Source: Brachionus manjavacas
Lineage: Eukaryota; Rotifera; Eurotatoria; Ploima; Brachionidae
DNA: 64,000 nt
Direction of reading: 5' to 3'
Assembly: GCA_019054805.1 (NCBI GenBank)
Contig: JAHQIY010000003.1
Coordinates: 7,254,001-7,318,000, forward strand
In this document: in pieces, positions 1-64,000 of the stretch
How positions within the stretch are numbered: the first letter of the stretch is position 1
How the letters are laid out: every line of letters starts with the position of its first letter
Notes under the pieces: model-generated
Told to the model about the DNA's origin: nothing
Seen by the model: the letters and a program-made list of their open reading frames with translations, nothing else
Databases searched by the model: none
Translations under genes and position numbers: made by a program

Positions 1-2
1 AC

Positions 3-107
3 AGAGCTCTTGGTTTGCCATTGGAGCGTCCAAAATCCATGTCTACCGATGGATTGATGAAGTTGGTCGCGAACTCGATTCATCAATCACCACCCCATGC
101 TGCTTAA
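3..107 (+). CDS. possible 3' end of an unidentified coding region (partial)
   Basis: The first 107 bases are much less AT-rich than what follows, as coding sequence is elsewhere in this window. One frame stays open from base 3 to a TAA at 105-107 and ends in ...HQSPPHAA. A second frame (from base 2) is also open, to a stop just after base 110, so the frame is not certain. No family is recognised. It could be the C-terminus of a gene lying left of the window. Confidence 0.3.
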   Translation, partial: RALGLPLERPKSMSTDGLMKLVANSIHQSPPHAA

Positions 108-2495
108 ATTAAATTTTATTTGAATTTTTTTGCATAAAACAAATCGAATTTAGATTGTCGATACCTTTTTTTATTCAAGGTGGTAATTTATTTATAATAA
201 AAATTCAAAAAAAATTTTTTCGATTCTTTTAAGATATCTAAAACTTGAATTCTTTATTTAAAAAAATTATTTATAATGATTGAAATTCGGTAAAAGAAAA
301 AAAGAGCAAAACTTTAAAAAAATTAATTTTTTTTTGTAAAATAATCAACAAAATGCTTAATTAAATAGAAACAAAAATAGCGTAAAAAAGTTTTTGCAGG
401 TAATGCTTATAGGTGCAATTATGTGTTTTGCACCTATAAGATTAATTTTTCCCTTTTACTGTCGAAAAAAAAGGACAAATTAAGAGATAAAATCATTTCT
501 AAAGGAGCATTTGCTTGACCAGAATACAAATAAAAAAATTAATTTAGTTGTAGAATTACATGCTGAACTTGGTTTAATAGAATGTCTGAAATCCGAATTA
601 GGGGTCTGCTAAAACTCATGAATAATTGCCTTCATTTAGCATTTTATTATGACGTGCAAATCTTAGAGAAAATGTAAAATTTTGCAGAGGCTGTTCTTTG
701 ATCTAGTAATTTTTTTTATATTTAAAAAAAAATTTATCTTAATCATAACAGATTTAGAACTAATTTTACCATCATTCTGAAAACTGTCAAAGATTATACT
801 ATTACTTGCTTTTGTTTTTTCAATTAGTTTATTTTATCTTAATAAACTTTGAGTAATAAAACTCATCTCGCTATTGTTCATTTTATAAAATCAACAATAG
901 GAAACTTACGAAAGTCATGAGGAAGAAGGTATTAATAATTGGCCTCACCTTCCCCGTGAAAATAATTAGGGTACCCTCTCACTCTTTGAAGAGTCCTACC
1001 CTTTGGGTCAGGAGACAAAAGAGATTTATATTTTTATATTTATCTAATCTTGACATCTAAATCGAATAAATTCAATTTAAGAGTTAATTTCTCAAATAAT
1101 TATCTCGAGAAAATTTATTATTATATTTTTCTGGAATCATCTTTAACTTCATTTTTCAATCTTTATGAGATAACTATTGACAAGTTGGAAATGTTTTTAT
1201 ATTTTTTTTTAAATAAAAAGGTGAATAGATCAACAGCAAACTAGAGGGAGTATGAAGTAGTATTTGAACTTTGTTTAAGTATTTCGTTAATAAAAATTAA
1301 AAAAAGAAAAGGACTTATGAGCGAATCTTGAGAGACACTGATTTCGGTAATTTTTACTACCAAATAATTGGAATATCATTTAGTTCCAGGCATATACTGA
1401 AGAATTTTACTAAGATTACAAATAAAGAGTGAGGTAAGTTTTTTAATAGCCTGTTGCTTTTATTATTAGGGCCAGGAAAGTTGTTCTTTAGCTTTTTCAA
1501 TGTTTTTGTTTAGTTCTTCAGGGGAAATTTTTGGAAAGGATTTGTAGTCTTCAAAATACAAACTCGAATTAAGATATTTCTGTTCTAAAACACAATTTTG
1601 GTCTGTTTTGCGAAACATTGAATTTTTTTGATAAGAACTTAGGTTAAAGCAGAGACTGCGTCAATCATTGTTCAGGTAATCATTGTTTAGATAAATTTGG
1701 TCTAAATTTTTTGCATCAACTATAAAATCAGAATCTAAAAATTGAATTGTATCAAAATGATGGCTAAACTTGCTTTTGATTTTTTCAACTTTTTAAAATT
1801 TTTGAATTGAATTGTTTAATAGTTGACCCTGAAAGTCTTGAGTCAATTTTTAATTAAAGAAAAACTAAGCCTGGCTCTAAAAATTTTTTTCTTCTTCTTA
1901 TTGAGCTAATACAAAATAGAAATTATAAAATAAATAATTTAATTATTAATTCTAAAGAAAATTAATTTTTTCAATAATCAATAAAATCAAAAATTCGAAA
2001 AATTTTAGATCAGAACTTTGATTTTTGAAAATTATTTTAAGTTGATAGCTTAGTTTAAATAAAAAAACTACCAGGAATAAAAAAATTTATTTGTATTTTT
2101 CTGGTTCCAATTTAGGTAAAAATAGAAAACAATTTATTTTATTTTTTTGAAAAATTAATCTCAAATATTGATTTCCTCTCAGGGAGCTAAAATAACATAA
2201 ATTTTAAAGAGTTAAAATTTTTTTTAAGATTGTTAGACATGAAGAATTTCTTTCCGTCTTATAGTTAGGAAAAAAAAAATTTTTATATATTTTTTATTAA
2301 TTAAAGGTTAAAATTACAATTATTAGTTTAAAATTTTTAAAATCAAAATCAGCTTCAGTAGATTATATTTCAAGATTGAATTCATAAAAAAATGACACAA
2401 TTGTTTACATTTTTCGTGTAATTGATTTAATGTTTGTACACTTAAAAATTATTTAAAAATAAAGACATAGAAACGAATAAAATACCAGTAGTGAA
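108..2495. other. AT-rich intergenic sequence without a recognised gene
   Basis: Dominated by A and T runs. A 64-codon open frame at 1050-1244 has low-complexity composition and no recognisable domain. A perfect 12-bp hairpin lies at 406-440. The stretch around 935-1015 is less AT-rich and could be an old repeat end, but I cannot classify it. Confidence 0.6.
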
Positions 2496-3743
2496 TTAAT
2501 TAAATAAAACTTTAAATTTTGATATGATGGGTGAGTTCGGAAGAGATTTTGTCGGTGTCTGATTGTTTTTACTGTCAATTTTTTTCGCATTTTCACCTAA
2601 TTTATTTTTCAAAAGTTTTAATTCATTATCTAATTTTAAATTTTCTATCAACTCGTCCTTAATTTTCGATGGGTTGGTGTCTGCTTTTGAATTCTTGGGT
2701 AATTTTTTTAACTTAACATCGCTATCTTGGTTGAATTCACCTTGAAAATAAGTATCAAAATCTTCGTCATCTTTTACCAAATTTATGTCTGATTGATCTA
2801 AAGACTTAGCAGATTTATTTTGATTCGATGTAGAGACCAAAGATGACAACGATGAAAAACTAGACTCTGAATTGCTATTAAGTTTGGATAAATTGATGTC
2901 TTTGCTTTCCTCTCGGCAAGGTATAGAGTAACTCGGATCTAAAGATTGTCTTTGTTCATGTATTTCAGTGCTAATTGACTCTAGATTGCGCAAAGACTCC
3001 TGATAAGTCGCCTTCGCTTCTCTCAAACAACTTTTTAGGCATTCAATTTTTGTGTACAAAAACCTTAATTCTTCATAAAGCCTCGCCTTTTCTTCATAAT
3101 ACTCTTGGGATTTTTCGATAGATCTTCTTAGGGTTTTTTCCAAATCCTGACACTTAATTCGTTGCTCTTCGTATATTCTAAAAGCTTGTATTTGCTCTAT
3201 ATCACTACTTTGCTTTGACAATTCGGTTTCATTAACTTTGATTTTCGCTATCTCTAACATTTTGCTCAACGTTTCTTTGTCGTAATTTCCCGATTGACTT
3301 TCACCTTGATGTTGGCTCTTTCCCAAAGCAAAATTTTCCAAATTTTCCTCTGCATACATTTGCATATTTTTTGCTGCTACATACAACTCTTGGGCTGTTT
3401 CAAATAAATTTTTAGCTACCAAGTATTTTTTTTTCAGTTCGTTTAGTTCAATCCGGGCTTCATAGTACGGTTTGGCTTTTTCCACACAGCTTCCGAGCTT
3501 TTTCTCAAGGGATGAAAGTTTAAGGTCTGTTTCATTAGCAGTTTGGATGTATTCCCGTCTAGATTCTTCGAGTTCGAGCTCCAGATTATTTATCGATTCA
3601 TTGGCATAGTTCAATTTTTCAAGTTCTACCTGAACTCGAGAAAGATGCTCGTCGGGTTCTTGGCTTACATCAGGAGGTGTCTCAAAATTTTCATTTAAAA
3701 CACTGGGCACTTCTTCCTTGACTTCAGGCGTCTCGTTCATCAT
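2496..3743 (-). CDS. SH3BP5: SH3BP5-like protein, RAB11 guanine-nucleotide exchange factor
   Basis: A single-exon gene of 415 residues; human SH3BP5 is about 455. SH3BP5 (Sab) and its worm orthologue REI-1 form a long antiparallel coiled coil that acts as a GEF for RAB11 on recycling endosomes and Golgi; SH3BP5 is also described as a mitochondrial JNK partner. Residues about 35-270 are continuous helix-forming, charged sequence. They include the family hallmark around residues 80-97, KKLGSCVEKAKPYYEAR, followed by a stretch like the family's AAKEM and LAEEN segment. The tail (about 285-415) is Ser/Asn/Lys-rich and probably disordered. The start is the first of two adjacent ATGs; the start region is Glu/Pro-rich, as in relatives. 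The absence of introns differs from the other genes here and could reflect a retrocopy origin, but the frame is intact. Confidence 0.9.
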   Translation of the reverse strand: MMNETPEVKEEVPSVLNENFETPPDVSQEPDEHLSRVQVELEKLNYANESINNLELELEESRREYIQTANETDLKLSSLEKKLGSCVEKAKPYYEARIELNELKKKYLVAKNLFETAQELYVAAKNMQMYAEENLENFALGKSQHQGESQSGNYDKETLSKMLEIAKIKVNETELSKQSSDIEQIQAFRIYEEQRIKCQDLEKTLRRSIEKSQEYYEEKARLYEELRFLYTKIECLKSCLREAKATYQESLRNLESISTEIHEQRQSLDPSYSIPCREESKDINLSKLNSNSESSFSSLSSLVSTSNQNKSAKSLDQSDINLVKDDEDFDTYFQGEFNQDSDVKLKKLPKNSKADTNPSKIKDELIENLKLDNELKLLKNKLGENAKKIDSKNNQTPTKSLPNSPIISKFKVLFN

Positions 3744-5990
3744 TAATACTCTAATTCAAAACATTTAAAAAAACTAAAATTTATTATTAATAAAAAATAA
3801 AAATTTATTTTTTAAGAAATTTTATTCATAAACTGAGAAAAAAAAATGAGTATAAATTAACATGAGCCAACTTATACATTTTGTCTTTGACTAATTATTT
3901 TACTTTAATTTTTTTTCATAAAATAATAATAATTTTGGTAAATAAAACTCAAATTTAGGCTTTACTTTAATCTCTGTGCAATTTTTGGCCAAAAATATGA
4001 TATGTAAACTACAAATTATAATAATACAAACGAAATTTAAATAAGGCTAAAATTTGAAGCCTTTTTTAAAGTCAATGTTAAAAGAATTGAATAGAGCTTC
4101 CAATTAAACTTAATATAAGAAACTTTTCAAGATGGAGCAACCATGGTTCAATTAAATAGGACACTTAAAATGATTTAAAATAAATAATGAACTATTTTTG
4201 ATTTATTTAGCTTGCTTAAGAATATCATTTTGATTACACGAATGGAATCTAATACTCAAGCCCAGACTGATGAAATAAATACTGAGCATATTTTTAAATA
4301 TATTGACCAACTAATATTAATTCGTTGTAAATTTAAACTTAATAAATTATTAAGACGTAGTAGAAAATTATTCATGATTCTTTAAATAGAAATTTTTGAA
4401 GATATGAAACAAAGTAAACGTTTATCGAATTTTCATAAAACTAAAAAAAAAGAAAACAGATAAATCTAATAATATTAGAATAAATTGCAAAAATTCTAAT
4501 TTTAAGTAATTATATTAAAAAAAATTAAAAATTTTAGTTCAAATAAGAATTCTTAAAGAAATTCATTCTTTTTTAATAGGCTAACATTTTTTCTGGACCA
4601 AAAAACAAGGGACATAAATTCACAAGTTCTTTAAATAAAATCGATGATAAATATACAATGATTTTAATAAGATTAAAAAAAAATCAAAAAACTAAACTTT
4701 ATTTTTGAAAATTAATTAACAAAAATTTAAAGAAATAACAAGTTTTTGATTAATATAGAAGCATCGGTTTAATTTTTTTATCATTCAATTAAACTCATTT
4801 TCTTAAAATTTCACTAGATTTAAGAAAGATTTGCAGTTTTTGTTTAATATTTCTTTGATGACATTAAAAAAATTTAATGTTAAATTTGTCGATTTTTCTT
4901 CCATTAAGCTTCAAATGATTTTTTTAAAATCAATGATAAAAGCCATTTTTACCGTTAAATAACCTTTTTCAGAAATAACTTTTAAATTCCTAATTATTTA
5001 AAACATATAAAATGAAAGGAGCTATAAAGTAAAATATTGAATTGATTTTTTAACTTAATCTTCTGAAAAATTGAATATTTAACGCGATAAAAAAAGTTCT
5101 TTTCAATCAGTTCTTATTTAATTTTATTAAAATTTTCCAGTAGAATATGTTAGATTAAAAAACAAAAATAAACCTTTAATTGCGAAGCTTTTTCAAAATT
5201 CCTTTTTTTTCCCTGAAAAAAAAGAAAATGCTTTGAAATTGTTACAACATTTTGAATTTTGAAAATAAAACAAAATACCAAAATAAAAATGAATTAATAA
5301 AATGACTCTTCTTATCTGTTTTACATTATAAGCTAATCAAGGTAAGATTCTAGTAAGAATCAATTTTCATGATCTTCTTAACTTCCTGAATATTGTTAAT
5401 TAATTTCTTCTTTTCCTGGCTTGCTATTATGGCCCCCATTATGCAAATTTGTCCTCAAGAGACTTTATTATCCCGAGGGCTTCCTTAGTTTCTTCTTCCA
5501 GTCTACCTGCAGATCCTTAAATGCCACGTCCGGCGTTGATTTGATAGTATTTGTCATTTTTCTCAAGTGAATTAAATTTTTTATGAAAAAAATTTGAAAA
5601 ATAAATTTTAATAAAATATAATCTATTTAAATTTTTAAGCCTTTCTATCTTAGAGTAAATATAAAAGTAAAAATTTTTCAATTTAGAAACTTTTTCTTTT
5701 ATTTTTACTATTTATATTAAAAGGACTTTTTTGAGACTTTTTTAATTTAAAAATATCGATTTTTTTTTCAAATTTTATTGTAAATTAATACAAAAAGCAA
5801 GTAAAAATTCAGAAAAATAAATAATGATCAATTCGAATCTACTTAATGATGAAATTTATTTGATGTTCTGATACAAAATCTAAATAGAAGTTTTATTGAG
5901 AGCCAGATGGAGCTGCGTAATTCGGTTTGTTGCTAAATATTGAATTCGAATTAAAAGATTAAATTTAGAAAGTGAAAAATTAATTAATTA
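3744..5990. other. AT-rich intergenic sequence
   Basis: No convincing gene. At about 5360-5560 there is a less AT-rich patch whose minus strand has short open pieces with a helical, Glu/Lys-rich look interrupted by stops. It may be a decayed gene or retroelement fragment. The rest is low complexity. Confidence 0.55.
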
Positions 5991-6340
5991 TTACGACATA
6001 GCAGTCTCTTTATTTCCTAAATGTTCACCACTGTCCATACTTAAGCATCCAGCGCCGCCTCCAAAACCATAACCCTTCGGACCGAATTTTCGACCATAGC
6101 ATTGCTTACAAAATACTTGACCCTCATGTTCAGCTACAGTGGTTGACTCCAACATTTTTCTACATAAGCCTAAATAAAAAATAAAAAAGTTCTTTTAAAA
6201 AAGTCAGTAAAAATATTAAAATTACCGCAAGTAAAGCACATTTTGTGCCATTTTTGGCCAGCGCCTAGGACCTCTTCAGCAGCGTAAACAGCTTTGCTGC
6301 ATTTTGGACATCGAAAAATCTCTGGTGCTTTGAAAGGCAT
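5991..6340 (-). CDS. muscle LIM protein (single LIM domain, CSRP/Mlp60A family)
   Basis: Two exons on the minus strand, 6340-6226 and 6169-5991, joined across a 56-base GT-AG intron (GTAATT...TTTAG) that splits a glycine codon. The 97-residue product matches the size of Drosophila Mlp60A (92 aa). It begins [14 protein letters not shown], continues through a zinc-binding pattern C-x2-C, H-x2-C, C-x2-C and ends the domain with [19 protein letters not shown]. That Gly-rich [12 protein letters not shown] motif after the LIM domain is diagnostic of the CRP/MLP group. These proteins bind alpha-actinin and scaffold muscle Z-discs, and also shuttle to nuclei. An in-frame ATG upstream (6382) is unlikely to be the start, because family members begin with MPF. 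Confidence 0.93.
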
Positions 6341-7499
6341 TTTTTTTCTAAAAGCTTTGATAATTTCAACTGTGAAAACCATTAGTTAGATTAGTTAATT
6401 GAGTTAAGAGAAAGAAACTAAACAAATTTAGGTTTATAGTAAAAGTTAGTTTAAAGATAAATAATTCGAGAATCTCAATATTTAAATACCGTTCCAAAAA
6501 TTGAACCTTTTTTCTTTACTTGGTTTAATTTATTCATGTTCGATAAATCTTAATCCTATTAGATACAATTTTTAGAATAATTAAAATATTAATTTTTTAT
6601 TACTTAAGAAATGAGAACAAGCTAAGCTTACTTCTTTCATTTTGCTTTAGTCAAGATATTTCAAAATATTTGATAAACATTTGCTGGCAAATTTTTAATA
6701 TATGATTTACTTTAATTAGATACTTCAAGATGTTCTAATGGAATATTTTAGAATTATTATATTAATTAGAATAAGTTATTTAACCTTAAATTCTATTATT
6801 TCAAGGTTTTTATTTTCTAAATATTTTGAATTTGCTGTTTTCTGATTAAGGCGTGATAAAAATGTGATCAATAAACATAAGGAGGCGTAAGGTTATTGTT
6901 GAATTATATTTTTTAAATCTTAAGTTGCTCATTACGCCTCTTTTGCAAAATAGATTAGCGGCACTAATCTATGTACCTTAAAGTAGGCTTTGAATAATGC
7001 ATTTTTTTTTTAATTTTCTTCTGTTAAGACTTTAGATTCATAAAATTCATTCAATAAATTTTATGATATTTAAGAACTTTTTATTAAAATTCAAATTAAT
7101 AATTTGAAATAAATAGTGAATTTTTATTTTTAAAAGATAATTCGATATCAGAATTTACGAATAGTTATAATTTAATTTTACAAAATCGTTTAATACGACT
7201 TTTAAATGTTTTTTTTTCAAATTAATTAGTTAATTTTGTAACTTAAATTTTAGTTTATATATTTTTTGATTAATTATTAATCTGGCTAGTTGTAAGATAA
7301 TTATCTCTTTCAAAAAAATTAAATTAGAAAAGATATCATTCAATAGTTTTTTGTTATAATATATTTTTCAGAAATTTAGACTCATCATTTTCAATTTAGT
7401 TTTTACATGAATTTAAATTGTTTTCAGTCTAGTTTTTTTAGAGGCCTGCTTATTTGAATTGGACTTTATATTTGTGATTAAATTTTATTTTTAACAAGT
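6341..7499. other. AT-rich intergenic sequence
   Basis: No coding signal. Around 6880-6975 short inverted repeats occur (GGAGGCGTAA with TTACGCCTC, and AGATTAG with CTAATCT), perhaps a decayed transposon end. The rest is A/T runs. Confidence 0.5.
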
Positions 7500-8060
7500 T
7501 TTTTTTTCCTTATTCATTCCTTGTGGGGCATAGGATCATTACTTTTGACTTCAACTCTAGTTGATCTTTGGCCTTTTCCCTTGCTTCTATCCATGACATT
7601 TCCATTTCGGCGAGCTTTTCCGTGATTGTTGGCCTCCAATTTACTGCTATGCATTCTTCCTTACGTCGCCCTTGAGGTGTAAGTAGTAAAGGACTCTTTT
7701 TGGCATCTGTGTTTTTTTCATTCTAAGTAGATGTACAAGATACTGCAGTATTTCTCATAATGTATTGAATTAGTTGCTCTGAATTCGTTATTGTGTATAG
7801 TTAGCGTTCAGGCTTTTTCTGACAGATTCAGACATTCCCAGACATCAGTGTACAGCTTAAGTTTTGTTTCCTTGCTTCAAATGGTTGATTCCATGCTGTT
7901 CGGAGTCTAGCAAAGGCACTTTTTGCTTTGGGAAGTCTGTTCTTAATGTCCCTGTGTTCCCATCGCTGTTCTGATGGTGTTTCCTAAGTATGTGAATTCC
8001 CCAGTCAATCTAAAATCGATGACTCCATGAATGTTTCATCTTTGAATTATCTTATTTTTT
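7500..8060 (-). pseudogene. RTE-like non-LTR retrotransposon, decayed 3' end of the ORF
   Basis: Read on the minus strand, broken frames give the C-terminal region of an RTE/BovB-like reverse transcriptase. First comes a FTYLGNTIR motif (the usual YLG segment after the RT palm), then a stretch like SKARAAFARLRTAWN, then KTKLKLY. The end contains the family's W..A...AKD.........LCPTRNE tail just before a stop near 7516. Stop codons and frame changes throughout show it is dead. It is 5'-truncated within the RT domain. Confidence 0.75.
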
Positions 8061-8221
8061 ATGCATGAAATTTTTTTTGGATTAAAACAAGAAAATTTTC
8101 ATATTTTGCTCTCCGGAACATTTTGAAGTGACCTTATCATTTTCATCTTTGCTTCATTCTTTAATAAAAAATATCCGTCGAAGATATAAAAAATTACAAA
8201 AAATTAAAATATTATTTAAAT

Positions 8222-9193
8222 CAGGGATCTGATTGCAGAGTAGCTTCTCTTGACGCCGAGAAAACCTTTAATAAGGTTTGACGAGATGGTCTCTTTTATA
8301 AACTCATTCCTAAATTACATATTTCATACTGGCTACTTTTTAAAATCTACTATAACTCATCCTTAGCTGTTGTGTATCTTTCTGATCAACTTGGGTACTC
8401 TCTTCTTCCCTCTTCAACATATTCATTGACCATTTAATTGAAGATTGTTTTAAACAGGAAATTGGTGCTCAATTTAAAAATATTAATGTTTCAATAATAG
8501 TATATGCTCATTAGCCCAAATGACTCTCATCTTCAAAGACTTTTGAACATTTGTAGCCAATTTAGTACAAAATGGAGAATTAAATTCAATCCCCTCATAG
8601 AATAAATTTTGGTCCGCTCCTATTTAAGTCAGAAATTTATCTCAATAAAACTAAACTTCCAAAAACTAACTCGATCAAATATCTGGGTGTTACTATCAAA
8701 TCGAATCTAGACTTTAACTCATGTGCAATTGAAAAGTTCAAACAGGTTCAGAAGGACTTCTTTGGACTTTCATACTTAATACACAATATCGACACTCATT
8801 CTTCTGACTTTAAATCACTCCTTTACAAAAATTATTGTCTTTCGCAATTCACTATGGTCTTGAAAGTCTTACTCTGAATATTGAGACTAAAAACAGTCTT
8901 AATATTCTGCAGAATAACCTTATAAGCTCAATGTTTAAACTAAGACATGCCCAGAGTCTATTGAATATCTATTGATTCACCTAAAGCATTCTTTTTCAGC
9001 AGATAAAGCGATCCTAACAAATCATTTTAAAGCAAATTTTCACAAAATCTCTAAAAATTTTATAGAATTCAAAAACAGTTTAAAAAGGGAACTAACCACA
9101 AGAGATGGGATTTCTGACTCCATAAGACTTTGCATGGGCAATCGCAAACTTAATCACTTCATAACTATCCCAAATGAACTACTAGAATATTAA
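8222..9193 (+). pseudogene. non-LTR retrotransposon reverse-transcriptase fragment (plus strand)
   Basis: The plus strand encodes SLDAEKTFNKV followed by RDGLFYKL around 8240-8310, the conserved RT region 3 (family form LDAEKAFDKVWRDGLFYKL), with an internal stop replacing the Trp. Further on, KYLGVTIKSNLDF (about 8675) is the post-palm YLG motif. The last open piece, 8972-9193, is the C-terminal tail ending in a TAA. Several frameshifts and stops mean it is not functional. It is a different family from the minus-strand RTE remnant next to it. Confidence 0.75.
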
Positions 9194-9649
9194 TGAGACT
9201 CATTTTCAAGGTCTTTTTTTTTTTCTAATTTTTTTACTAATCGAGTAAAATGTGTTTTAACAATTTTCTAAAGATGCTTTTTCTTATTTTTTTTATTTCT
9301 TTTTTTTTTATTCTCACTTAATAATTGAATTTTTATCTTTATTTTCTTTTTCTTTTTTTGGATTTTTAAAATTTACTTCTCCTAAAAAGGAAGTTTTACT
9401 AGAAATCAATTAAAAATAAAAAAATAATAAAAAATTACGTCAAAGACTAGAATGGGTCAATTTTGACCCAAAAAAATCAAAATAAATTTTTTTTTAATTT
9501 TCTTAACAAAAATATTCATACAAGTCTCAGATACAAAAAAATCATTAAAATAAAAACACTAATTAAACTTACTTAATTATTATTATTTATTAAAATTTAA
9601 GTCCCATGGACAAGTATTAAAAATAAAGAAAAAAAAAGTCAAATATAAA
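9194..9649. other. AT-rich sequence with a short dispersed repeat
   Basis: Follows the retrotransposon tail. It holds the motif TTTAAGTCCCATGGACAA at about 9595-9613, which recurs as TTTAAGTCCCACGGACAA near 15000. A small palindrome GGGTCAATTTTGACCC lies near 9453. No gene is seen. Confidence 0.5.
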
Positions 9650-10350
9650 AAAGTTATCATAAAAAATTGAATGAGATAAAAATGGCTGTCAGTATCGAAC
9701 ACTATAAATGTAGTAAAAATTACCACAAACTTATAAAAAGTATCAACAAAAATTATATATTTTTATCTCTTTTTATCTTTTTTTTATCTTTTTTTTGAAC
9801 ATATTATAAATAAAATAATTAAATCAATGAAAACATAACAAATCTATTAAATTTTCAACTTATATCAAATAAATTGCAACTAAAATTTTAAAAGCTCAAT
9901 ATATTTATCAATTGATAACAAATTAAGAACTCATCCAAATAGTAAATGACTTAAAGTTTTTACTGATAAAAGTGAACGTTTTTATGCAATCCGTCTATCA
10001 GACCAAATCAAGTGAAAGCGTATTACTCAATCCCGAAGACGAAACTCTTAATGATGCGGAATCATTTCCATATCAAAAAGTTTTGGAAAGATCTAACAAA
10101 AGGATAAGAGGCAGGAATATTGAATTTAAATAACCTGAATTTTTTGATAATTTCTAAAGAAATGGAATCGAAAGTGCAAAACGGTGAGATAAAAGGAGAT
10201 TTTTGAGAGTTAAAGAGCAAACAAGATGGGATTAGTCAATGTTATTGTCGGTTCATGGGTCAGCTTTGGTTTTAAATGATAAATGATAATCGATGCAAAT
10301 TCAAAGAATCAGAGAAGACTCATTCGAATCATCCCGAACAAATGGTTGTG
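9650..10350 (+). pseudogene. MULE/FLYWCH-type transposon remnant
   Basis: Around 10010-10140 the plus strand encodes ESVLLNPEDETLNDAESF, then a basic stretch and PEFFDNF. This matches ESVLLDPSDKTLDDVDVF...FEFDNF in the better-preserved copy at 48.04 kb. A degenerate Cys/His piece follows (NRCKF...HSNHPE), resembling the end of a FLYWCH zinc finger. The upstream sequence has the ACCACAAA...AACAAAAATT subterminal motif also seen at the left end of the 47.7-kb element. Many stops; only the N-terminal part survives. Confidence 0.55.
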
Positions 10351-10416
10351 CTAAGAAAAAAAATTAAATTTTTTTCGTAGATTTTTTTTAAGTTTTCTTT
10401 TACCAGAAAGGTTTTT

Positions 10417-10694
10417 TTATTGATTAAATGGAAAAAATTTATTTTTTTTGGTATTTTTACTTATTATGTTTATTTTAAATAAAAAAATTGACACAATATT
10501 GCCTTTGATGTTCGAACACATATTTTTTTCAACTTGAGTTTCTTCAGTATTACTTGGTTCAACGTTAGCCTTACGTATAGTTGGACGATCTCCTCTTTTT
10601 ATCAGTACAACAGCTTCTGAATTTTGAAGGACCTCATAAACTTGATCAAGATGATCTACTGCAGTAACTTGAGCCACTTCAGATACTTGAGCTC
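10417..10694 (-). CDS. orphan exon-like open frame, unidentified
   Basis: On the minus strand, a plausible acceptor (CTTTACTATAG) at about 10695 opens a frame with normal protein-like composition (...AVDHLDQVYEVLQNSEAVVL...) for about 65 residues, then degrades into low-complexity AT sequence. There is no good ATG and I cannot find a phase-compatible upstream exon. It could be a terminal exon of an unrecognised gene or a transposon fragment. No family recognised. Confidence 0.25.
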
Positions 10695-10699
10695 CTATA

Positions 10700-11934
10700 G
10701 TAAAGATAGTAAAGTCTTTTATTTTTACCCTCGTCTAGGCCGAATTACTTTGGACAATTTTTTAATGCTTAAATAAAAAAATATGCGATAAAGAAAAAAA
10801 ATAAAAATAATCTTAACTTTTTATTTATTATGCGATGGTTTAATTTTTTAATGCTAAAACATTATTTTTTATGTGTAAAAACCCCTCGTCCATTTAATTG
10901 TGAAGTATTTTTGGATCTTTGTAATTTTTAATTTTCTTTTTAATTTGCTAAATAGATGTATCGATTTTGACTTATTTTTTCAATTTTTTCAGAAGAGATC
11001 ATGAGTAAAATCAGTTATCCTGACAGAAATTAAAAGAAAAAAAATATATAAATGATGAGTCAGTTGTCATCAATATTTTTTGTAAACAATTGCAGAATGT
11101 CATTGAAAAGATACGAAGAGTCATGGGTTATTAATTTTATTTTTAGACCATTGTCTGCAATCTTTCTTAATTTTAATATTTTGTTTGATATTATCTTGAT
11201 TTGTAATTGATGTTTTTTAATTATTTCTTTTTCCATAAAAATGTAATACTTTATTTCATTTATTCGTCTTATTCGAATATTTCCACGAACAATACAAAAC
11301 TTTTTCCTTTTTATTTTTCTTTGGCCTTTTGTTGCATTTGTTATAAGTGTAATTTTATCATTTAATAAAATAAAATTTAAAAACAAATAAATTGAGTTTT
11401 ATTAACTTAACCTTATGCGAGGGATAACAAGTATAACCTCTTAAGTTTTAAAATTTAATTCTTCAATTTTTATTTTGACATTTCCTAATAATTGTAAAAA
11501 TAGAGAAAAAAATAAAGAGAACTATTAAATCATTGAGTTAACTACTCTAATAGCCGAAAGAAATGAAGCTGATAAATAAGCTGAAATGAAGTAAATTCTT
11601 GCTTATTTGTTTATTCAGTGTATTTGCCCTTAAAAAAAGACGTTATCCATATAATGGAATCGCTTACAATTTTCTTTGATTCAAAATTTACTCAATCTGC
11701 TTTTTGTCTAGTTTTAAGTAATTTTAAAATTTATAATTAATAAAGTCTTTCTATTCAGAAAAATGTGAATTGATTTTCGTCTTAAATCAAGCGTGTAAAT
11801 AAATTTTAAATTTTGATCGTAAAATTTAAAAAAAAATAGAAAACTTTTTTTATTAAATTTTTGCTTATATTATCCTAAGAATTATTTAAAAAATTTAAAA
11901 ATATTATTTAATAATTAAATTAATTAATTGTGAC
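10700..11934. other. AT-rich intergenic sequence
   Basis: Contains a 108-codon Lys/Ile-rich minus-strand open frame (11060-11386) that has low-complexity composition and no domain; I do not call it a gene. Otherwise A/T runs. Confidence 0.5.
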
Positions 11935-12360
11935 TGGGTCGCTACACTATCGATGGCTATCAGGGTATCCATTTTAGTGTTAATGTACATAACTTTCGTT
12001 TTGGCCCCTTTAATTTTGACTTCATTTGGGTTAGCGCTGTCCGCCAAATCTTGCGTCTTCATTTTGTTTCGTTATTAGATATTAGCAGCAGATCATCCGC
12101 AAACTCTAAGTTTTCAAGCTTTATGACATATTCAGTCAGAATTGGGAATAGTGTAGGAGAGAGAAAGCACCCTTGTCTGACTCATCATATACACATTTAC
12201 ACATTTTGAAGCTCTCAGATTGTTCTTTTTTCAAAATATTATCACACACGAATTTCAATTTAACTATCTTGTGTGACGCCATATAATGATTTAATATGGT
12301 ACTAATATTATAGTTAATTATTTCAAAGGTTTTCTGGTAGTCAATGACCATTTATTTACG
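11935..12360 (-). pseudogene. non-LTR reverse-transcriptase fragment
   Basis: Minus-strand reading in several frames gives VIDYQKTFE (RT region 3), then GCFLSPTLFPIL (the RQGCxLSPxLF motif), then LEFADDLLLIS, the catalytic [YF]ADD box. It ends with a piece like ADS.PNEVKIKGAKTKVMYI. The motif order is right for a reverse transcriptase, but the frames are broken and only about 140 codons remain. Confidence 0.75.
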
Positions 12361-13061
12361 TAATATCTTTTTAAAAGGGGTTTTGGAAAATTATAATATA
12401 ATTAATAATATTTTTTTTTAAATTGAAAAATTATACTTATTGACCTAAAAGTTTTTTAATGAAATTTTAAGATAATTTTTTTTATTTTAACTACTAGAAT
12501 TAAAAAAAAACTTCTAATTTTTAACTTTTAAATTCTTATTTCCTTTAAAACTTGCTTTGATTTACAGATCAATATTATCGAATTTTTTATTCTGAATATA
12601 ATTTATTATCAGTCTGAAAAACATGAGAAAAAATTAAAAATTGACTTAATATATATATACGGTTTTATAAAATTCATAAATCTCTATCACTTAAGTAAAA
12701 TTATACACTTAAAATTTTAATTAAGGATTTCCTGGTGACTCTTTCCTATTCTTGAAAATGGAACTTAGAATCATCTTGAAATTCGAGTTGCTAAAATGTC
12801 CATCAGATAAGTTATTGAAATTCAACATTATTATTCAATATTGAATTCAATATTGAATTTCCTTCATGATTTATAAGAAAATTAAATCTTCTCAATGATA
12901 TAAAAATTATTTATTCAGACTAGTTTCCAATTTTTTTATCATTTTTATGATTAATCTCAATTGTAATAAATAAATATATATATTTTTTTAAAAAAACTTA
13001 ACAAGCTCTTTTCGAGTCCAAAAATGATACTTAAAAATCTAAAAAACCAATGTATCTAAAA
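12361..13061. other. AT-rich intergenic sequence
   Basis: Low complexity. It includes a tandem short palindrome, two TTCAATATTGAA units near 12836-12862, and an ATATATAT run. No gene. Confidence 0.5.
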
Positions 13062-13160
13062 AATCAAATATATTGAATTTATTTATTGGTAAAATCTGGT
13101 CTAGCAAAAGCTCCTTCAGAATTGAAAAAATTATAAAATCATGATATTCTATTTAATAAT
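13062..13160 (+). repeat. left copy of a direct repeat flanking a retrotransposon
   Basis: Begins AATCAAATA, contains TATTGAATTT, AAAATCTGGTCTA and CTTCAGAA, and runs into a TAATAATAAT tract. It aligns with 14283-14395 at roughly 80-85% identity by eye. The two copies lie at either side of the 13.16-14.28-kb non-LTR element, consistent with a very long target-site duplication. Confidence 0.65.
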
Positions 13161-14282
13161 AATAATTACAATAATAATAATGATAATAATAATAAGCTAC
13201 AGCAAGCAAGCTTGCGGAAACGACTTACAAAGGAAGTTAACAGTGGTCATTAAAAATAATTTGGTGTGTGGCTGTGCTGGACAATTGGAATGTAGATGGC
13301 GCTGCTGTCCTAGTGATCACTGAAAAAGAAAGACCTCGCTACACCAGAGCTTCGAGACCCCCAGGTCCATCAGAATACTTCCATGCGTCGAGTCTGTTAT
13401 TGAACTGATTTTCAGTCGAGGTACTGATTATTGTCTCAGGCAGGCTTTTCCACCCTCTGATAACACGGTTTGTCAAAAAGTTTTCTCACTGACTTGTACG
13501 AATTATCGGAACGAGTTTGGTTGCTCGTCTTTGTACTTTCTCAATAATGTTGATGTCCTTGGCAGTGTAGGGAGACCAGACCACAGTTGCATACTCTAAG
13601 TGGGGTCTGACATATCCACTTTATAGCGTTGTGAAGGTGGCGTTGATCCAATTTCCTAGCGTTCTTCATAGTTGTTTAAAGATGGAGATGGCTTTATTAG
13701 TTTGAACTTTTATATGGCCGGAGAACTTGAGATTGCTCGCGAAGGTTTTTCTCAGATCTTTTTCAGTACTAGTTTGATTGAGTACTGACCTCGTCACACC
13801 CATGCAGGCTCATGCCCGAGTACTTGTTCTGGTTGGATCTGCTGAACTCCATTACTTTGCATTTTTCGAATTCGAACAGCATCTGCCAAGTTGTGGACCA
13901 CTCAATGAGTGCCTCAAGATCCCGTTGCAGCAATGCCAGGTCATTTACATTACAGATCGTTGCGATGAGCTTGCTGTCGTCCGCGAAAAGCTTGATGACA
14001 TGGTTTACTATATCAGGCATGTCGATGATGTAGATAACGAACAGGAGTGGGCCTAGAACACTGCCATGAGGGACTCCAATAGTGACTTGTTTCCAGTTCG
14101 CCACATACTGTCCTATTGATGCTCGCTGATTTCGATCTTATAGGAAGTCTCTGGTCCAGTTCACCAAGCGATCCTAGAAGCCGTAAGCAGCCACTTTAGT
14201 ACACAGCAAGCTTTGGCGAAATCCAAGAAGACCACCAGCACATTCCAACCATTGTTAATACCCTCAATAAAAAAGCAATTAG
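13161..14282 (-). pseudogene. 5'-truncated non-LTR retrotransposon (Jockey/CR1-like RT)
   Basis: On the minus strand the order is: VVFLDFAKA near 14240, RASIGQYVANWKQVTIGVP, then GSVLGPLLFVIYIIDMP (region 4), KLFADDSKL (catalytic box), the CKVMEFS segment, and after frame breaks [14 protein letters not shown] and [12 protein letters not shown] (thumb). The longest intact stretch is 13769-14104. The 3' end lies near 13200 in a TAA/TTA-type microsatellite, preceded by a palindromic GCAAGCTTGC. The element is 5'-truncated near 14282 and dead. The same 3' tail occurs alone at about 60612-60705. Confidence 0.85.
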
Positions 14283-14395
14283 AATCAAATATAATTATTC
14301 ATATTGAATTTTATTATTGGAAAAATCTGGTCTATCAATGCTCTTTCAGAACTAAAAAAAATATAAAAATCATTATATTATATTTTACTAATAAT
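14283..14395 (+). repeat. right copy of the direct repeat flanking the retrotransposon
   Basis: Starts AATCAAATATAATTATTC and then follows the left copy (13062-13160) through TATTGAATTT, AAAATCTGGTCTA and TTTCAGAA to TACTAATAAT, with one 11-base insertion and scattered substitutions. Confidence 0.65.
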
Positions 14396-17300
14396 TTTAT
14401 AAAAAGTTGATAAAAAAGTAAAATTTTAAAAATTAAAGGAGGTTGTGATGTTTTTTCAATTTGATCGTTTCAATCTAGAAAATCTTGAATAACATTTCTT
14501 CCATAAAAAATAATTTAGTTCTGTATCATGCTTAATTTCAAAGCAATTTTTCTTAACCCGATAATATATATCTCCAATAACTCTGCAAAGTAATTGCACA
14601 ATTGATTATATAACATTTTAATGGAGAGCAAAATGCAGAAAATTGCAGACTTATCTTACTGCATTAAGCAAATTTGTTAAAAATAAGTAGTTTGGAGGAT
14701 GGTAACAGTTTCGATTATGAAACCGATTCAATATTAAATAACAGAATATTAATATTAAAAAAAAAGTAGTTTTAGTTTAAGACATTTTTTTTATTTTTTT
14801 TTTACATCGCCGAATCTGGCGTAATTTTATGAATAGATAATAATTACAATAATAATAATAATAATAATTTTAATTCGGTTTTATAATCGAATCGGTTCGA
14901 CAAACCGATCCCATCTCATCCATAAGTAGCTTAAAGAACTAAATTATCACGTTTAGCAAAAAAGTTATTTAAATTTTATTTATTTTTATTTATTTAAAGT
15001 TTAAGTCCCACGGACAAATTGAAATAAAAATTAATAAAAAATTAAAAATCCATTTTACAATTAAGTAAAAAATTCAGTTTGTTACAAAAAAATGATTTAG
15101 ATTAAACAATGAAAATATCGTATTGAAACGAAATTAAAATCATCTTCAAAATTAAAACTAGAGAAATTAAAAGGATTCAATGGTTCAAAACTTTAAAACA
15201 AAATAAGGTCAGAATAAGCTTACAAATTCATTGATAAGAAGTTGGTCTAAGAATTCAAAATAATGGAGATTTAATGGCACTTGTCAGTTGAATAAGCATA
15301 AGTTTTAAAAAAGTTAAGATTTTACCAAATTATTTAATTAGATTTTTTGCTCTAGAAATTTAGTGACTAAACTAAAAGAAAAATTTTTAGCTTTAAAATC
15401 TGCATTTCCGCTTACAATACAGAAGAAGGAAGGAAAATTAAAAAAAAATTTAAATTGAATGTCATTTTCAAAAAAAAATACCAAAAATCAAGATATTTAT
15501 TTTAATCAAAGACATTTTAGGTAAGAAATCCGCTATCATCGAAATTTCTTAATTGATTGCTTTAAATAAATGAAGCAAAAAATTTAGTTAAAAATAAAAC
15601 CAAAGACTTATTTGTGCCAATAAAGCCTAAATTTTCTCTCAAATTTATTTACTTTTTAATACAAAATTGTTCTTTTATTTTAAGTTATAAAAAAATATTA
15701 ATCAAAAAATGAATATCCAGCTAAAGAGTAAAAAATTTAAGCTTTTTTTTAAATTTTCATCAAGCTGATAATTTGTTTTGATTAAGACATAAAAGCTCAA
15801 TAATTTTTGAAGAAATTAATCCAAAGTATTATTTAGTTCCTATTAGTTCGAATTTAGACTTTCAAGGTCTTTAAAAAATTAGTCTTAAAAACTATTTAAT
15901 AAAACAACATTAACTCATAAATTAGAAATTAGACTTAAGAAGGATACAATGTGTAACAAAATTGTTTCTCAAGAATTTGAATCCTTATTTACTCAAAAAG
16001 GTATGATTGATGGTAAAATAAATACGAACCTTTTGAATGAATTTTCTATATTTTTTCTTAATTTTAAATTTAAATTTTTCACAAAAAACTCGCTTTTTAA
16101 AATATCCAATTTCGAATAATGAATATATATATATTTATTCAATGGGACTATTTTCCTTAAAAGGCTAGTTTTTTTTTTCTCAATATATAAAGATAAATAA
16201 TAAATAAAAAGGAATATTTTAATTTAATTGTGAATAAATTTATTTTGACATAAGTTTTTTTTATTTAAAAGAATTATATGAAATATTGTAGGAATTGTTT
16301 TTAAATATTTTTTTCAAAATCAAATCCAAAAGGGTTCTAAACTCATTTTTGCTTCTTACGTAAAATAATGTAATTACCTCATTTATGTAGTACTCGAATT
16401 TTTTAAAGGTTCAAAAATAATATTATTAGTCTCTTAATTAGTTCTCAAGTAAAACAAAAATTTACTCTAAGCTGAATTTTATCAAAAAGTGTGTTTGTTT
16501 GTTGTTAGGCTCAGAAGTGCGAACCGAAAATTTCTACACGAGTAAATTTTTTTCAGAAACATTTTTTTTTAAAAAGATTATTTTTTTAATTATCAAATTT
16601 TTTCAAATTAAAATTTTAAATTTGAGTTTCATTTTCAGTATTTCTAGTGATTACTCTTATTTTAAATTTGTATAATAATTTTATCATATCACAAAAGGGC
16701 CTTAGATTACTGATAAATTTTAATAAATTCGATTATTTTAAAAATTGAAAATTAATCCCAAGTAATTTGATTTTTTAATGTCATCTTTGACATGCTCATT
16801 TTACCTAAATTTTCTATATTTTAAATAAACATTATAAAATTTAAATTAAAAAAAAAACTTTTTTTTCTACCTTTTATTTTTTTTGGAGCTCAGGCCTATT
16901 CGCTTTTTTGCTCATGAAAATTAAGTAAATAATCATTCGATTAGTAAATTTCTAGCTTAAAAGTTTCCTTTATTTTAGAAAAGTTTTCAATTTCATAAAA
17001 TAGAGTGACATTGGATCAAAATAAAATAAAAAACACCATGAATCGATTGTAATTTTAGTCTGACTTGAACGAGACAAGAACCGTTTCATTTGTAGGTAAT
17101 CTCACAATATTTGTTGGGGTTAATTTAGCTAAGTAGTCTTAAGCCGTTCAATTGCAATTAAACTCCTATCAGGCATCAAATTAGTAAATATTTTAAATAC
17201 TTTATTTATTAGGAATCCACTTCGAAAATTAATTTGGATTTATTCGATTCGAGAATCGTATTTTCACTGTTAGGTCTGAGTTGTCCTAACCATAGCAAAA

Positions 17301-17552
17301 AAAATTTCGCTTAACCTTTATTCATTGAATATTTTATCAAGTTTATTAAATTTTTGAATATTAATAAATATCTTCAGATTAGTTTTTGTTAAGGTATTTA
17401 TTTTTAAAATCAATTTTTCCAAGAATTTAAGGTAAATGTTAATTTATTAAAAAAACTCGGTGTCTAATATAATTTGCCATGGATCTAATAAATTTTAGAT
17501 TTTTAATTTATTTGAGAGTGTAATAACCCAATTTTCATTAACATTCTTAGGA
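14396..17552. other. AT-rich intergenic sequence with repeat remnants
   Basis: A possible hAT-type MITE lies at about 14693-14935: the left end (ACAGTTTCGATTATGAAACC) and the reverse complement of the right end (GTCGAACCGATTCGATTAT) resemble each other. The dispersed motif TTTAAGTCCCACGGACAA is at about 14999-15016. A 57-codon frame from the ATG near 15949 has partly protein-like composition but no known domain. No firm gene. Confidence 0.45.
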
Positions 17553-20500
17553 ATGTCAAACAAAAGCAAGCAAGTAAATAAGCTCCAAAAACCACCTACC
17601 AAAAGCTTGGATGCTAATTATTTCAGAAAATAATTTCTTTGATTTCAACAGTATCGTGAAAATGGAAAAAAAAGTTTTCATAAAAAATTAAATCTTTTCA
17701 AATTTAATTTCGCATGCTTTTAATTAGCAATTAAAATTCTCGGGTTCTATCAGTTTCCTTTAAAATTCTTGCTTAGATAGACTAGCTTTGCCAAACGACT
17801 AGGAAATTTCTTCAAATTCCGTAATTAATTTAAACAATTTTAGCTTTAATATTGTTATTCCATAAAGCTCGAGTGTTGAAACTCGGTAAAATTGTCATGA
17901 CAACAAGTGAGTGAGAACAAGAAATATGAAAAATGCTTTTTGATTCTCAAATAAGGAGAAAAGAAAACACTAAGACAGTATCCTATATGGTTTTTTTAAA
18001 TTTGATAGAAAAATAACATAAAATTTACGAAATTTTTTTTATGTTAAATTTTTTAATTTTGAATAACTTTCTAGGTTTAGCTGTTTAATTAGTAGCGAAA
18101 AAAAAAATATAAAAAAAAGCTTTTTGTTTAGATTGAAATCCGGTCTTGATATTGTAGCCTTTGGAATGCGCTAAAATGAGTTGGAGCACGCCAAAATATC
18201 CGCTAATAATAGTAAAAATAAAAAACAAATTGAAAAACAAATCTAAATTTGCCTTAATAGAACCCATATGAAAGTTTTATGAAAAAGCACTTGGAGCACT
18301 ATGGCTATTTTACCGGACGAAACATGGCCATTGCTCGGTTCGGCTACGAGCCAAAACGAAACAAAAAGAACGTAAACAGTGACGATTCTGACTTTGAATC
18401 GGATGACAGCGAAAATTCTACATCAAACAAGATTAAAAGTAAAAAATTATCACTAGGCAAAAATTCAATTATCTTTAGCACATAAATTATTATTTTTTTG
18501 TTAAAGATAAAATTGACTGGAACAATAAGGGATCTAAAAAGTCTGAAAACTACAAATGGTGGCTCAAGGACAATATTTACAATTTCGGTCAAAGAGAAAT
18601 CGAATATCAACGAGAACCACGGTGGCCATTTGAGATGCAGGTAATGCCGGACAAAATTCACCACATTGATTCCGTTTTTGAAGAACCAGAGCCTTTTTAT
18701 ACCAAAAGTAATCAATTTGAATTTTTTTTTTTTTTTGAAAAAATTTTTCAAGCCGGCAACGAGGAAATGCCAATATACAAAAATGATCAAAAATTTAAAT
18801 CAGTTTTTTACTACAACCCACTCAATTGTGGATACGTAAGCTTTTTTTGACATTTTATTTTTTTAATAAATTTTAATTAAATTTCAAAGAATTTTTTTAA
18901 CTCCTTTTTTTAAGTTTATCCGATCTAGAGTTGGTGGAAGCCGAGACTCTTGTCCAAGGCTAACATGTGATTTATCAGAGATAGAGCTGAGTAATACACT
19001 GTTGTTCGAGTCGCGGTTCGAGTCGGGAAATTTAATGAAAGCTGTCAAAATGTAATTTAAAATTAAAAAAAAAATCACCTTTAATTTAAAAATTAAAAAG
19101 AAATGAATTTGAATATGAGTTAACTTTGAGATGTGATCTTTATACCAATAAGCATACTCAATGGTTCTACTTTCAAATTAAAAATGCCAAACCAAATGTT
19201 AACTACCGATTTACCATTACCAATTTAATGAAAAGTGATAGTTTATACAACATGGGAATGAAGCCTTTAATGTACAGTGAATTGGACGCTAAAAATAAAA
19301 ATATTGGCTGGCGACGTTGGGGAACTAGTATTCGGTATTATAAAAATAATCAAAGGTAAGTCTATCTTAATTATTATAAAAGTTGATATCAAACCTTAGT
19401 TATAATGCAAATATTTATTCATCAAATATTCATTAAGATTTATTTCTAGACGCTTTTTTTTAGTTTAAGTTACTCAAATAACTTTTATAGTTTATTTTTT
19501 TATTACATTTTTTAAAAGAAGCTCTAAAAATAAATTAAAAATTTTAAGATTGTTTTTCTAGATTTCGAGCTTATTATTAAATTATCACATTAAAATTTAT
19601 TTAAATGCGATTAGATAAACAATTAAAATTTTATTCTTTTTAAGCTCATACTAAAAGGTACGTACTTAGGAAAATTCAAATTTTTTTCGTTTTTTTTTTT
19701 CAATAATTTTTTAATAATGAAAATTTTTAGAAACAATAATTTAAAACTTTATCTTAAGAAAAAGATGTGATTTTTTTTCGAAATTTAAAGAGCTTTCTTT
19801 AAACAAGTAATTTGAGAAATCAAGATTTTTAAAAATTATACTTTTTAATTATTTGACATTTTTCAAAATTAAATCTCATTCGAGATATAAATAAATAAAG
19901 CTATTTTTCTTTGATTAAATATTCAAAAGCTCTTCATATGGTTAATTCTGGCGTTTTAGTTTTTCAAAGCCTTGCGGGAATCCTTCAAAATTTTATGCAA
20001 GCCAAGTTTATGACTAGAAGCAATAAAAATATATACATATTATTAAATACTTCGATTTTGATATAAACAAATAAAAATAGGAATTATTAAAAAAAAATTC
20101 AAATATATAAGTTTTTGATTTTTTCCTGGAGCTTAATACGTCGCACTAAAGATAATGTTGTAGTTTTCAATAGGAGGTTTTGGTTTTAATCAATGTTTAC
20201 ATTTAATTAATTATTAAAAAAAATTAAAGAATTATCAAATAAGAGATCCAAATTTTGAAAATTTATGCTTCATTAGCTATCATTTATTAACAGCAATCAT
20301 TCTCTTATCTTAAAGTTGTTATTGAATGGTAGAATATTCAACCAGTTACCTTAAAAAATTATAATAATTTTAAATGATATTTTGATTTTAGTTTTTTATA
20401 AAAATTTATGTAATAAAAATAAGGTGAAAGTTCAATATTTACGTAAGTTCTTGTAAAAGCAAAACCTACCAAAAAACTGAAGAGTTTTGGGTGTTTTTTT

Positions 20501-23500
20501 TGATTAATTTTTTTTGAAAATATGAAATGTCATTTTTTTAAATGCAATTTTTATATTATAAACATTAACTGGAAACAAACAATTATTTCGTAGCCAGTTA
20601 ATGTTAATGATCAAAAATTTTTTTTAAAACAAATGAATTTTTTGTAGCTTAGATAAAGAGCTTTAAAAATCTGAATTAAATTAATAATTAAATATAACTA
20701 TATACTAAATCATGAGATTTTTAGACCAAAAGGATAAAAAAGATGCAAACACAGTTTAGTTTGAATTTTCTTTATAAAAATTTAATAATGATTGAAAATT
20801 CAAATTTTTACTTGAATTTAAATTTAAAAAATTTGATCATTTAGGTGATTCTGTGGAGTTTGATAATATTTTAATCAAATTCATTAAACTTTTTTATAAT
20901 TTAAAAAAAGGTTAAAATCTGTTTTTTAATCAATTCGATAAAGATATTAATTAAATTTAAACTAATTCTCTTTATAAGTACATTTATTCTAATGAATTAA
21001 AAAATTTATTTTAAATCATTTATACGATTAGTTACTTTTGAAGTGTTTCTAATTAACGTTACTACCCGCCTTTTAAGTCTAAAAATAATCTTTTTTGAAA
21101 TTAAATTAAAAATCTGAAGAAAATTTTTTCTAGAGCTTTAATATTTGAATTTTAAGATTTGAGGACCAAGACGGTAATCTCAAAAGCCTTTATTCTCTTA
21201 CCTGGGTTTGTAAATTTCCGAATGAAAACGATACCTATTATTTTGCGCATTGTTATCCATATACATACACCAATCTTCAAGTAAAAAAGTTTTGGGGTTA
21301 ATTTTAATGAAAAATTTAATTTTTTAATTCAAAAGGAATACATTGCTGATATTCAACAAGATCCCGTAAAAAATAAATATTGTAAAGTGAAAATTTTATG
21401 CAGAACACTGGCCGAAAATTTAGTCCATCTTTTGACCATAACAAATCCATCTTCGAGCGAAGAAGAGTCTAATAGCAAACGAGCTATTGTTTTGACAGCT
21501 CGGGTGCATCCGGGCGAAACCAATTCTTCCTGGATGATGAAAGGCTTTTTGGACTTTTTACTCAGCAATTCGCCTGATGCTAAATTACTACGCGACACAT
21601 TCATATTCAAAATAGTGCCTATGCTCAATCCGGATGGTGTAATTATTGGAAATTATAGATGTTCGTTAACTGGTCGGGATTTAAACCGAAATTATAAAAC
21701 AGTATTAAAGGAAGCTTTTCCAAGCATTTGGCACACAAGAGAAATGATCAAAAAGTTGACCCAAGAGCGACAAGTCCTGCTTTATTGCGATCTACACGGT
21801 CACAGTAGAAAAAATAATGTCTTTATCTACGGTTGCCATAATAACAATAATCCAAAAAAACGTTTTCAAGAGCATGTTTTCCCAATGATCATGAGTAAAA
21901 ATGCCAAAGATTTGGTAATTTTTTTTGATTACAAAAAATATTATTAAATTTAATTGTTATCAATTATTTTTAGTTTTCGTACAAATCCTGCAAATTTAAA
22001 ATCCAAAAAAGCAAACAAGGAACTGGTAGAATAGTAATGTGGAATTTGGGAATAATGAACAGTTTCACAATGGAAGCTACGTTCAATGGATCTACATTGA
22101 ACCAAAAAAGTGGCTTTCATTTTAGTTCAAAAGACTTGGAACATTTAGCATATCATTTTTGCGATTCCATTTTGGATTATTGTGATCCCGATCAGACCAA
22201 AGTATTAGCTTTATTTTTTAGGAATTTTTATTTAATTTTTTTTTCAGTGTAAATTAATCATGAACGAAATAGAAGCTTTGTTGAGAGAACAAATCAGGTC
22301 TAAATTAGAGTCTCAGGGAATAAACGTAGACCAAATCAACCTTCTGAATGATCTCGATTCGCTTAATATAAAATTAGATGAAGATGAACCAGAGTCCAGG
22401 TAAACTTCAAAATTCTAATAAGAGTTGCATAAAAGAAAAAAAATTCAATCATTTTATTCGATAGCATTAACTATTTTTATACCTTCATAATTAAATTAAA
22501 TTTTTTCCGAGTAAAAAATATATTTTACTATTCACAAAAATGATTATAAAAAGTAATAAAATAAAATAAGAAAGAGTCACGAGATTATTTTAATTGACAC
22601 AAATATATTGTATTAGTAGCAAAATTTAATAAAAGGGTTTCTTGAGTTTCAATATTAGAAGCAGTTTTAGCTTGATTTAAAGCTTATAGTTCTTCATCTT
22701 GAAATGAATAGGTTCTGGTACAATGTATTTGCCAATTTGCAAACTCCAATTCAATTAGTGGAGGTTTTATCATGTTTTGCCTAAATTTTATTCTTAAATT
22801 TCGATCTTAAAGTTTAAACCCAGCTCAAATATTTCAAAAATTAGCTTTGGCTTATTTCCATTTTAAGTGAATATAGTTAGTGAATCAGTGAAGAAAAGCT
22901 TTTGAAAATTTTTTATAATTTTTTATAATTTAATTTTAAAAAAATGGAATTTAATGGTTTAAAAGATTGGAATTTTGATACAAATTATTTTTCTTATTTC
23001 TTTTTTTTATAAATTTAAAAGGTATTTATAAATTATCTTTAATGGTCTTTAATAAATATTATTAAATAAAAAACTTGCACTTATCGAATCTTGAAAAAAA
23101 TGGAGAGAAGAGATAGAGTAGTTGGTGTATAGAATGTAAAATAACAAGATATTGCGCCTGAGGTTATGAGTTCAAATTCAAATTAAGTAAAATAAATGGA
23201 ACGTGGAAAAAAATGGATTCATTCATCACCAAACCATTGATCTGACCAAAAATATTGAATATTATAAAAGGAAAACGATCATCTTTCTAAAGGAGTTTTC
23301 AGGTCTCGCGTCCAAAACTTAATTGAAAATATGAAAAAACCTAAAATCATCTAAACAATAGAATGCAACTTTGCGTCTTTGAATCTATATTTTTACATTA
23401 TTTTATCTTAAAGACAGCAGAATAATAAAAGATAACAAAAGTAAGAACAAAATTTATAGAAAAAAAATAAAAGCAATCTAAGATACCGAGAAAATACAAT

Positions 23501-26500
23501 TATATTAAAAAATTTATTTTCAATGGAGATATTGTTTTGGACTTTTTTTAAAGCTTAGAATTAAAAAAAAATGAAGGTAAAAATTCTCAAAAAAAAGTTA
23601 AAATAATTTGAATTTAATTCTTTACTCATTTTTATTTGTGAGGGAACTCTAACGAGTCAACTTTAACATGATTTTAATTTTAAAATTTATTTATTTTTTA
23701 TTTTTTAGAGTCTTTTTCTTCTAAAGCAAGGGTCATAAATTTTAAATTGTAAAAGACTGTCATGCAACTCAACTTTTTAGTTGATATTTTTTATAAGCTA
23801 ATTTTCTTTAGTGATGATGCTGGATCTGATAGCTCAGCTGATGACGGACTCCCGTTGCATCTTGAACGTTTTGCAAAAGTGATTTAGTAACTTTAATTTT
23901 TTTCATTATTTTAACCCTAAACATAAAAGATAAGACAGCAAAAAAAGAAAAAAATCAAAACTAAAAAAGTAACTCCCCAAGTAACCAAGTATAGAGAGCA
24001 GGTAATTTAAAAAAAAACATTTAAACCTTTTTTATGTTCCGACTTTGATTGTAATCTTTGACTATCATTAAAAAATTAGACGGTTAATAGACTAGTTAAT
24101 AATAATCAAATAAACTCTAATAATTCAAACGGTGTTAATAATACTACGAATGTAAATAGCGTTTATAATTATCAGACAAGTAGCGGCAATAATAACAGTA
24201 ATGCCGCTGAATCGATTCAAACTAGTAATAATTTAACGAATAAAGTAAGCTTGCTCTATTCGCAGGCTAATACCGAGGTAATTTTTGGTTAAAACACACT
24301 GGTTGAAGCAAATAATCCATAATAATAAATTGCTCACATGAGTTTATTAAATCAATAATAAAATGTTGTTTTGTGTTGTTATTTTTTCGTTCAAGTTTTC
24401 CCAGCTTCACTTCCCTAAACGTTTAAAACACTAATATTGGCAATTTAACAGGTTTTAATTGAAAATAATTTTAGTTTAATCAATTTAGATTTTTTAAATT
24501 AGATTGGCTTTGTTAAATACCAACACATCGCCTTACTTGCTTTACTAATGTTCCCATGATACCATTTGAGACATTATTTTTAGATAGCCAATTGTCTCAA
24601 ATTGATATCGATTGCTTTTTAAATAATTGATCATGTGATAGTCGAATTAAATGTTATTTAAACCTCAAAAAAATATTTTTCTTTATAACTAGTTTGACTT
24701 AGATATTTTATTCAGTAGATTTTTGGTAGTTTAATTGTTAAATACTATCGGTAAAATATTGAATATAAAGTGCAGACATAAAAATACAAGATTACTCGTA
24801 ATTTTTTTTTAACTTTTATGAAATTCTTTTTTGAATTTTAAAAATTTGATGAAATTCAAAAAAATTCGCATATTCTTTTTTTCTATTATTCTTTCACATT
24901 AAATCGAAATTTACCTAAATCCGTAACTCTAATAAATTCTATTTGGTCAACAACAAGAAATAAGAAAAAATGAAAATTAGTTATAATTTTTTTTATAATA
25001 GAACAAATTCCACTTTTAAATTAGAATTGAAAATTTCAGAATAACCTTTTTAAATAATAAATCTTTGTTAATTAGTTAATTAAAACTGCACTACGCGATG
25101 ATTTTTTAAACCCTTTTCATCATAAAAAGGGGAACCAATTTTGACTACGTTTCATTGTTGTATGTCTATTTGATATCAATCTTTTACTTCCAATGACCTG
25201 TGACTCAATTGAATATCATATATAAGTCGTTGTTTTTACATTAGGTCACAAATGTAGTATCCTTTGTTAGATCAATATTTTTTAATTTATGAATTTATAT
25301 TTTTTTGGTAAATTAGCTTGTTCGTTGAATTTTTACCAATTTTGAATATCTAAAATCTGATTCCTGCAAAAAATTTAGGGGGTTAGTCTCTAAACGAAAT
25401 TAAGTGAAAAATAATTTTTAAATTGAAAGATCGTAAAAAAAAATTGAAAATCGTTTTTCAAGCATGCATTTTAAAATTAAATAATTTTAAAATTTAGCTA
25501 CCCGAATATTTTTCACAAAAAAATCGTGAAAATTTTTTAATTCAAGTATTTTTAGTATAAATTATATGATTAAAAAATATTGATAATCAGGACATTTTGA
25601 TCACTGATTTTCTTTTTACTCTGGTAATTATCCGATTTAAATATAACAAAAAATCAGCAAGAGTATTATCTTTTAAATTATGGGTCTTTTTGGAAGATCG
25701 AATTAATAAAACTTTTAAATTCGGCTTGCATATTTTTTCTAATTTTTAATAGCTTTTAGTTTTTGGCTCATTTGGAACAGAAAGAAAATTTTGATTTTTC
25801 GAATTTTATGTCACTCTTGATATTTTTTGCTAAAGTAATGCTTTTTTTTTAAACAATTTTAACTAAACTTCGGAATTACGCTTGATTGGCATTGTTGATT
25901 TTGATAAAAACATTCTAAAAAGTGCACAGATATTTTAAGTTATCAAAATTAACTTGCAGAGTATTTGCTGAAGAAAAATTTAAGTGATGAAGTGATTGAA
26001 TGTTCTCAATGATACAAATTATTAAAATTAGATATCAACTGCAGCAATCATCTTAAAAAATTTTACGCAGAAATAAAAAAATTAAAAAAAATTGAATATA
26101 AAAATCTTAAATAATTTTGAAAACACTAGATGTGATTTCCTAATTTTGAAAACTAAATTAAAATAACATTTTTAAAGACTTCGAAAGTCACATGATAAGC
26201 TTTTTAGATTTAAATTGCCAATTAAACATTTATTAAACACGATTCAAAAAAATTTTCAGATATTTTTTGATATTTTTTTTTTTTTTAAGAAGGAAAAAAA
26301 AGAAAAACCAAATCAAAATATTAGTGTAATTACTAGCAAACAGTCAAATGAAACTCTTTTGAAAGTAAATTTTAATTTCAAATTTTTACTTAATAGATTT
26401 ATAAATATCAAAATAAAATTATAACTTAAAACGTTAAATTATTTTGTCTTTTTAACGTTTTTAATTAATTAATAAAAATTTGGCTAAATTATTTTTCAAC

Positions 26501-28350
26501 CTTTAAAGCTCCAAAGCAAACATCGCTATATTCTGGTAACATAAAAAATTTCTTGTCATATAAATATTTTCACAATGCACATTTATTTAAAAGTTAAAAT
26601 CAAAAAGGCTTAAAAAACAAAATTATAAAAATTACTTAAAACCACCGATATCACAGACGGTAAAGACACTAAGAGCTTTTTTTATCATTTTTTAAAAATT
26701 ATTTTTACAGCTCACCTCAAAATCGCCTTGAATCTTAAGCCTTTTTTTAATTAATTTTGGGTGAAAGCTTACTTAAATTTTGCTTTTTTCGACTAGGCTT
26801 ATGTTCAAGGAAAATTAATCTTCGCTTTTTTCATCATTTCTAATTTTATATTTGTAAGGAAACCGAAAAGAAGCTACTGAAACCTTCTTTGAATAGTGAT
26901 TCTTCAAATCCACGTAATTTAATTCGACTCAGATCTGCTAAACCTTTGGCTGACCGTAATGAAGAAAGAATTACAAAAAAAATCAATCCAAATGTAATTA
27001 AGTGTTATTAAACCTTTTTAATTATTAAAAAATATTCATCACAGGCCATACAATTACAGCTCGATACAGAATCAGCTCAATTTCAGACAGATCCAAATTT
27101 TATGACATTTCGGTACACTGTTCCAAATGAAGTTAACTTACCAGGAACTCTTCATCCGCATAGTCATCTATGTGAACATCATCGGAAAAAATTGTCCGAT
27201 CTTTTCCTTTTGAAAAATTTAGCAAGTAATTAAATTTTTTTTAATTTATTTTTATTAAAATTTAATTCCTAACACACCAAAAGAATATCGACCGTTCACT
27301 TTCTTAAATTCCCAGCTAAGTAAGTCTTGTTCAGTGTCTAATTTGCTTGCAGATATAACTTAGGATTCTTCAGAAATGTAGCCATTTTTCTTTCTGAAAA
27401 TACATTTTTGTTAGAATTTTAGTTTTTAAATAAATCTTAAATAGTTTCGTTAGAATTTGAATCCAATTTTAAGAATTTTTTTTGCTAAATTGAAATTTGT
27501 TTAAATTTAAATTTAAATTTAAATTTATTTACAGATGAAAAATCCGAATCAGATGGAGAGGCAAGTGATGATGAAGCTGAGGCCGATGAAGAAAGCTTGC
27601 CACCTAGAGAAGCTAAGCCAATGATTGAAGAATTTATCAAACGAAATATTTTGAGTATTTTAAAAATCAAGATAAATTAAATTTGGCTATTTTTTTAATT
27701 TAGCTGAAGTAACTCCAATAAAATCGAATAGACGTATCAAGACTACACAGTCCTTTGTCCAGGGATCAAAAGGAAAAGACCATGGTAAGCAAGAAGAGCA
27801 AAAAATGCTATCGGCGGATTTTTTTAAAAATAATGACACAAAATCTCTGATGGACTATATACCAAAAACACTTAGCAAACAAATGAGTGAGCGTAGAATT
27901 CTAAATACGGCAGGTGCTCAGATAATGTCCAATGCAAATATTATAGCGCCATACAATTTTTATAACAGTAAAAATACAAACGAAATAGTTGAGAATTTTA
28001 CAAGAGATTTGAATCGAAAAGGCGGAAGAACGAGCAAAATTCAGTCGCATATTCTTAACCAACAGCAGCAATTTTTTGGAAAGCAATCAAACCAAAAGGA
28101 TTCAGTCCAAAAAACTTCAATTAAATTGCACACTTCTGCTTCGGCTAACAATGTTCCGAATATGGCCACAAATGAATTTAATTCATCTTTGTTGAACAAC
28201 TCTACCAATTCCGCAACTTTGTTCTCATCAGCGTTTGTAAATGGCAATACTCACTTGAAAAATCAGTTCGAAAAAATAAATAAATCAAATAATTCACCTA
28301 GTTTCCTGACAACTTTAAATAATAATATTCGACCAAAAGTTTTTAAATAA
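17553..28350 (+). CDS. AGBL2: cytosolic carboxypeptidase, CCP2/CCP3 (AGBL2/AGBL3) type
   Basis: M14-family peptidase that removes glutamates from tubulin tails. The secure frame is 16 exons: 18279-18438, 18507-18707, 18753-18835, 18915-19051, 19101-19355, 21157-21280, 21336-21914, 21974-22201, 22248-22399, 23812-23878, 23930-24001, 24080-24277, 26859-26993, 27045-27225, 27535-27654, 27704-28350. All junctions are GT-AG with matching phases, giving 1112 residues. Counting from the ATG at 18279, the N-domain runs to about 320 (FESGNLMKAVK, DLYTNKHTQW). Zinc ligands are H378 and E381 (HPGET) and H474 (DLHGH); substrate motif GRDLNRNY is near 433-440; catalytic Glu is E547 (FTMEATF). The tail after about 640 is acidic, Lys- and Asn-rich. 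The frame is open upstream to an acceptor at 18260 (adding NPYESF), and a 7-codon exon at 17553-17573 joins it in phase; that start is inference. Confidence 0.93.
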
Positions 28351-29071
28351 TTAATCAGTTTTTAGAACTTGATTAGTGGTTATATTTTTGTAAAAGTTTT
28401 CAATAAATTATTTTAAAGGCTTTTTTTTGCATTTAAAGAAAAATTATTTATTGTGGTCAAAGTCGAAAAGTTTATAAATTTTCAAATTTAGTTCGGCCTC
28501 ATCAAGTTTTCAGACTAAATTGATTTTTTTAATTTAAAAATTTACTTTATTAAAATTTAGAAAGAATTATTTTACTAATATTTTACAACAATTGAAATTA
28601 TCTTGAGTTCCATGAGTTAATACACGGACGCTTTGTTTACTTTATTAAAGATTTTTTTGGGTCTTTTCCAAAATGCTATCAACAGATCACAAAAAAAAGA
28701 GAATTAGAGAATGACATTGTTAGCATTTTTGTATTCTTTTCTTTGTTTCCAAAGCATTATTGGTACCTAAATTAAAGTATTTCTGTTCGTTTTCTATTTA
28801 ACCAATTTTCCTCTTTTTTTGAATTATTTTTAGATCTTCATTTTTTAAATATCTGAATCAATTTTTAGAAAGTGAGAGACTGTTTCAAATTAATTCAAAA
28901 TCTAAACTCATTCAATTAAAAAATAAAAATATTAAGATTTTTTTTTTCCTAGTAATTTTATCAGTAATATAATTTTAGTAATCAATACTCAAATTTTATA
29001 AAGTGATAATATTAAATGAAATTTATATTTGTATCTCTAACACAATCGACTTTTTTATGATTTCAAATTCT
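28351..29071. other. AT-rich intergenic sequence after the carboxypeptidase gene
   Basis: Contains TTTTCAATAAATTATT about 60 bases after the stop, a candidate polyadenylation signal (AATAAA). No further coding signal. Confidence 0.45.
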
Positions 29072-30026
29072 AAGCAGTTGATTTTTCCGAATTTAAAATT
29101 AATAAAATGATTTATTTGTAGCTTAGATAATTAATTTTGTTATTATTTCATTATCTTTTAAGATGATTAATTTATTTTATTGCATTTTTTTTAACAATTT
29201 TCGCTTTTCCTTTGTCTTCATCAAAACAATTAAAAAGGCTTAAAAATTAATTTGTTCGAAATCTGAATTTGATACAAGCAAAAAAAAATTAAGTCCAGTC
29301 GAATCAATTATAATACAAAAATTTAATATTAATTTTTTTTAATTTTTCAAGATTTTGAAAGGTTGTTTTCCATTTTTGACAATCAAACTATTTTGGTGAG
29401 CTTATCTAAGAAAAGTTTGCTTGGAAGATATTTATTTTTATAAGCAATTGACCATCGTTTTGTTAAGAACTTCCACACTTCTAAATTTGTCCTAAAAATT
29501 ACATCAAAAACCCTTGAAAACAATTTTTTTTTATTTAAATGAAATAACTAATATTAAATAATTTTTTTCATTGAATTTCTTTAGGAATCAAACATTTAAT
29601 CAAATTTAGTTTGTTTTGGATAAAATTTAAAAATTTTAAATAGCTTTTTATTTACTTTTTATATACTAAAATTAATGACTGAAGAGTGAAGATTATTTTT
29701 TTAGAATACGATGACCAATAAAGCAAATTTTTCTTAGATAAGCTCACCAAAATAGTTTTGGCTGTCAAAAATGGAATATAACCTTTCAAAATCTTGAAAA
29801 ATTAAAAAAAATTAATATTAAATTTTTGTATTATAATTGATTCGACTGATCTTAATTTTATTCTAGGTTGTAAAGAATCAAATTCAGATTTCGAACAAAT
29901 TTTTTTTAATCATTTAAATTGCTTTTGATAAAATCCTAAAATATAATGAATTTATTAACAGAATTAATTATCTAAGCTAAAAATAAATCAATTTATCAAT
30001 TTTAAATTCGGAAAAATCAGCTGCTT
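29072..30026. mobile_element. foldback element with long inverted arms
   Basis: The left arm (29072-about 29462) is repeated in inverted orientation as the right arm (about 29705-30026). Outer ends: AAGCAGTTGATTTTTCCGAA against TTCGGAAAAATCAGCTGCTT. Inner ends: GGTGAGCTTATCTAAGAAAA against TTTTTCTTAGATAAGCTCACC. Arms are roughly 85-90% identical by eye, with one divergent patch of about 100 bases. There is no coding capacity, so it is likely a non-autonomous foldback DNA element, or an old inverted duplication. Confidence 0.7.
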
Positions 30027-30321
30027 TCAAAGATTAAATTTCACTCAAATTAATTTGTTATTCTCTTAAGTAAATTTTAAGACTAGAATTCTATTTCTAA
30101 GGCTTATAAAATAGGATCCTTAAAGATAAAAAAAAATTTATTTTAATTTTTGTATGTATTAAAAATTTAATTGTAAACTTACTTGACCAAATCTTGATCA
30201 AAAAAAATATTCCTAAAATTTTAAAATAAAAAAAATTAATAATTTATTTAGTTTTTTAACTTATCTAATTATATCGAAAATCTAACTGAAATTTTAATTT
30301 TTTTATCTAACTGAGAAAAAC

Positions 30322-30455
30322 TACCGTATTCCCTCGTTCGATTATGCTGCATCACAAGTTAAAACACGCCTTTGGACCATGCACAAAAGTACATCTGGTC
30401 CATGCTATAATAACTTTGAGCGCATGCTCTAATAGCGTAATCACGCGTTTAGGTC
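30322..30455. mobile_element. MITE, degenerate copy of the 52.4-kb element
   Basis: Starts TACCGTATTCCCTCGTTCGA, nearly the same as the end of the intact MITE at 52371-52522. The interior (GCACAAAAGTACATCT) also aligns. The right terminal repeat is eroded (GCATGCTCTAATAGCGTAAT resembles GCATGTGCAGCATAATCGCA). Confidence 0.6.
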
Positions 30456-30888
30456 CGCATCAAACACTGAAAGCCTTAGTTTAATGCGTCATCAAGACTC
30501 GATTTTAAAGTAAAAAATATTTTTTTTTTGAATTATGCATTTGGTGCAGCACCAAATATTAAGAAATAAAAATATTAAAAAATTCATTTTTTTTTATTTT
30601 TAGATTAAAACAATAATAAAATTCAAGCTCCATTTTCTAATGACGGAGGGTCCCTCTTTAATTTTTTGACTATATAAATAAACAAGTGGATATGCTTCAA
30701 TAAAAAGATTCGCAATATTTTAATAAGCCAAATCGAAAACATAATCCAATCCAGAATACAAAATAATAAATTATTAAAAAAAAAAAATTTATTGAAAAAT
30801 TTGATTTAAGTGGTGTTTGAAAATTTAGTTCAAAAAATTTTCCTTTATAGAAAAATTTAAATATAAGATAAAATAAAGAAATAAAATA

Positions 30889-31384
30889 ATTTTTTTCATG
30901 ATCCAAAATGACAAAAATTTAGGTCTGTTCTTTTTAATCAATAGAACATGAACAGAATTTACTTAATAACAATGCTTTATGCATTTAAAATAAATTTTTT
31001 TAAAAAAGCGGTTTTCTTGATTTAAAAAAACTCTGTGATAACAAAAGGCCTTTTTTGATTTGCAAAGTGAATCCGATAATAATTTTGTTCAAGGAATGGA
31101 CACTCAAGCAATTTCTAGATAAAGATATATCAAAGAAAAATGCGCCCAGAATTTTGGAGTTTAGAAATCATTTAAAGATATTTAAATTTTTTTGAGATAA
31201 AAATAAAGTTTTTTTTAAAATTGAAAACATCTATTTTATATAAAAAAAAATTTATCTTAATAAAGTCGTTTTATTTACTGAAATTGATTTTATTTAGATA
31301 TAAATAAATTTATATTGGTGAAGTTTAATTAGTGTTAAAAAGTACAGACCTTAATTTTTGTCATTTTGGATCATGATAAAAATT
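30889..31384. mobile_element. MITE-like element with 40-bp terminal inverted repeats
   Basis: Left end contains CATGATCCAAAATGACAAAA and then ATTTAGGTCTGT. The right end contains the inverse, ACAGACCTTAATTTTTGTCA then TTTTGGATCATG. Arms of about 40 bp match with one or two differences. The roughly 400-base interior is AT-rich and non-coding. No target duplication is obvious in this low-complexity context. Confidence 0.65.
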
Positions 31385-32284
31385 ATCTCATGGTATATTG
31401 GAAGTTGCACTATGTTTCAATTTTTTCGAAACAAATTTTTCATCTGCTGGTCCTTCTTTTCAGTCAAACGAAAAAATTTGAAATCTTTTATTTTAATTTA
31501 AAAAAAAAGGAAATATTTTTTTTCAATTTGTACTGAATTTCGCAACTATGATTTATATCGAAATTAAAATTAATTATTTATCTTTGTATTATTGTAAACC
31601 AGCGTAATTATTTGATTAAATTTTTTTTGATTAAATAAATGCCACTGCTCGAGTAAATTAAACGGTTTATAGAATTGAGCAAAATATACCTTAGTAACAT
31701 CCATTTTATCTTCGTATAAAATACTCGTAATTTATTTAGTATTCAAATCTAAGTTTAGTTTAGATTAAAACAGTTTTAATATATCATTTAATAAGCCCAA
31801 ATGCTCGCCAAGTGCTCGACTATATCAAGCAGACTTTTATTAACCTGAATAACTAATTGCTAGATTCCAACTTGCTTTCGAAACAAACAATTTACTCTGT
31901 TCGAAACACATTAAATATTGGGCCTAAATTTGATTTGAGATAAGATACTCTTAAAGATCACTGAGATTGTAGAAAGCATAAGTTGAAGAAAAAATTGCTC
32001 AAGAGAATCGAATAGATCCGTAATAGTTGAATATATTCATAAGAAAAATATCAAATTGTATAAATAAAGAATAACTCTGAAATAAACACAAATATTGAAG
32101 AATATTTTCATGCAATGGGTATTTTTTGGCTTTGATTGATTAACTTAAATTCTTTTCTTTCTGCAAACAATCAAATCTTAAATATAAATGACAAACCATT
32201 TGTTCTATTTTGATTTTTTTTCTACCAGTTGCTCAATATTGTTTTGGTCCTAGATGAAATGGTACCCAAAATAGATCAAAAGCG
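31385..32284. other. AT-rich intergenic sequence upstream of the glypican gene
   Basis: No open frame of note. It presumably holds the promoter of the downstream gene, but no element can be named. Confidence 0.45.
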
Positions 32285-35200
32285 ATGATTTTAAGTTATT
32301 TCGTTTTAATTTGTAAAATTTTATTTATTGGCACAAACTTGATCAATTACAAACAATTCCTTGCACTCAATGAAACGTGCACTAAAACATGGAAATTTTT
32401 CGAGTTCCAATATAATGTCACTCGAGTATCAAGAGAAGATTATCAAGAAAGTAAGAATTGTATTTAAATAGTTTTTTTTTTAATTAAAATTTTATAAAGA
32501 TTTAAGCTGTAAGAAATTTGAATTGAATCAAAATATCTAATTTGGTTTTATTTATTACGACAAAATCAAAAATTAAATATTTATTTAAATAATTATAATT
32601 TTTTCTGAATTTTTTTTATTAAAAAAACAATCTAATCAATTTAAAAATATTAAGGTGCTAAATGAATCTTAAATCAGTAACTTGGATTAAATCAGTTAAG
32701 ACAAGAAAGCTTCTTCAAATTTTTGATCTGAAAATTTGGCCAAAATGTCACCCAAATGAACCATTCATTCATTTGACTATTTTGTTTGAGACATATTGTT
32801 TTTTGTACTATATAAAATGGGAAAAATTATGGCAATTTTTTTTAATTATACTTAAATCTTTTTTCTGAAAAATTGTACAATGCTTTTTTTTAGTTTTCTA
32901 GGCTCCGATGAAGTGAATACAAACCAACTTAAATTTAGTTTAATTAACTTAATTTTTGCTAGTTTATTTTTTTTGTTATTTAAATTGGTGCAAAATGCGA
33001 TGCTGAAAAGTGTCAAAGGTATCAACCACGCATACAGAATTGATTTGGCTAAAGAATTTTTAATACATTTTCACAAATTTATGAAATTTTACTGAAAAAA
33101 TGTAAATTTACCAAGATCTCATAGCCATTTGTTATCTTATAAAATTATGTCAAGTCACCTCGGGTCCTTCTTGTTGGTAAATCTGACAATTCCATCTTGT
33201 TTAATCTCTTTTTATATTCTAAATTTTTAAACTCAGAAATCAGTTTTGTTGCTCTTCTCTGAATTTTCTCCAACTTTTTAATGTCTTTTTCTTGATATGG
33301 ACACCAACTACTTATTGCATATTCTAAGTGAGGTCTAACAAGGGATGTGTGCAACAGCTTTATGTTACTCGCGTTCTTAAATTTAAGGCTCTTTTTAATC
33401 ATTGCTAATACTTTATTTTCCTTAGTGAAACAGCTCTTGATTTGATTATCCCACTTTAAGTCTTTAGTCCCGAATGTTATAACATAATGACTTGAGTTGT
33501 TTTGATTTTCAAAATGATCAACTTTGCATTTTTCTGCGTTTAACTTAGTTGACCATTTATTTGACCATGTGGACACATTATCAATATCATCTTACATTTT
33601 TTAATATAATTTATGCTTGGGATCTCAGAGATGATTTTTGCGCCATTCGCTTAGGCTTTGCAATTGTTTCTAAACAGCTCTAACATGCCATTGATAAAAA
33701 AAGTGAAAAGCATAGGACCAAGTACTGTTCCTTGTGGGACTCTATTAAATGCATCTACATATTCGGACTCGGCGTTACCAAGAACAACCCAAAAATTTTC
33801 TAATCCAGTTTATAGTAATGGATATTGGATTACGTAGAATTCTTTATTTTTACTGTAAAATTATGTAATAATGGTACTAAAAGTAAATATCTTAAGTTTT
33901 ATTTAAATATAATGGTAAATCATATATATTAAAGACTAAGATATTTCATTCTATTCAATCATCCAGATGAATTTTTTGCTGTTCCTTGTATTTATTTAAG
34001 CAGCCTCATTTATGTCAAAGACTTTGAAATGAAATGAATATTTTCAGAAAAAAAAAATCAATTCAAATCAGGATCAAAAATAAAAATTTCAAGTCAGATC
34101 AAACGATTTGACTTTGAAATGAATTTTTTTCTGACTTTGCGCAAGTCTCATTTTATTACTTTCATTAAACTAATAAATTTATTTTTTTTTATCAATTAGG
34201 CAATCTGGAAATCTGCAATTTTTCAGATTCAAAATGCTGCTATCAAAGTATTGAACCAAAGCTTGTTGATTCGGCAAACAAAAAATTTTTTAAATCCCAA
34301 TTTTTTGCAACTCTTCAACCGATAAGAAATTCATTCGTAGAATTTACAGCCAATTTTGATAGTAAATTTTCAATTTATAAATGTCTAACAATTAAATGAA
34401 TTTTTTTTTTCAAAAATAGACTTAGTCAAAGGATCCCTTGAAAAGTCCTTTCATGAACTTTTATTGCTTTTAAATAACTCTGATTCAGGTCATGTCGAAA
34501 AAAATGGCAATATAATTTCTGATTTCTATTCAAGTCTTAGAAGTTACTTTAGTGAATACCAGATTAATTTGAGTGAAATTTTATCAAAGACTTTTTTAAA
34601 TTTATTCACAGCAAATTTGAATAGCACGATACCACAGCATAACATCAGCTATTCGTGTGTTGTCAAGAATTTTTATTTTATTAAACCATTCGGCGCTGAT
34701 ATAATCAGCGAAATGGAAAGCCAAATAAAACTATCTTTGGAATCAGCTAAGTTTTTTAGTACTGGCCTCACAAGAGCTAGAGATATTCTTCTTGAGATTA
34801 TGAACAAATTAGAAAATCCATCTAGAGAGTGTCAAAAATTGATTACAAGAATGACATCATGTTCTTTGTGTACATCAGATGAATTTTACCATGAAAAAAT
34901 TAGCATTAAACCCTGTTACCAAACTTGTATCCAAGCATACAAGACTTGTTTCTCAATTGATCTCGCAAAATTTGATAATTTATGGAGTTCATTTTTGAGT
35001 AAGCAGAATCTTTTTTCTTAATTATAACTCTAAATTTAATTATTAAGTCTTAATGAACAAATTATCATTTCATATCGAGTATACAGTTAACTTTCCGAAC
35101 ACAGTTAACGAAATAAAATATCAACTTATTGATGGAATTGCTTATTTTAATACAAATAGACATATAATAATTAGCGAACTTTTAGAAGCATGCCAAAATT

Positions 35201-37881
35201 ACACCATTAGGGACAATTTTTTAGAACTAAATTCGTCTAAAAAAATTTCTTATAATAAAAGATTTACCAGCTCAAACGGACTGGACATGCATAAATATTT
35301 TTTCAAAGTGATGAATTTTTTAAAAGAAATAAATGGAATGTGGAAATTTTTAATTTCTGATGCTTGTAAAGCAATCACCCCTGTGTCAAATAATGATAAT
35401 TGCTGGTCAGGAACTAGTTTTAAAAAGTAAAGTTATTTTTATTTATTTATTTTTGGCCCATTAAATGTGTACACAAATTTTCTAAATAATACCACAAATG
35501 TATTAAACAGGCTTATAATTTATCTAGGAGCTTAAATATTATTTTTCGTATCTGATTTTATTTCCAAATCAGCTATTTAATAAATTTATAAAATAATTTT
35601 TTTTTATTGCTAATAAACTTTTTATACCTAACTATTTTTTGATAAGATCTAATTAAGAAATGTGATTTTTTCAAAATTTTACTATTTTAATATTAGTTGT
35701 CAATAATTCTTAACTATTAATCAATTGATAATTAGCTTTTAGTTATCATTAGCAAAATATTTTAGAAAGGAAGTAAATTAATAATAAATAAATTTTAAAT
35801 TGACTTTATTTTGACTTTTTTATTTGAGATTTGTATTTTGTATTTTATTCTGAAGGAGCTATAGCTAGGTAAGAAAACTTATATAATAAAAAATTTTAAT
35901 TGAATTTAGTGGATTTAATGGACCGACTGATATTTTTACGATTCAGAGTCGGACTTTTTATTTATTAAAACATAAAATAGTTAAATTTTTATTAGTTACT
36001 AGTTATATTCAATTTATCAATTATTATTTTAGAAAACAAATAAATAACTAGTAACTAATAAGAATTTAAAAAGTCTTTGTTTAATAATAAATTTTTTATA
36101 ATTAAGTACTACAAAAATTAATCTAGGTATATTTTGAATTATTTCATGTATTTTTTAGGTATTTTTTTTATAAACAATTAGGTACGAGAAAAATTTTTTT
36201 TGCTCCTACATAAATTAAAACCATTAATAATTCATTTAAATTTAATAAATGAGTTTTTTAGACCGGATTATAGTTAAATTAAAAGATAAATTAATAAATA
36301 TTTTTTTTGTAATTTTCAAATTATTTGAATAAAATAGTATTTTATTTTGACCGCCGAGACACCAGCGCCGTCTCCACTCCAAGTATTAAAGATCGACGAA
36401 TTTTTTTAATCGAATTTTAAATCGACTTATTTGACACTCGAAAAAAGATGTTTGTGGCGGATTTTTCTCGAGATAAAATTTCTTTTATGATCCATTTTAA
36501 CAAAAATGAAGAAATTTGATGATTAGTTGTGTGCAATGCAGTCGGAAAAAATACTTTTTGCTTTTTTAACTTTTAATTTAGAGATAAATTATTTATTAAT
36601 GATCAAATTATTTATTAGTTGACTAAGAAACATTATACGATTTAATAATCGATTAAAAAATTAAATCAATTTAAAGTTAGTCGATTATTGATAATCGATC
36701 GCCAACACTAAATCTCGCTCATGTCAAAACATTCCAAACTTACACCAGATGCTCTAAAGTTGTGTTTCAAGTTCTTTTCCAAGCTAACTGCTATTAAAAG
36801 TTTAATGCGACACAAAAACTTGAGATTTTTTCCAAAATAATTTTTAATAATTTTGTAATGTTTCTAATTTTTCTTTTTATTCAATTTAAAGCGCTGGATA
36901 AAATTTAAAATTCAAAAAAATATTTTCTAAATTTTGGAAAAAAACTCAAGCTTAAATGGACTTGCACATGTTTAGCACGATTTCGAAATACTTTAATCAA
37001 TTAAATTGAATAATTTCTTGATCTTTTTGAAATTGATTCATGTTTTTGAGCTCAAAAATATTCTGGACTTGCACAAATAGATTTTGTAGAAGAAAATTTT
37101 TTTCTTATTAATTTTCTAATAAAAAATCGTTTTTTTCAAATTTAAAAATAAAGGGTCAAAGAGGATAAAAAATGATTTATTTATTTACTTAAGTGTAATT
37201 TTTATATTCAGGCTATAATATTTGTCTGAGATCATTTATATTTGTGGTATCTATTTAAAAATTTGTGAATTTTACTCAAACTAAATTCGCGTTTATTTAT
37301 TTATTTAAAGTCAAATCAAGAGTTATACAGGGAGCCCATCTGTAAATGAAGAGTCAAAAGATTATCCAGCTCGATTGAAAAAAACTCTTAACCGTCAAAG
37401 CGAAATTTTAAAATTTTTCAATAAAAAGCTTAACAAATACTTGAATAACAAGCTGATAAAAAAGAATTTCTACTTTAAAAATTCGAATATTATCACCAGT
37501 AAAAAGGTTATGGAAGAATCAATAAAGCAAGACATAAAAAAATTTGATAATTTTGAATTAAAACCTGATTATATATACAACGAATACCTAAAAAATGGTC
37601 TAATTTACGATAAAATGAATCAAATGCGAAATTTATATAATAATGAAGAATATTATTATGATTATGGTGAATATTATTATGATCAAAATACTTATGAAAA
37701 TGATTACTTTGATATTGGAGATGAATTTTCTCGGATAAACAATCAAAATTCAATCAAACAACAACTTCTTAACCATAAAAATAGTATTTTTATGTATAAC
37801 AGTTTAAGTAATGGCTATTCAATCGAGATAAAAATATATTACTTAAGTATTTTTATTTCCTGTCATATATTCTTTATTTAA
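32285..37881 (+). CDS. glypican (GPI-anchored cell-surface proteoglycan core)
   Basis: Five exons, all GT-AG and in phase: 32285-32450, 34200-34361, 34420-34998, 35048-35426, 37311-37881, giving 618 residues. Glypicans are extracellular GPI-anchored cores that modulate Wnt, Hedgehog, BMP and FGF signals. A signal peptide covers about residues 1-18. After it the protein has exactly 14 cysteines before the C-terminal tail, spaced as in the family: TC in exon 1; LEIC...KCC in exon 2; YSC, REC, TSCSLC, KPCYQTC, KTCF in exon 3; EAC, DAC and DNCWSG in exon 4 (the family CW.G motif). Exon 5 codes for a basic then Tyr/Asp/Glu-rich tail and a hydrophobic end (about 598-618) fitting a GPI signal. No Ser-Gly dipeptide lies in the stalk (see findings). 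Intron 1 (1.75 kb) holds an antisense retroelement fragment. Subfamily (GPC4/6 or GPC3/5 type) not assigned. Confidence 0.9.
33145..33840 (-). pseudogene. non-LTR retrotransposon fragment in glypican intron 1 (antisense)
   Basis: Minus strand: VDAFNRVPQGTVLGPMLFTFFINGM at about 33770-33680 (RT region 4, with frame breaks), then an intact 143-codon piece with the CKVDHFEN segment, [16 protein letters not shown], and IEKIQRRATKL in the form LEKIQRRATKL. Missing the catalytic ADD box and the start. It lies antisense to the host gene, between exons 1 and 2. Confidence 0.85.
35427..37310 (+). other. glypican intron 4 with repeat remnants
   Basis: Holds the motif TATTCTGAAGGAGCTATAGC (about 35846-35866), also seen at the 3' end of the 46-kb retrotransposon, so probably a solo retroelement tail. 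An inverted repeat ATTAGTTACTAGTTAT / ATAACTAGTAACTAAT lies at about 35991-36060. Near 36660-36715 is a sequence whose reverse complement starts TAGTGTTGGCGATCGATTAT, like a hAT transposon end. Confidence 0.5.
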
Positions 37882-38271
37882 ATAAAATTTTGAATTTGAT
37901 TTTTTGAATTTTTGATTTTATTCATTCATTTTCTGACCCCCAAATTTTTTCGCAAAGCAAAAATATTTTCAAAAGTTATTTTTATTTATTTTTAAAAAAA
38001 ATTAAAAATTTAAAACATAAAATCTATTTTTATATTTTATAAGTATTAATTTTAAAAAGACACATTTTTAGAAAGCTCGTTGTATTTTCTTCAAAGAAAA
38101 TAGGGGTCAGTCGTGTTTAATTGGGGATCTGATTTTTAAAAATATAAAAATATTCAATTTTCACAAAATGTAAAAATTTTGGAGAAAAACTAGTTTAATT
38201 TTCAAAAAAAAGAGATAAATTCAAACTGATCTTTCATTTTATTAATTTTTTTCAGAATGGGTAAAAACGAT
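37882..38271. other. short AT-rich intergenic sequence
   Basis: Between the glypican stop and a retroelement fragment. A candidate polyadenylation signal overlaps the stop region (TTTAAATAAAATTTTG). No gene. Confidence 0.4.
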
Positions 38272-38621
38272 TAAACGATTTAATAGACAAGAACTTGAAG
38301 GCCTTGCTCAATTGCCAGAGAACAGTGGAGGCTGAATTTGCCATTACCATTACCATTATGAAACTGTTGAACAAAGGACAATACCCAAATCCCATTCTTT
38401 TTTAGAACTCTCTAATGGCTTACCATTCATTGTTATATTAATATTAAAATACTTGTTGTTGATAACCATATTGTTGATAACCATAGGTCAATTGGGTTTC
38501 TTTTTATTGAGATTAACTTTGTGTCATCTGCAAAAAGCTTACAAAGGCAATTTACAACCTAAGGCATATCGTTTATAAAAATTCCAAACAATAAAGGACC
38601 TAATACTGATCCCTGTGGCAA
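38272..38621 (-). pseudogene. non-LTR reverse-transcriptase fragment
   Basis: On the minus strand, QGSVLGPLLFGIFINDMP is followed by a stop, then CKLFADDTKLIS, the catalytic box, at about 38615-38500. Downstream pieces are broken. Only about 100 codons around the active site survive. It sits directly beside the duplicated block that starts at 38622. Confidence 0.75.
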
Positions 38622-39449
38622 TGATTAATATTTTTAAATTTAAAATTTATTTACCATTACCATTATGAAATTTCATTTAGAATTTTTAGAATTTAATTGA
38701 ACCTTCGTGATAACTCTCTCAAATAATTAAGTATCACAAACTTAATTTTTAATTAGGGCGTGTGAACTAAAAAAAAATGTAAGGTATCGAAAGGCTGAGT
38801 TTGGTTATCAAAAACTGCTATTTTGTTTGAAATCTATTATTATATTTTTAGCGCCTTCAAATATAATTTTTAATTGATTCTGTATATTGCGCTTGCTTCA
38901 TTATATTCTAATCTTTACACTTTGACAAAAAAACTAAATATTTAAATAAAAATAAAATAAAATTATTCTCTAAGTTTTTTCTGATTTAGCGAAGAAAAAT
39001 TAAATACCAAATATCTAATTATTTTATTATAAAAAAAATTAACCAATTTATTCTCAAATTTAATTTTCTATTAAAAAAGTGAAAAAGAATTTTACTTATG
39101 ATTTTAATGAAGTCAATAATTTAAAAAAAATCTTGTCGTGAAAACTGAAATACTTTGATGGGTTAGAATAAGAAAAGATTTAGAATTCTTTGATGAATTT
39201 TATGTCTATTTCTAAAATTTTCTAAAGCTGATGAATTTGTTTTTGGAAACAGGATTAATTCTAATTTGGATAGATCCCGCGTGGTCTAGTGGTTAGGATT
39301 TGACGCTCTCACCGTCAAGGCCCGGGTTCAATTCCCGGCACGGGAAAATATTTTTAATCAAATAAAATATGTATTCAATTTTATTTTTTAATTTATAAAA
39401 ATTAACATCTTTAACTTCGATCATTAATTAAGTAATCAAAATATTTATT
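38622..39449 (+). repeat. segmental duplication, copy A (carries tRNA-Glu)
   Basis: Three blocks match copy B at 45291-47155: 38622-38946 with 45291-45615 (same length, about four differences), roughly 38959-39004 with 46588-46634, and 39184-39449 with 46890-47155 (about four or five differences, tRNA included). Copy A lacks the retrotransposon present in copy B, so it shows the empty site. Between blocks 2 and 3 the two copies have unrelated sequence. Confidence 0.9.
39275..39346 (+). tRNA. trnE-CTC: tRNA-Glu (anticodon CTC)
   Basis: A 72-base cloverleaf with A box TGGTCTAGTGG, B box GGTTCAATTCC, anticodon loop CTCTCAC and perfect anticodon and T stems. The acceptor stem has a C6-A67 mismatch. 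Followed by an A run and TTTTT (Pol III terminator). Lies in duplicated copy A. Confidence 0.95.
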
Positions 39450-40190
39450 GTTCAAATACTATTTTTTGAAATTGCCAACATATCTTAGTATTTCCCCGTG
39501 CCAACAATTATTATTTTTTATTTTCTAGAAGATGTTTTTTTTTAATTGTTTTAGTAAAAAATTCACATAATTTTAAATTAAATTAAATTTTCCAAATAAT
39601 AAATTATAATAATTATTACTAAATTTCTTGAGCTAATCGTCGGCACAATAAATTTTTTTTAATTTTTCAGTAATTTTGTTACAGATCCATTAAAAAATTA
39701 TTGATTTGTTAATATCCAGTTAATCTTATATTTTCTGACATAAAATAATCTTGAAAAGTAGCTTTTGAAAAATATTCTTCCTGAAATAAATAATAAACAT
39801 ATGAAAATTGAATAAAATTTATTATAAATGTATTAAACAAAAAAAATATTATAGATTTCTTAGTTTAAGAGGGTTCTTTTTTGATTCAACACAACGCTAT
39901 ATAAATCAAATCGTCAAGTTTTTTTCTCGCTTAAGCCCTGAATTAATCATCTTTTCAAAAATTTATTTTTAGAATTCCTCTTTAACAAATTTTCTTTGTA
40001 CATGTAATGAAAAATCAGTCCAAATAATAACTTTATATTTTATTTTCCTCTTGTTTTTTAAATCTAATTAAAATTCTTAGATGAATATTTACTCGTTTTA
40101 AAACAGTTTATCAAAATTTTTAAAAATTTGAAAAATTGGTTCAGTAAATTCTTTTAAATTTAATTGAAATTTTGGATTTTTTAGACAGAA
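39450..40190. other. AT-rich intergenic sequence upstream of the DDX60-like gene
   Basis: No gene seen. A splice-acceptor-like TTTTTTAG lies nine bases before the ATG at 40191, so a 5' non-coding exon may lie in this stretch. Confidence 0.45.
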
Positions 40191-43100
40191 ATGAGCATTT
40201 GTTTTAAAGAGTGGTTCTTTTCCAGAGCCTTCGACTTTGTTGATATTGGATACAGCTTTGCTGGCTTTGGTACTATAATAATCGAGGGCGATTCATTGCT
40301 TAACTACATTTCTGCGGATTCTCCATCTGTAATAAATCGAAACTTAGCAAAATTCTTCAACAATTTGAAAGAATGCAACCTTGAAGATTATCGAGTTGTA
40401 TTCTTTAGGCGAGAATCAAAGCGATTGAGTGATTGTCTTGTGGAAATCTTTCTCAACTTTGGAGTAAGAGTTGACATACTGTCAGATTGGGATAGTAAGG
40501 AATGGACTCGTTTTCTTACTGAAAATAACATTAGTTTATTTTTGGTAAGTAAAGTTGATATTTTTAAGGAACTCGGCACTCAGTATAATTTGATGCACCA
40601 AATATGCGTCAAAAATAGAATTCAAGCTGCCCTAATTGATGACCTTAGATTCCGGAACATGAATGTTTTCTCTTCTATTGTCATGGGCGAAAAAGCCATT
40701 GATATTGCATTAGATAAATACCAACAAATGACTCCTGAGCCTACATTTTCCATCAAAAAAGACACAAATTTTATTAAAATTTATAAAATTAACAACCATC
40801 ATGTAGCCAATTTACTTGAGCATAATCACACTGATTTAAATAATAATCCGATATCTTTGGCTAGCGTTGAGTTTAAAAATTGTGATACTAGCTTCAATTG
40901 GGAGCTAAAAATTCACTACAAGCCTAATGCTAATGCTAACCAGAATGCTCGAAAAATCCTTGAAAAAAATCAAAAATATTATAGATATATGGAAATATAT
41001 GCTTCTTCATTGGATTTTAGTAAAAGTCTTCATCATAAAATTGTTACCCAAATTCATAACTCAACTGATAGCAAGACTAGCATGAAAATTAACAAAAAAG
41101 CTCTTGAATTCATAAATCAAAATTTAGAAACAAAAAAAAATATCAAAGAAAGCAAAGAATTAGAATTATTGAAAAATATTAAGATATCATGTTTTGACGA
41201 TATTGACAAAAATTTAACGATGACTAAAACAGATCAACTTTCTCCAAATTCGTTGTTGGAACTGCAAAAATTAAAGATAAAATGGCTTAACTATGAGTCA
41301 AACAATACTAACAAAAAAATGAATACTTTAATTTTATTAGATCAGCTTTCAGAAAATAACCTAAACAGACTTAGCGAGTTTGAAGCTTTGAATTTGTTAA
41401 ATTTACTCAAAAATCAAGGCTTTGAGAGTTTGTGCCAGTATTATGCCAATGAGATGCTGTCAAAAAACGAATGGGAAAAAATAAGAAAATTTTGCCAAGA
41501 TCTAAAAAATACATTCAACCATGACGCCTTGTTTCAGCTCAAATATTGTGGACAATATTTGCCACGGACTCTTGATTCGAAGGATGATCCAAGAGTCTGT
41601 TTTAAACCAGATAAGTGGCAAAAAGATCTACTTGATATTGTAGACCGCAATGAATCGGCCCTAATTTGTAAATTTGTTCAAAGATTACAAATTGAATTTT
41701 TTTTAATTTAATAAATTAGGCTGTCCTACATCATCTGGCAAGACATTCATTAGCTATTACGCAATGGAAAAAATTTTGCGTCAAAGCCATCAAGATGTTG
41801 TTGTTTTTTTGGCCCCCATAAAGGCCTTAGCTAACCAAGTAGCTGCCGAAGTCTATGCCCGATTTTCTAAAGTTTATCCGAAAAATTTTGAAAAAAGTGT
41901 CTATGCAATGTCCATGCCTGATTATGCCATTAATAATCCTTTAAATTGCCAAATTTTAGTCACTGTACCAACTTGCTTTGAAAGCATGATATGCGACAAT
42001 TCGAATGCTGAATGGGTTAAACTGGTCAAATACGTAATATTGGACGAAGTTCAAACTGTCAATGATCCTGGTATGGCAGAGAGTATCGAGAAAATTATCC
42101 ACATGGTTGATTGTCCTGTTTTGATTCTTTCGGCAACTATTGGCAATCTGGACGATTTTTATCTATGGTTAAAAGATATTCAAGAGTCCAAAGGTCTTAG
42201 GATAAACAAAATTGTTCATAAAGAACGATTTTGTGATCTGAAAAAATTTTTATTTGTTCCGAAAAAAAAAGTTGAAGAGCCTTTACTTTTAGCAGTTCAT
42301 GAATTGTTTGGATACTCAAAAGAAAAATTTGTAGACAATAGTTTGTCGCAAGATTTTCATTTAATGGCTTCTGAGATTGTCGAAATTTTGAGTTCATTGC
42401 AAAAAATTTGCTCTGTCAATGAGGAAAAAAAACTGCTTTTCAAAACAATTCTGCCAAATAAGTTTTTAAATTGTGTTAAATTGAAAAAAAAAGATGTTAA
42501 AGATTACGAAAAATTTTTGGTCAAAAATTACAAACCTGGTTCAAAGCTGGAAAATTGACCGAGTCTGAGATTGAAACTTTCTTTTCCGATATAAACAAAC
42601 AATGCGAAGACAAGGCTTCGCTAATAGACCTTGATGCAAATTCTCCCAAATGGCTTGCTAAGAATATTCCCGATTTAATCAATTTACTGCACAAGTCTAA
42701 AATGCTTCCTGCAATTATATTTTTAAATTCTTGCGATGGATGTGACCAAATGGCAGTAGCTTTGACTGAATATTTGATCAATTTAGAAAAATCGGACAAG
42801 AATTTCATGGAGAGTATCAAAAATGAGGAAAAGGTGGTGAAAAATTTGAAAAAAAAGCGTAACAAATGCTCTGATGACCAAGACCAGCAAGAAGAAGAGG
42901 AATGTGAAATGCCTCCTTTGATTGATAGATCCAAGTACTCTTTTTTAGACCCAAAATATCAAATGGCGAATTCTGAGATAGAAAGTGAAATAAAAATGCA
43001 TAGATACAGGGAAATACCAAAGATTTTTTTCGAGGCGTGGAAAAGAGGAATTGGCGTTCATCATGCCAATTATCATACCAAATTTAGAAGCTCGGTGGAA

Positions 43101-44200
43101 TGTCTATTCAGAAAAAAACATCTTCAGGTTGTTTTTGCAACCGAAACCCTAAGTTTGGGTAATCATTTTTAAATTTATGTTTTTTGAATAGAAATTTTAT
43201 TGATTTAATCACATTAGGAATTAATATGCCATGTAAAACAGTGGTGATACCAAGTGACTTGTGCTACTTGAATCCTATTTATTACCGGCATATGGTCGGT
43301 CGAGCTGGCAGACGTGGATTTGATACAATAGGAAACATTGTATTTTTTGGAGTGCCCAAGAACAAAATTAAAAATGTTATTGCTTCAAAAACTTCTAATA
43401 TTAGAGGCTCTTTCAGTCTTAATTTAAAATTAATTACACAATTTTCATCAATGCAATTTTATGATCCAAAAGTAATGAAGATTTTCGAATCGTTTTTAAA
43501 AAACCCGATTGCTCGTCTCAGCAGCAATTATGAGCTGAAAAACGCTCAAAAGAGCGTTTATATAAAAATTCAATATTTGATGTCCAAGGCTTACATAGAT
43601 TCAAATTTTAACCCGAAAATTCATAAAGTTAAATGCTTGATTTTATTGAGAAATGAAAATCTGGCATCAATTGATCTAATCGATTTCATTTTAAGTGCAA
43701 GCTTTGATAAGTTGGTCATGAACAAAGAAATTGGAGAAATGTGTGATTTAATGTGCATCATTCTGAGCCATTTTTTGAAAATTAAAATTTTTTCCCAAGA
43801 ACAAGCAAAAGCACTTTCTTTTATCCTACTTCCTGAAGTAGGAGAATTGAAAAATTATTTAATGAGTAAAGAAAATGAAATTGCTGAATTTGTTCAAAGT
43901 TTTTTGGAAGATCAGGATGATAGCGAATATTTTCTAAGAGGCTTCTCGAACTCGCTGCAAAATGTGCTTATGAAAAAAAATTCGTATATTTACGATTTTT
44001 ATCGAAATGGAAACTTGGAAAAAATCGAAGAAGTAAACAAGGTTTCAGTGAACAGTTTATGGTTTGCCATGAAAGAATTAAGATTTGTAACAAAAGCAAT
44101 TGAGCCATTGTTTGATTTCAAGTCTTCGTTTATTGTTCGTCAGGCATTTTCATTGTTAAGCGAAAAAGTTGAAAAAAGATTTTTTGAAATTCATAATTAA
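40191..44200 (+). CDS. DDX60: DDX60-like DExD/H-box RNA helicase (Ski2-related), with an apparent one-base frameshift
   Basis: Exons 40191-41667, 41720-43158 and 43218-44200, with GT-AG junctions. About 1299 residues if one missing base is allowed near 42523-42527; human DDX60 is about 1712. DDX60 proteins are cytoplasmic RNA helicases linked to antiviral RNA sensing and Ski/exosome function. N-terminal region (1-170) resembles the DDX60 PIN-like part, with IEGDSLLNY near residue 30. Helicase motifs: I PTSSGKT (about 496-501), Ia APIKALANQVAAEV, II DEVQ (about 601; DEVH in human), III SATI (about 629), V TETLSLGINMPCK, VI HMVGRAGRRGFD (about 1000). The last 250 residues match the DDX60 C-terminal helical region. 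At about 42520 the frame changes by -1, yet both sides align to DDX60 (DYEKFLVK then LQTWFKAGKL). This is a sequencing or assembly error, a recent mutation, or a frameshift site. Confidence 0.9.
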
Positions 44201-44666
44201 GCATTTTTTAAATAAAATTTTTATTTATTTAAAAGTTTTCTTCTTGTATCTTTGGGTCTCTTTGGCATCCATTTTGAAATATTTCAATTTTAGAAATTCT
44301 TTCTTGGTCGTTCTCTAACATTTGTTATGCTGACTTCCAATAATGAGCTAGATACGAGCTACGTATCTAGCTTTCAAAAAGAGACATGTCTCCAACAGAA
44401 ATTGGTAAGCTAAGTTTTTTGTTAGTGCAAGTGATTTTAAAATAATTTTAATCTTTTAATCTTAATGTTTAAATTTAATATTTGAATAAAGTGCTTTTAA
44501 AATTGTCTTAATCCATTTTTTTAGATTACATATTAAATATTAATTTTTTACAACTTAAAAATAAATTTTAATTAAAAAAATTAAGAAAAGAAAAAAACAT
44601 TCAAATTCATTGAAATTCATCCATTCAAGTTTTTTCATGTGTTTCTTATAAGAAATGTTGTTTGCG
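44201..44666. other. AT-rich intergenic sequence after the DDX60-like gene
   Basis: Candidate polyadenylation signal AATAAA about 10 bases after the stop. A perfect 11-bp hairpin with a 5-base loop (AGCTAGATACG / CGTATCTAGCT) lies at 44346-44372. No gene. Confidence 0.5.
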
Positions 44667-44975
44667 CAGTACTCAAAAAGTTAGAATCAAGTTGAAAAAA
44701 ATAAAAATATTGTTAAATATTTTTGCAATTAAAAAGATCGTTAATTATGAATTTTTTTCAAATAGTAGCTTTTTTAAAGTAAGACTACCTAAAAATCTGA
44801 CAAAATAGAAAAAAAATGGGTAAAAATAAAATAGCTGATCAACAGAGATGGCAAATTGCATGTTTTTTGAAAAATCAGACAAAGACTGAAAGAGAAATAG
44901 CTGAGTTAACGAAATAATGAACAAAAAAAACCAAATAGAAAAAAAAGTTTGATTCTAACTTTTTGTGACATACTG
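44667..44975 (+). mobile_element. internally deleted Tc1/mariner element retaining part of the transposase HTH
   Basis: Terminal inverted repeats begin CAGTACTCAAAAAGTTAGAA on the left and, in reverse complement, CAGTATGTCACAAAAAGTTA on the right, both running on through AGTTAGAATCAA. The right end is flanked by TA. Inside, the plus strand (44816-44917) encodes a 33-residue piece beginning MGKNKIADQQRWQI, with a REIAEL segment and then a stop, matching the first helices of a Tc1/mariner transposase DNA-binding domain. The catalytic domain is absent, so it is non-autonomous. Confidence 0.8.
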
Positions 44976-45615
44976 TACAGAAATATTCATCAAATCATTT
45001 AATCAACACTTATAAAAAAAAAATTTTTAAATCAATTTTTGATAAGAATTTTTCAATATAATAAATAAAATAAATCAATCAATTAAATAATCAATACTAA
45101 TTTCTTTTTCTTTTATTTTTATTATTCTGGCAGCGGAGCAACAGGTAAAACCTTGTTATATTTAATAGCAAACTTTTATATCGTACATTAAATTTAACTA
45201 TTAATTGAAAAAAGTTTTTCAAGAATGGGTAAAAATATTGTAAATAAACAATGTCAAATAAAGAAAGGTTTTGACGAGCATTTTTTCTAATGATTAATAT
45301 TTTTAAATTTAAAATTTATTTACCATTACCATTATGAAATTTTATTTAGAATTTTTAGAATTTAATTAAACCTTCGTGATAACTCTCTCAAATAATTAAG
45401 TATCACAAACTTAATTTTTAATTAGGGCGTGTGAATTAAAAAAAAATGTAAGGTATCGAAAGGCTGAGTTTGGTTATCAAAAACTGCTATTTTGTTTGAA
45501 ATCTATTAATATATTTTTAGCGCCTTCAAATATAATTTTTAATTGATTCTGTATATTGCGCTTGCTTCATTATATTCTAATCTTTACACTTTGACAAAAA
45601 AACTAAATATTTAAA

Positions 45616-46587
45616 AAAAAATATTAAGATTATTTAGTCCTCTTTTATTTAGCATTTATATTAATGATATCCCTAAAAGAAACAAAACAAATAATGAATA
45701 CTCTCTTCTTTTTGCAGATGATCTAGCTATAACAATGGCTAATTAAGTGGAAAATGAAGATGTCAGCTGAAAAGTCGTGTTCAGTAATATTCTCTAAGTA
45801 CAAGAAAGAAAGTGATAATCTTAACTTAAAAATTTATGGAAATAGAATAAAAAGCCAGAAAGAAATAAAGTTTCTAGGTATTAAATTTGATTCTAAATTA
45901 AATTTCAATACACTGGTTGACGAAATAAAAGAAAGTTGCAATACAAGGCTAAATCTAATTAAGATTCTGTCAAACAAAAAATGGGGTCTTAATCAAAAAA
46001 CGTTGGGAAATATTTATAAATCTTTAGTTGGTTCAATTCTAGACTATTCGTTTCCTTGCTTGAATTCATTTTTAGAAAATAATATCAAAAAGTTACAAGC
46101 AATTCAGAATACAGCAGTCAGATCTATCCTCAGATTAAAATATGATACTCCCTCCAGCATCATGCATCAGGAGGCTTTTGATAAACTTAAATTACTGACA
46201 GTCTCGAATCGACTTCTTGAGTTGAGTGAGAGATATGTTGGGACAGGACTGAGTTATTCCATTCCATTGGTTGTCAGACTGATGGATGAATACAAAGCGG
46301 GTTTCGAATCAAGAAATATCGAATACCCGACTCCATTGTGAAATTGCTACCTTACCTCTTTTTTTCCTGAAACCTAAACTATGTAAACCTGAATGACCTA
46401 AAACTCTCATTATCATATATCTATTTTTTATTCCAGGTTATTAATTCTTACAAACTTTATTCAAATTTTTATTTTTATTCTTTGATTTTATTTTACTTAA
46501 ATTTTTTAATTTTTAATTTTACTTAACTTAATATTTTATTTTTATTCTGAAGGAGCTTTAGCTCGGTACAGTTAACAAATAAATAAA
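45616..46587 (+). pseudogene. 5'-truncated non-LTR retrotransposon inserted in duplication copy B
   Basis: Starts inside RT region 4 (SPLLFSIYINDIP), then LLFADDLAITMAN and a stop; a frame break is followed by an intact 195-codon piece (45754-46341) with CSVIFSKYK, KFLGIKFDSKLNF and SILDYSFPCLN. The 3' end has TTATTCTGAAGGAGCTTTAG then AAATAAATAAAA. The undisturbed copy A at 38946-38959 gives the pre-insertion site. The AT-rich junctions leave the exact target duplication ambiguous (perhaps AAATAAATAAAAT-like). Confidence 0.85.
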
Positions 46588-46980
46588 ATAATTATTCTCT
46601 AAGTTTTTTCTGATTTAGCAAAGAAAAATTAAACGCTTATATTTTATTCATATGACAAATTTATAGAAAGTATATGACAATTTTTTCTTTTATTAACTGA
46701 CAAAATAAAAATAAAAAGGATAACAAAATTATAGAAGCTACTGACAATTTTTTTTATAATAATAACAAACATTTTCTTTTATGACAAAAAGTAGGAATAA
46801 AATAATGACAAATATTTGAAAAAAAGGGGTGCAAAATTATTGAATCCAATGACAAATTTTTTTATTACGAAAACAAAATAAAATTCAAAAATTCTTTGAT
46901 GAATTTTATGTCTATTTCTAAAATTTTCTAAAGCTGATGAATTTGTTTTTAGAAACAGGATTAATTCTAATTTGGATAGA

Positions 46981-47052
46981 TCCCGCGTGGTCTAGTGGTT
47001 AGGATTTGACGCTCTCACCGTCAAGGCCCGGGTTCAATTCCCGGCACGGGAA
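46981..47052 (+). tRNA. trnE-CTC: tRNA-Glu (anticodon CTC)
   Basis: Identical to the copy at 39275-39346, including the C6-A67 mismatch and intact A and B boxes. The flanks are shared on both sides because it lies in duplication copy B. Confidence 0.95.
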
Positions 47053-47351
47053 AATATTTTTAATCATATAAAATATGTTTTCAATTTTATTTTTTAATTT
47101 AAAAAAATTAACATCTTTAACTTCGATCATTAATTAAGTAATCAAAATATTTATTATATAATAAAAATGACCGTGAACTGTTTTTTAAAAACAACATTAA
47201 ATTTTTTTTTAAATGCTAATTTTAATCTTTTTTAAAAATTAGTTTTATCTATGCCAATTAAACTTAGTTCTGTGGTTACACTGGTTGTAAGTAGATCAAT
47301 GATAAAATAATCATCAAATTTAATTCAAAAAGGTTAAATAATAAAAATAGG

Positions 47352-47423
47352 TCCGTGATAGTATAGTGGTGAGTATCCCCGCCTGTCACGCGGGAGACCG
47401 GGGTTCAATTCCCCGTCACGGAG
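47352..47423 (+). tRNA. trnD-GTC: tRNA-Asp (anticodon GTC)
   Basis: 72 bases; acceptor stem TCCGTGA / TCACGGA fully paired; anticodon loop CTGTCAC; T arm GGGGTTCAATTCCCC. A TTTTTT terminator follows immediately. Confidence 0.96.
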
Positions 47424-47699
47424 TTTTTTACTAAACAAAGAAATTACTTTACTAGAGTTTTTTAGATTCCAGATCCTATATTCAAACTATATGCAAACAA
47501 ATAATTAATTGTCTATTTAATTCATAATAATTTTATTTTGAATTTTCATGCATTAGAAAAATTTTGAAATTTTTGGCATTTAGAAATCTCATCTAATATT
47601 CTGTGAAATAAAAAAAAGTTAAGTATTTTAGATACTTTTTTTTATCAAGTACTGTCTACTTCAAACAATCTAAATTGTTTTTAAAATTCATATTCAAAA
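47424..47699. other. AT-rich spacer
   Basis: Between tRNA-Asp and the MULE left end; no feature seen. Confidence 0.4.
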
Positions 47700-49680
47700 A
47701 GGTTAAAAATGGGTGATAAAAGGCCGATAGTAAAAGTTCACCACAAATTTATTAAATCTAGAACAAATATTATATGAATTATAACAAAAATATAAAAAAC
47801 AACAAAAATGATAAAAAATAAGAACAAATTTAATATTTTATTAACAGAAAATAAAAATGTTGCACATAAATGATAAAAATGTAACAGAATTATTAGAGTA
47901 ATCACTAATCAATTAAAAAATTAACTATCTGAGTTAATTAATAATTAATTGAGTGATTTAATTAACTTAATGTATAACTTATCAGAATAAAACAGATAGA
48001 AATGTGGATAAAATACAACTTAATCATATAATGAATTCAGAAAGCGTAGAACCAAAAACGAGAGTGTCTTGTTAGATCCATCAGACAAAACTCTTGATGA
48101 TGTTGACGTATTTTCAGGCAAAATCTTAAAAAGCCCCAAGTCAGAAAAGAAAAGAGGAAAAGCTATAATGTACGATATGCATTTTGAATTCGACAATTTC
48201 AAAGATTTGACGGGAAAGTGAATGGAAACTCGTGGATATTTAAAAAACAAGAAGGAGACAAATAAAGATATTATTGTAAATATCTAAATAACGGTTGTCG
48301 GGCAGCACTTTATCTCGAAGTAAACTATGGGACAACAGGTAGATGTTTTGTTTCAGAAGATGATCACAGGAACCACATAGAAGAAGAGAATAAATAAAAA
48401 ATTGACGACGATGTAATCAATCGAATAAAATACTTAGAAAGTTTGGGACAAAAGACTGAGCGTATCATTCATTAGTTAATCAAGAAAGGAATAAATCCGC
48501 CAAAAAAAGATAGAAAAATTCGTAAAGAAAAAAAAGTAACTGCTCAGCCAACTTTGAACCACCTTTTACATGGTGTGGAAAATATCAAGAAATTCCGGAG
48601 AATGAAAACGAAGAAGTAAGGATCAAATGTTGTCAGGCACAACTAATGGGTTAGAATCAAGTCACGAAAAAATCAAAAATGGATTAAGAGGACGAAGACT
48701 AGGCTTGTTAGAATTTTAATGAATGTCGCGAAAATATGATCAAATTTTGGTCAATCATTCGGTCTGATACAATCGAAACAACAAATCAAGATACTAACGA
48801 ACAGCTGGAATTCGACAATATTAACATCAAGGAATTTCACAATGAGCCAGTCTATTCAAACAGAGACATGCAATATGGAAAAACTTGGAATGACAAGGGT
48901 AAAATAATCCAATATTTACGTAGTAGCATTTGTTAAGTGAAAAGCGGCGATAAAGAGAAAACTTTAACAAGAAATGAGTGTAAACAATTTTTGCAAGATC
49001 TCGAAGATAATAAATGGAATAATTTGGATGAAATATTTGTTGCAATCAATAGAATTCGTATCATTACAATGAACAAAGAGAACTTAAAATTGAGTCACTG
49101 TACTTGTTGGTTTTGGTTGAAGCACTATGTGTTAAATTTTAAATCAATTGGCATGGATTTACCGTTGACAAATAAAAGAAAAGCTGGTGGTTCTTTAAAT
49201 AATAAATCAGCATTGATTACTCGACCATCTGATTTAATCGAAACAATCGAGGCTGGTATTGAAGAAGAAGACGAAGAAGAAGAATTAATTCAGCCACCAA
49301 CTAAAAGAATTAATAGGGCTAGTTTACAAAACGTTGCTCATGAAAAAGCTACATGTTAAACATACGGCGGTGAATTAATGAAAAATGAAATATTTTTATT
49401 GTGTTAACAAATGTAAACAAGATAATTAGTACTCTAATTATTATTTTTTTCTTCAATTTGTGATGAGAATAAAAAAAAAATTATTAGTTTAATGAATTTG
49501 TTTGTATTTTTCTTTTTTTTTACTTCTTTCTAATAAAAATTCTATTTTCTTAATATGTGTTCATTATTTCCTTAAATTGTTCTTATTCTAATAAATCAGT
49601 TCTTATTTTATTAAATTTGTGGTATATTTTACAATTTTTGTGGTTGAAATATATTCATCGTCGTGATAAAACTGATTTAT
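47700..49680 (+). mobile_element. MULE-type DNA transposon with FLYWCH protein (degraded)
   Basis: Left subterminal motif TTCACCACAAATTTATTAAA and then AACAAAT. The reverse complement of the right side (about 49540-49680) has ATACCACAAATTTAATAAAA and then AAGAAC, so the ends form long degenerate inverted repeats. In between, broken plus-strand frames encode SVLLDPSDKTLDDVD, a FLYWCH-like finger (WIFKKQEGDK, YYC, NGCRAALYL, DDHRNHIEEE; about 48230-48395), and two open C-terminal pieces (48736-48936 and 48937-49359) with an acidic end. No DDE catalytic motif was recognised, so it is internally deleted or dead. A relative lies at 9.65-10.35 kb. Confidence 0.7.
48937..49359 (+). pseudogene. C-terminal open frame of the MULE/FLYWCH element
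   Basis: A 140-codon open frame, continuous with the preceding frame (48736-48936) apart from one stop. It has a FLDQL-like helical region (KQFLQDLEDNKWNNLDE) and a Glu-rich stretch EEEDEEEELIQPPTKR near the end. The first codon is GTG rather than ATG. It is most likely the end of a FLYWCH-family transposon protein, not a host gene. Confidence 0.5.
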
Positions 49681-50095
49681 AGGATGTTTAAATTTAGAAT
49701 TTTATTTTTCATAATGAACAACTAATAATTTCAAATCTAAAATTTTTTTTATTAAATTGATGATTTCTTTTTAATAAAAATATATTCCTCAAATGGATAG
49801 ATCCCGCGTGGTCTAGTGGTTAGGATTTGACGCTCTCACCGTCAAGGCCCGGGTTCAATTCCCGGCACGGGAAAATATTTTTTTAATATTTTTTGAATCA
49901 ATTTCATTTCGCATTTTTTTTATTTAAACCTAATGATCATTCTTCCTTAAATTTTTTAATTAAATTGAAAAGATGAGATAAAAAAATCACAAAAAAAGAG
50001 AAAAAACAAACAATTAATTTAAACAAATAATTTAATGTTTAAATATGGTGCACCTTCATAATGAGAAAGTGTTCTGATACATTGAATATAAGGTT
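49484..50095 (+). repeat. inverted repeat, left arm (612 bp, carries tRNA-Glu)
   Basis: Reverse complement of 53333-53944, the same length, with about six single-base differences (roughly 99% identity). The outer end begins inside the right inverted repeat of the MULE element. The inner end is around AATATAAGGTT. It holds the tRNA-Glu at 49802. Confidence 0.93.
49802..49873 (+). tRNA. trnE-CTC: tRNA-Glu (anticodon CTC)
   Basis: Same sequence as the other Glu copies; 5' flank GGATAGA and 3' flank AAATATTTTTTT (terminator). Lies in the left arm of the inverted repeat. Confidence 0.95.
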
Positions 50096-51240
50096 AATTA
50101 TTATAGCGAAGAATAAAAGAAATATCTACAAGCGAAGTCCAACTTTCGGAAACAAAAGAAGCATAACTTGCACCAACGAAAAGAGATTCTAAAACCAACA
50201 ATTGAAGACCCAAAATTAACCCGCAAATGACTTATATAACCTTAGACTAATAGAAATAGGACACCATTGCGAATCTTAATGAATCAGGACTGCTCGAAAA
50301 ACTATCCGATGCTCTCATAGACCATGACAAAAAAATTTGGTTTTAAAAAATCGTCATTATTCAACCATGCAATTTTTACTCTAAAACAAGACCTAAAAAT
50401 GTGCAAAAAAAAACAAGAGGAGACTTTACGCATGTGCTTTTGACGCATCCAAAGCAGACTTGTTTTTAAGTTACAAGTCTTAAGTCAAGTCAAGTAAATG
50501 ACCTAAAAATTTTTTTTAATGAAAAATCCGATGCTCTCATAGACCATGACAAAAAAATTTGGTTTTAAAAAATCGTCATTATTCAACCATGCAATTTTTA
50601 CTCTAAAACAAGACCTAAAAATGTGCAAAAAAAAACAAGAGGAGACTTTACGCATGTGCTTTTGACGCATCCAAAGCAGACTTGTTTTTAAGTTACAAGT
50701 CTTAAGTCAAGTCAAGTAAATGACCTAAAAATTTTTTTAATGAAAAATCCGATGCTCTCATAGACCATGACAAAAAATTTGGTTTTAAAAAATCGTCATT
50801 ATTCAACCATGCAATTTTTACTCTAAAACAAGACCTAAAAATGTGCAAAAAAAAACAAGAGGAGACTTTACGCATGTGCTTTTGACGCATCCAAAGCAGA
50901 CTTGTTTTTAAGTTACAAGTCTTAAGTCAAGTCAAGTAAATGACCTAAAAATTTTTTTTAATGAAAAAATTTCTAAATAAACCATAATCTTAAAATTATA
51001 TTGTTGAAAGTTATCTGCATTTATCCATAAGGTTCAGCCTTCAGACAAAAAATAAATTTCGTTGAATAACGCACATATATAAATAGGTGATACATTTCTT
51101 AAAGAAATAGAATTTCTTTAACATTTTATGGTTTTTGTATTTGTTAATTAAAAAAATAAATTTAGTTCAAGTCATAACTTTGACTATAATTTTTGTGACT
51201 TAGACTTAAAACTGTGACTTATAAACAAGTCTGATCCAAA
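50096..51240. repeat. spacer of the inverted repeat: three tandem 222-bp units and flanks
   Basis: Units start at about 50306, 50528 and 50749 (period 222 then 221) and end near 50967. They begin CCGATGCTCTCATAGACCAT, include ACAAGAGGAGACTTTACGCA and end in AAGTCAAGTCAAGTAAATGA plus a T/A run. The three copies are almost identical apart from homopolymer length, so the array is young. No coding capacity is convincing: a 62-codon antisense frame (50702-50890) repeats with the unit. Confidence 0.9.
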
Positions 51241-52017
51241 GCCTCTGGTAAGGTAAACCGTCAACTCTTATGTGCAAAATGATGGACATGAACATCTCAC
51301 AAGCCATAATACATGCAATAATTACGTACTACAGTGACTCGACAATAATCATAAACAATGAAAACGAATTTTCCATACCATTTAAAACAAGAATAGGAGT
51401 TCGTCAAGGTGGAGCACTACTACCTCTTATTATTGAGCTGGAAAACCTAGGTATTGCCATCAAACACATGTTCGGGAAGATTGATGTACTTGGCTATGCT
51501 GACGACATTCTGACAAATGGAAATAGTGGAGTTGTTTGACATTGACTCAGAAATCAAATATAACCCCGATAAAACCACACTAACAATTTTTAATGAGAAA
51601 GCCTATCGGAATGCTTAGGAAAAAAGTTTGGACATGTGGCAAGAATACCTAAAACTTGACATTAAAGAATTCGAATCGGTAAAGTACTTAGGCGTCGTAA
51701 TAGAAAAGGCTGACAAGAAAAAAAAACATCTGACCAAGAGAGGGAAACTTGCCCTATCACCGTCAGCCAAACTCAAAGAACATACTCAGACTAACAAATG
51801 CACCAAAAACTTTCTCTTAGAAAACCTTGAGAGTGATGGAATAAAAAGCATATGGGTTGGCACAGCACATATATTTGAAGAAAATTCTAAAACCCTTGAA
51901 GAAATCGCCATGTTGTGTAAAGCCACTACTTTCCTAGACAAGCTTGAAATGGAAGCCGAAAAGCGAGATAACAATCAAAAATATCAAAAGAATACTCAGC
52001 AAAAGCAATCAAAATAG
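51241..52017 (+). pseudogene. non-LTR reverse-transcriptase fragment
   Basis: Plus strand: MCKMMDMNISQ, then IPFKTRIGVRQGGALLPL (region 4), and DVLGYADDIL, the catalytic YADD box (51270-51539). After a frame break come FDSEIKYNPDKTTLTIFNEKAYRN-like sequence and SVKYLGVVIEKADKKKKHL (51628-52017). The active-site residues are present, but the interrupted frame and the truncated N-terminus and thumb make it inactive. Confidence 0.85.
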
Positions 52018-52370
52018 TATTCAAAAAAACCTATTTGAGCTGATAAAATTTGAAAATCAAGCAATATTAAATTAAAATAATTTTAAATTCTAATGTCCCT
52101 TCTGTAAAAATTTGGTTTTTGAAAATTCATTAAAAATGCAAAACCTAAAAACTAGTGATGTACCTTATTTGACGGTAAACCCAAAACAGTGGTCGGTTGA
52201 GTGGCTTTTTATTATAAATTTAATAAATAAATTTAATATTCAAAAAATTTTGCTTTTTAAATGAGAGAAAAAAAACATAAATTTCAAAAATCAAAAAGAG
52301 AGAAAACATAAAATTAATAAAAAGACTTTAATTAATTGAAATGAGGCGAGATTAGACGGTATTATAATTA

Positions 52371-52522
52371 TACCGTAATCCCTCGTTCAATTATGCTGCA
52401 CCATTAGCTATATTACCAGCTTTTGAACAATGCACTTAAGTACATCTAACCCATTCTTAAAAAAATTTTAATCTTATGTTTTAATTTGCATGTGCAGCAT
52501 AATCGCACGAGGGAATACGGTA
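52371..52522. mobile_element. 152-bp MITE with 32-bp terminal inverted repeats
   Basis: Left end TACCGTAATCCCTCGTTCAA and then TTATGCTGCAC. Reverse complement of the right end: TACCGTATTCCCTCGTGCGA and then TTATGCTGCAC. Possible TA target duplication if the ends are read as CCGTA. A degenerate relative lies at 30322-30455. Confidence 0.85.
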
Positions 52523-52619
52523 ATTAACTACTATTACCTCTTTTATAAAATTATACTGAATTAAATTATTTTAATTATATTATAGTTCTTTATCTCTGAA
52601 ATTAAATTTAACAAATTAA

Positions 52620-53230
52620 AAAAAATTTGATTTTGGTTCTTGTTTTTTTATCTTTTTATATGTTTCGTGATTGTAAGTTATTTAGATCATTGTATTTAAC
52701 TTTTGTTCGTCCTCTTTTGGAATTTGCTGTGCCTGTATGGTCTCAATTTCTTAAGTCGGATTGTGAGAATCTTGAGAGGATTCAACGCAGAGCTACGAAA
52801 TTTGTTTCTTCAATTAGAAACAAACCGTATGAAAGCAGATTGAAGGCTTTAAACATTCCAAATCTGGTGGAAAGAAGAAAAAGAGGTGATCTAATTCAAT
52901 TATACAAAATCATGCATGGAATAGAATTGGTTGAAAAAAACAACAATTTTAATGTCACCAAAATCCAAGGAAGAGGTCACTGCTTCAAATATCACAAAGA
53001 AATTTCGAGGCTCCAACATAGAGATAACTTTTTTTTCAACAGAACCGCTAACATATGGAACTCACTGCCAAATCAATTAGTTGAAGCCCCTAATGTTAAC
53101 AGCTTTAAAGCAGGCATTGATTGCTGGATGAGCAGCAATCAATCACATCAGCTGTCATAGTGTGCCTTATCAGCACACTCGCTGGCTAGCCAGCTACAGT
53201 CAAAAAACTACTACTACCTCGTTCAAATTT
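52620..53230 (+). pseudogene. non-LTR retrotransposon 3' end (RT thumb, C-terminus and tail)
   Basis: The 52627-53160 frame encodes LTFVRPLLEFAVPVWSQF, then LERIQRRATKFVSSIR, LVERRKRGDLIQLYKIMHG, and NSLPNQLVEAPNVNSFKAGI ending in WM-type sequence, a typical Jockey/CR1 C-terminus. Directly after the stop are two hairpins: AGTGTGC / GCACACT (53159-53179) and the palindrome GCTGGCTAGCCAGC (about 53182-53195). Such 3' hairpins may act as RT recognition sites. 5'-truncated. Confidence 0.85.
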
Positions 53231-53332
53231 AAATATCTATTTTCCTATATTTTTATTATAAAAAAGAAAATTTTGATTTTTGATTCATTAAAAAATAATT
53301 TTAAACAAAAATTTTCTTCTAAATTAAACAAA

Positions 53333-53944
53333 ACCTTATATTCAATGTATCAGAACACTTTCTCATTATGAAGGTGCACCATATTTAAACATTAAATTAT
53401 TTGTTTAAATTAATTGTTTGTTTTTTCTCTTTTTTTGTGATTTTTTTATCTCATCTTTTCAATTTAATTAAAAAATTTAAGGAAGAATGATCATTAGGTT
53501 TAAATAAAAAAAATGCGAAATGAAATTGATTCAAAAAATATTAAAAAAATATTTTCCCGTGCCGGGAATTGAACCCGGGCCTTGACGGTGAGAGCGTCAA
53601 ATCCTAACCACTAGACCACGCGGGATCTATCCATTTGAGGAATATATTTTTATTGAAAAGAAATCATCAATTTAATAAAAAAAATTTTAGATTTAAAATT
53701 ATTAGTTGTTCATTATGAAAAATGAAATTCTAAATTTAAACATCCTATAAATCAGTTTTATCACGACGATGAATATATTTCAACCACAAAAATTGTAAAA
53801 TATGCCACAAATTTAATAAAATAAGAACTGATTTATTAGAATAAGAACAATTTAAGGAAATAATGAACACATATTAAGAAAATATAATTTTTATTAGAAA
53901 GAAGTAAAAAAAAAAGAAAAATACAAACAAATTCATTAAACTAA
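53333..53944 (-). repeat. inverted repeat, right arm (612 bp, carries tRNA-Glu)
   Basis: Mirror of 49484-50095. It includes the MULE right-end sequence (near 53810-53944), which has no MULE body beside it, so this arm is likely the derived copy. It stops abruptly at 53944, where a 32-base tRNA-Glu fragment starts. Confidence 0.93.
53554..53625 (-). tRNA. trnE-CTC: tRNA-Glu (anticodon CTC)
   Basis: Identical to the other Glu copies on the opposite strand; within the right arm of the inverted repeat. Downstream (leftward) an A run on the plus strand gives the U-rich terminator. Confidence 0.95.
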
Positions 53945-53976
53945 GCGTCAAATCCTAACCACTAGACCACGCGGGA
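53945..53976 (-). pseudogene. tRNA-Glu 5' half (32 bases), truncated at the anticodon loop
   Basis: Matches tRNA-Glu positions 1-32 exactly (TCCCGCG... to ...TTGACGC), including the 5' flanking TAGA. It ends at the first loop base, where the inverted-repeat arm begins. No anticodon, T arm or 3' end, so not functional. It marks a rearrangement breakpoint. Confidence 0.93.
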
Positions 53977-54455
53977 TCTATTCTTTTGGTGTCTGTTTCG
54001 ATAATAAATTTTATTGGAATTTTTTCTTTTCATTAGAGTTCAGAAAGTATTATGCAATTTAAACGTTTCAAGCGTTTCAATATTTTTTTTAAATTAATTA
54101 AAACTGTTTTATTCTGTTGTTTTTAAACTTATTTTAATTAGCAGACAAAAAGCATTAATGATAAAGCTTTTGTTTATTTTAATTTTAATTTTAACATTTA
54201 TCCTCTCTTATAAATTTTTTTTCAAGGCTGAATTACGAATATAATCTTTTGATTTTTGGGCATATTTTTTTCCTTAAAAAATGTTAATTCAAATTTTTAA
54301 TCAAAAATTTAATTTAGAAATCCTCTGACGTTTTACTTTGGAAGCGTTTTTACAAAAACAAATTTTATTTATTTAAAGCATTTTTATTATTATTTCAATA
54401 ATTTAAGCCAATATTTTTGATTTATTTAAAAGGCAAACAATTTCAAAAAAAAATA
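53977..54455. other. AT-rich spacer
   Basis: No feature recognised between the tRNA fragment and tRNA-Gly. Confidence 0.4.
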
Positions 54456-54527
54456 TGCGTCAGCCGGGAGTCGAACCCGGATCTGCTGCTTGGAAGGCAA
54501 CAATGATAACCGCTACACCACTGACGC
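54456..54527 (-). tRNA. trnG-TCC: tRNA-Gly (anticodon TCC)
   Basis: 72 bases; acceptor GCGTCAG / CTGACGC fully paired; anticodon loop CTTCCAA; B box GGTTCGACTCC. A/T-rich flanks with a U-run terminator on its 3' side. Confidence 0.95.
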
Positions 54528-55288
54528 GCTTATTAAATATGAAATGTATCTAATTTAACAATCATTTAGATTATTTCCTTTTTTGATACCTAACTACGAA
54601 AAAATTAGATCTTAAAATTATTTATGCATTTTTATTAATTAAGATTAATAATTAGAAATAATGAAAAAAATAAAAACCAAAATACTATGTGGGAAAAAAA
54701 ACCGTTGAATCTGAATTTCGATTTTTTTTAATAATACTCAAATTCTTTTTTAAAGTTAAATAAAAAAATAATAATTTGCTTAACATCAAGTTCATAGAAT
54801 TTAAAAAATTATTTTTTCTAAATGGTCATTTAAAAACGAATCGAACAACACGCGAAACTTGTCTTTAAAATATGCAATTTCTTTAATAGGATTATGAAAA
54901 AATTTCAAGTTTAAAAATTCAATTTTTAAAAGATCCTAAATTAATTTAATTATTTAACATGTGACAACATGGTTTTTGCTCTTCTATATTTTTGAAATAA
55001 TTTTCAAAGCTTTAGTTCAAAATTTTTAATAGTGAACTATAAAGCTAAAAATTAAATTAGCAATATTAATTATATTAGACAAGTTTAGCATACCGTTAGA
55101 TTCGTTTAAACAGATCAATTTGAAAAATTTTAATTTCTGAAATTCTATGACTGCAAATTTTTATTTTATTTAAAAATTTATCACTTAAAATATTTTTAAA
55201 GACTTTTTAGAAAAACCTCTTTTTTTTCATTTTCTCAGTCAAATATTTAAAATTCAGCAAATGTTTTTTATTATTTTAATCAAAAAAA
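54528..55288. other. AT-rich spacer
   Basis: No gene or repeat recognised. Confidence 0.4.
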
Positions 55289-55360
55289 CTCCGTGACGGG
55301 GAATTGAACCCCGGTCTCCCGCGTGACAGGCGGGGATACTCACCACTATACTATCACGGA
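55289..55360 (-). tRNA. trnD-GTC: tRNA-Asp (anticodon GTC)
   Basis: Same sequence as the 47352 copy, on the opposite strand; followed by a TTTTTTT terminator on its own strand. Confidence 0.96.
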
Positions 55361-56277
55361 TCTGTTTTTTTTTTCTTTTGTGATTTAAATTAAAAATCAT
55401 TATTGATAGTACTATTCTATTTATATTAATAAGTCTAATGTATTAAGGATTCGTAATAAATTCATCTAGTGATCAATCGTCCTACCACGAAGAATCCCTC
55501 CTGTCTTATTCTTGATAATAAATCAATTAAAAGAGATATTAAGATACAAATTTTCCAAATATATAAAATAATTTGACTATTATTTATTTCAATAAATCAT
55601 AAAAATCAGAAAGAAAAATTTTTTTTCTAAGATTTTAATTTTGCTTGGGAAACCTTAATAGGACATCATCGAAATAAAAATTCTCATTGATTTTAATTGA
55701 TTTTGTAATGCATATCTTCAGTAAATAAACCAGTACTATATCAAGCAACAAATATAAAATAAAAACGATTCAAATTTATCTATTTTTAAAATGTTTTATT
55801 TTCGAAAATAAAATTGGAAATAATGTTTTATTTCTTTATTATAAAAAGAATCGGAATAAAATAAATTAGCAATATTAGTCAAGTAAGAATGAATGAATGA
55901 AAGATTTTAAATTCAAAAATTGGGCTAAAAATTTTCATTTTTCACAAAACAAAAACAAAAGCTATTTATCTATTCAGTTAAGGAAAAATTTTGAACTAGA
56001 ATTTCTAAATTTTAAATAAAAAAGGAAAATTTGTCATAATTTTCGTTTTATTAATGCTATCTCTAAAAATGTAAAAAAAGCAAAAAAAAACTTATGTTTA
56101 CAGAACCTACTTATGTGACATTTTATTGAAATTTTTTCAAATAATTTTTAATAATTTTACTAAATAGTATCCATTACAATTATGATTAGGATTTAATTTA
56201 TTTAATTGAAGTTTATTTATAAGTTTAAATTTCACAATGCTTATAAAAAATTCTTCTCAATTTGAAAATTTGTAAAT
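55361..56277. other. AT-rich intergenic sequence
   Basis: Between tRNA-Asp and the 3' end of the GPCR gene. A-rich runs; no coding signal. Presumably contains the GPCR 3' UTR. Confidence 0.4.
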
Positions 56278-57537
56278 TTAAAAAAAACTAAAATTAGATA
56301 AAAATGTTTGCTTGAACTCTTTAAACAAGCTTTTACTTGAAAAAATTGTATAAACAAGATAAAAATTGAAATTAAACATATCTAGTATTCCTAATAAAAT
56401 GTAAAAGAAGTTCAAATTTATCTGTGTTAAGTACGCTTCATTAGTCAACGTTTCGTTTTCGCTCAATTTATTGCTATGTCCTACAATATTGGCAACTTTT
56501 TCAATTGTACCACTGTCAAATTCGGTCAAATAGCTCAACATATTTGATGGAAAGGTGCTAAGTATTTGAATAAAAGTGATCAGAATACAAGCATAGCTTA
56601 CATCAGATTGGTAAAAAAAAATCACGTTCATCTTGGAAAAAATGACTGTTTTCTGTGGTCGTCGGATTATTCGAGAATAGTTTCGATTAGGTGAATAGCT
56701 CGAATTAGTCGAAGAAAGTCTCTTTCGTTTGAAGCTCTTTTCGCGGGCGGTTGACGAATTAACAGAATTGGATCCAGTTGAAATCATTCTCTGACGCTTT
56801 TCGGCATTTTTTTGTCTCTTTCTCATCTCAGTGATAGTTGCCACGGTCAAGAATACACAAATTATAAGTGGAAAGATGTTATAAACTGCTGTATGGATGT
56901 GGTGATAAATATTTGTATCGAACCTAACTGTTTGAAGAAGTTTAAATTTGTCATTAACAACACAAGAGTATATGAAGGTGAGAGGACAGTAAACTATGGT
57001 AATAAAATAGTTATCGAATAGGTAGAATTCATCAATTATGAAAACTACAAGCATTAAGGCTACACATATGAAGTAACTCAATGCATGGTTGTAAAGAAGT
57101 AAATTAAGGCCTGTGAGCTTGTTCCGAATGGTCAAAAAACGCTGAAACTGAATCAAAAGTACCAAATAGACAGACATGTGTGTTGAAAACCGTGACATGA
57201 AGTGGAACCATTTGCAAATGAAATCGTTTGATATTTCTTTTTGGCTGTTCAAAATGTATTTGTCTTTTTCTGTATCTATTATTTGTAGCTTGACTAGAGC
57301 TGATAAATAAAATTCTGTTAAACGAATTAGTACAGCAATAGAAAGAAATAATAAATAGATGCAAACTGGTGAACGTTTGGTTTTTTTATTTTTTATGAAA
57401 AAACAAATGAATAGGATGTTTAAAATGAGGACAAGAATTGAAATGGTGCCGCCTACGCTTACAAAAAAAATTGATGAGATTTTAAGTTTTTTTTGTACAG
57501 GCGACCTTTTCAAGCAATATGAATCAGTTGTATTCAT
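56278..57537 (-). CDS. orphan rhodopsin-like seven-transmembrane receptor (GPCR)
   Basis: Single exon, 419 residues. Hydrophobic segments fit seven helices: about 22-49 (with the conserved Asn in LILNILF), 57-85, 113-137, 150-170, 213-237, about 310-335 and about 378-402. Cys108 before TM3 and Cys192 in loop 2 could form the usual disulfide. The DRY box is replaced by FQRF (131-134) and NPxxY by FNFNFYLVY. Loop 3 is long and basic or Ser-rich. An NTT glycosylation site is at residue 2. This looks like a peptide- or orphan-type class A receptor of an invertebrate-expanded group; the ligand cannot be told. The start is the first ATG after an in-frame stop region. No introns, as in many such receptors. 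Confidence 0.8.
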   Translation of the reverse strand: MNTTDSYCLKRSPVQKKLKISSIFFVSVGGTISILVLILNILFICFFIKNKKTKRSPVCIYLLFLSIAVLIRLTEFYLSALVKLQIIDTEKDKYILNSQKEISNDFICKWFHFMSRFSTHMSVYLVLLIQFQRFLTIRNKLTGLNLLLYNHALSYFICVALMLVVFIIDEFYLFDNYFITIVYCPLTFIYSCVVNDKFKLLQTVRFDTNIYHHIHTAVYNIFPLIICVFLTVATITEMRKRQKNAEKRQRMISTGSNSVNSSTAREKSFKRKRLSSTNSSYSPNRNYSRIIRRPQKTVIFSKMNVIFFYQSDVSYACILITFIQILSTFPSNMLSYLTEFDSGTIEKVANIVGHSNKLSENETLTNEAYLTQINLNFFYILLGILDMFNFNFYLVYTIFSSKSLFKEFKQTFLSNFSFF

Positions 57538-58415
57538 CTTTTTCTAAAAAAAAAATTTTAATTATTAATAGATAAAATTGGAACAAGAAGGTGAAAACTT
57601 TATTCGGCAAAATGAAAAATTATCTTTTTAATATAATTTAAAAATCAATATCTGGAGAATTTTTTTAAAATTCTAAAAATAATTACACTTTATAATGATT
57701 TTTCGAGGGATAAATTTAGATTTATGCTTGGATCAATTTTAACTATTCAAAATCAATATTTAAGTTGATAAAAATTTAATCATGTTCTGAAAAATAAAAA
57801 AAACAAGTGTTTTTTTTACAGTGGGTTAAGATTAGGTTTGTTTATTAACAGCCGAAATAAAATTATAAAAATTTTAACAAGTAAGCAGATTCTAAATTTC
57901 CGCTACCATAGTAATTTAAAATAAAATCTAATAGAACGAAAAAAGTGAAGAAAAATTCAAGCAAAAAATGAAAAGATAAGTAAATAAAATAATTTTGTAT
58001 TGCTCTTTTTTATTTGTTAATATAGAATTTTTGTTAAATCAATTATACGAAAATTTGATTAAGATTCTATTTAATTTTCCAAGGAGACACTCGAGTATCA
58101 CCATTAAGTTAAAAGTGTAGAAAATTTAATGTGTGTAATTGAATTGGCATCTTTATCGAGTTCTTTTATATTTACCGAAGTGAAAATTCTAACATTGAAT
58201 CAATTTTTTAAAAATTTCTAATAAAAACAAATAGTTCTAGAAACATAATAATCAAAATTTATTTACATCATTTACATTCAATTCAATAAATAACGAGAGA
58301 AGAATGATATAAAAATAATTGAAGTGGCCTTTTAAATTAAAATTTTAGATATTAAGAAATGCGTTTCCTCCCAAGAAAATTTTACAAAACATTATTTTAA
58401 AAAAATTACAGTATA
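57538..58415. other. AT-rich intergenic sequence
   Basis: Contains the presumed promoter of the minus-strand GPCR gene; nothing recognisable. Confidence 0.4.
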
Positions 58416-58487
58416 TCCGTGATAGTATAGTGGTGAGTATCCCCGCCTGTCACGCGGGAGACCGGGGTTCAATTCCCCGTCACGGAG
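58416..58487 (+). tRNA. trnD-GTC: tRNA-Asp (anticodon GTC)
   Basis: Same 72-base sequence as the other Asp copies; flanks differ from them. Downstream GTTCTTTATTTTT contains the terminator. Confidence 0.96.
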
Positions 58488-60051
58488 TTCTTTATTTTTC
58501 AAATGCTTTAAAATGCTAAACAATTATTGATTTAAATATTAAATATTATTTAAAAATTTAAATTTTCACTTAATAAAAATTTAAAATGAGTGCAGGCATA
58601 TTTTAACTTTAAATTATAAAACGGGTTTTAAAAACAAAATATTCAAGTAGCATGAATTGATCATTCTTGTCACATGAATACTTTATATATTATGACTATT
58701 GAAAAAAATTTAAAACAAATTCATTTTTTTTCCAATAAATAAAACAAATATTAATTGTTTGAAGGAACAATAAATAAACATTGATTAATAAAAATACCAC
58801 CTTTCACCACTCAAAAGTATCATAATGCTTTTAATTTTCAATTAGAGATAAAATGAAGACAGTTTAATAAAATTTGAACACGCTTTCATTATTTTCAAGA
58901 ATTCAATTAATTTTTAAGTTTCTCAGGTTGAAAGTATCATATAGAAATTTTCTAATGATAGGATTTTTTCGTTCTAATTTATGTACAAATAATTTATTTT
59001 AAGTTAAATAATATTTTGGAATAATTTTTAGTGTTTTGAATTTTAAAATCATTTTCATTTTCGATAAAATCAAAAACTGAAAAACTGACCGTACATTCAA
59101 AAAATATTTTGCTAATAAAAAATGATATTAAAAATATAAAAAGATATTAAAAAGTCATAGAATTAAATTTTATATTTGATTGATCTTCTTAATTATCAAT
59201 TAAATCAAAAAATCAAAAAAAAAATTCTTAGAGTTCGATTTTTGAATATAATGGAAGAGTGCATTGGCATTTTTTATTGTGGTATCCAACTAAACAAGAA
59301 ATAGATTAAAAATTAAATCTTTTAAAAATAATTTCCTCGAAATTAATAACCAATTGACAATAACAAAAAGTAAACTTTTTTATTTAAAAATTAACTATTA
59401 AAGTAAAATAAAATTTCGTATCTAATAAATTTATATCGAAAACAGTTAACATTTGAATTTAGCAAAAAATCTTCATTCAAGCTCATTAATTTCAGGTGTT
59501 ATGTGTTCAACAAGAAGCCATAAGTTAGGGTACGCTGTTTTTTTTTCAGCAGATTTTCTTGCTAAAAACAAAGTTCTGCGGTTAAGACTATTGCAGTTAA
59601 AAATAATAATAATTTATTAATAAATTCCAATTAATTTATTTAAATATTTGAAATAATTTCTTTCAGTTATATTGTAACTATTGAATAGAACTTCTAGTTA
59701 TACACAAAAATCAATTAATAATCTTACTTAATACTTTAAACTGATCGAGTTAATTACTTTTAAATCCTACTTATATTTTTTTAGTGATTATTAAATAAGA
59801 TAAAAAAATAAAATTTCTCGTATTTCGAACCAGTTAGTAACTATTTTTAAGTAAATGTATTCTTTTACGAGGAAGTAGTATTTTTAGTATGTATTTTTCT
59901 TTAGTTATAATAAGTTTAAAGAAATCGAATAAAGGTTAAAAATTGCAAAATCAAATATCTTGAATTATTAGAAGGAGATTGTAAATTACTTGATATTTTA
60001 AATTTTTATTCTTCTTCATAACATGTAATAAAAAAATTTAGCTTAAAAAAT
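58488..60051. other. AT-rich intergenic sequence
   Basis: About 1.5 kb without an open frame or repeat I can name. Confidence 0.4.
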
Positions 60052-60123
60052 TGCGTCAGCCGGGAGTCGAACCCGGATCTGCTGCTTGGAAGGCAACAAT
60101 GATAACCGCTACACCACTGACGC
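60052..60123 (-). tRNA. trnG-TCC: tRNA-Gly (anticodon TCC)
   Basis: Identical to the 54456 copy; flanks are unrelated. Confidence 0.95.
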
Positions 60124-60347
60124 TTGATATTCTTATCTCTTTAAAAAATTGTATTATTTCTGATGTATTTTTTTTTAAATTGTTGTTAAAAAATTTAAGG
60201 CATAAAAACATTGTGTAATTTTAAAAAAATGCCTAGTGGATCAAAAGGCAAATAAAAAAATTTTTTCTTAAATTGATCAATTTCAATCAAAAACAATTAT
60301 TTTTGTATGAAGAAATTAAATTTAAAATCAAGCAGTAAATCAAAAAG

Positions 60348-60419
60348 TCCCGCGTGGTCTAGTGGTTAGGATTTGACGCTCTCACCGTCAAGGCCCGGGT
60401 TCAATTCCCGGCACGGGAA
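60348..60419 (+). tRNA. trnE-CTC: tRNA-Glu (anticodon CTC)
   Basis: Same gene sequence as the other Glu copies; the 5' flank (CAAAAAG) lacks the common GATAGA, so it is probably an independent, older copy. 3' flank GATATTTTTTT. Confidence 0.95.
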
Positions 60420-61170
60420 GATATTTTTTTCATCAAAAGATATATTTTTTAATTATGTTTACTTTTTTGATATTTTATTTTTTTCTTTACAATTTCGAAT
60501 CAATATTTATCAATTCAAATTCCTTAAATCAGGAATTTTATTTTGAAAAAAATTCATAAATAAATTAACTTGATTTAAATTTTTAGTCATTGAGTCTAAT
60601 TTTTAAGTTTATAATAATATTAATAATAAATAAAGCTACGATAGACAAGCTTGCGGAGGCAACCTACTAGGAGGTAGCCTATGGTAGCACATTGCGCCAT
60701 ACAAAAAAAATTACAAAAATACAAGAACTTTTAAGTTTATAGAGTCAACAGACATTATTTACAGAATTAGTTAAGAAAGAAATTATAAGGAACTGAAAGG
60801 GGTTTATAAAAGATAGTGTTAGATCAAATTATATTAAAATTAAAATTATTTTGTGCAAAAAAATGTTGTTCCTTAAATTTAAAATTACTATGAAAAAGTC
60901 CATTTAGAAACTATAATTAATTTATAAAATCACTATACCATTATCACACCATTTATTTGTTAGAACCATTGATTTTTGTAGAAAAAATTAACGTTTTATT
61001 CATAAATGATAATGAAATGAAAAATTTATAAAACTAAAATTATAATTTATAATTTTAATCATTATTTTTATTGAATTTGTAAAATTTTCTTTAACAAAAA
61101 ATCATGCACTCAAGTCGCCTCAGCTTTTTTAAAATAATTTGACATAATTAAAATTAAAAATATATTAAAA
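60420..61170. other. intergenic sequence with a solo retrotransposon tail
   Basis: At 60612-60705 a TAATAATAAT tract is followed by AAGCTAC and AAGCTTGCGGAGGCAACC, matching the 3' end of the 13.2-kb non-LTR element (AAGCTAC...AAGCTTGCGGAAACGAC), same orientation. A short hairpin CTACTAGGAGGTAG follows. It is a severely 5'-truncated insertion. The rest is AT-rich. Confidence 0.6.
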
Positions 61171-62698
61171 ATGCGCTTTCGTGTAACTAATTTTTTTGCA
61201 TTTAATTTCATTTCAAAGCTATTCGAGAAGATAGTTCATCTAAGTCAGAACAGTTCAAATATTTTATCTTCTCAAGATGCACCGTCACAAGAAATTGATT
61301 TCAAGAAAACACTCAATAGCTTTCAAAAAAAATATTATTCTAAAATAGTTTTTAGTTGTTTCTACCTAATCGGATTTTGCAATTTATTTCCAATAATTAC
61401 CATGATCTCAGCCGCCCACGATTTGCTCAAACCAGATCCAATTTCTCTAAACAACATGACAAAAAGATATGGAGGAAAATACGATTGCAATGAAATTTCA
61501 ACTGGTAAACTTTGATTCCTTCAAATACTTAATTCTAAAAAAATTAAAATAAAAGGTGCCGTATTGTTGGCAGATGTGCTTCCAGGTCTTTTAATGAAGT
61601 TTTTAATTTCTGCATTTTCCAATCGTATTAGCTATACGAAAAAATTTGTTTTCATTGTGATCACTGGTTCTTGGAGTTTTATAATTGTGTCACAGACATC
61701 TAACAGTATTAAATGGCTAATTTTTACTGGTATTTGCTGTGCTAGTGTAAGCACCAGCGTTGGAGAGTTGACTTTTTTAAGCTTAACAACTTTATATCCG
61801 ACTAACATGTCATTTTTTCCCTATGTAATCGGCTCAGGTACAAGTGGATTATTGAGTTCATTTTTCTATGCAGGTCTAGCTAGTTATTTTACGCCGAAAA
61901 AGGCCATTTTATACATGCTTTTCGTACCATTTTTGATGACAATATCATACATGTTGCTTCCTGACCATAATAGCTCGCTTTTAAGGCGATCACATTTCAG
62001 TGCTATAAAACTTATTGACTCGAAAGAAATGGAAATCAATGAAAAGAATTTGGTTCCGTTTGAATCGATGGGGCTTTATGATAAATTTAAGTTAACCAAA
62101 CCATTACTCAAATATATGATACCTCTTTTTATTATATTTTACTCAGAGTATTTGATAAATCAAGGTCTTTATGAGTTATTATATTTCAAAGATAATAAAT
62201 TAATAAAGGATCATAGTTCACAATATAGATGGTACAATGTTGCATTTCGTACCGGAGTTTTTATATCAAGATTGTCTTTACAAATTTTTCCAATAACTTT
62301 TTTACCAATCTTTCCAATATTGCAAATTTTCAACTTTCTAGTTCTCTTTATGCATGTTATTTATGGCTTTATACCGTCTATTATAATTGTACTGATAATT
62401 ACTTTTTGGGAGGGCTTGATCGGTGGTGGATGCTATGTGAAGTAATTTGTGTATAAAGACAAAAATATGTTTTAGTTAATAATTTTAATTTTCAAGTGCT
62501 CTCAATTTAGTGTCAATACAGGTTCCAAAAATTTATCGGGAATTTTCAATTGGAGTGACTACGATTGCAGATACCATCGGAATAGCATTGGCAGGATTCA
62601 CAGGTAATTAAGAACGTAATTTTTTAAAATATAACAACTAATTTTTATTTAACTTAGCTTTGCCACTTCATAACGCTATTTGTAGACTCGGAATGTAA
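61171..62698 (+). CDS. CLN3: battenin / CLN3 lysosomal membrane protein
   Basis: Exons 61171-61504, 61556-62436, 62522-62603 and 62658-62698; GT-AG, total 445 residues (human CLN3 438). CLN3 is a multi-span lysosomal and endosomal membrane protein needed for lysosomal glycerophosphodiester export. Family signatures in order: FCNLFPIITMISAAHDLL (TM1), CNEISTGAVLLADVLPGLL, VGELTFLSLTTLYP, a loop with charged residues, EYLINQGLYELLYF, QYRWYNVAFRTGVFISR, FWEGLIGGG, then YREFSIGVTTIADTIG and the C-terminal ALPLHNAICRLG. Splicing of exon 2 to 3 is less secure: the chosen GTGAAG donor at 62437 keeps the frame but omits the expected YVNTF-type segment. The C-terminal CRLGM is not a clear CAAX box. 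Flanked by tRNA-Glu genes. Confidence 0.93.
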
Positions 62699-62877
62699 AT
62701 TATAATTTTAGTTTAATATGTTTTTATAAATTTCAAAATGTTTTTAAATTTATAAAAGATTAATAAAAGAATTCGGAAACATATTTTTTTAATTTTTAAT
62801 CTATTAAGAATGTCAAATTTTAGATTTAAAAATAATTTCTGCTTTACATTTTGGTATATGTGCTGATTAAAATTAGA

Positions 62878-62949
62878 TCCCGCGTGGTCTAGTGGTTAGG
62901 ATTTGACGCTCTCACCGTCAAGGCCCGGGTTCAATTCCCGGCACGGGAA
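62878..62949 (+). tRNA. trnE-CTC: tRNA-Glu (anticodon CTC)
   Basis: Same sequence as the other Glu copies, 180 bases downstream of the CLN3 stop on the same strand; TAGA 5' flank and AAATATTTTTT 3' flank. Confidence 0.95.
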
Positions 62950-63296
62950 AATATTTTTTGTTCATTTAGAATTTTTGAATTTCCAATGATTAGAAAGATG
63001 TTGATTTTATTAGATCTTTAGAAATACACCATAACTTAAATATCTTGGAAGATCAATTAATGCTCAAAATTTAATTTCTTAATGCATAGAAATCAAGTCA
63101 TGGTAAAGAAAAAATTTATTACAGAAAGAAATGCTTCAAAAATTCTAATAATTAAGCATGTTTTTATTACAGTCAAATAAGAAATTTCTTTTTTAAATTA
63201 AAGATAGAAAAACAATTAAATAAATTTTAAGATTTAATTTTTTAAAGGAATAATGATTACCAAGGTAATTAGTAGAAATTATGTTCAAAAAATATT
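62950..63296. other. AT-rich spacer between two convergent tRNA-Glu genes
   Basis: The two tRNA-Glu genes point towards each other across about 350 bases. Apart from the short AAATATTTTT 3' flanks, the spacer is not an inverted repeat. Confidence 0.45.
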
Positions 63297-63368
63297 TTCC
63301 CGTGCCGGGAATTGAACCCGGGCCTTGACGGTGAGAGCGTCAAATCCTAACCACTAGACCACGCGGGA
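63297..63368 (-). tRNA. trnE-CTC: tRNA-Glu (anticodon CTC)
   Basis: Same 72-base sequence on the minus strand; 5' flank CATAGA and a U-run after the 3' end. Confidence 0.95.
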
Positions 63369-63826
63369 TCTATGCAAATAAACAACTATACTGTTACTAA
63401 AATCAAAATCATTAGCTTTTTAAGGAACAGATAGAAATTATATTTTTTCGTTTATTTTATTTTAATATCTTTTAATTCATATTTTAAATCAAAAAAATTT
63501 AATATTTGAATGAGCGAAAAAATTATCCAATTTTTCTTTTGGTGCATTTTTTTCTCCTAGAGAAGTGAGCATTTACGAAAAGCTTTACCGAAGAATTTAG
63601 ATTCTTTTCAGTTTCACCAAATGCATTGTATTATCTTTTTTGCAGAACAGTTGATTAAAAAAAAATAGATATATTGGTTGAGATGCTATAACATTGAATA
63701 TAAATACTTAAAAATTCAGTTTTTTATTTAAGTTATTGATAGCACTTTTTTATCCAAAAATAAAAGTCTTTTGACTAAAATGACTAATAATTTTGAAGTT
63801 TATTTCCTTTAAATTTGAAAAAAAAA
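63369..63826. other. AT-rich spacer
   Basis: No feature recognised. Confidence 0.4.
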
Positions 63827-63898
63827 CTCCGTGACGGGGAATTGAACCCCGGTCTCCCGCGTGACAGGCGGGGATACTCACCACTATACTATCACGGA
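63827..63898 (-). tRNA. trnD-GTC: tRNA-Asp (anticodon GTC)
   Basis: Same sequence as the other Asp copies on the minus strand, with a T-run terminator (A run on the plus strand) directly after its 3' end. Confidence 0.96.
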
Positions 63899-64000
63899 CT
63901 TATTTTTTATTTTTTTACCTTTATAGATTAAAATCAAGCACAAAAAATATAAATAAAAATTTGTAAAAATATTTTTATTTTCTGATGTATTTTTTCCTAT

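Follow-up and report, generated by a model that had tools for sequence, protein, structure and literature searches.

How an inverted repeat with an intact tRNA-Glu gene in each arm came to lie in a rotifer chromosome is the question raised by one locus of Brachionus manjavacas. The window analyzed is a 64,000-nucleotide stretch of contig JAHQIY010000003.1, and its coordinates are used throughout. The repeat had been noticed in a sequence-only reading, which regarded it as young and as copied from left to right, and which considered gene conversion, fragility of tRNA palindromes, and misassembly as possible explanations. That interpretation is partly supported here: copying from the left and relative youth stand, the assignment of the adjoining element to the MULEs is not borne out, and gene conversion is not needed. 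With a probability of roughly 0.55, a tRNA-Glu gene broke, and its repair, in which the left locus was copied by fold-back or template switching, left the inverted duplication behind.

The repeat is confirmed at the coordinates given for it, with two arms of 612 bases, each carrying an intact tRNA-Glu(CTC) gene (Table 1). Where about six differences had been counted by eye, alignment of the arms gives five substitutions (at 49542, 49623, 49703, 49732, and 49772) and one further difference, a 1-base indel in a T-run at 49512; a gap at 50094, at the end of the alignment, is the repeat boundary itself. The longest exact inverted match found in a search of 48500–55000 is 323 bases, and the longest in 60 first-order Markov sequences of the same interval did not exceed 24 bases (mean 15.5). 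Youth is best understood in relative terms: 5 of 611 sites distinguish the arms, whereas other copies of the element are 86.7–96.5% alike (pieces of more than 400 bases). Both arms have AAGGTT as their terminal sequence, which may or may not reflect inverted microhomology where spacer and copy meet.

Table 1. Features of the inverted repeat and its surroundings, in window coordinates
Feature	Position	Strand	Remarks
Target-site duplication GTGATAAAA, left copy	47713..47721	.	
DNA-transposon-like element, 1941 bases, ends GGCCGATAGT...ATTCATCGTC	47722..49662	+	MULE-like by 9-base target duplication only
Left arm, source copy	49484..50095	+	final 179 bases of element, one copy of target duplication, then tRNA-Glu with flanks
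Target-site duplication GTGATAAAA, right copy	49663..49671	.	carried into both arms
tRNA-Glu(CTC), left arm, intact	49802..49873	+	
Sequence adjoining inner end of left arm	50096..50303	.	single genome match (itself)
Tandem array, 222-base unit x3	50304..50968	.	unit bases ~142–222 are part of a dispersed repeat
Reverse-transcriptase-like ORF fragment, weak	51270..51536	+	RVT_1 E 0.04, below cut-off
MITE-like 152-base unit	52371..52522	.	31-nt terminal inverted repeats, 90%
LINE 3'-terminal fragment	52627..53217	+	ORF 52627–53157, then 3' tail to about 53217
Right arm, derived copy	53333..53944	-	inverted copy of left arm
tRNA-Glu(CTC), right arm, intact	53554..53625	-	
Third tRNA-Glu gene, 5' part (nt 1–33)	53944..53976	-	cut just before anticodon; own 5' flank continues rightward

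The direction of copying can be read from the element that reaches into the left arm. The element end (to 49662), a single copy of the 9-base target duplication, and the tRNA-Glu flank form one chimaera that occurs in both arms, together with two substitutions that are absent from all nine other aligned element copies. This marks the right arm as a copy of the left. Two of the substitutions that separate the arms fall inside the element. For one, the right copy has clearly changed (the left state occurs in 9/9 other copies); for the second, this is probable (left state in 5/9, including the two closest). That the element inserted a second time, independently, into the right arm was rejected, as flank and target duplication are also present there. 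A foldback-type transposon with 612-base ends was likewise set aside: homology among element copies crosses 49484 with no boundary and ends at 49662 in each of six others (L003–L008).

Target-site duplications of 9 bases are typical of MULEs. Such a duplication accompanies two of the four element copies having both ends, the other instance being TTAGTAATT at a 283-base copy (L017); the remaining two (L025 and L028) show none. No transposase match in Pfam was obtained for the 6 of 11 element pieces scanned, nor for a 140-aa ORF. Of the earlier description of the right arm as carrying a MULE right end with no MULE body, the bodiless element end is borne out, and the family name is not, since a transposase domain was not found. 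The element could be a non-autonomous copy.

The 3.2-kb spacer lies unduplicated between the inverted copies. The tandem array, two retroelement fragments, and MITE listed for it earlier can all be located, with the qualifications that the reverse-transcriptase-like fragment is weak and the MITE "MITE-like." Beyond the single-copy sequence that adjoins the left arm, dispersed repeats occupy other parts of the spacer, and its ORFs gave only sub-threshold matches in Pfam. The LINE ORF has 76 relatives, five of them with RVT_1, and is followed by a CTA-rich tail ending 115 bases before the right arm. With AT-rich matches aside, similarity is lost at this tail in all six LINE copies compared. The suggestion that the right arm begins at the LINE 3' end, with matches reaching 53333, was rejected, as firm similarity stops near 53217 in the six copies and the remainder is AT-rich and chance-like. 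The mobile-element pieces may be later arrivals; the present 3.2 kb may therefore not equal the original loop length.

The outer junction of the right arm supplies a feature absent from the earlier description. There, element sequence runs into the stump of a third tRNA-Glu gene that keeps its 5' flank, element and stump overlapping by 1 base; the remainder of that gene is at neither junction. The flank matches those of other genes exactly over 5 bases and with 2 mismatches over 12, and the likeness to two genes is 81–82% over 73–88 bases in total. An origin of the stump from a mature or retroposed tRNA is unlikely, as its 5' flank also resembles the flanks of other genes. Truncation is rare among the tRNA matches scored. 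For Glu(CTC), where 40 of 49 candidates were scored, 2 of the 17 close copies are truncated; for Asp (40 of 46 scored), none of the 38 copies at ≥94% is, and for Gly, with all 16 candidates scored, none of the 14 at ≥95%. The proposal that tRNA genes act here as fragile sites gains some support, as one of the junctions falls within another tRNA gene. In yeast, breakpoints are described as enriched in tRNA genes (PMC2675101), and tRNA genes are reported at segmental-duplication junctions (PMC2518615).

A sequence of steps that would produce this arrangement begins with breakage of the third tRNA-Glu gene, after which the left-hand broken end would have lost the 3' part of the tRNA and, by folding back or by a template switch, used the locus 3.2 kb away as its template. 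Some 612 bases would then have been copied through the tRNA-Glu gene and into the element before the strand came off, and end joining would have attached the new copy to the stump of the broken gene. On balance, one intact tRNA-Glu gene would be gained and one destroyed; eight intact tRNA-Glu genes now stand in the cluster. Inverted copies around an unduplicated spacer and a near-blunt outer junction, as found here, are the marks by which fold-back or template-switch products are recognized. Fold-back inverted duplications typically have spacers of a few kilobases, the median being 3,428 bp in 21 sequenced human cases (PMC3907307), and templated inverted insertions at yeast breaks, in which one end is synthesized while end joining captures the other, are described in PMC11724301. 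The locus looks like a scar left when a DNA break was repaired in a known way rather than like a new system, and no function beyond an extra tRNA gene copy is implied. A truncated tRNA-Glu piece 36.5 kb away is unexplained by this account; its orientation fits an inversion.

Such an inversion, of 36.5 kb (53944–90426), would have broken the third tRNA-Glu gene. In its specific form, which is rather unlikely, this gene would have been a fragile site where a cut staggered by 7 bases fell in the anticodon stem-loop, its halves marking inversion breakpoints 36.5 kb apart and the left one sealed by a filled-in 612-base inverted copy of the neighboring tRNA locus. The 5' part would have stayed at 53944–53976 (-) and the 3' part would have moved to 90427–90472 (+), on the same contig and in the opposite orientation that an inversion needs. 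Of the close Glu(CTC) copies in 41 matches, from the scoring of 40 of 49 candidates, these two pieces alone are truncated, and they are complementary (nt 1–33 and nt 27–72), overlapping by the 7 bases TGACGCT as from a staggered cut; inversion breakpoints in Drosophila are known to carry inverted duplications (PMC5080602). However, no run of four T lies within 50 bases of the 3' piece, whereas 16/16 intact cluster genes have one that begins no more than 7 bases away, and because this terminator is missing the inversion is a minority reading. Moreover, the match of the 3' piece to most other copies ends about 2 bases past the tRNA (to one gene it extends over 54 bases at 94%), so that the piece resembles an inserted fragment more closely than the remains of a gene, and the fitting orientation would not be improbable by chance. 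A repeat or element end to the left of 90427 was rejected, as the sequence there, outside the tRNA part, matches only itself.

It is doubtful that the 3.2-kb spacer alone was inverted at staggered breaks, duplicating a 612-base stagger in inverted orientation at both ends. The arm-spacer-arm layout is as left by that mechanism (PMC5080602), but the rest of the broken tRNA-Glu is then predicted at 50096, where no tRNA part is present and the sequence matches only itself genome-wide; a repeat or element end to the right of 50095 was rejected on the same finding.

Improbable, too, is an old inverted duplication whose arms have been kept alike by gene conversion. All five substitutions lie in the outer 289 bases of the arms, leaving the inner 321 bases identical, a pattern that conversion could produce; a difference-free run of this length nevertheless arises by chance with P = 0.14, so that conversion is not needed. 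Although inverted repeats are a classic source of assembly trouble, an artefact from a chimeric or fold-back long read is very improbable given five real substitutions (among them the one clear and one probable right-arm change), asymmetric outer ends, single-copy sequence at the left inner junction, and a contig of 9.76 Mb whose examined part, 124 kb, contains no N.

Long arms do not appear to be a habit of this genome. Of nine loci where paired tRNA genes face each other, chosen by eye from two listings (eight plus L046), none has an arm alignment of >100 bases at ≥95%. The best arms are 88–95 bases at 94.6–97.8%, with 152 bases at 84% in L048, and in five loci (L046 and L049–L052) palindromes of 71–90% cross the gap between the facing tRNAs. 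Among the titles and abstract openings listed for nuclear tRNA clusters, inversions, and inverted tRNA duplications, in Brachionus or elsewhere, no such locus is described. Under the break-repair reading, the locus offers a young, base-resolved animal example of a tRNA gene born while another was destroyed at the same repair junction, and it makes tRNA genes candidate breakpoints in the genomes of rotifers.

Four known systems, to the extent described in the accounts cited, bear comparison. The staggered-break inversions of Drosophila (PMC5080602) also have a segment bordered by inverted duplications a few hundred bases long, but the remainder of the broken tRNA that they would lead one to expect is missing from the rotifer inner junction. 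With the yeast tRNA breakpoints (PMC2675101, PMC2518615) the locus shares a junction inside a tRNA gene and a tRNA cluster with other duplications, although it is a single case in an animal genome. Yeast templated inverted insertions (PMC11724301) are likewise inverted copies captured at a break, mostly of 5–34 bases, whereas the rotifer copy is 612 bases and comes from 3.2 kb away. Human fold-back inverted duplications with a disomic spacer (PMC3907307) are far larger than the rotifer copy, which is interstitial with no terminal deletion seen; what the two have in common is an inverted copy, an unduplicated spacer of ~3 kb, and an outer end joined elsewhere.

The inverted duplication, with arms that are 612 bases long and separated by a 3.2-kb spacer, is real, young, and of a known kind. 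On alignment the arms differ by five substitutions (5 of 611 sites) and one T-run indel, and both carry a tRNA-Glu, as the sequence-only reading had described; in each arm it is an intact tRNA-Glu(CTC) gene with a T-run terminator. An exact inverted match extends over 323 bases, the largest in 60 composition-matched random sequences being 24. Gene conversion, suggested as a way in which the arms stay alike, is not called for, since a difference-free inner stretch of 321 bases could well arise by chance (P = 0.14). Facing tRNA pairs of the same type (Lys, Arg, and Glu), 54-383 bases apart, occur at several places in the genome (loci L044-L052). At the nine such loci examined, high identity covers the gene but reaches no more than a few bases into its flanks, and against this small and hand-picked sample the 612-base arms are unusual.

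The left arm includes the right end of a DNA-transposon-like element bordered by a 9-base duplication, GTGATAAAA. A short copy elsewhere in the genome (L017) has the same ends within a different 9-base duplication, TTAGTAATT; among the four both-ended copies (window, L017, L025, and L028), a duplication is present in two and absent from two. The sequence previously termed a "MULE" end is an element end; for the class name the target duplication is the only basis, a Pfam search of six of 11 element pieces and of the 140-aa ORF having found no transposase domain. An ORF of the element has six protein relatives, four of them named Brachionus plicatilis, which points to a monogonont rotifer, probably from that species complex. 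Other copies of the element are 86.7-96.5% like that of the window in pieces over 400 bases.

Homology of all six other copies compared with the window copy crosses 49484 and halts at 49662. Position 49484 is therefore not an element end, and the left arm consists of the last 179 element bases together with flanking tRNA-Glu sequence. The same chimaera, lacking the element body, makes up the right arm, so that the left arm is its source, as proposed earlier. Two substitutions common to both arms are absent from all nine other element copies aligned, of which four, on contig C30, have one identical flank; the nine would represent about six independent insertions. At 49623 all nine have the left-arm state, and the change there is therefore in the right arm. 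At 49542 five of nine, the two closest among them, have the left state, and the four from C30 have the right state. Opposite in direction is the length of the T-run, with the right-arm length in seven of nine copies, the left-arm length in one, and neither in one. All four C30 copies of the element's right part (L026, L027, L041, and L043) share 14 identical bases of right flank, which suggests spread by segmental duplication rather than transposition.

Positions of features (window scale; C3, contig JAHQIY010000003.1)
Feature	Position	Strand	Remark
Left arm	49484-50095
Right arm	53333-53944		inverted copy
Element	47722-49662		1941 bases
tRNA-Glu stump	53944-53976	minus	nt 1-33; adjoins right arm, ends just before anticodon
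L020, cut tRNA-Glu	90427-90472 (C3:7344427-7344472)	opposite to stump	nt 27-72; 36.5 kb rightward
Tandem array	50304-50968		222-base unit x3, 99% matches (TRF)
tRNA cluster	C3:7293275-7345108		at least 16 intact genes
Direct duplication	38620-39449; 45289-47155		two longest matching pieces 98.5% identical
ORF in second copy	45754-46341		LINE-like by eye, without Pfam support
Helicase gene fragment	43184-44197		Helicase_C slightly under cut-off

One informative detail is absent from the sequence-only reading: another tRNA gene is interrupted at one of the junctions. The stump fused to the right arm keeps the 5' flank of its own gene and overlaps the element by one T; neither arm has the rest of that gene at its inner end. 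Within the spacer, the 3' tail of a LINE fragment ends 115 bases before the right arm's inner edge. Because firm similarity to six other LINE copies stops near 53217, that edge is not the LINE end. Bases ~142-222 of the array unit match many dispersed genome copies (best 40 of 661 first-look candidates scored), the remainder matching only itself among the matches listed.

The assembly comprises 114 Mb in 61 contigs; the window spans C3:7254001-7318000, and its GC is 26%. PMC6555955 gives nuclear DNA contents of 110 to 422 Mbp across four sequenced species of the Brachionus plicatilis complex. The cluster holds eight Glu (both arm genes counted), five Asp, and three Gly genes, and a direct duplication carrying tRNA-Glu, its second copy with additional sequence. 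The closest relative of the helicase fragment, in public contigs, is 77% identical, and DDX60 is the name given to some of the fragment's relatives.

On the simplest account, a tRNA-Glu gene would have broken and been repaired by fold-back or template-switch copying, the resulting copy then being joined onto the stump; the anatomy is observed, and from it we infer break, fold-back, and joining. An inversion cut inside one tRNA-Glu gene, leaving the stump and L020 as its halves, is a minority reading. Truncated copies are rare among the scored matches: a 96-base tRNA-Glu query gave at least 41 (40 of 49 candidates scored), those listed being 15 full-length at ≥98%, 24 distant at 78-82%, and two truncated close copies, with none cut among 38 close tRNA-Asp copies (40 of 46 candidates scored) or 14 of tRNA-Gly, where one match at 91% stops six bases short. 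L020, with one substitution, shares TGACGCT with the stump, and this overlap, the distance, and the opposite strands are the expected remains of such an inversion. Yet L020 has no run of four Ts within 50 bases, whereas all 16 intact cluster genes start one within 7, and most other copies cease to match it at about the gene end; the inversion is for these reasons kept as the lesser reading. The sequence left of L020 matches only itself. Inversion of the spacer by staggered breaks, a mechanism outlined in PMC5080602, fails as an account, since it would have left the remainder of the tRNA gene at 50096, where it is absent.

Parts of this account have parallels in several reports. Yeast evolutionary breakpoints are enriched in tRNA genes (PMC2675101), and some segmental-duplication junctions have them (PMC2518615). 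Human fold-back inverted duplications retain a single-copy spacer, median 3,428 bp (PMC3907307). In yeast inverted templated insertions one side is synthesised and the other end-joined, although templated insertions there are mostly 5-34 bases (PMC11724301), in contrast to the 612-base arm here.
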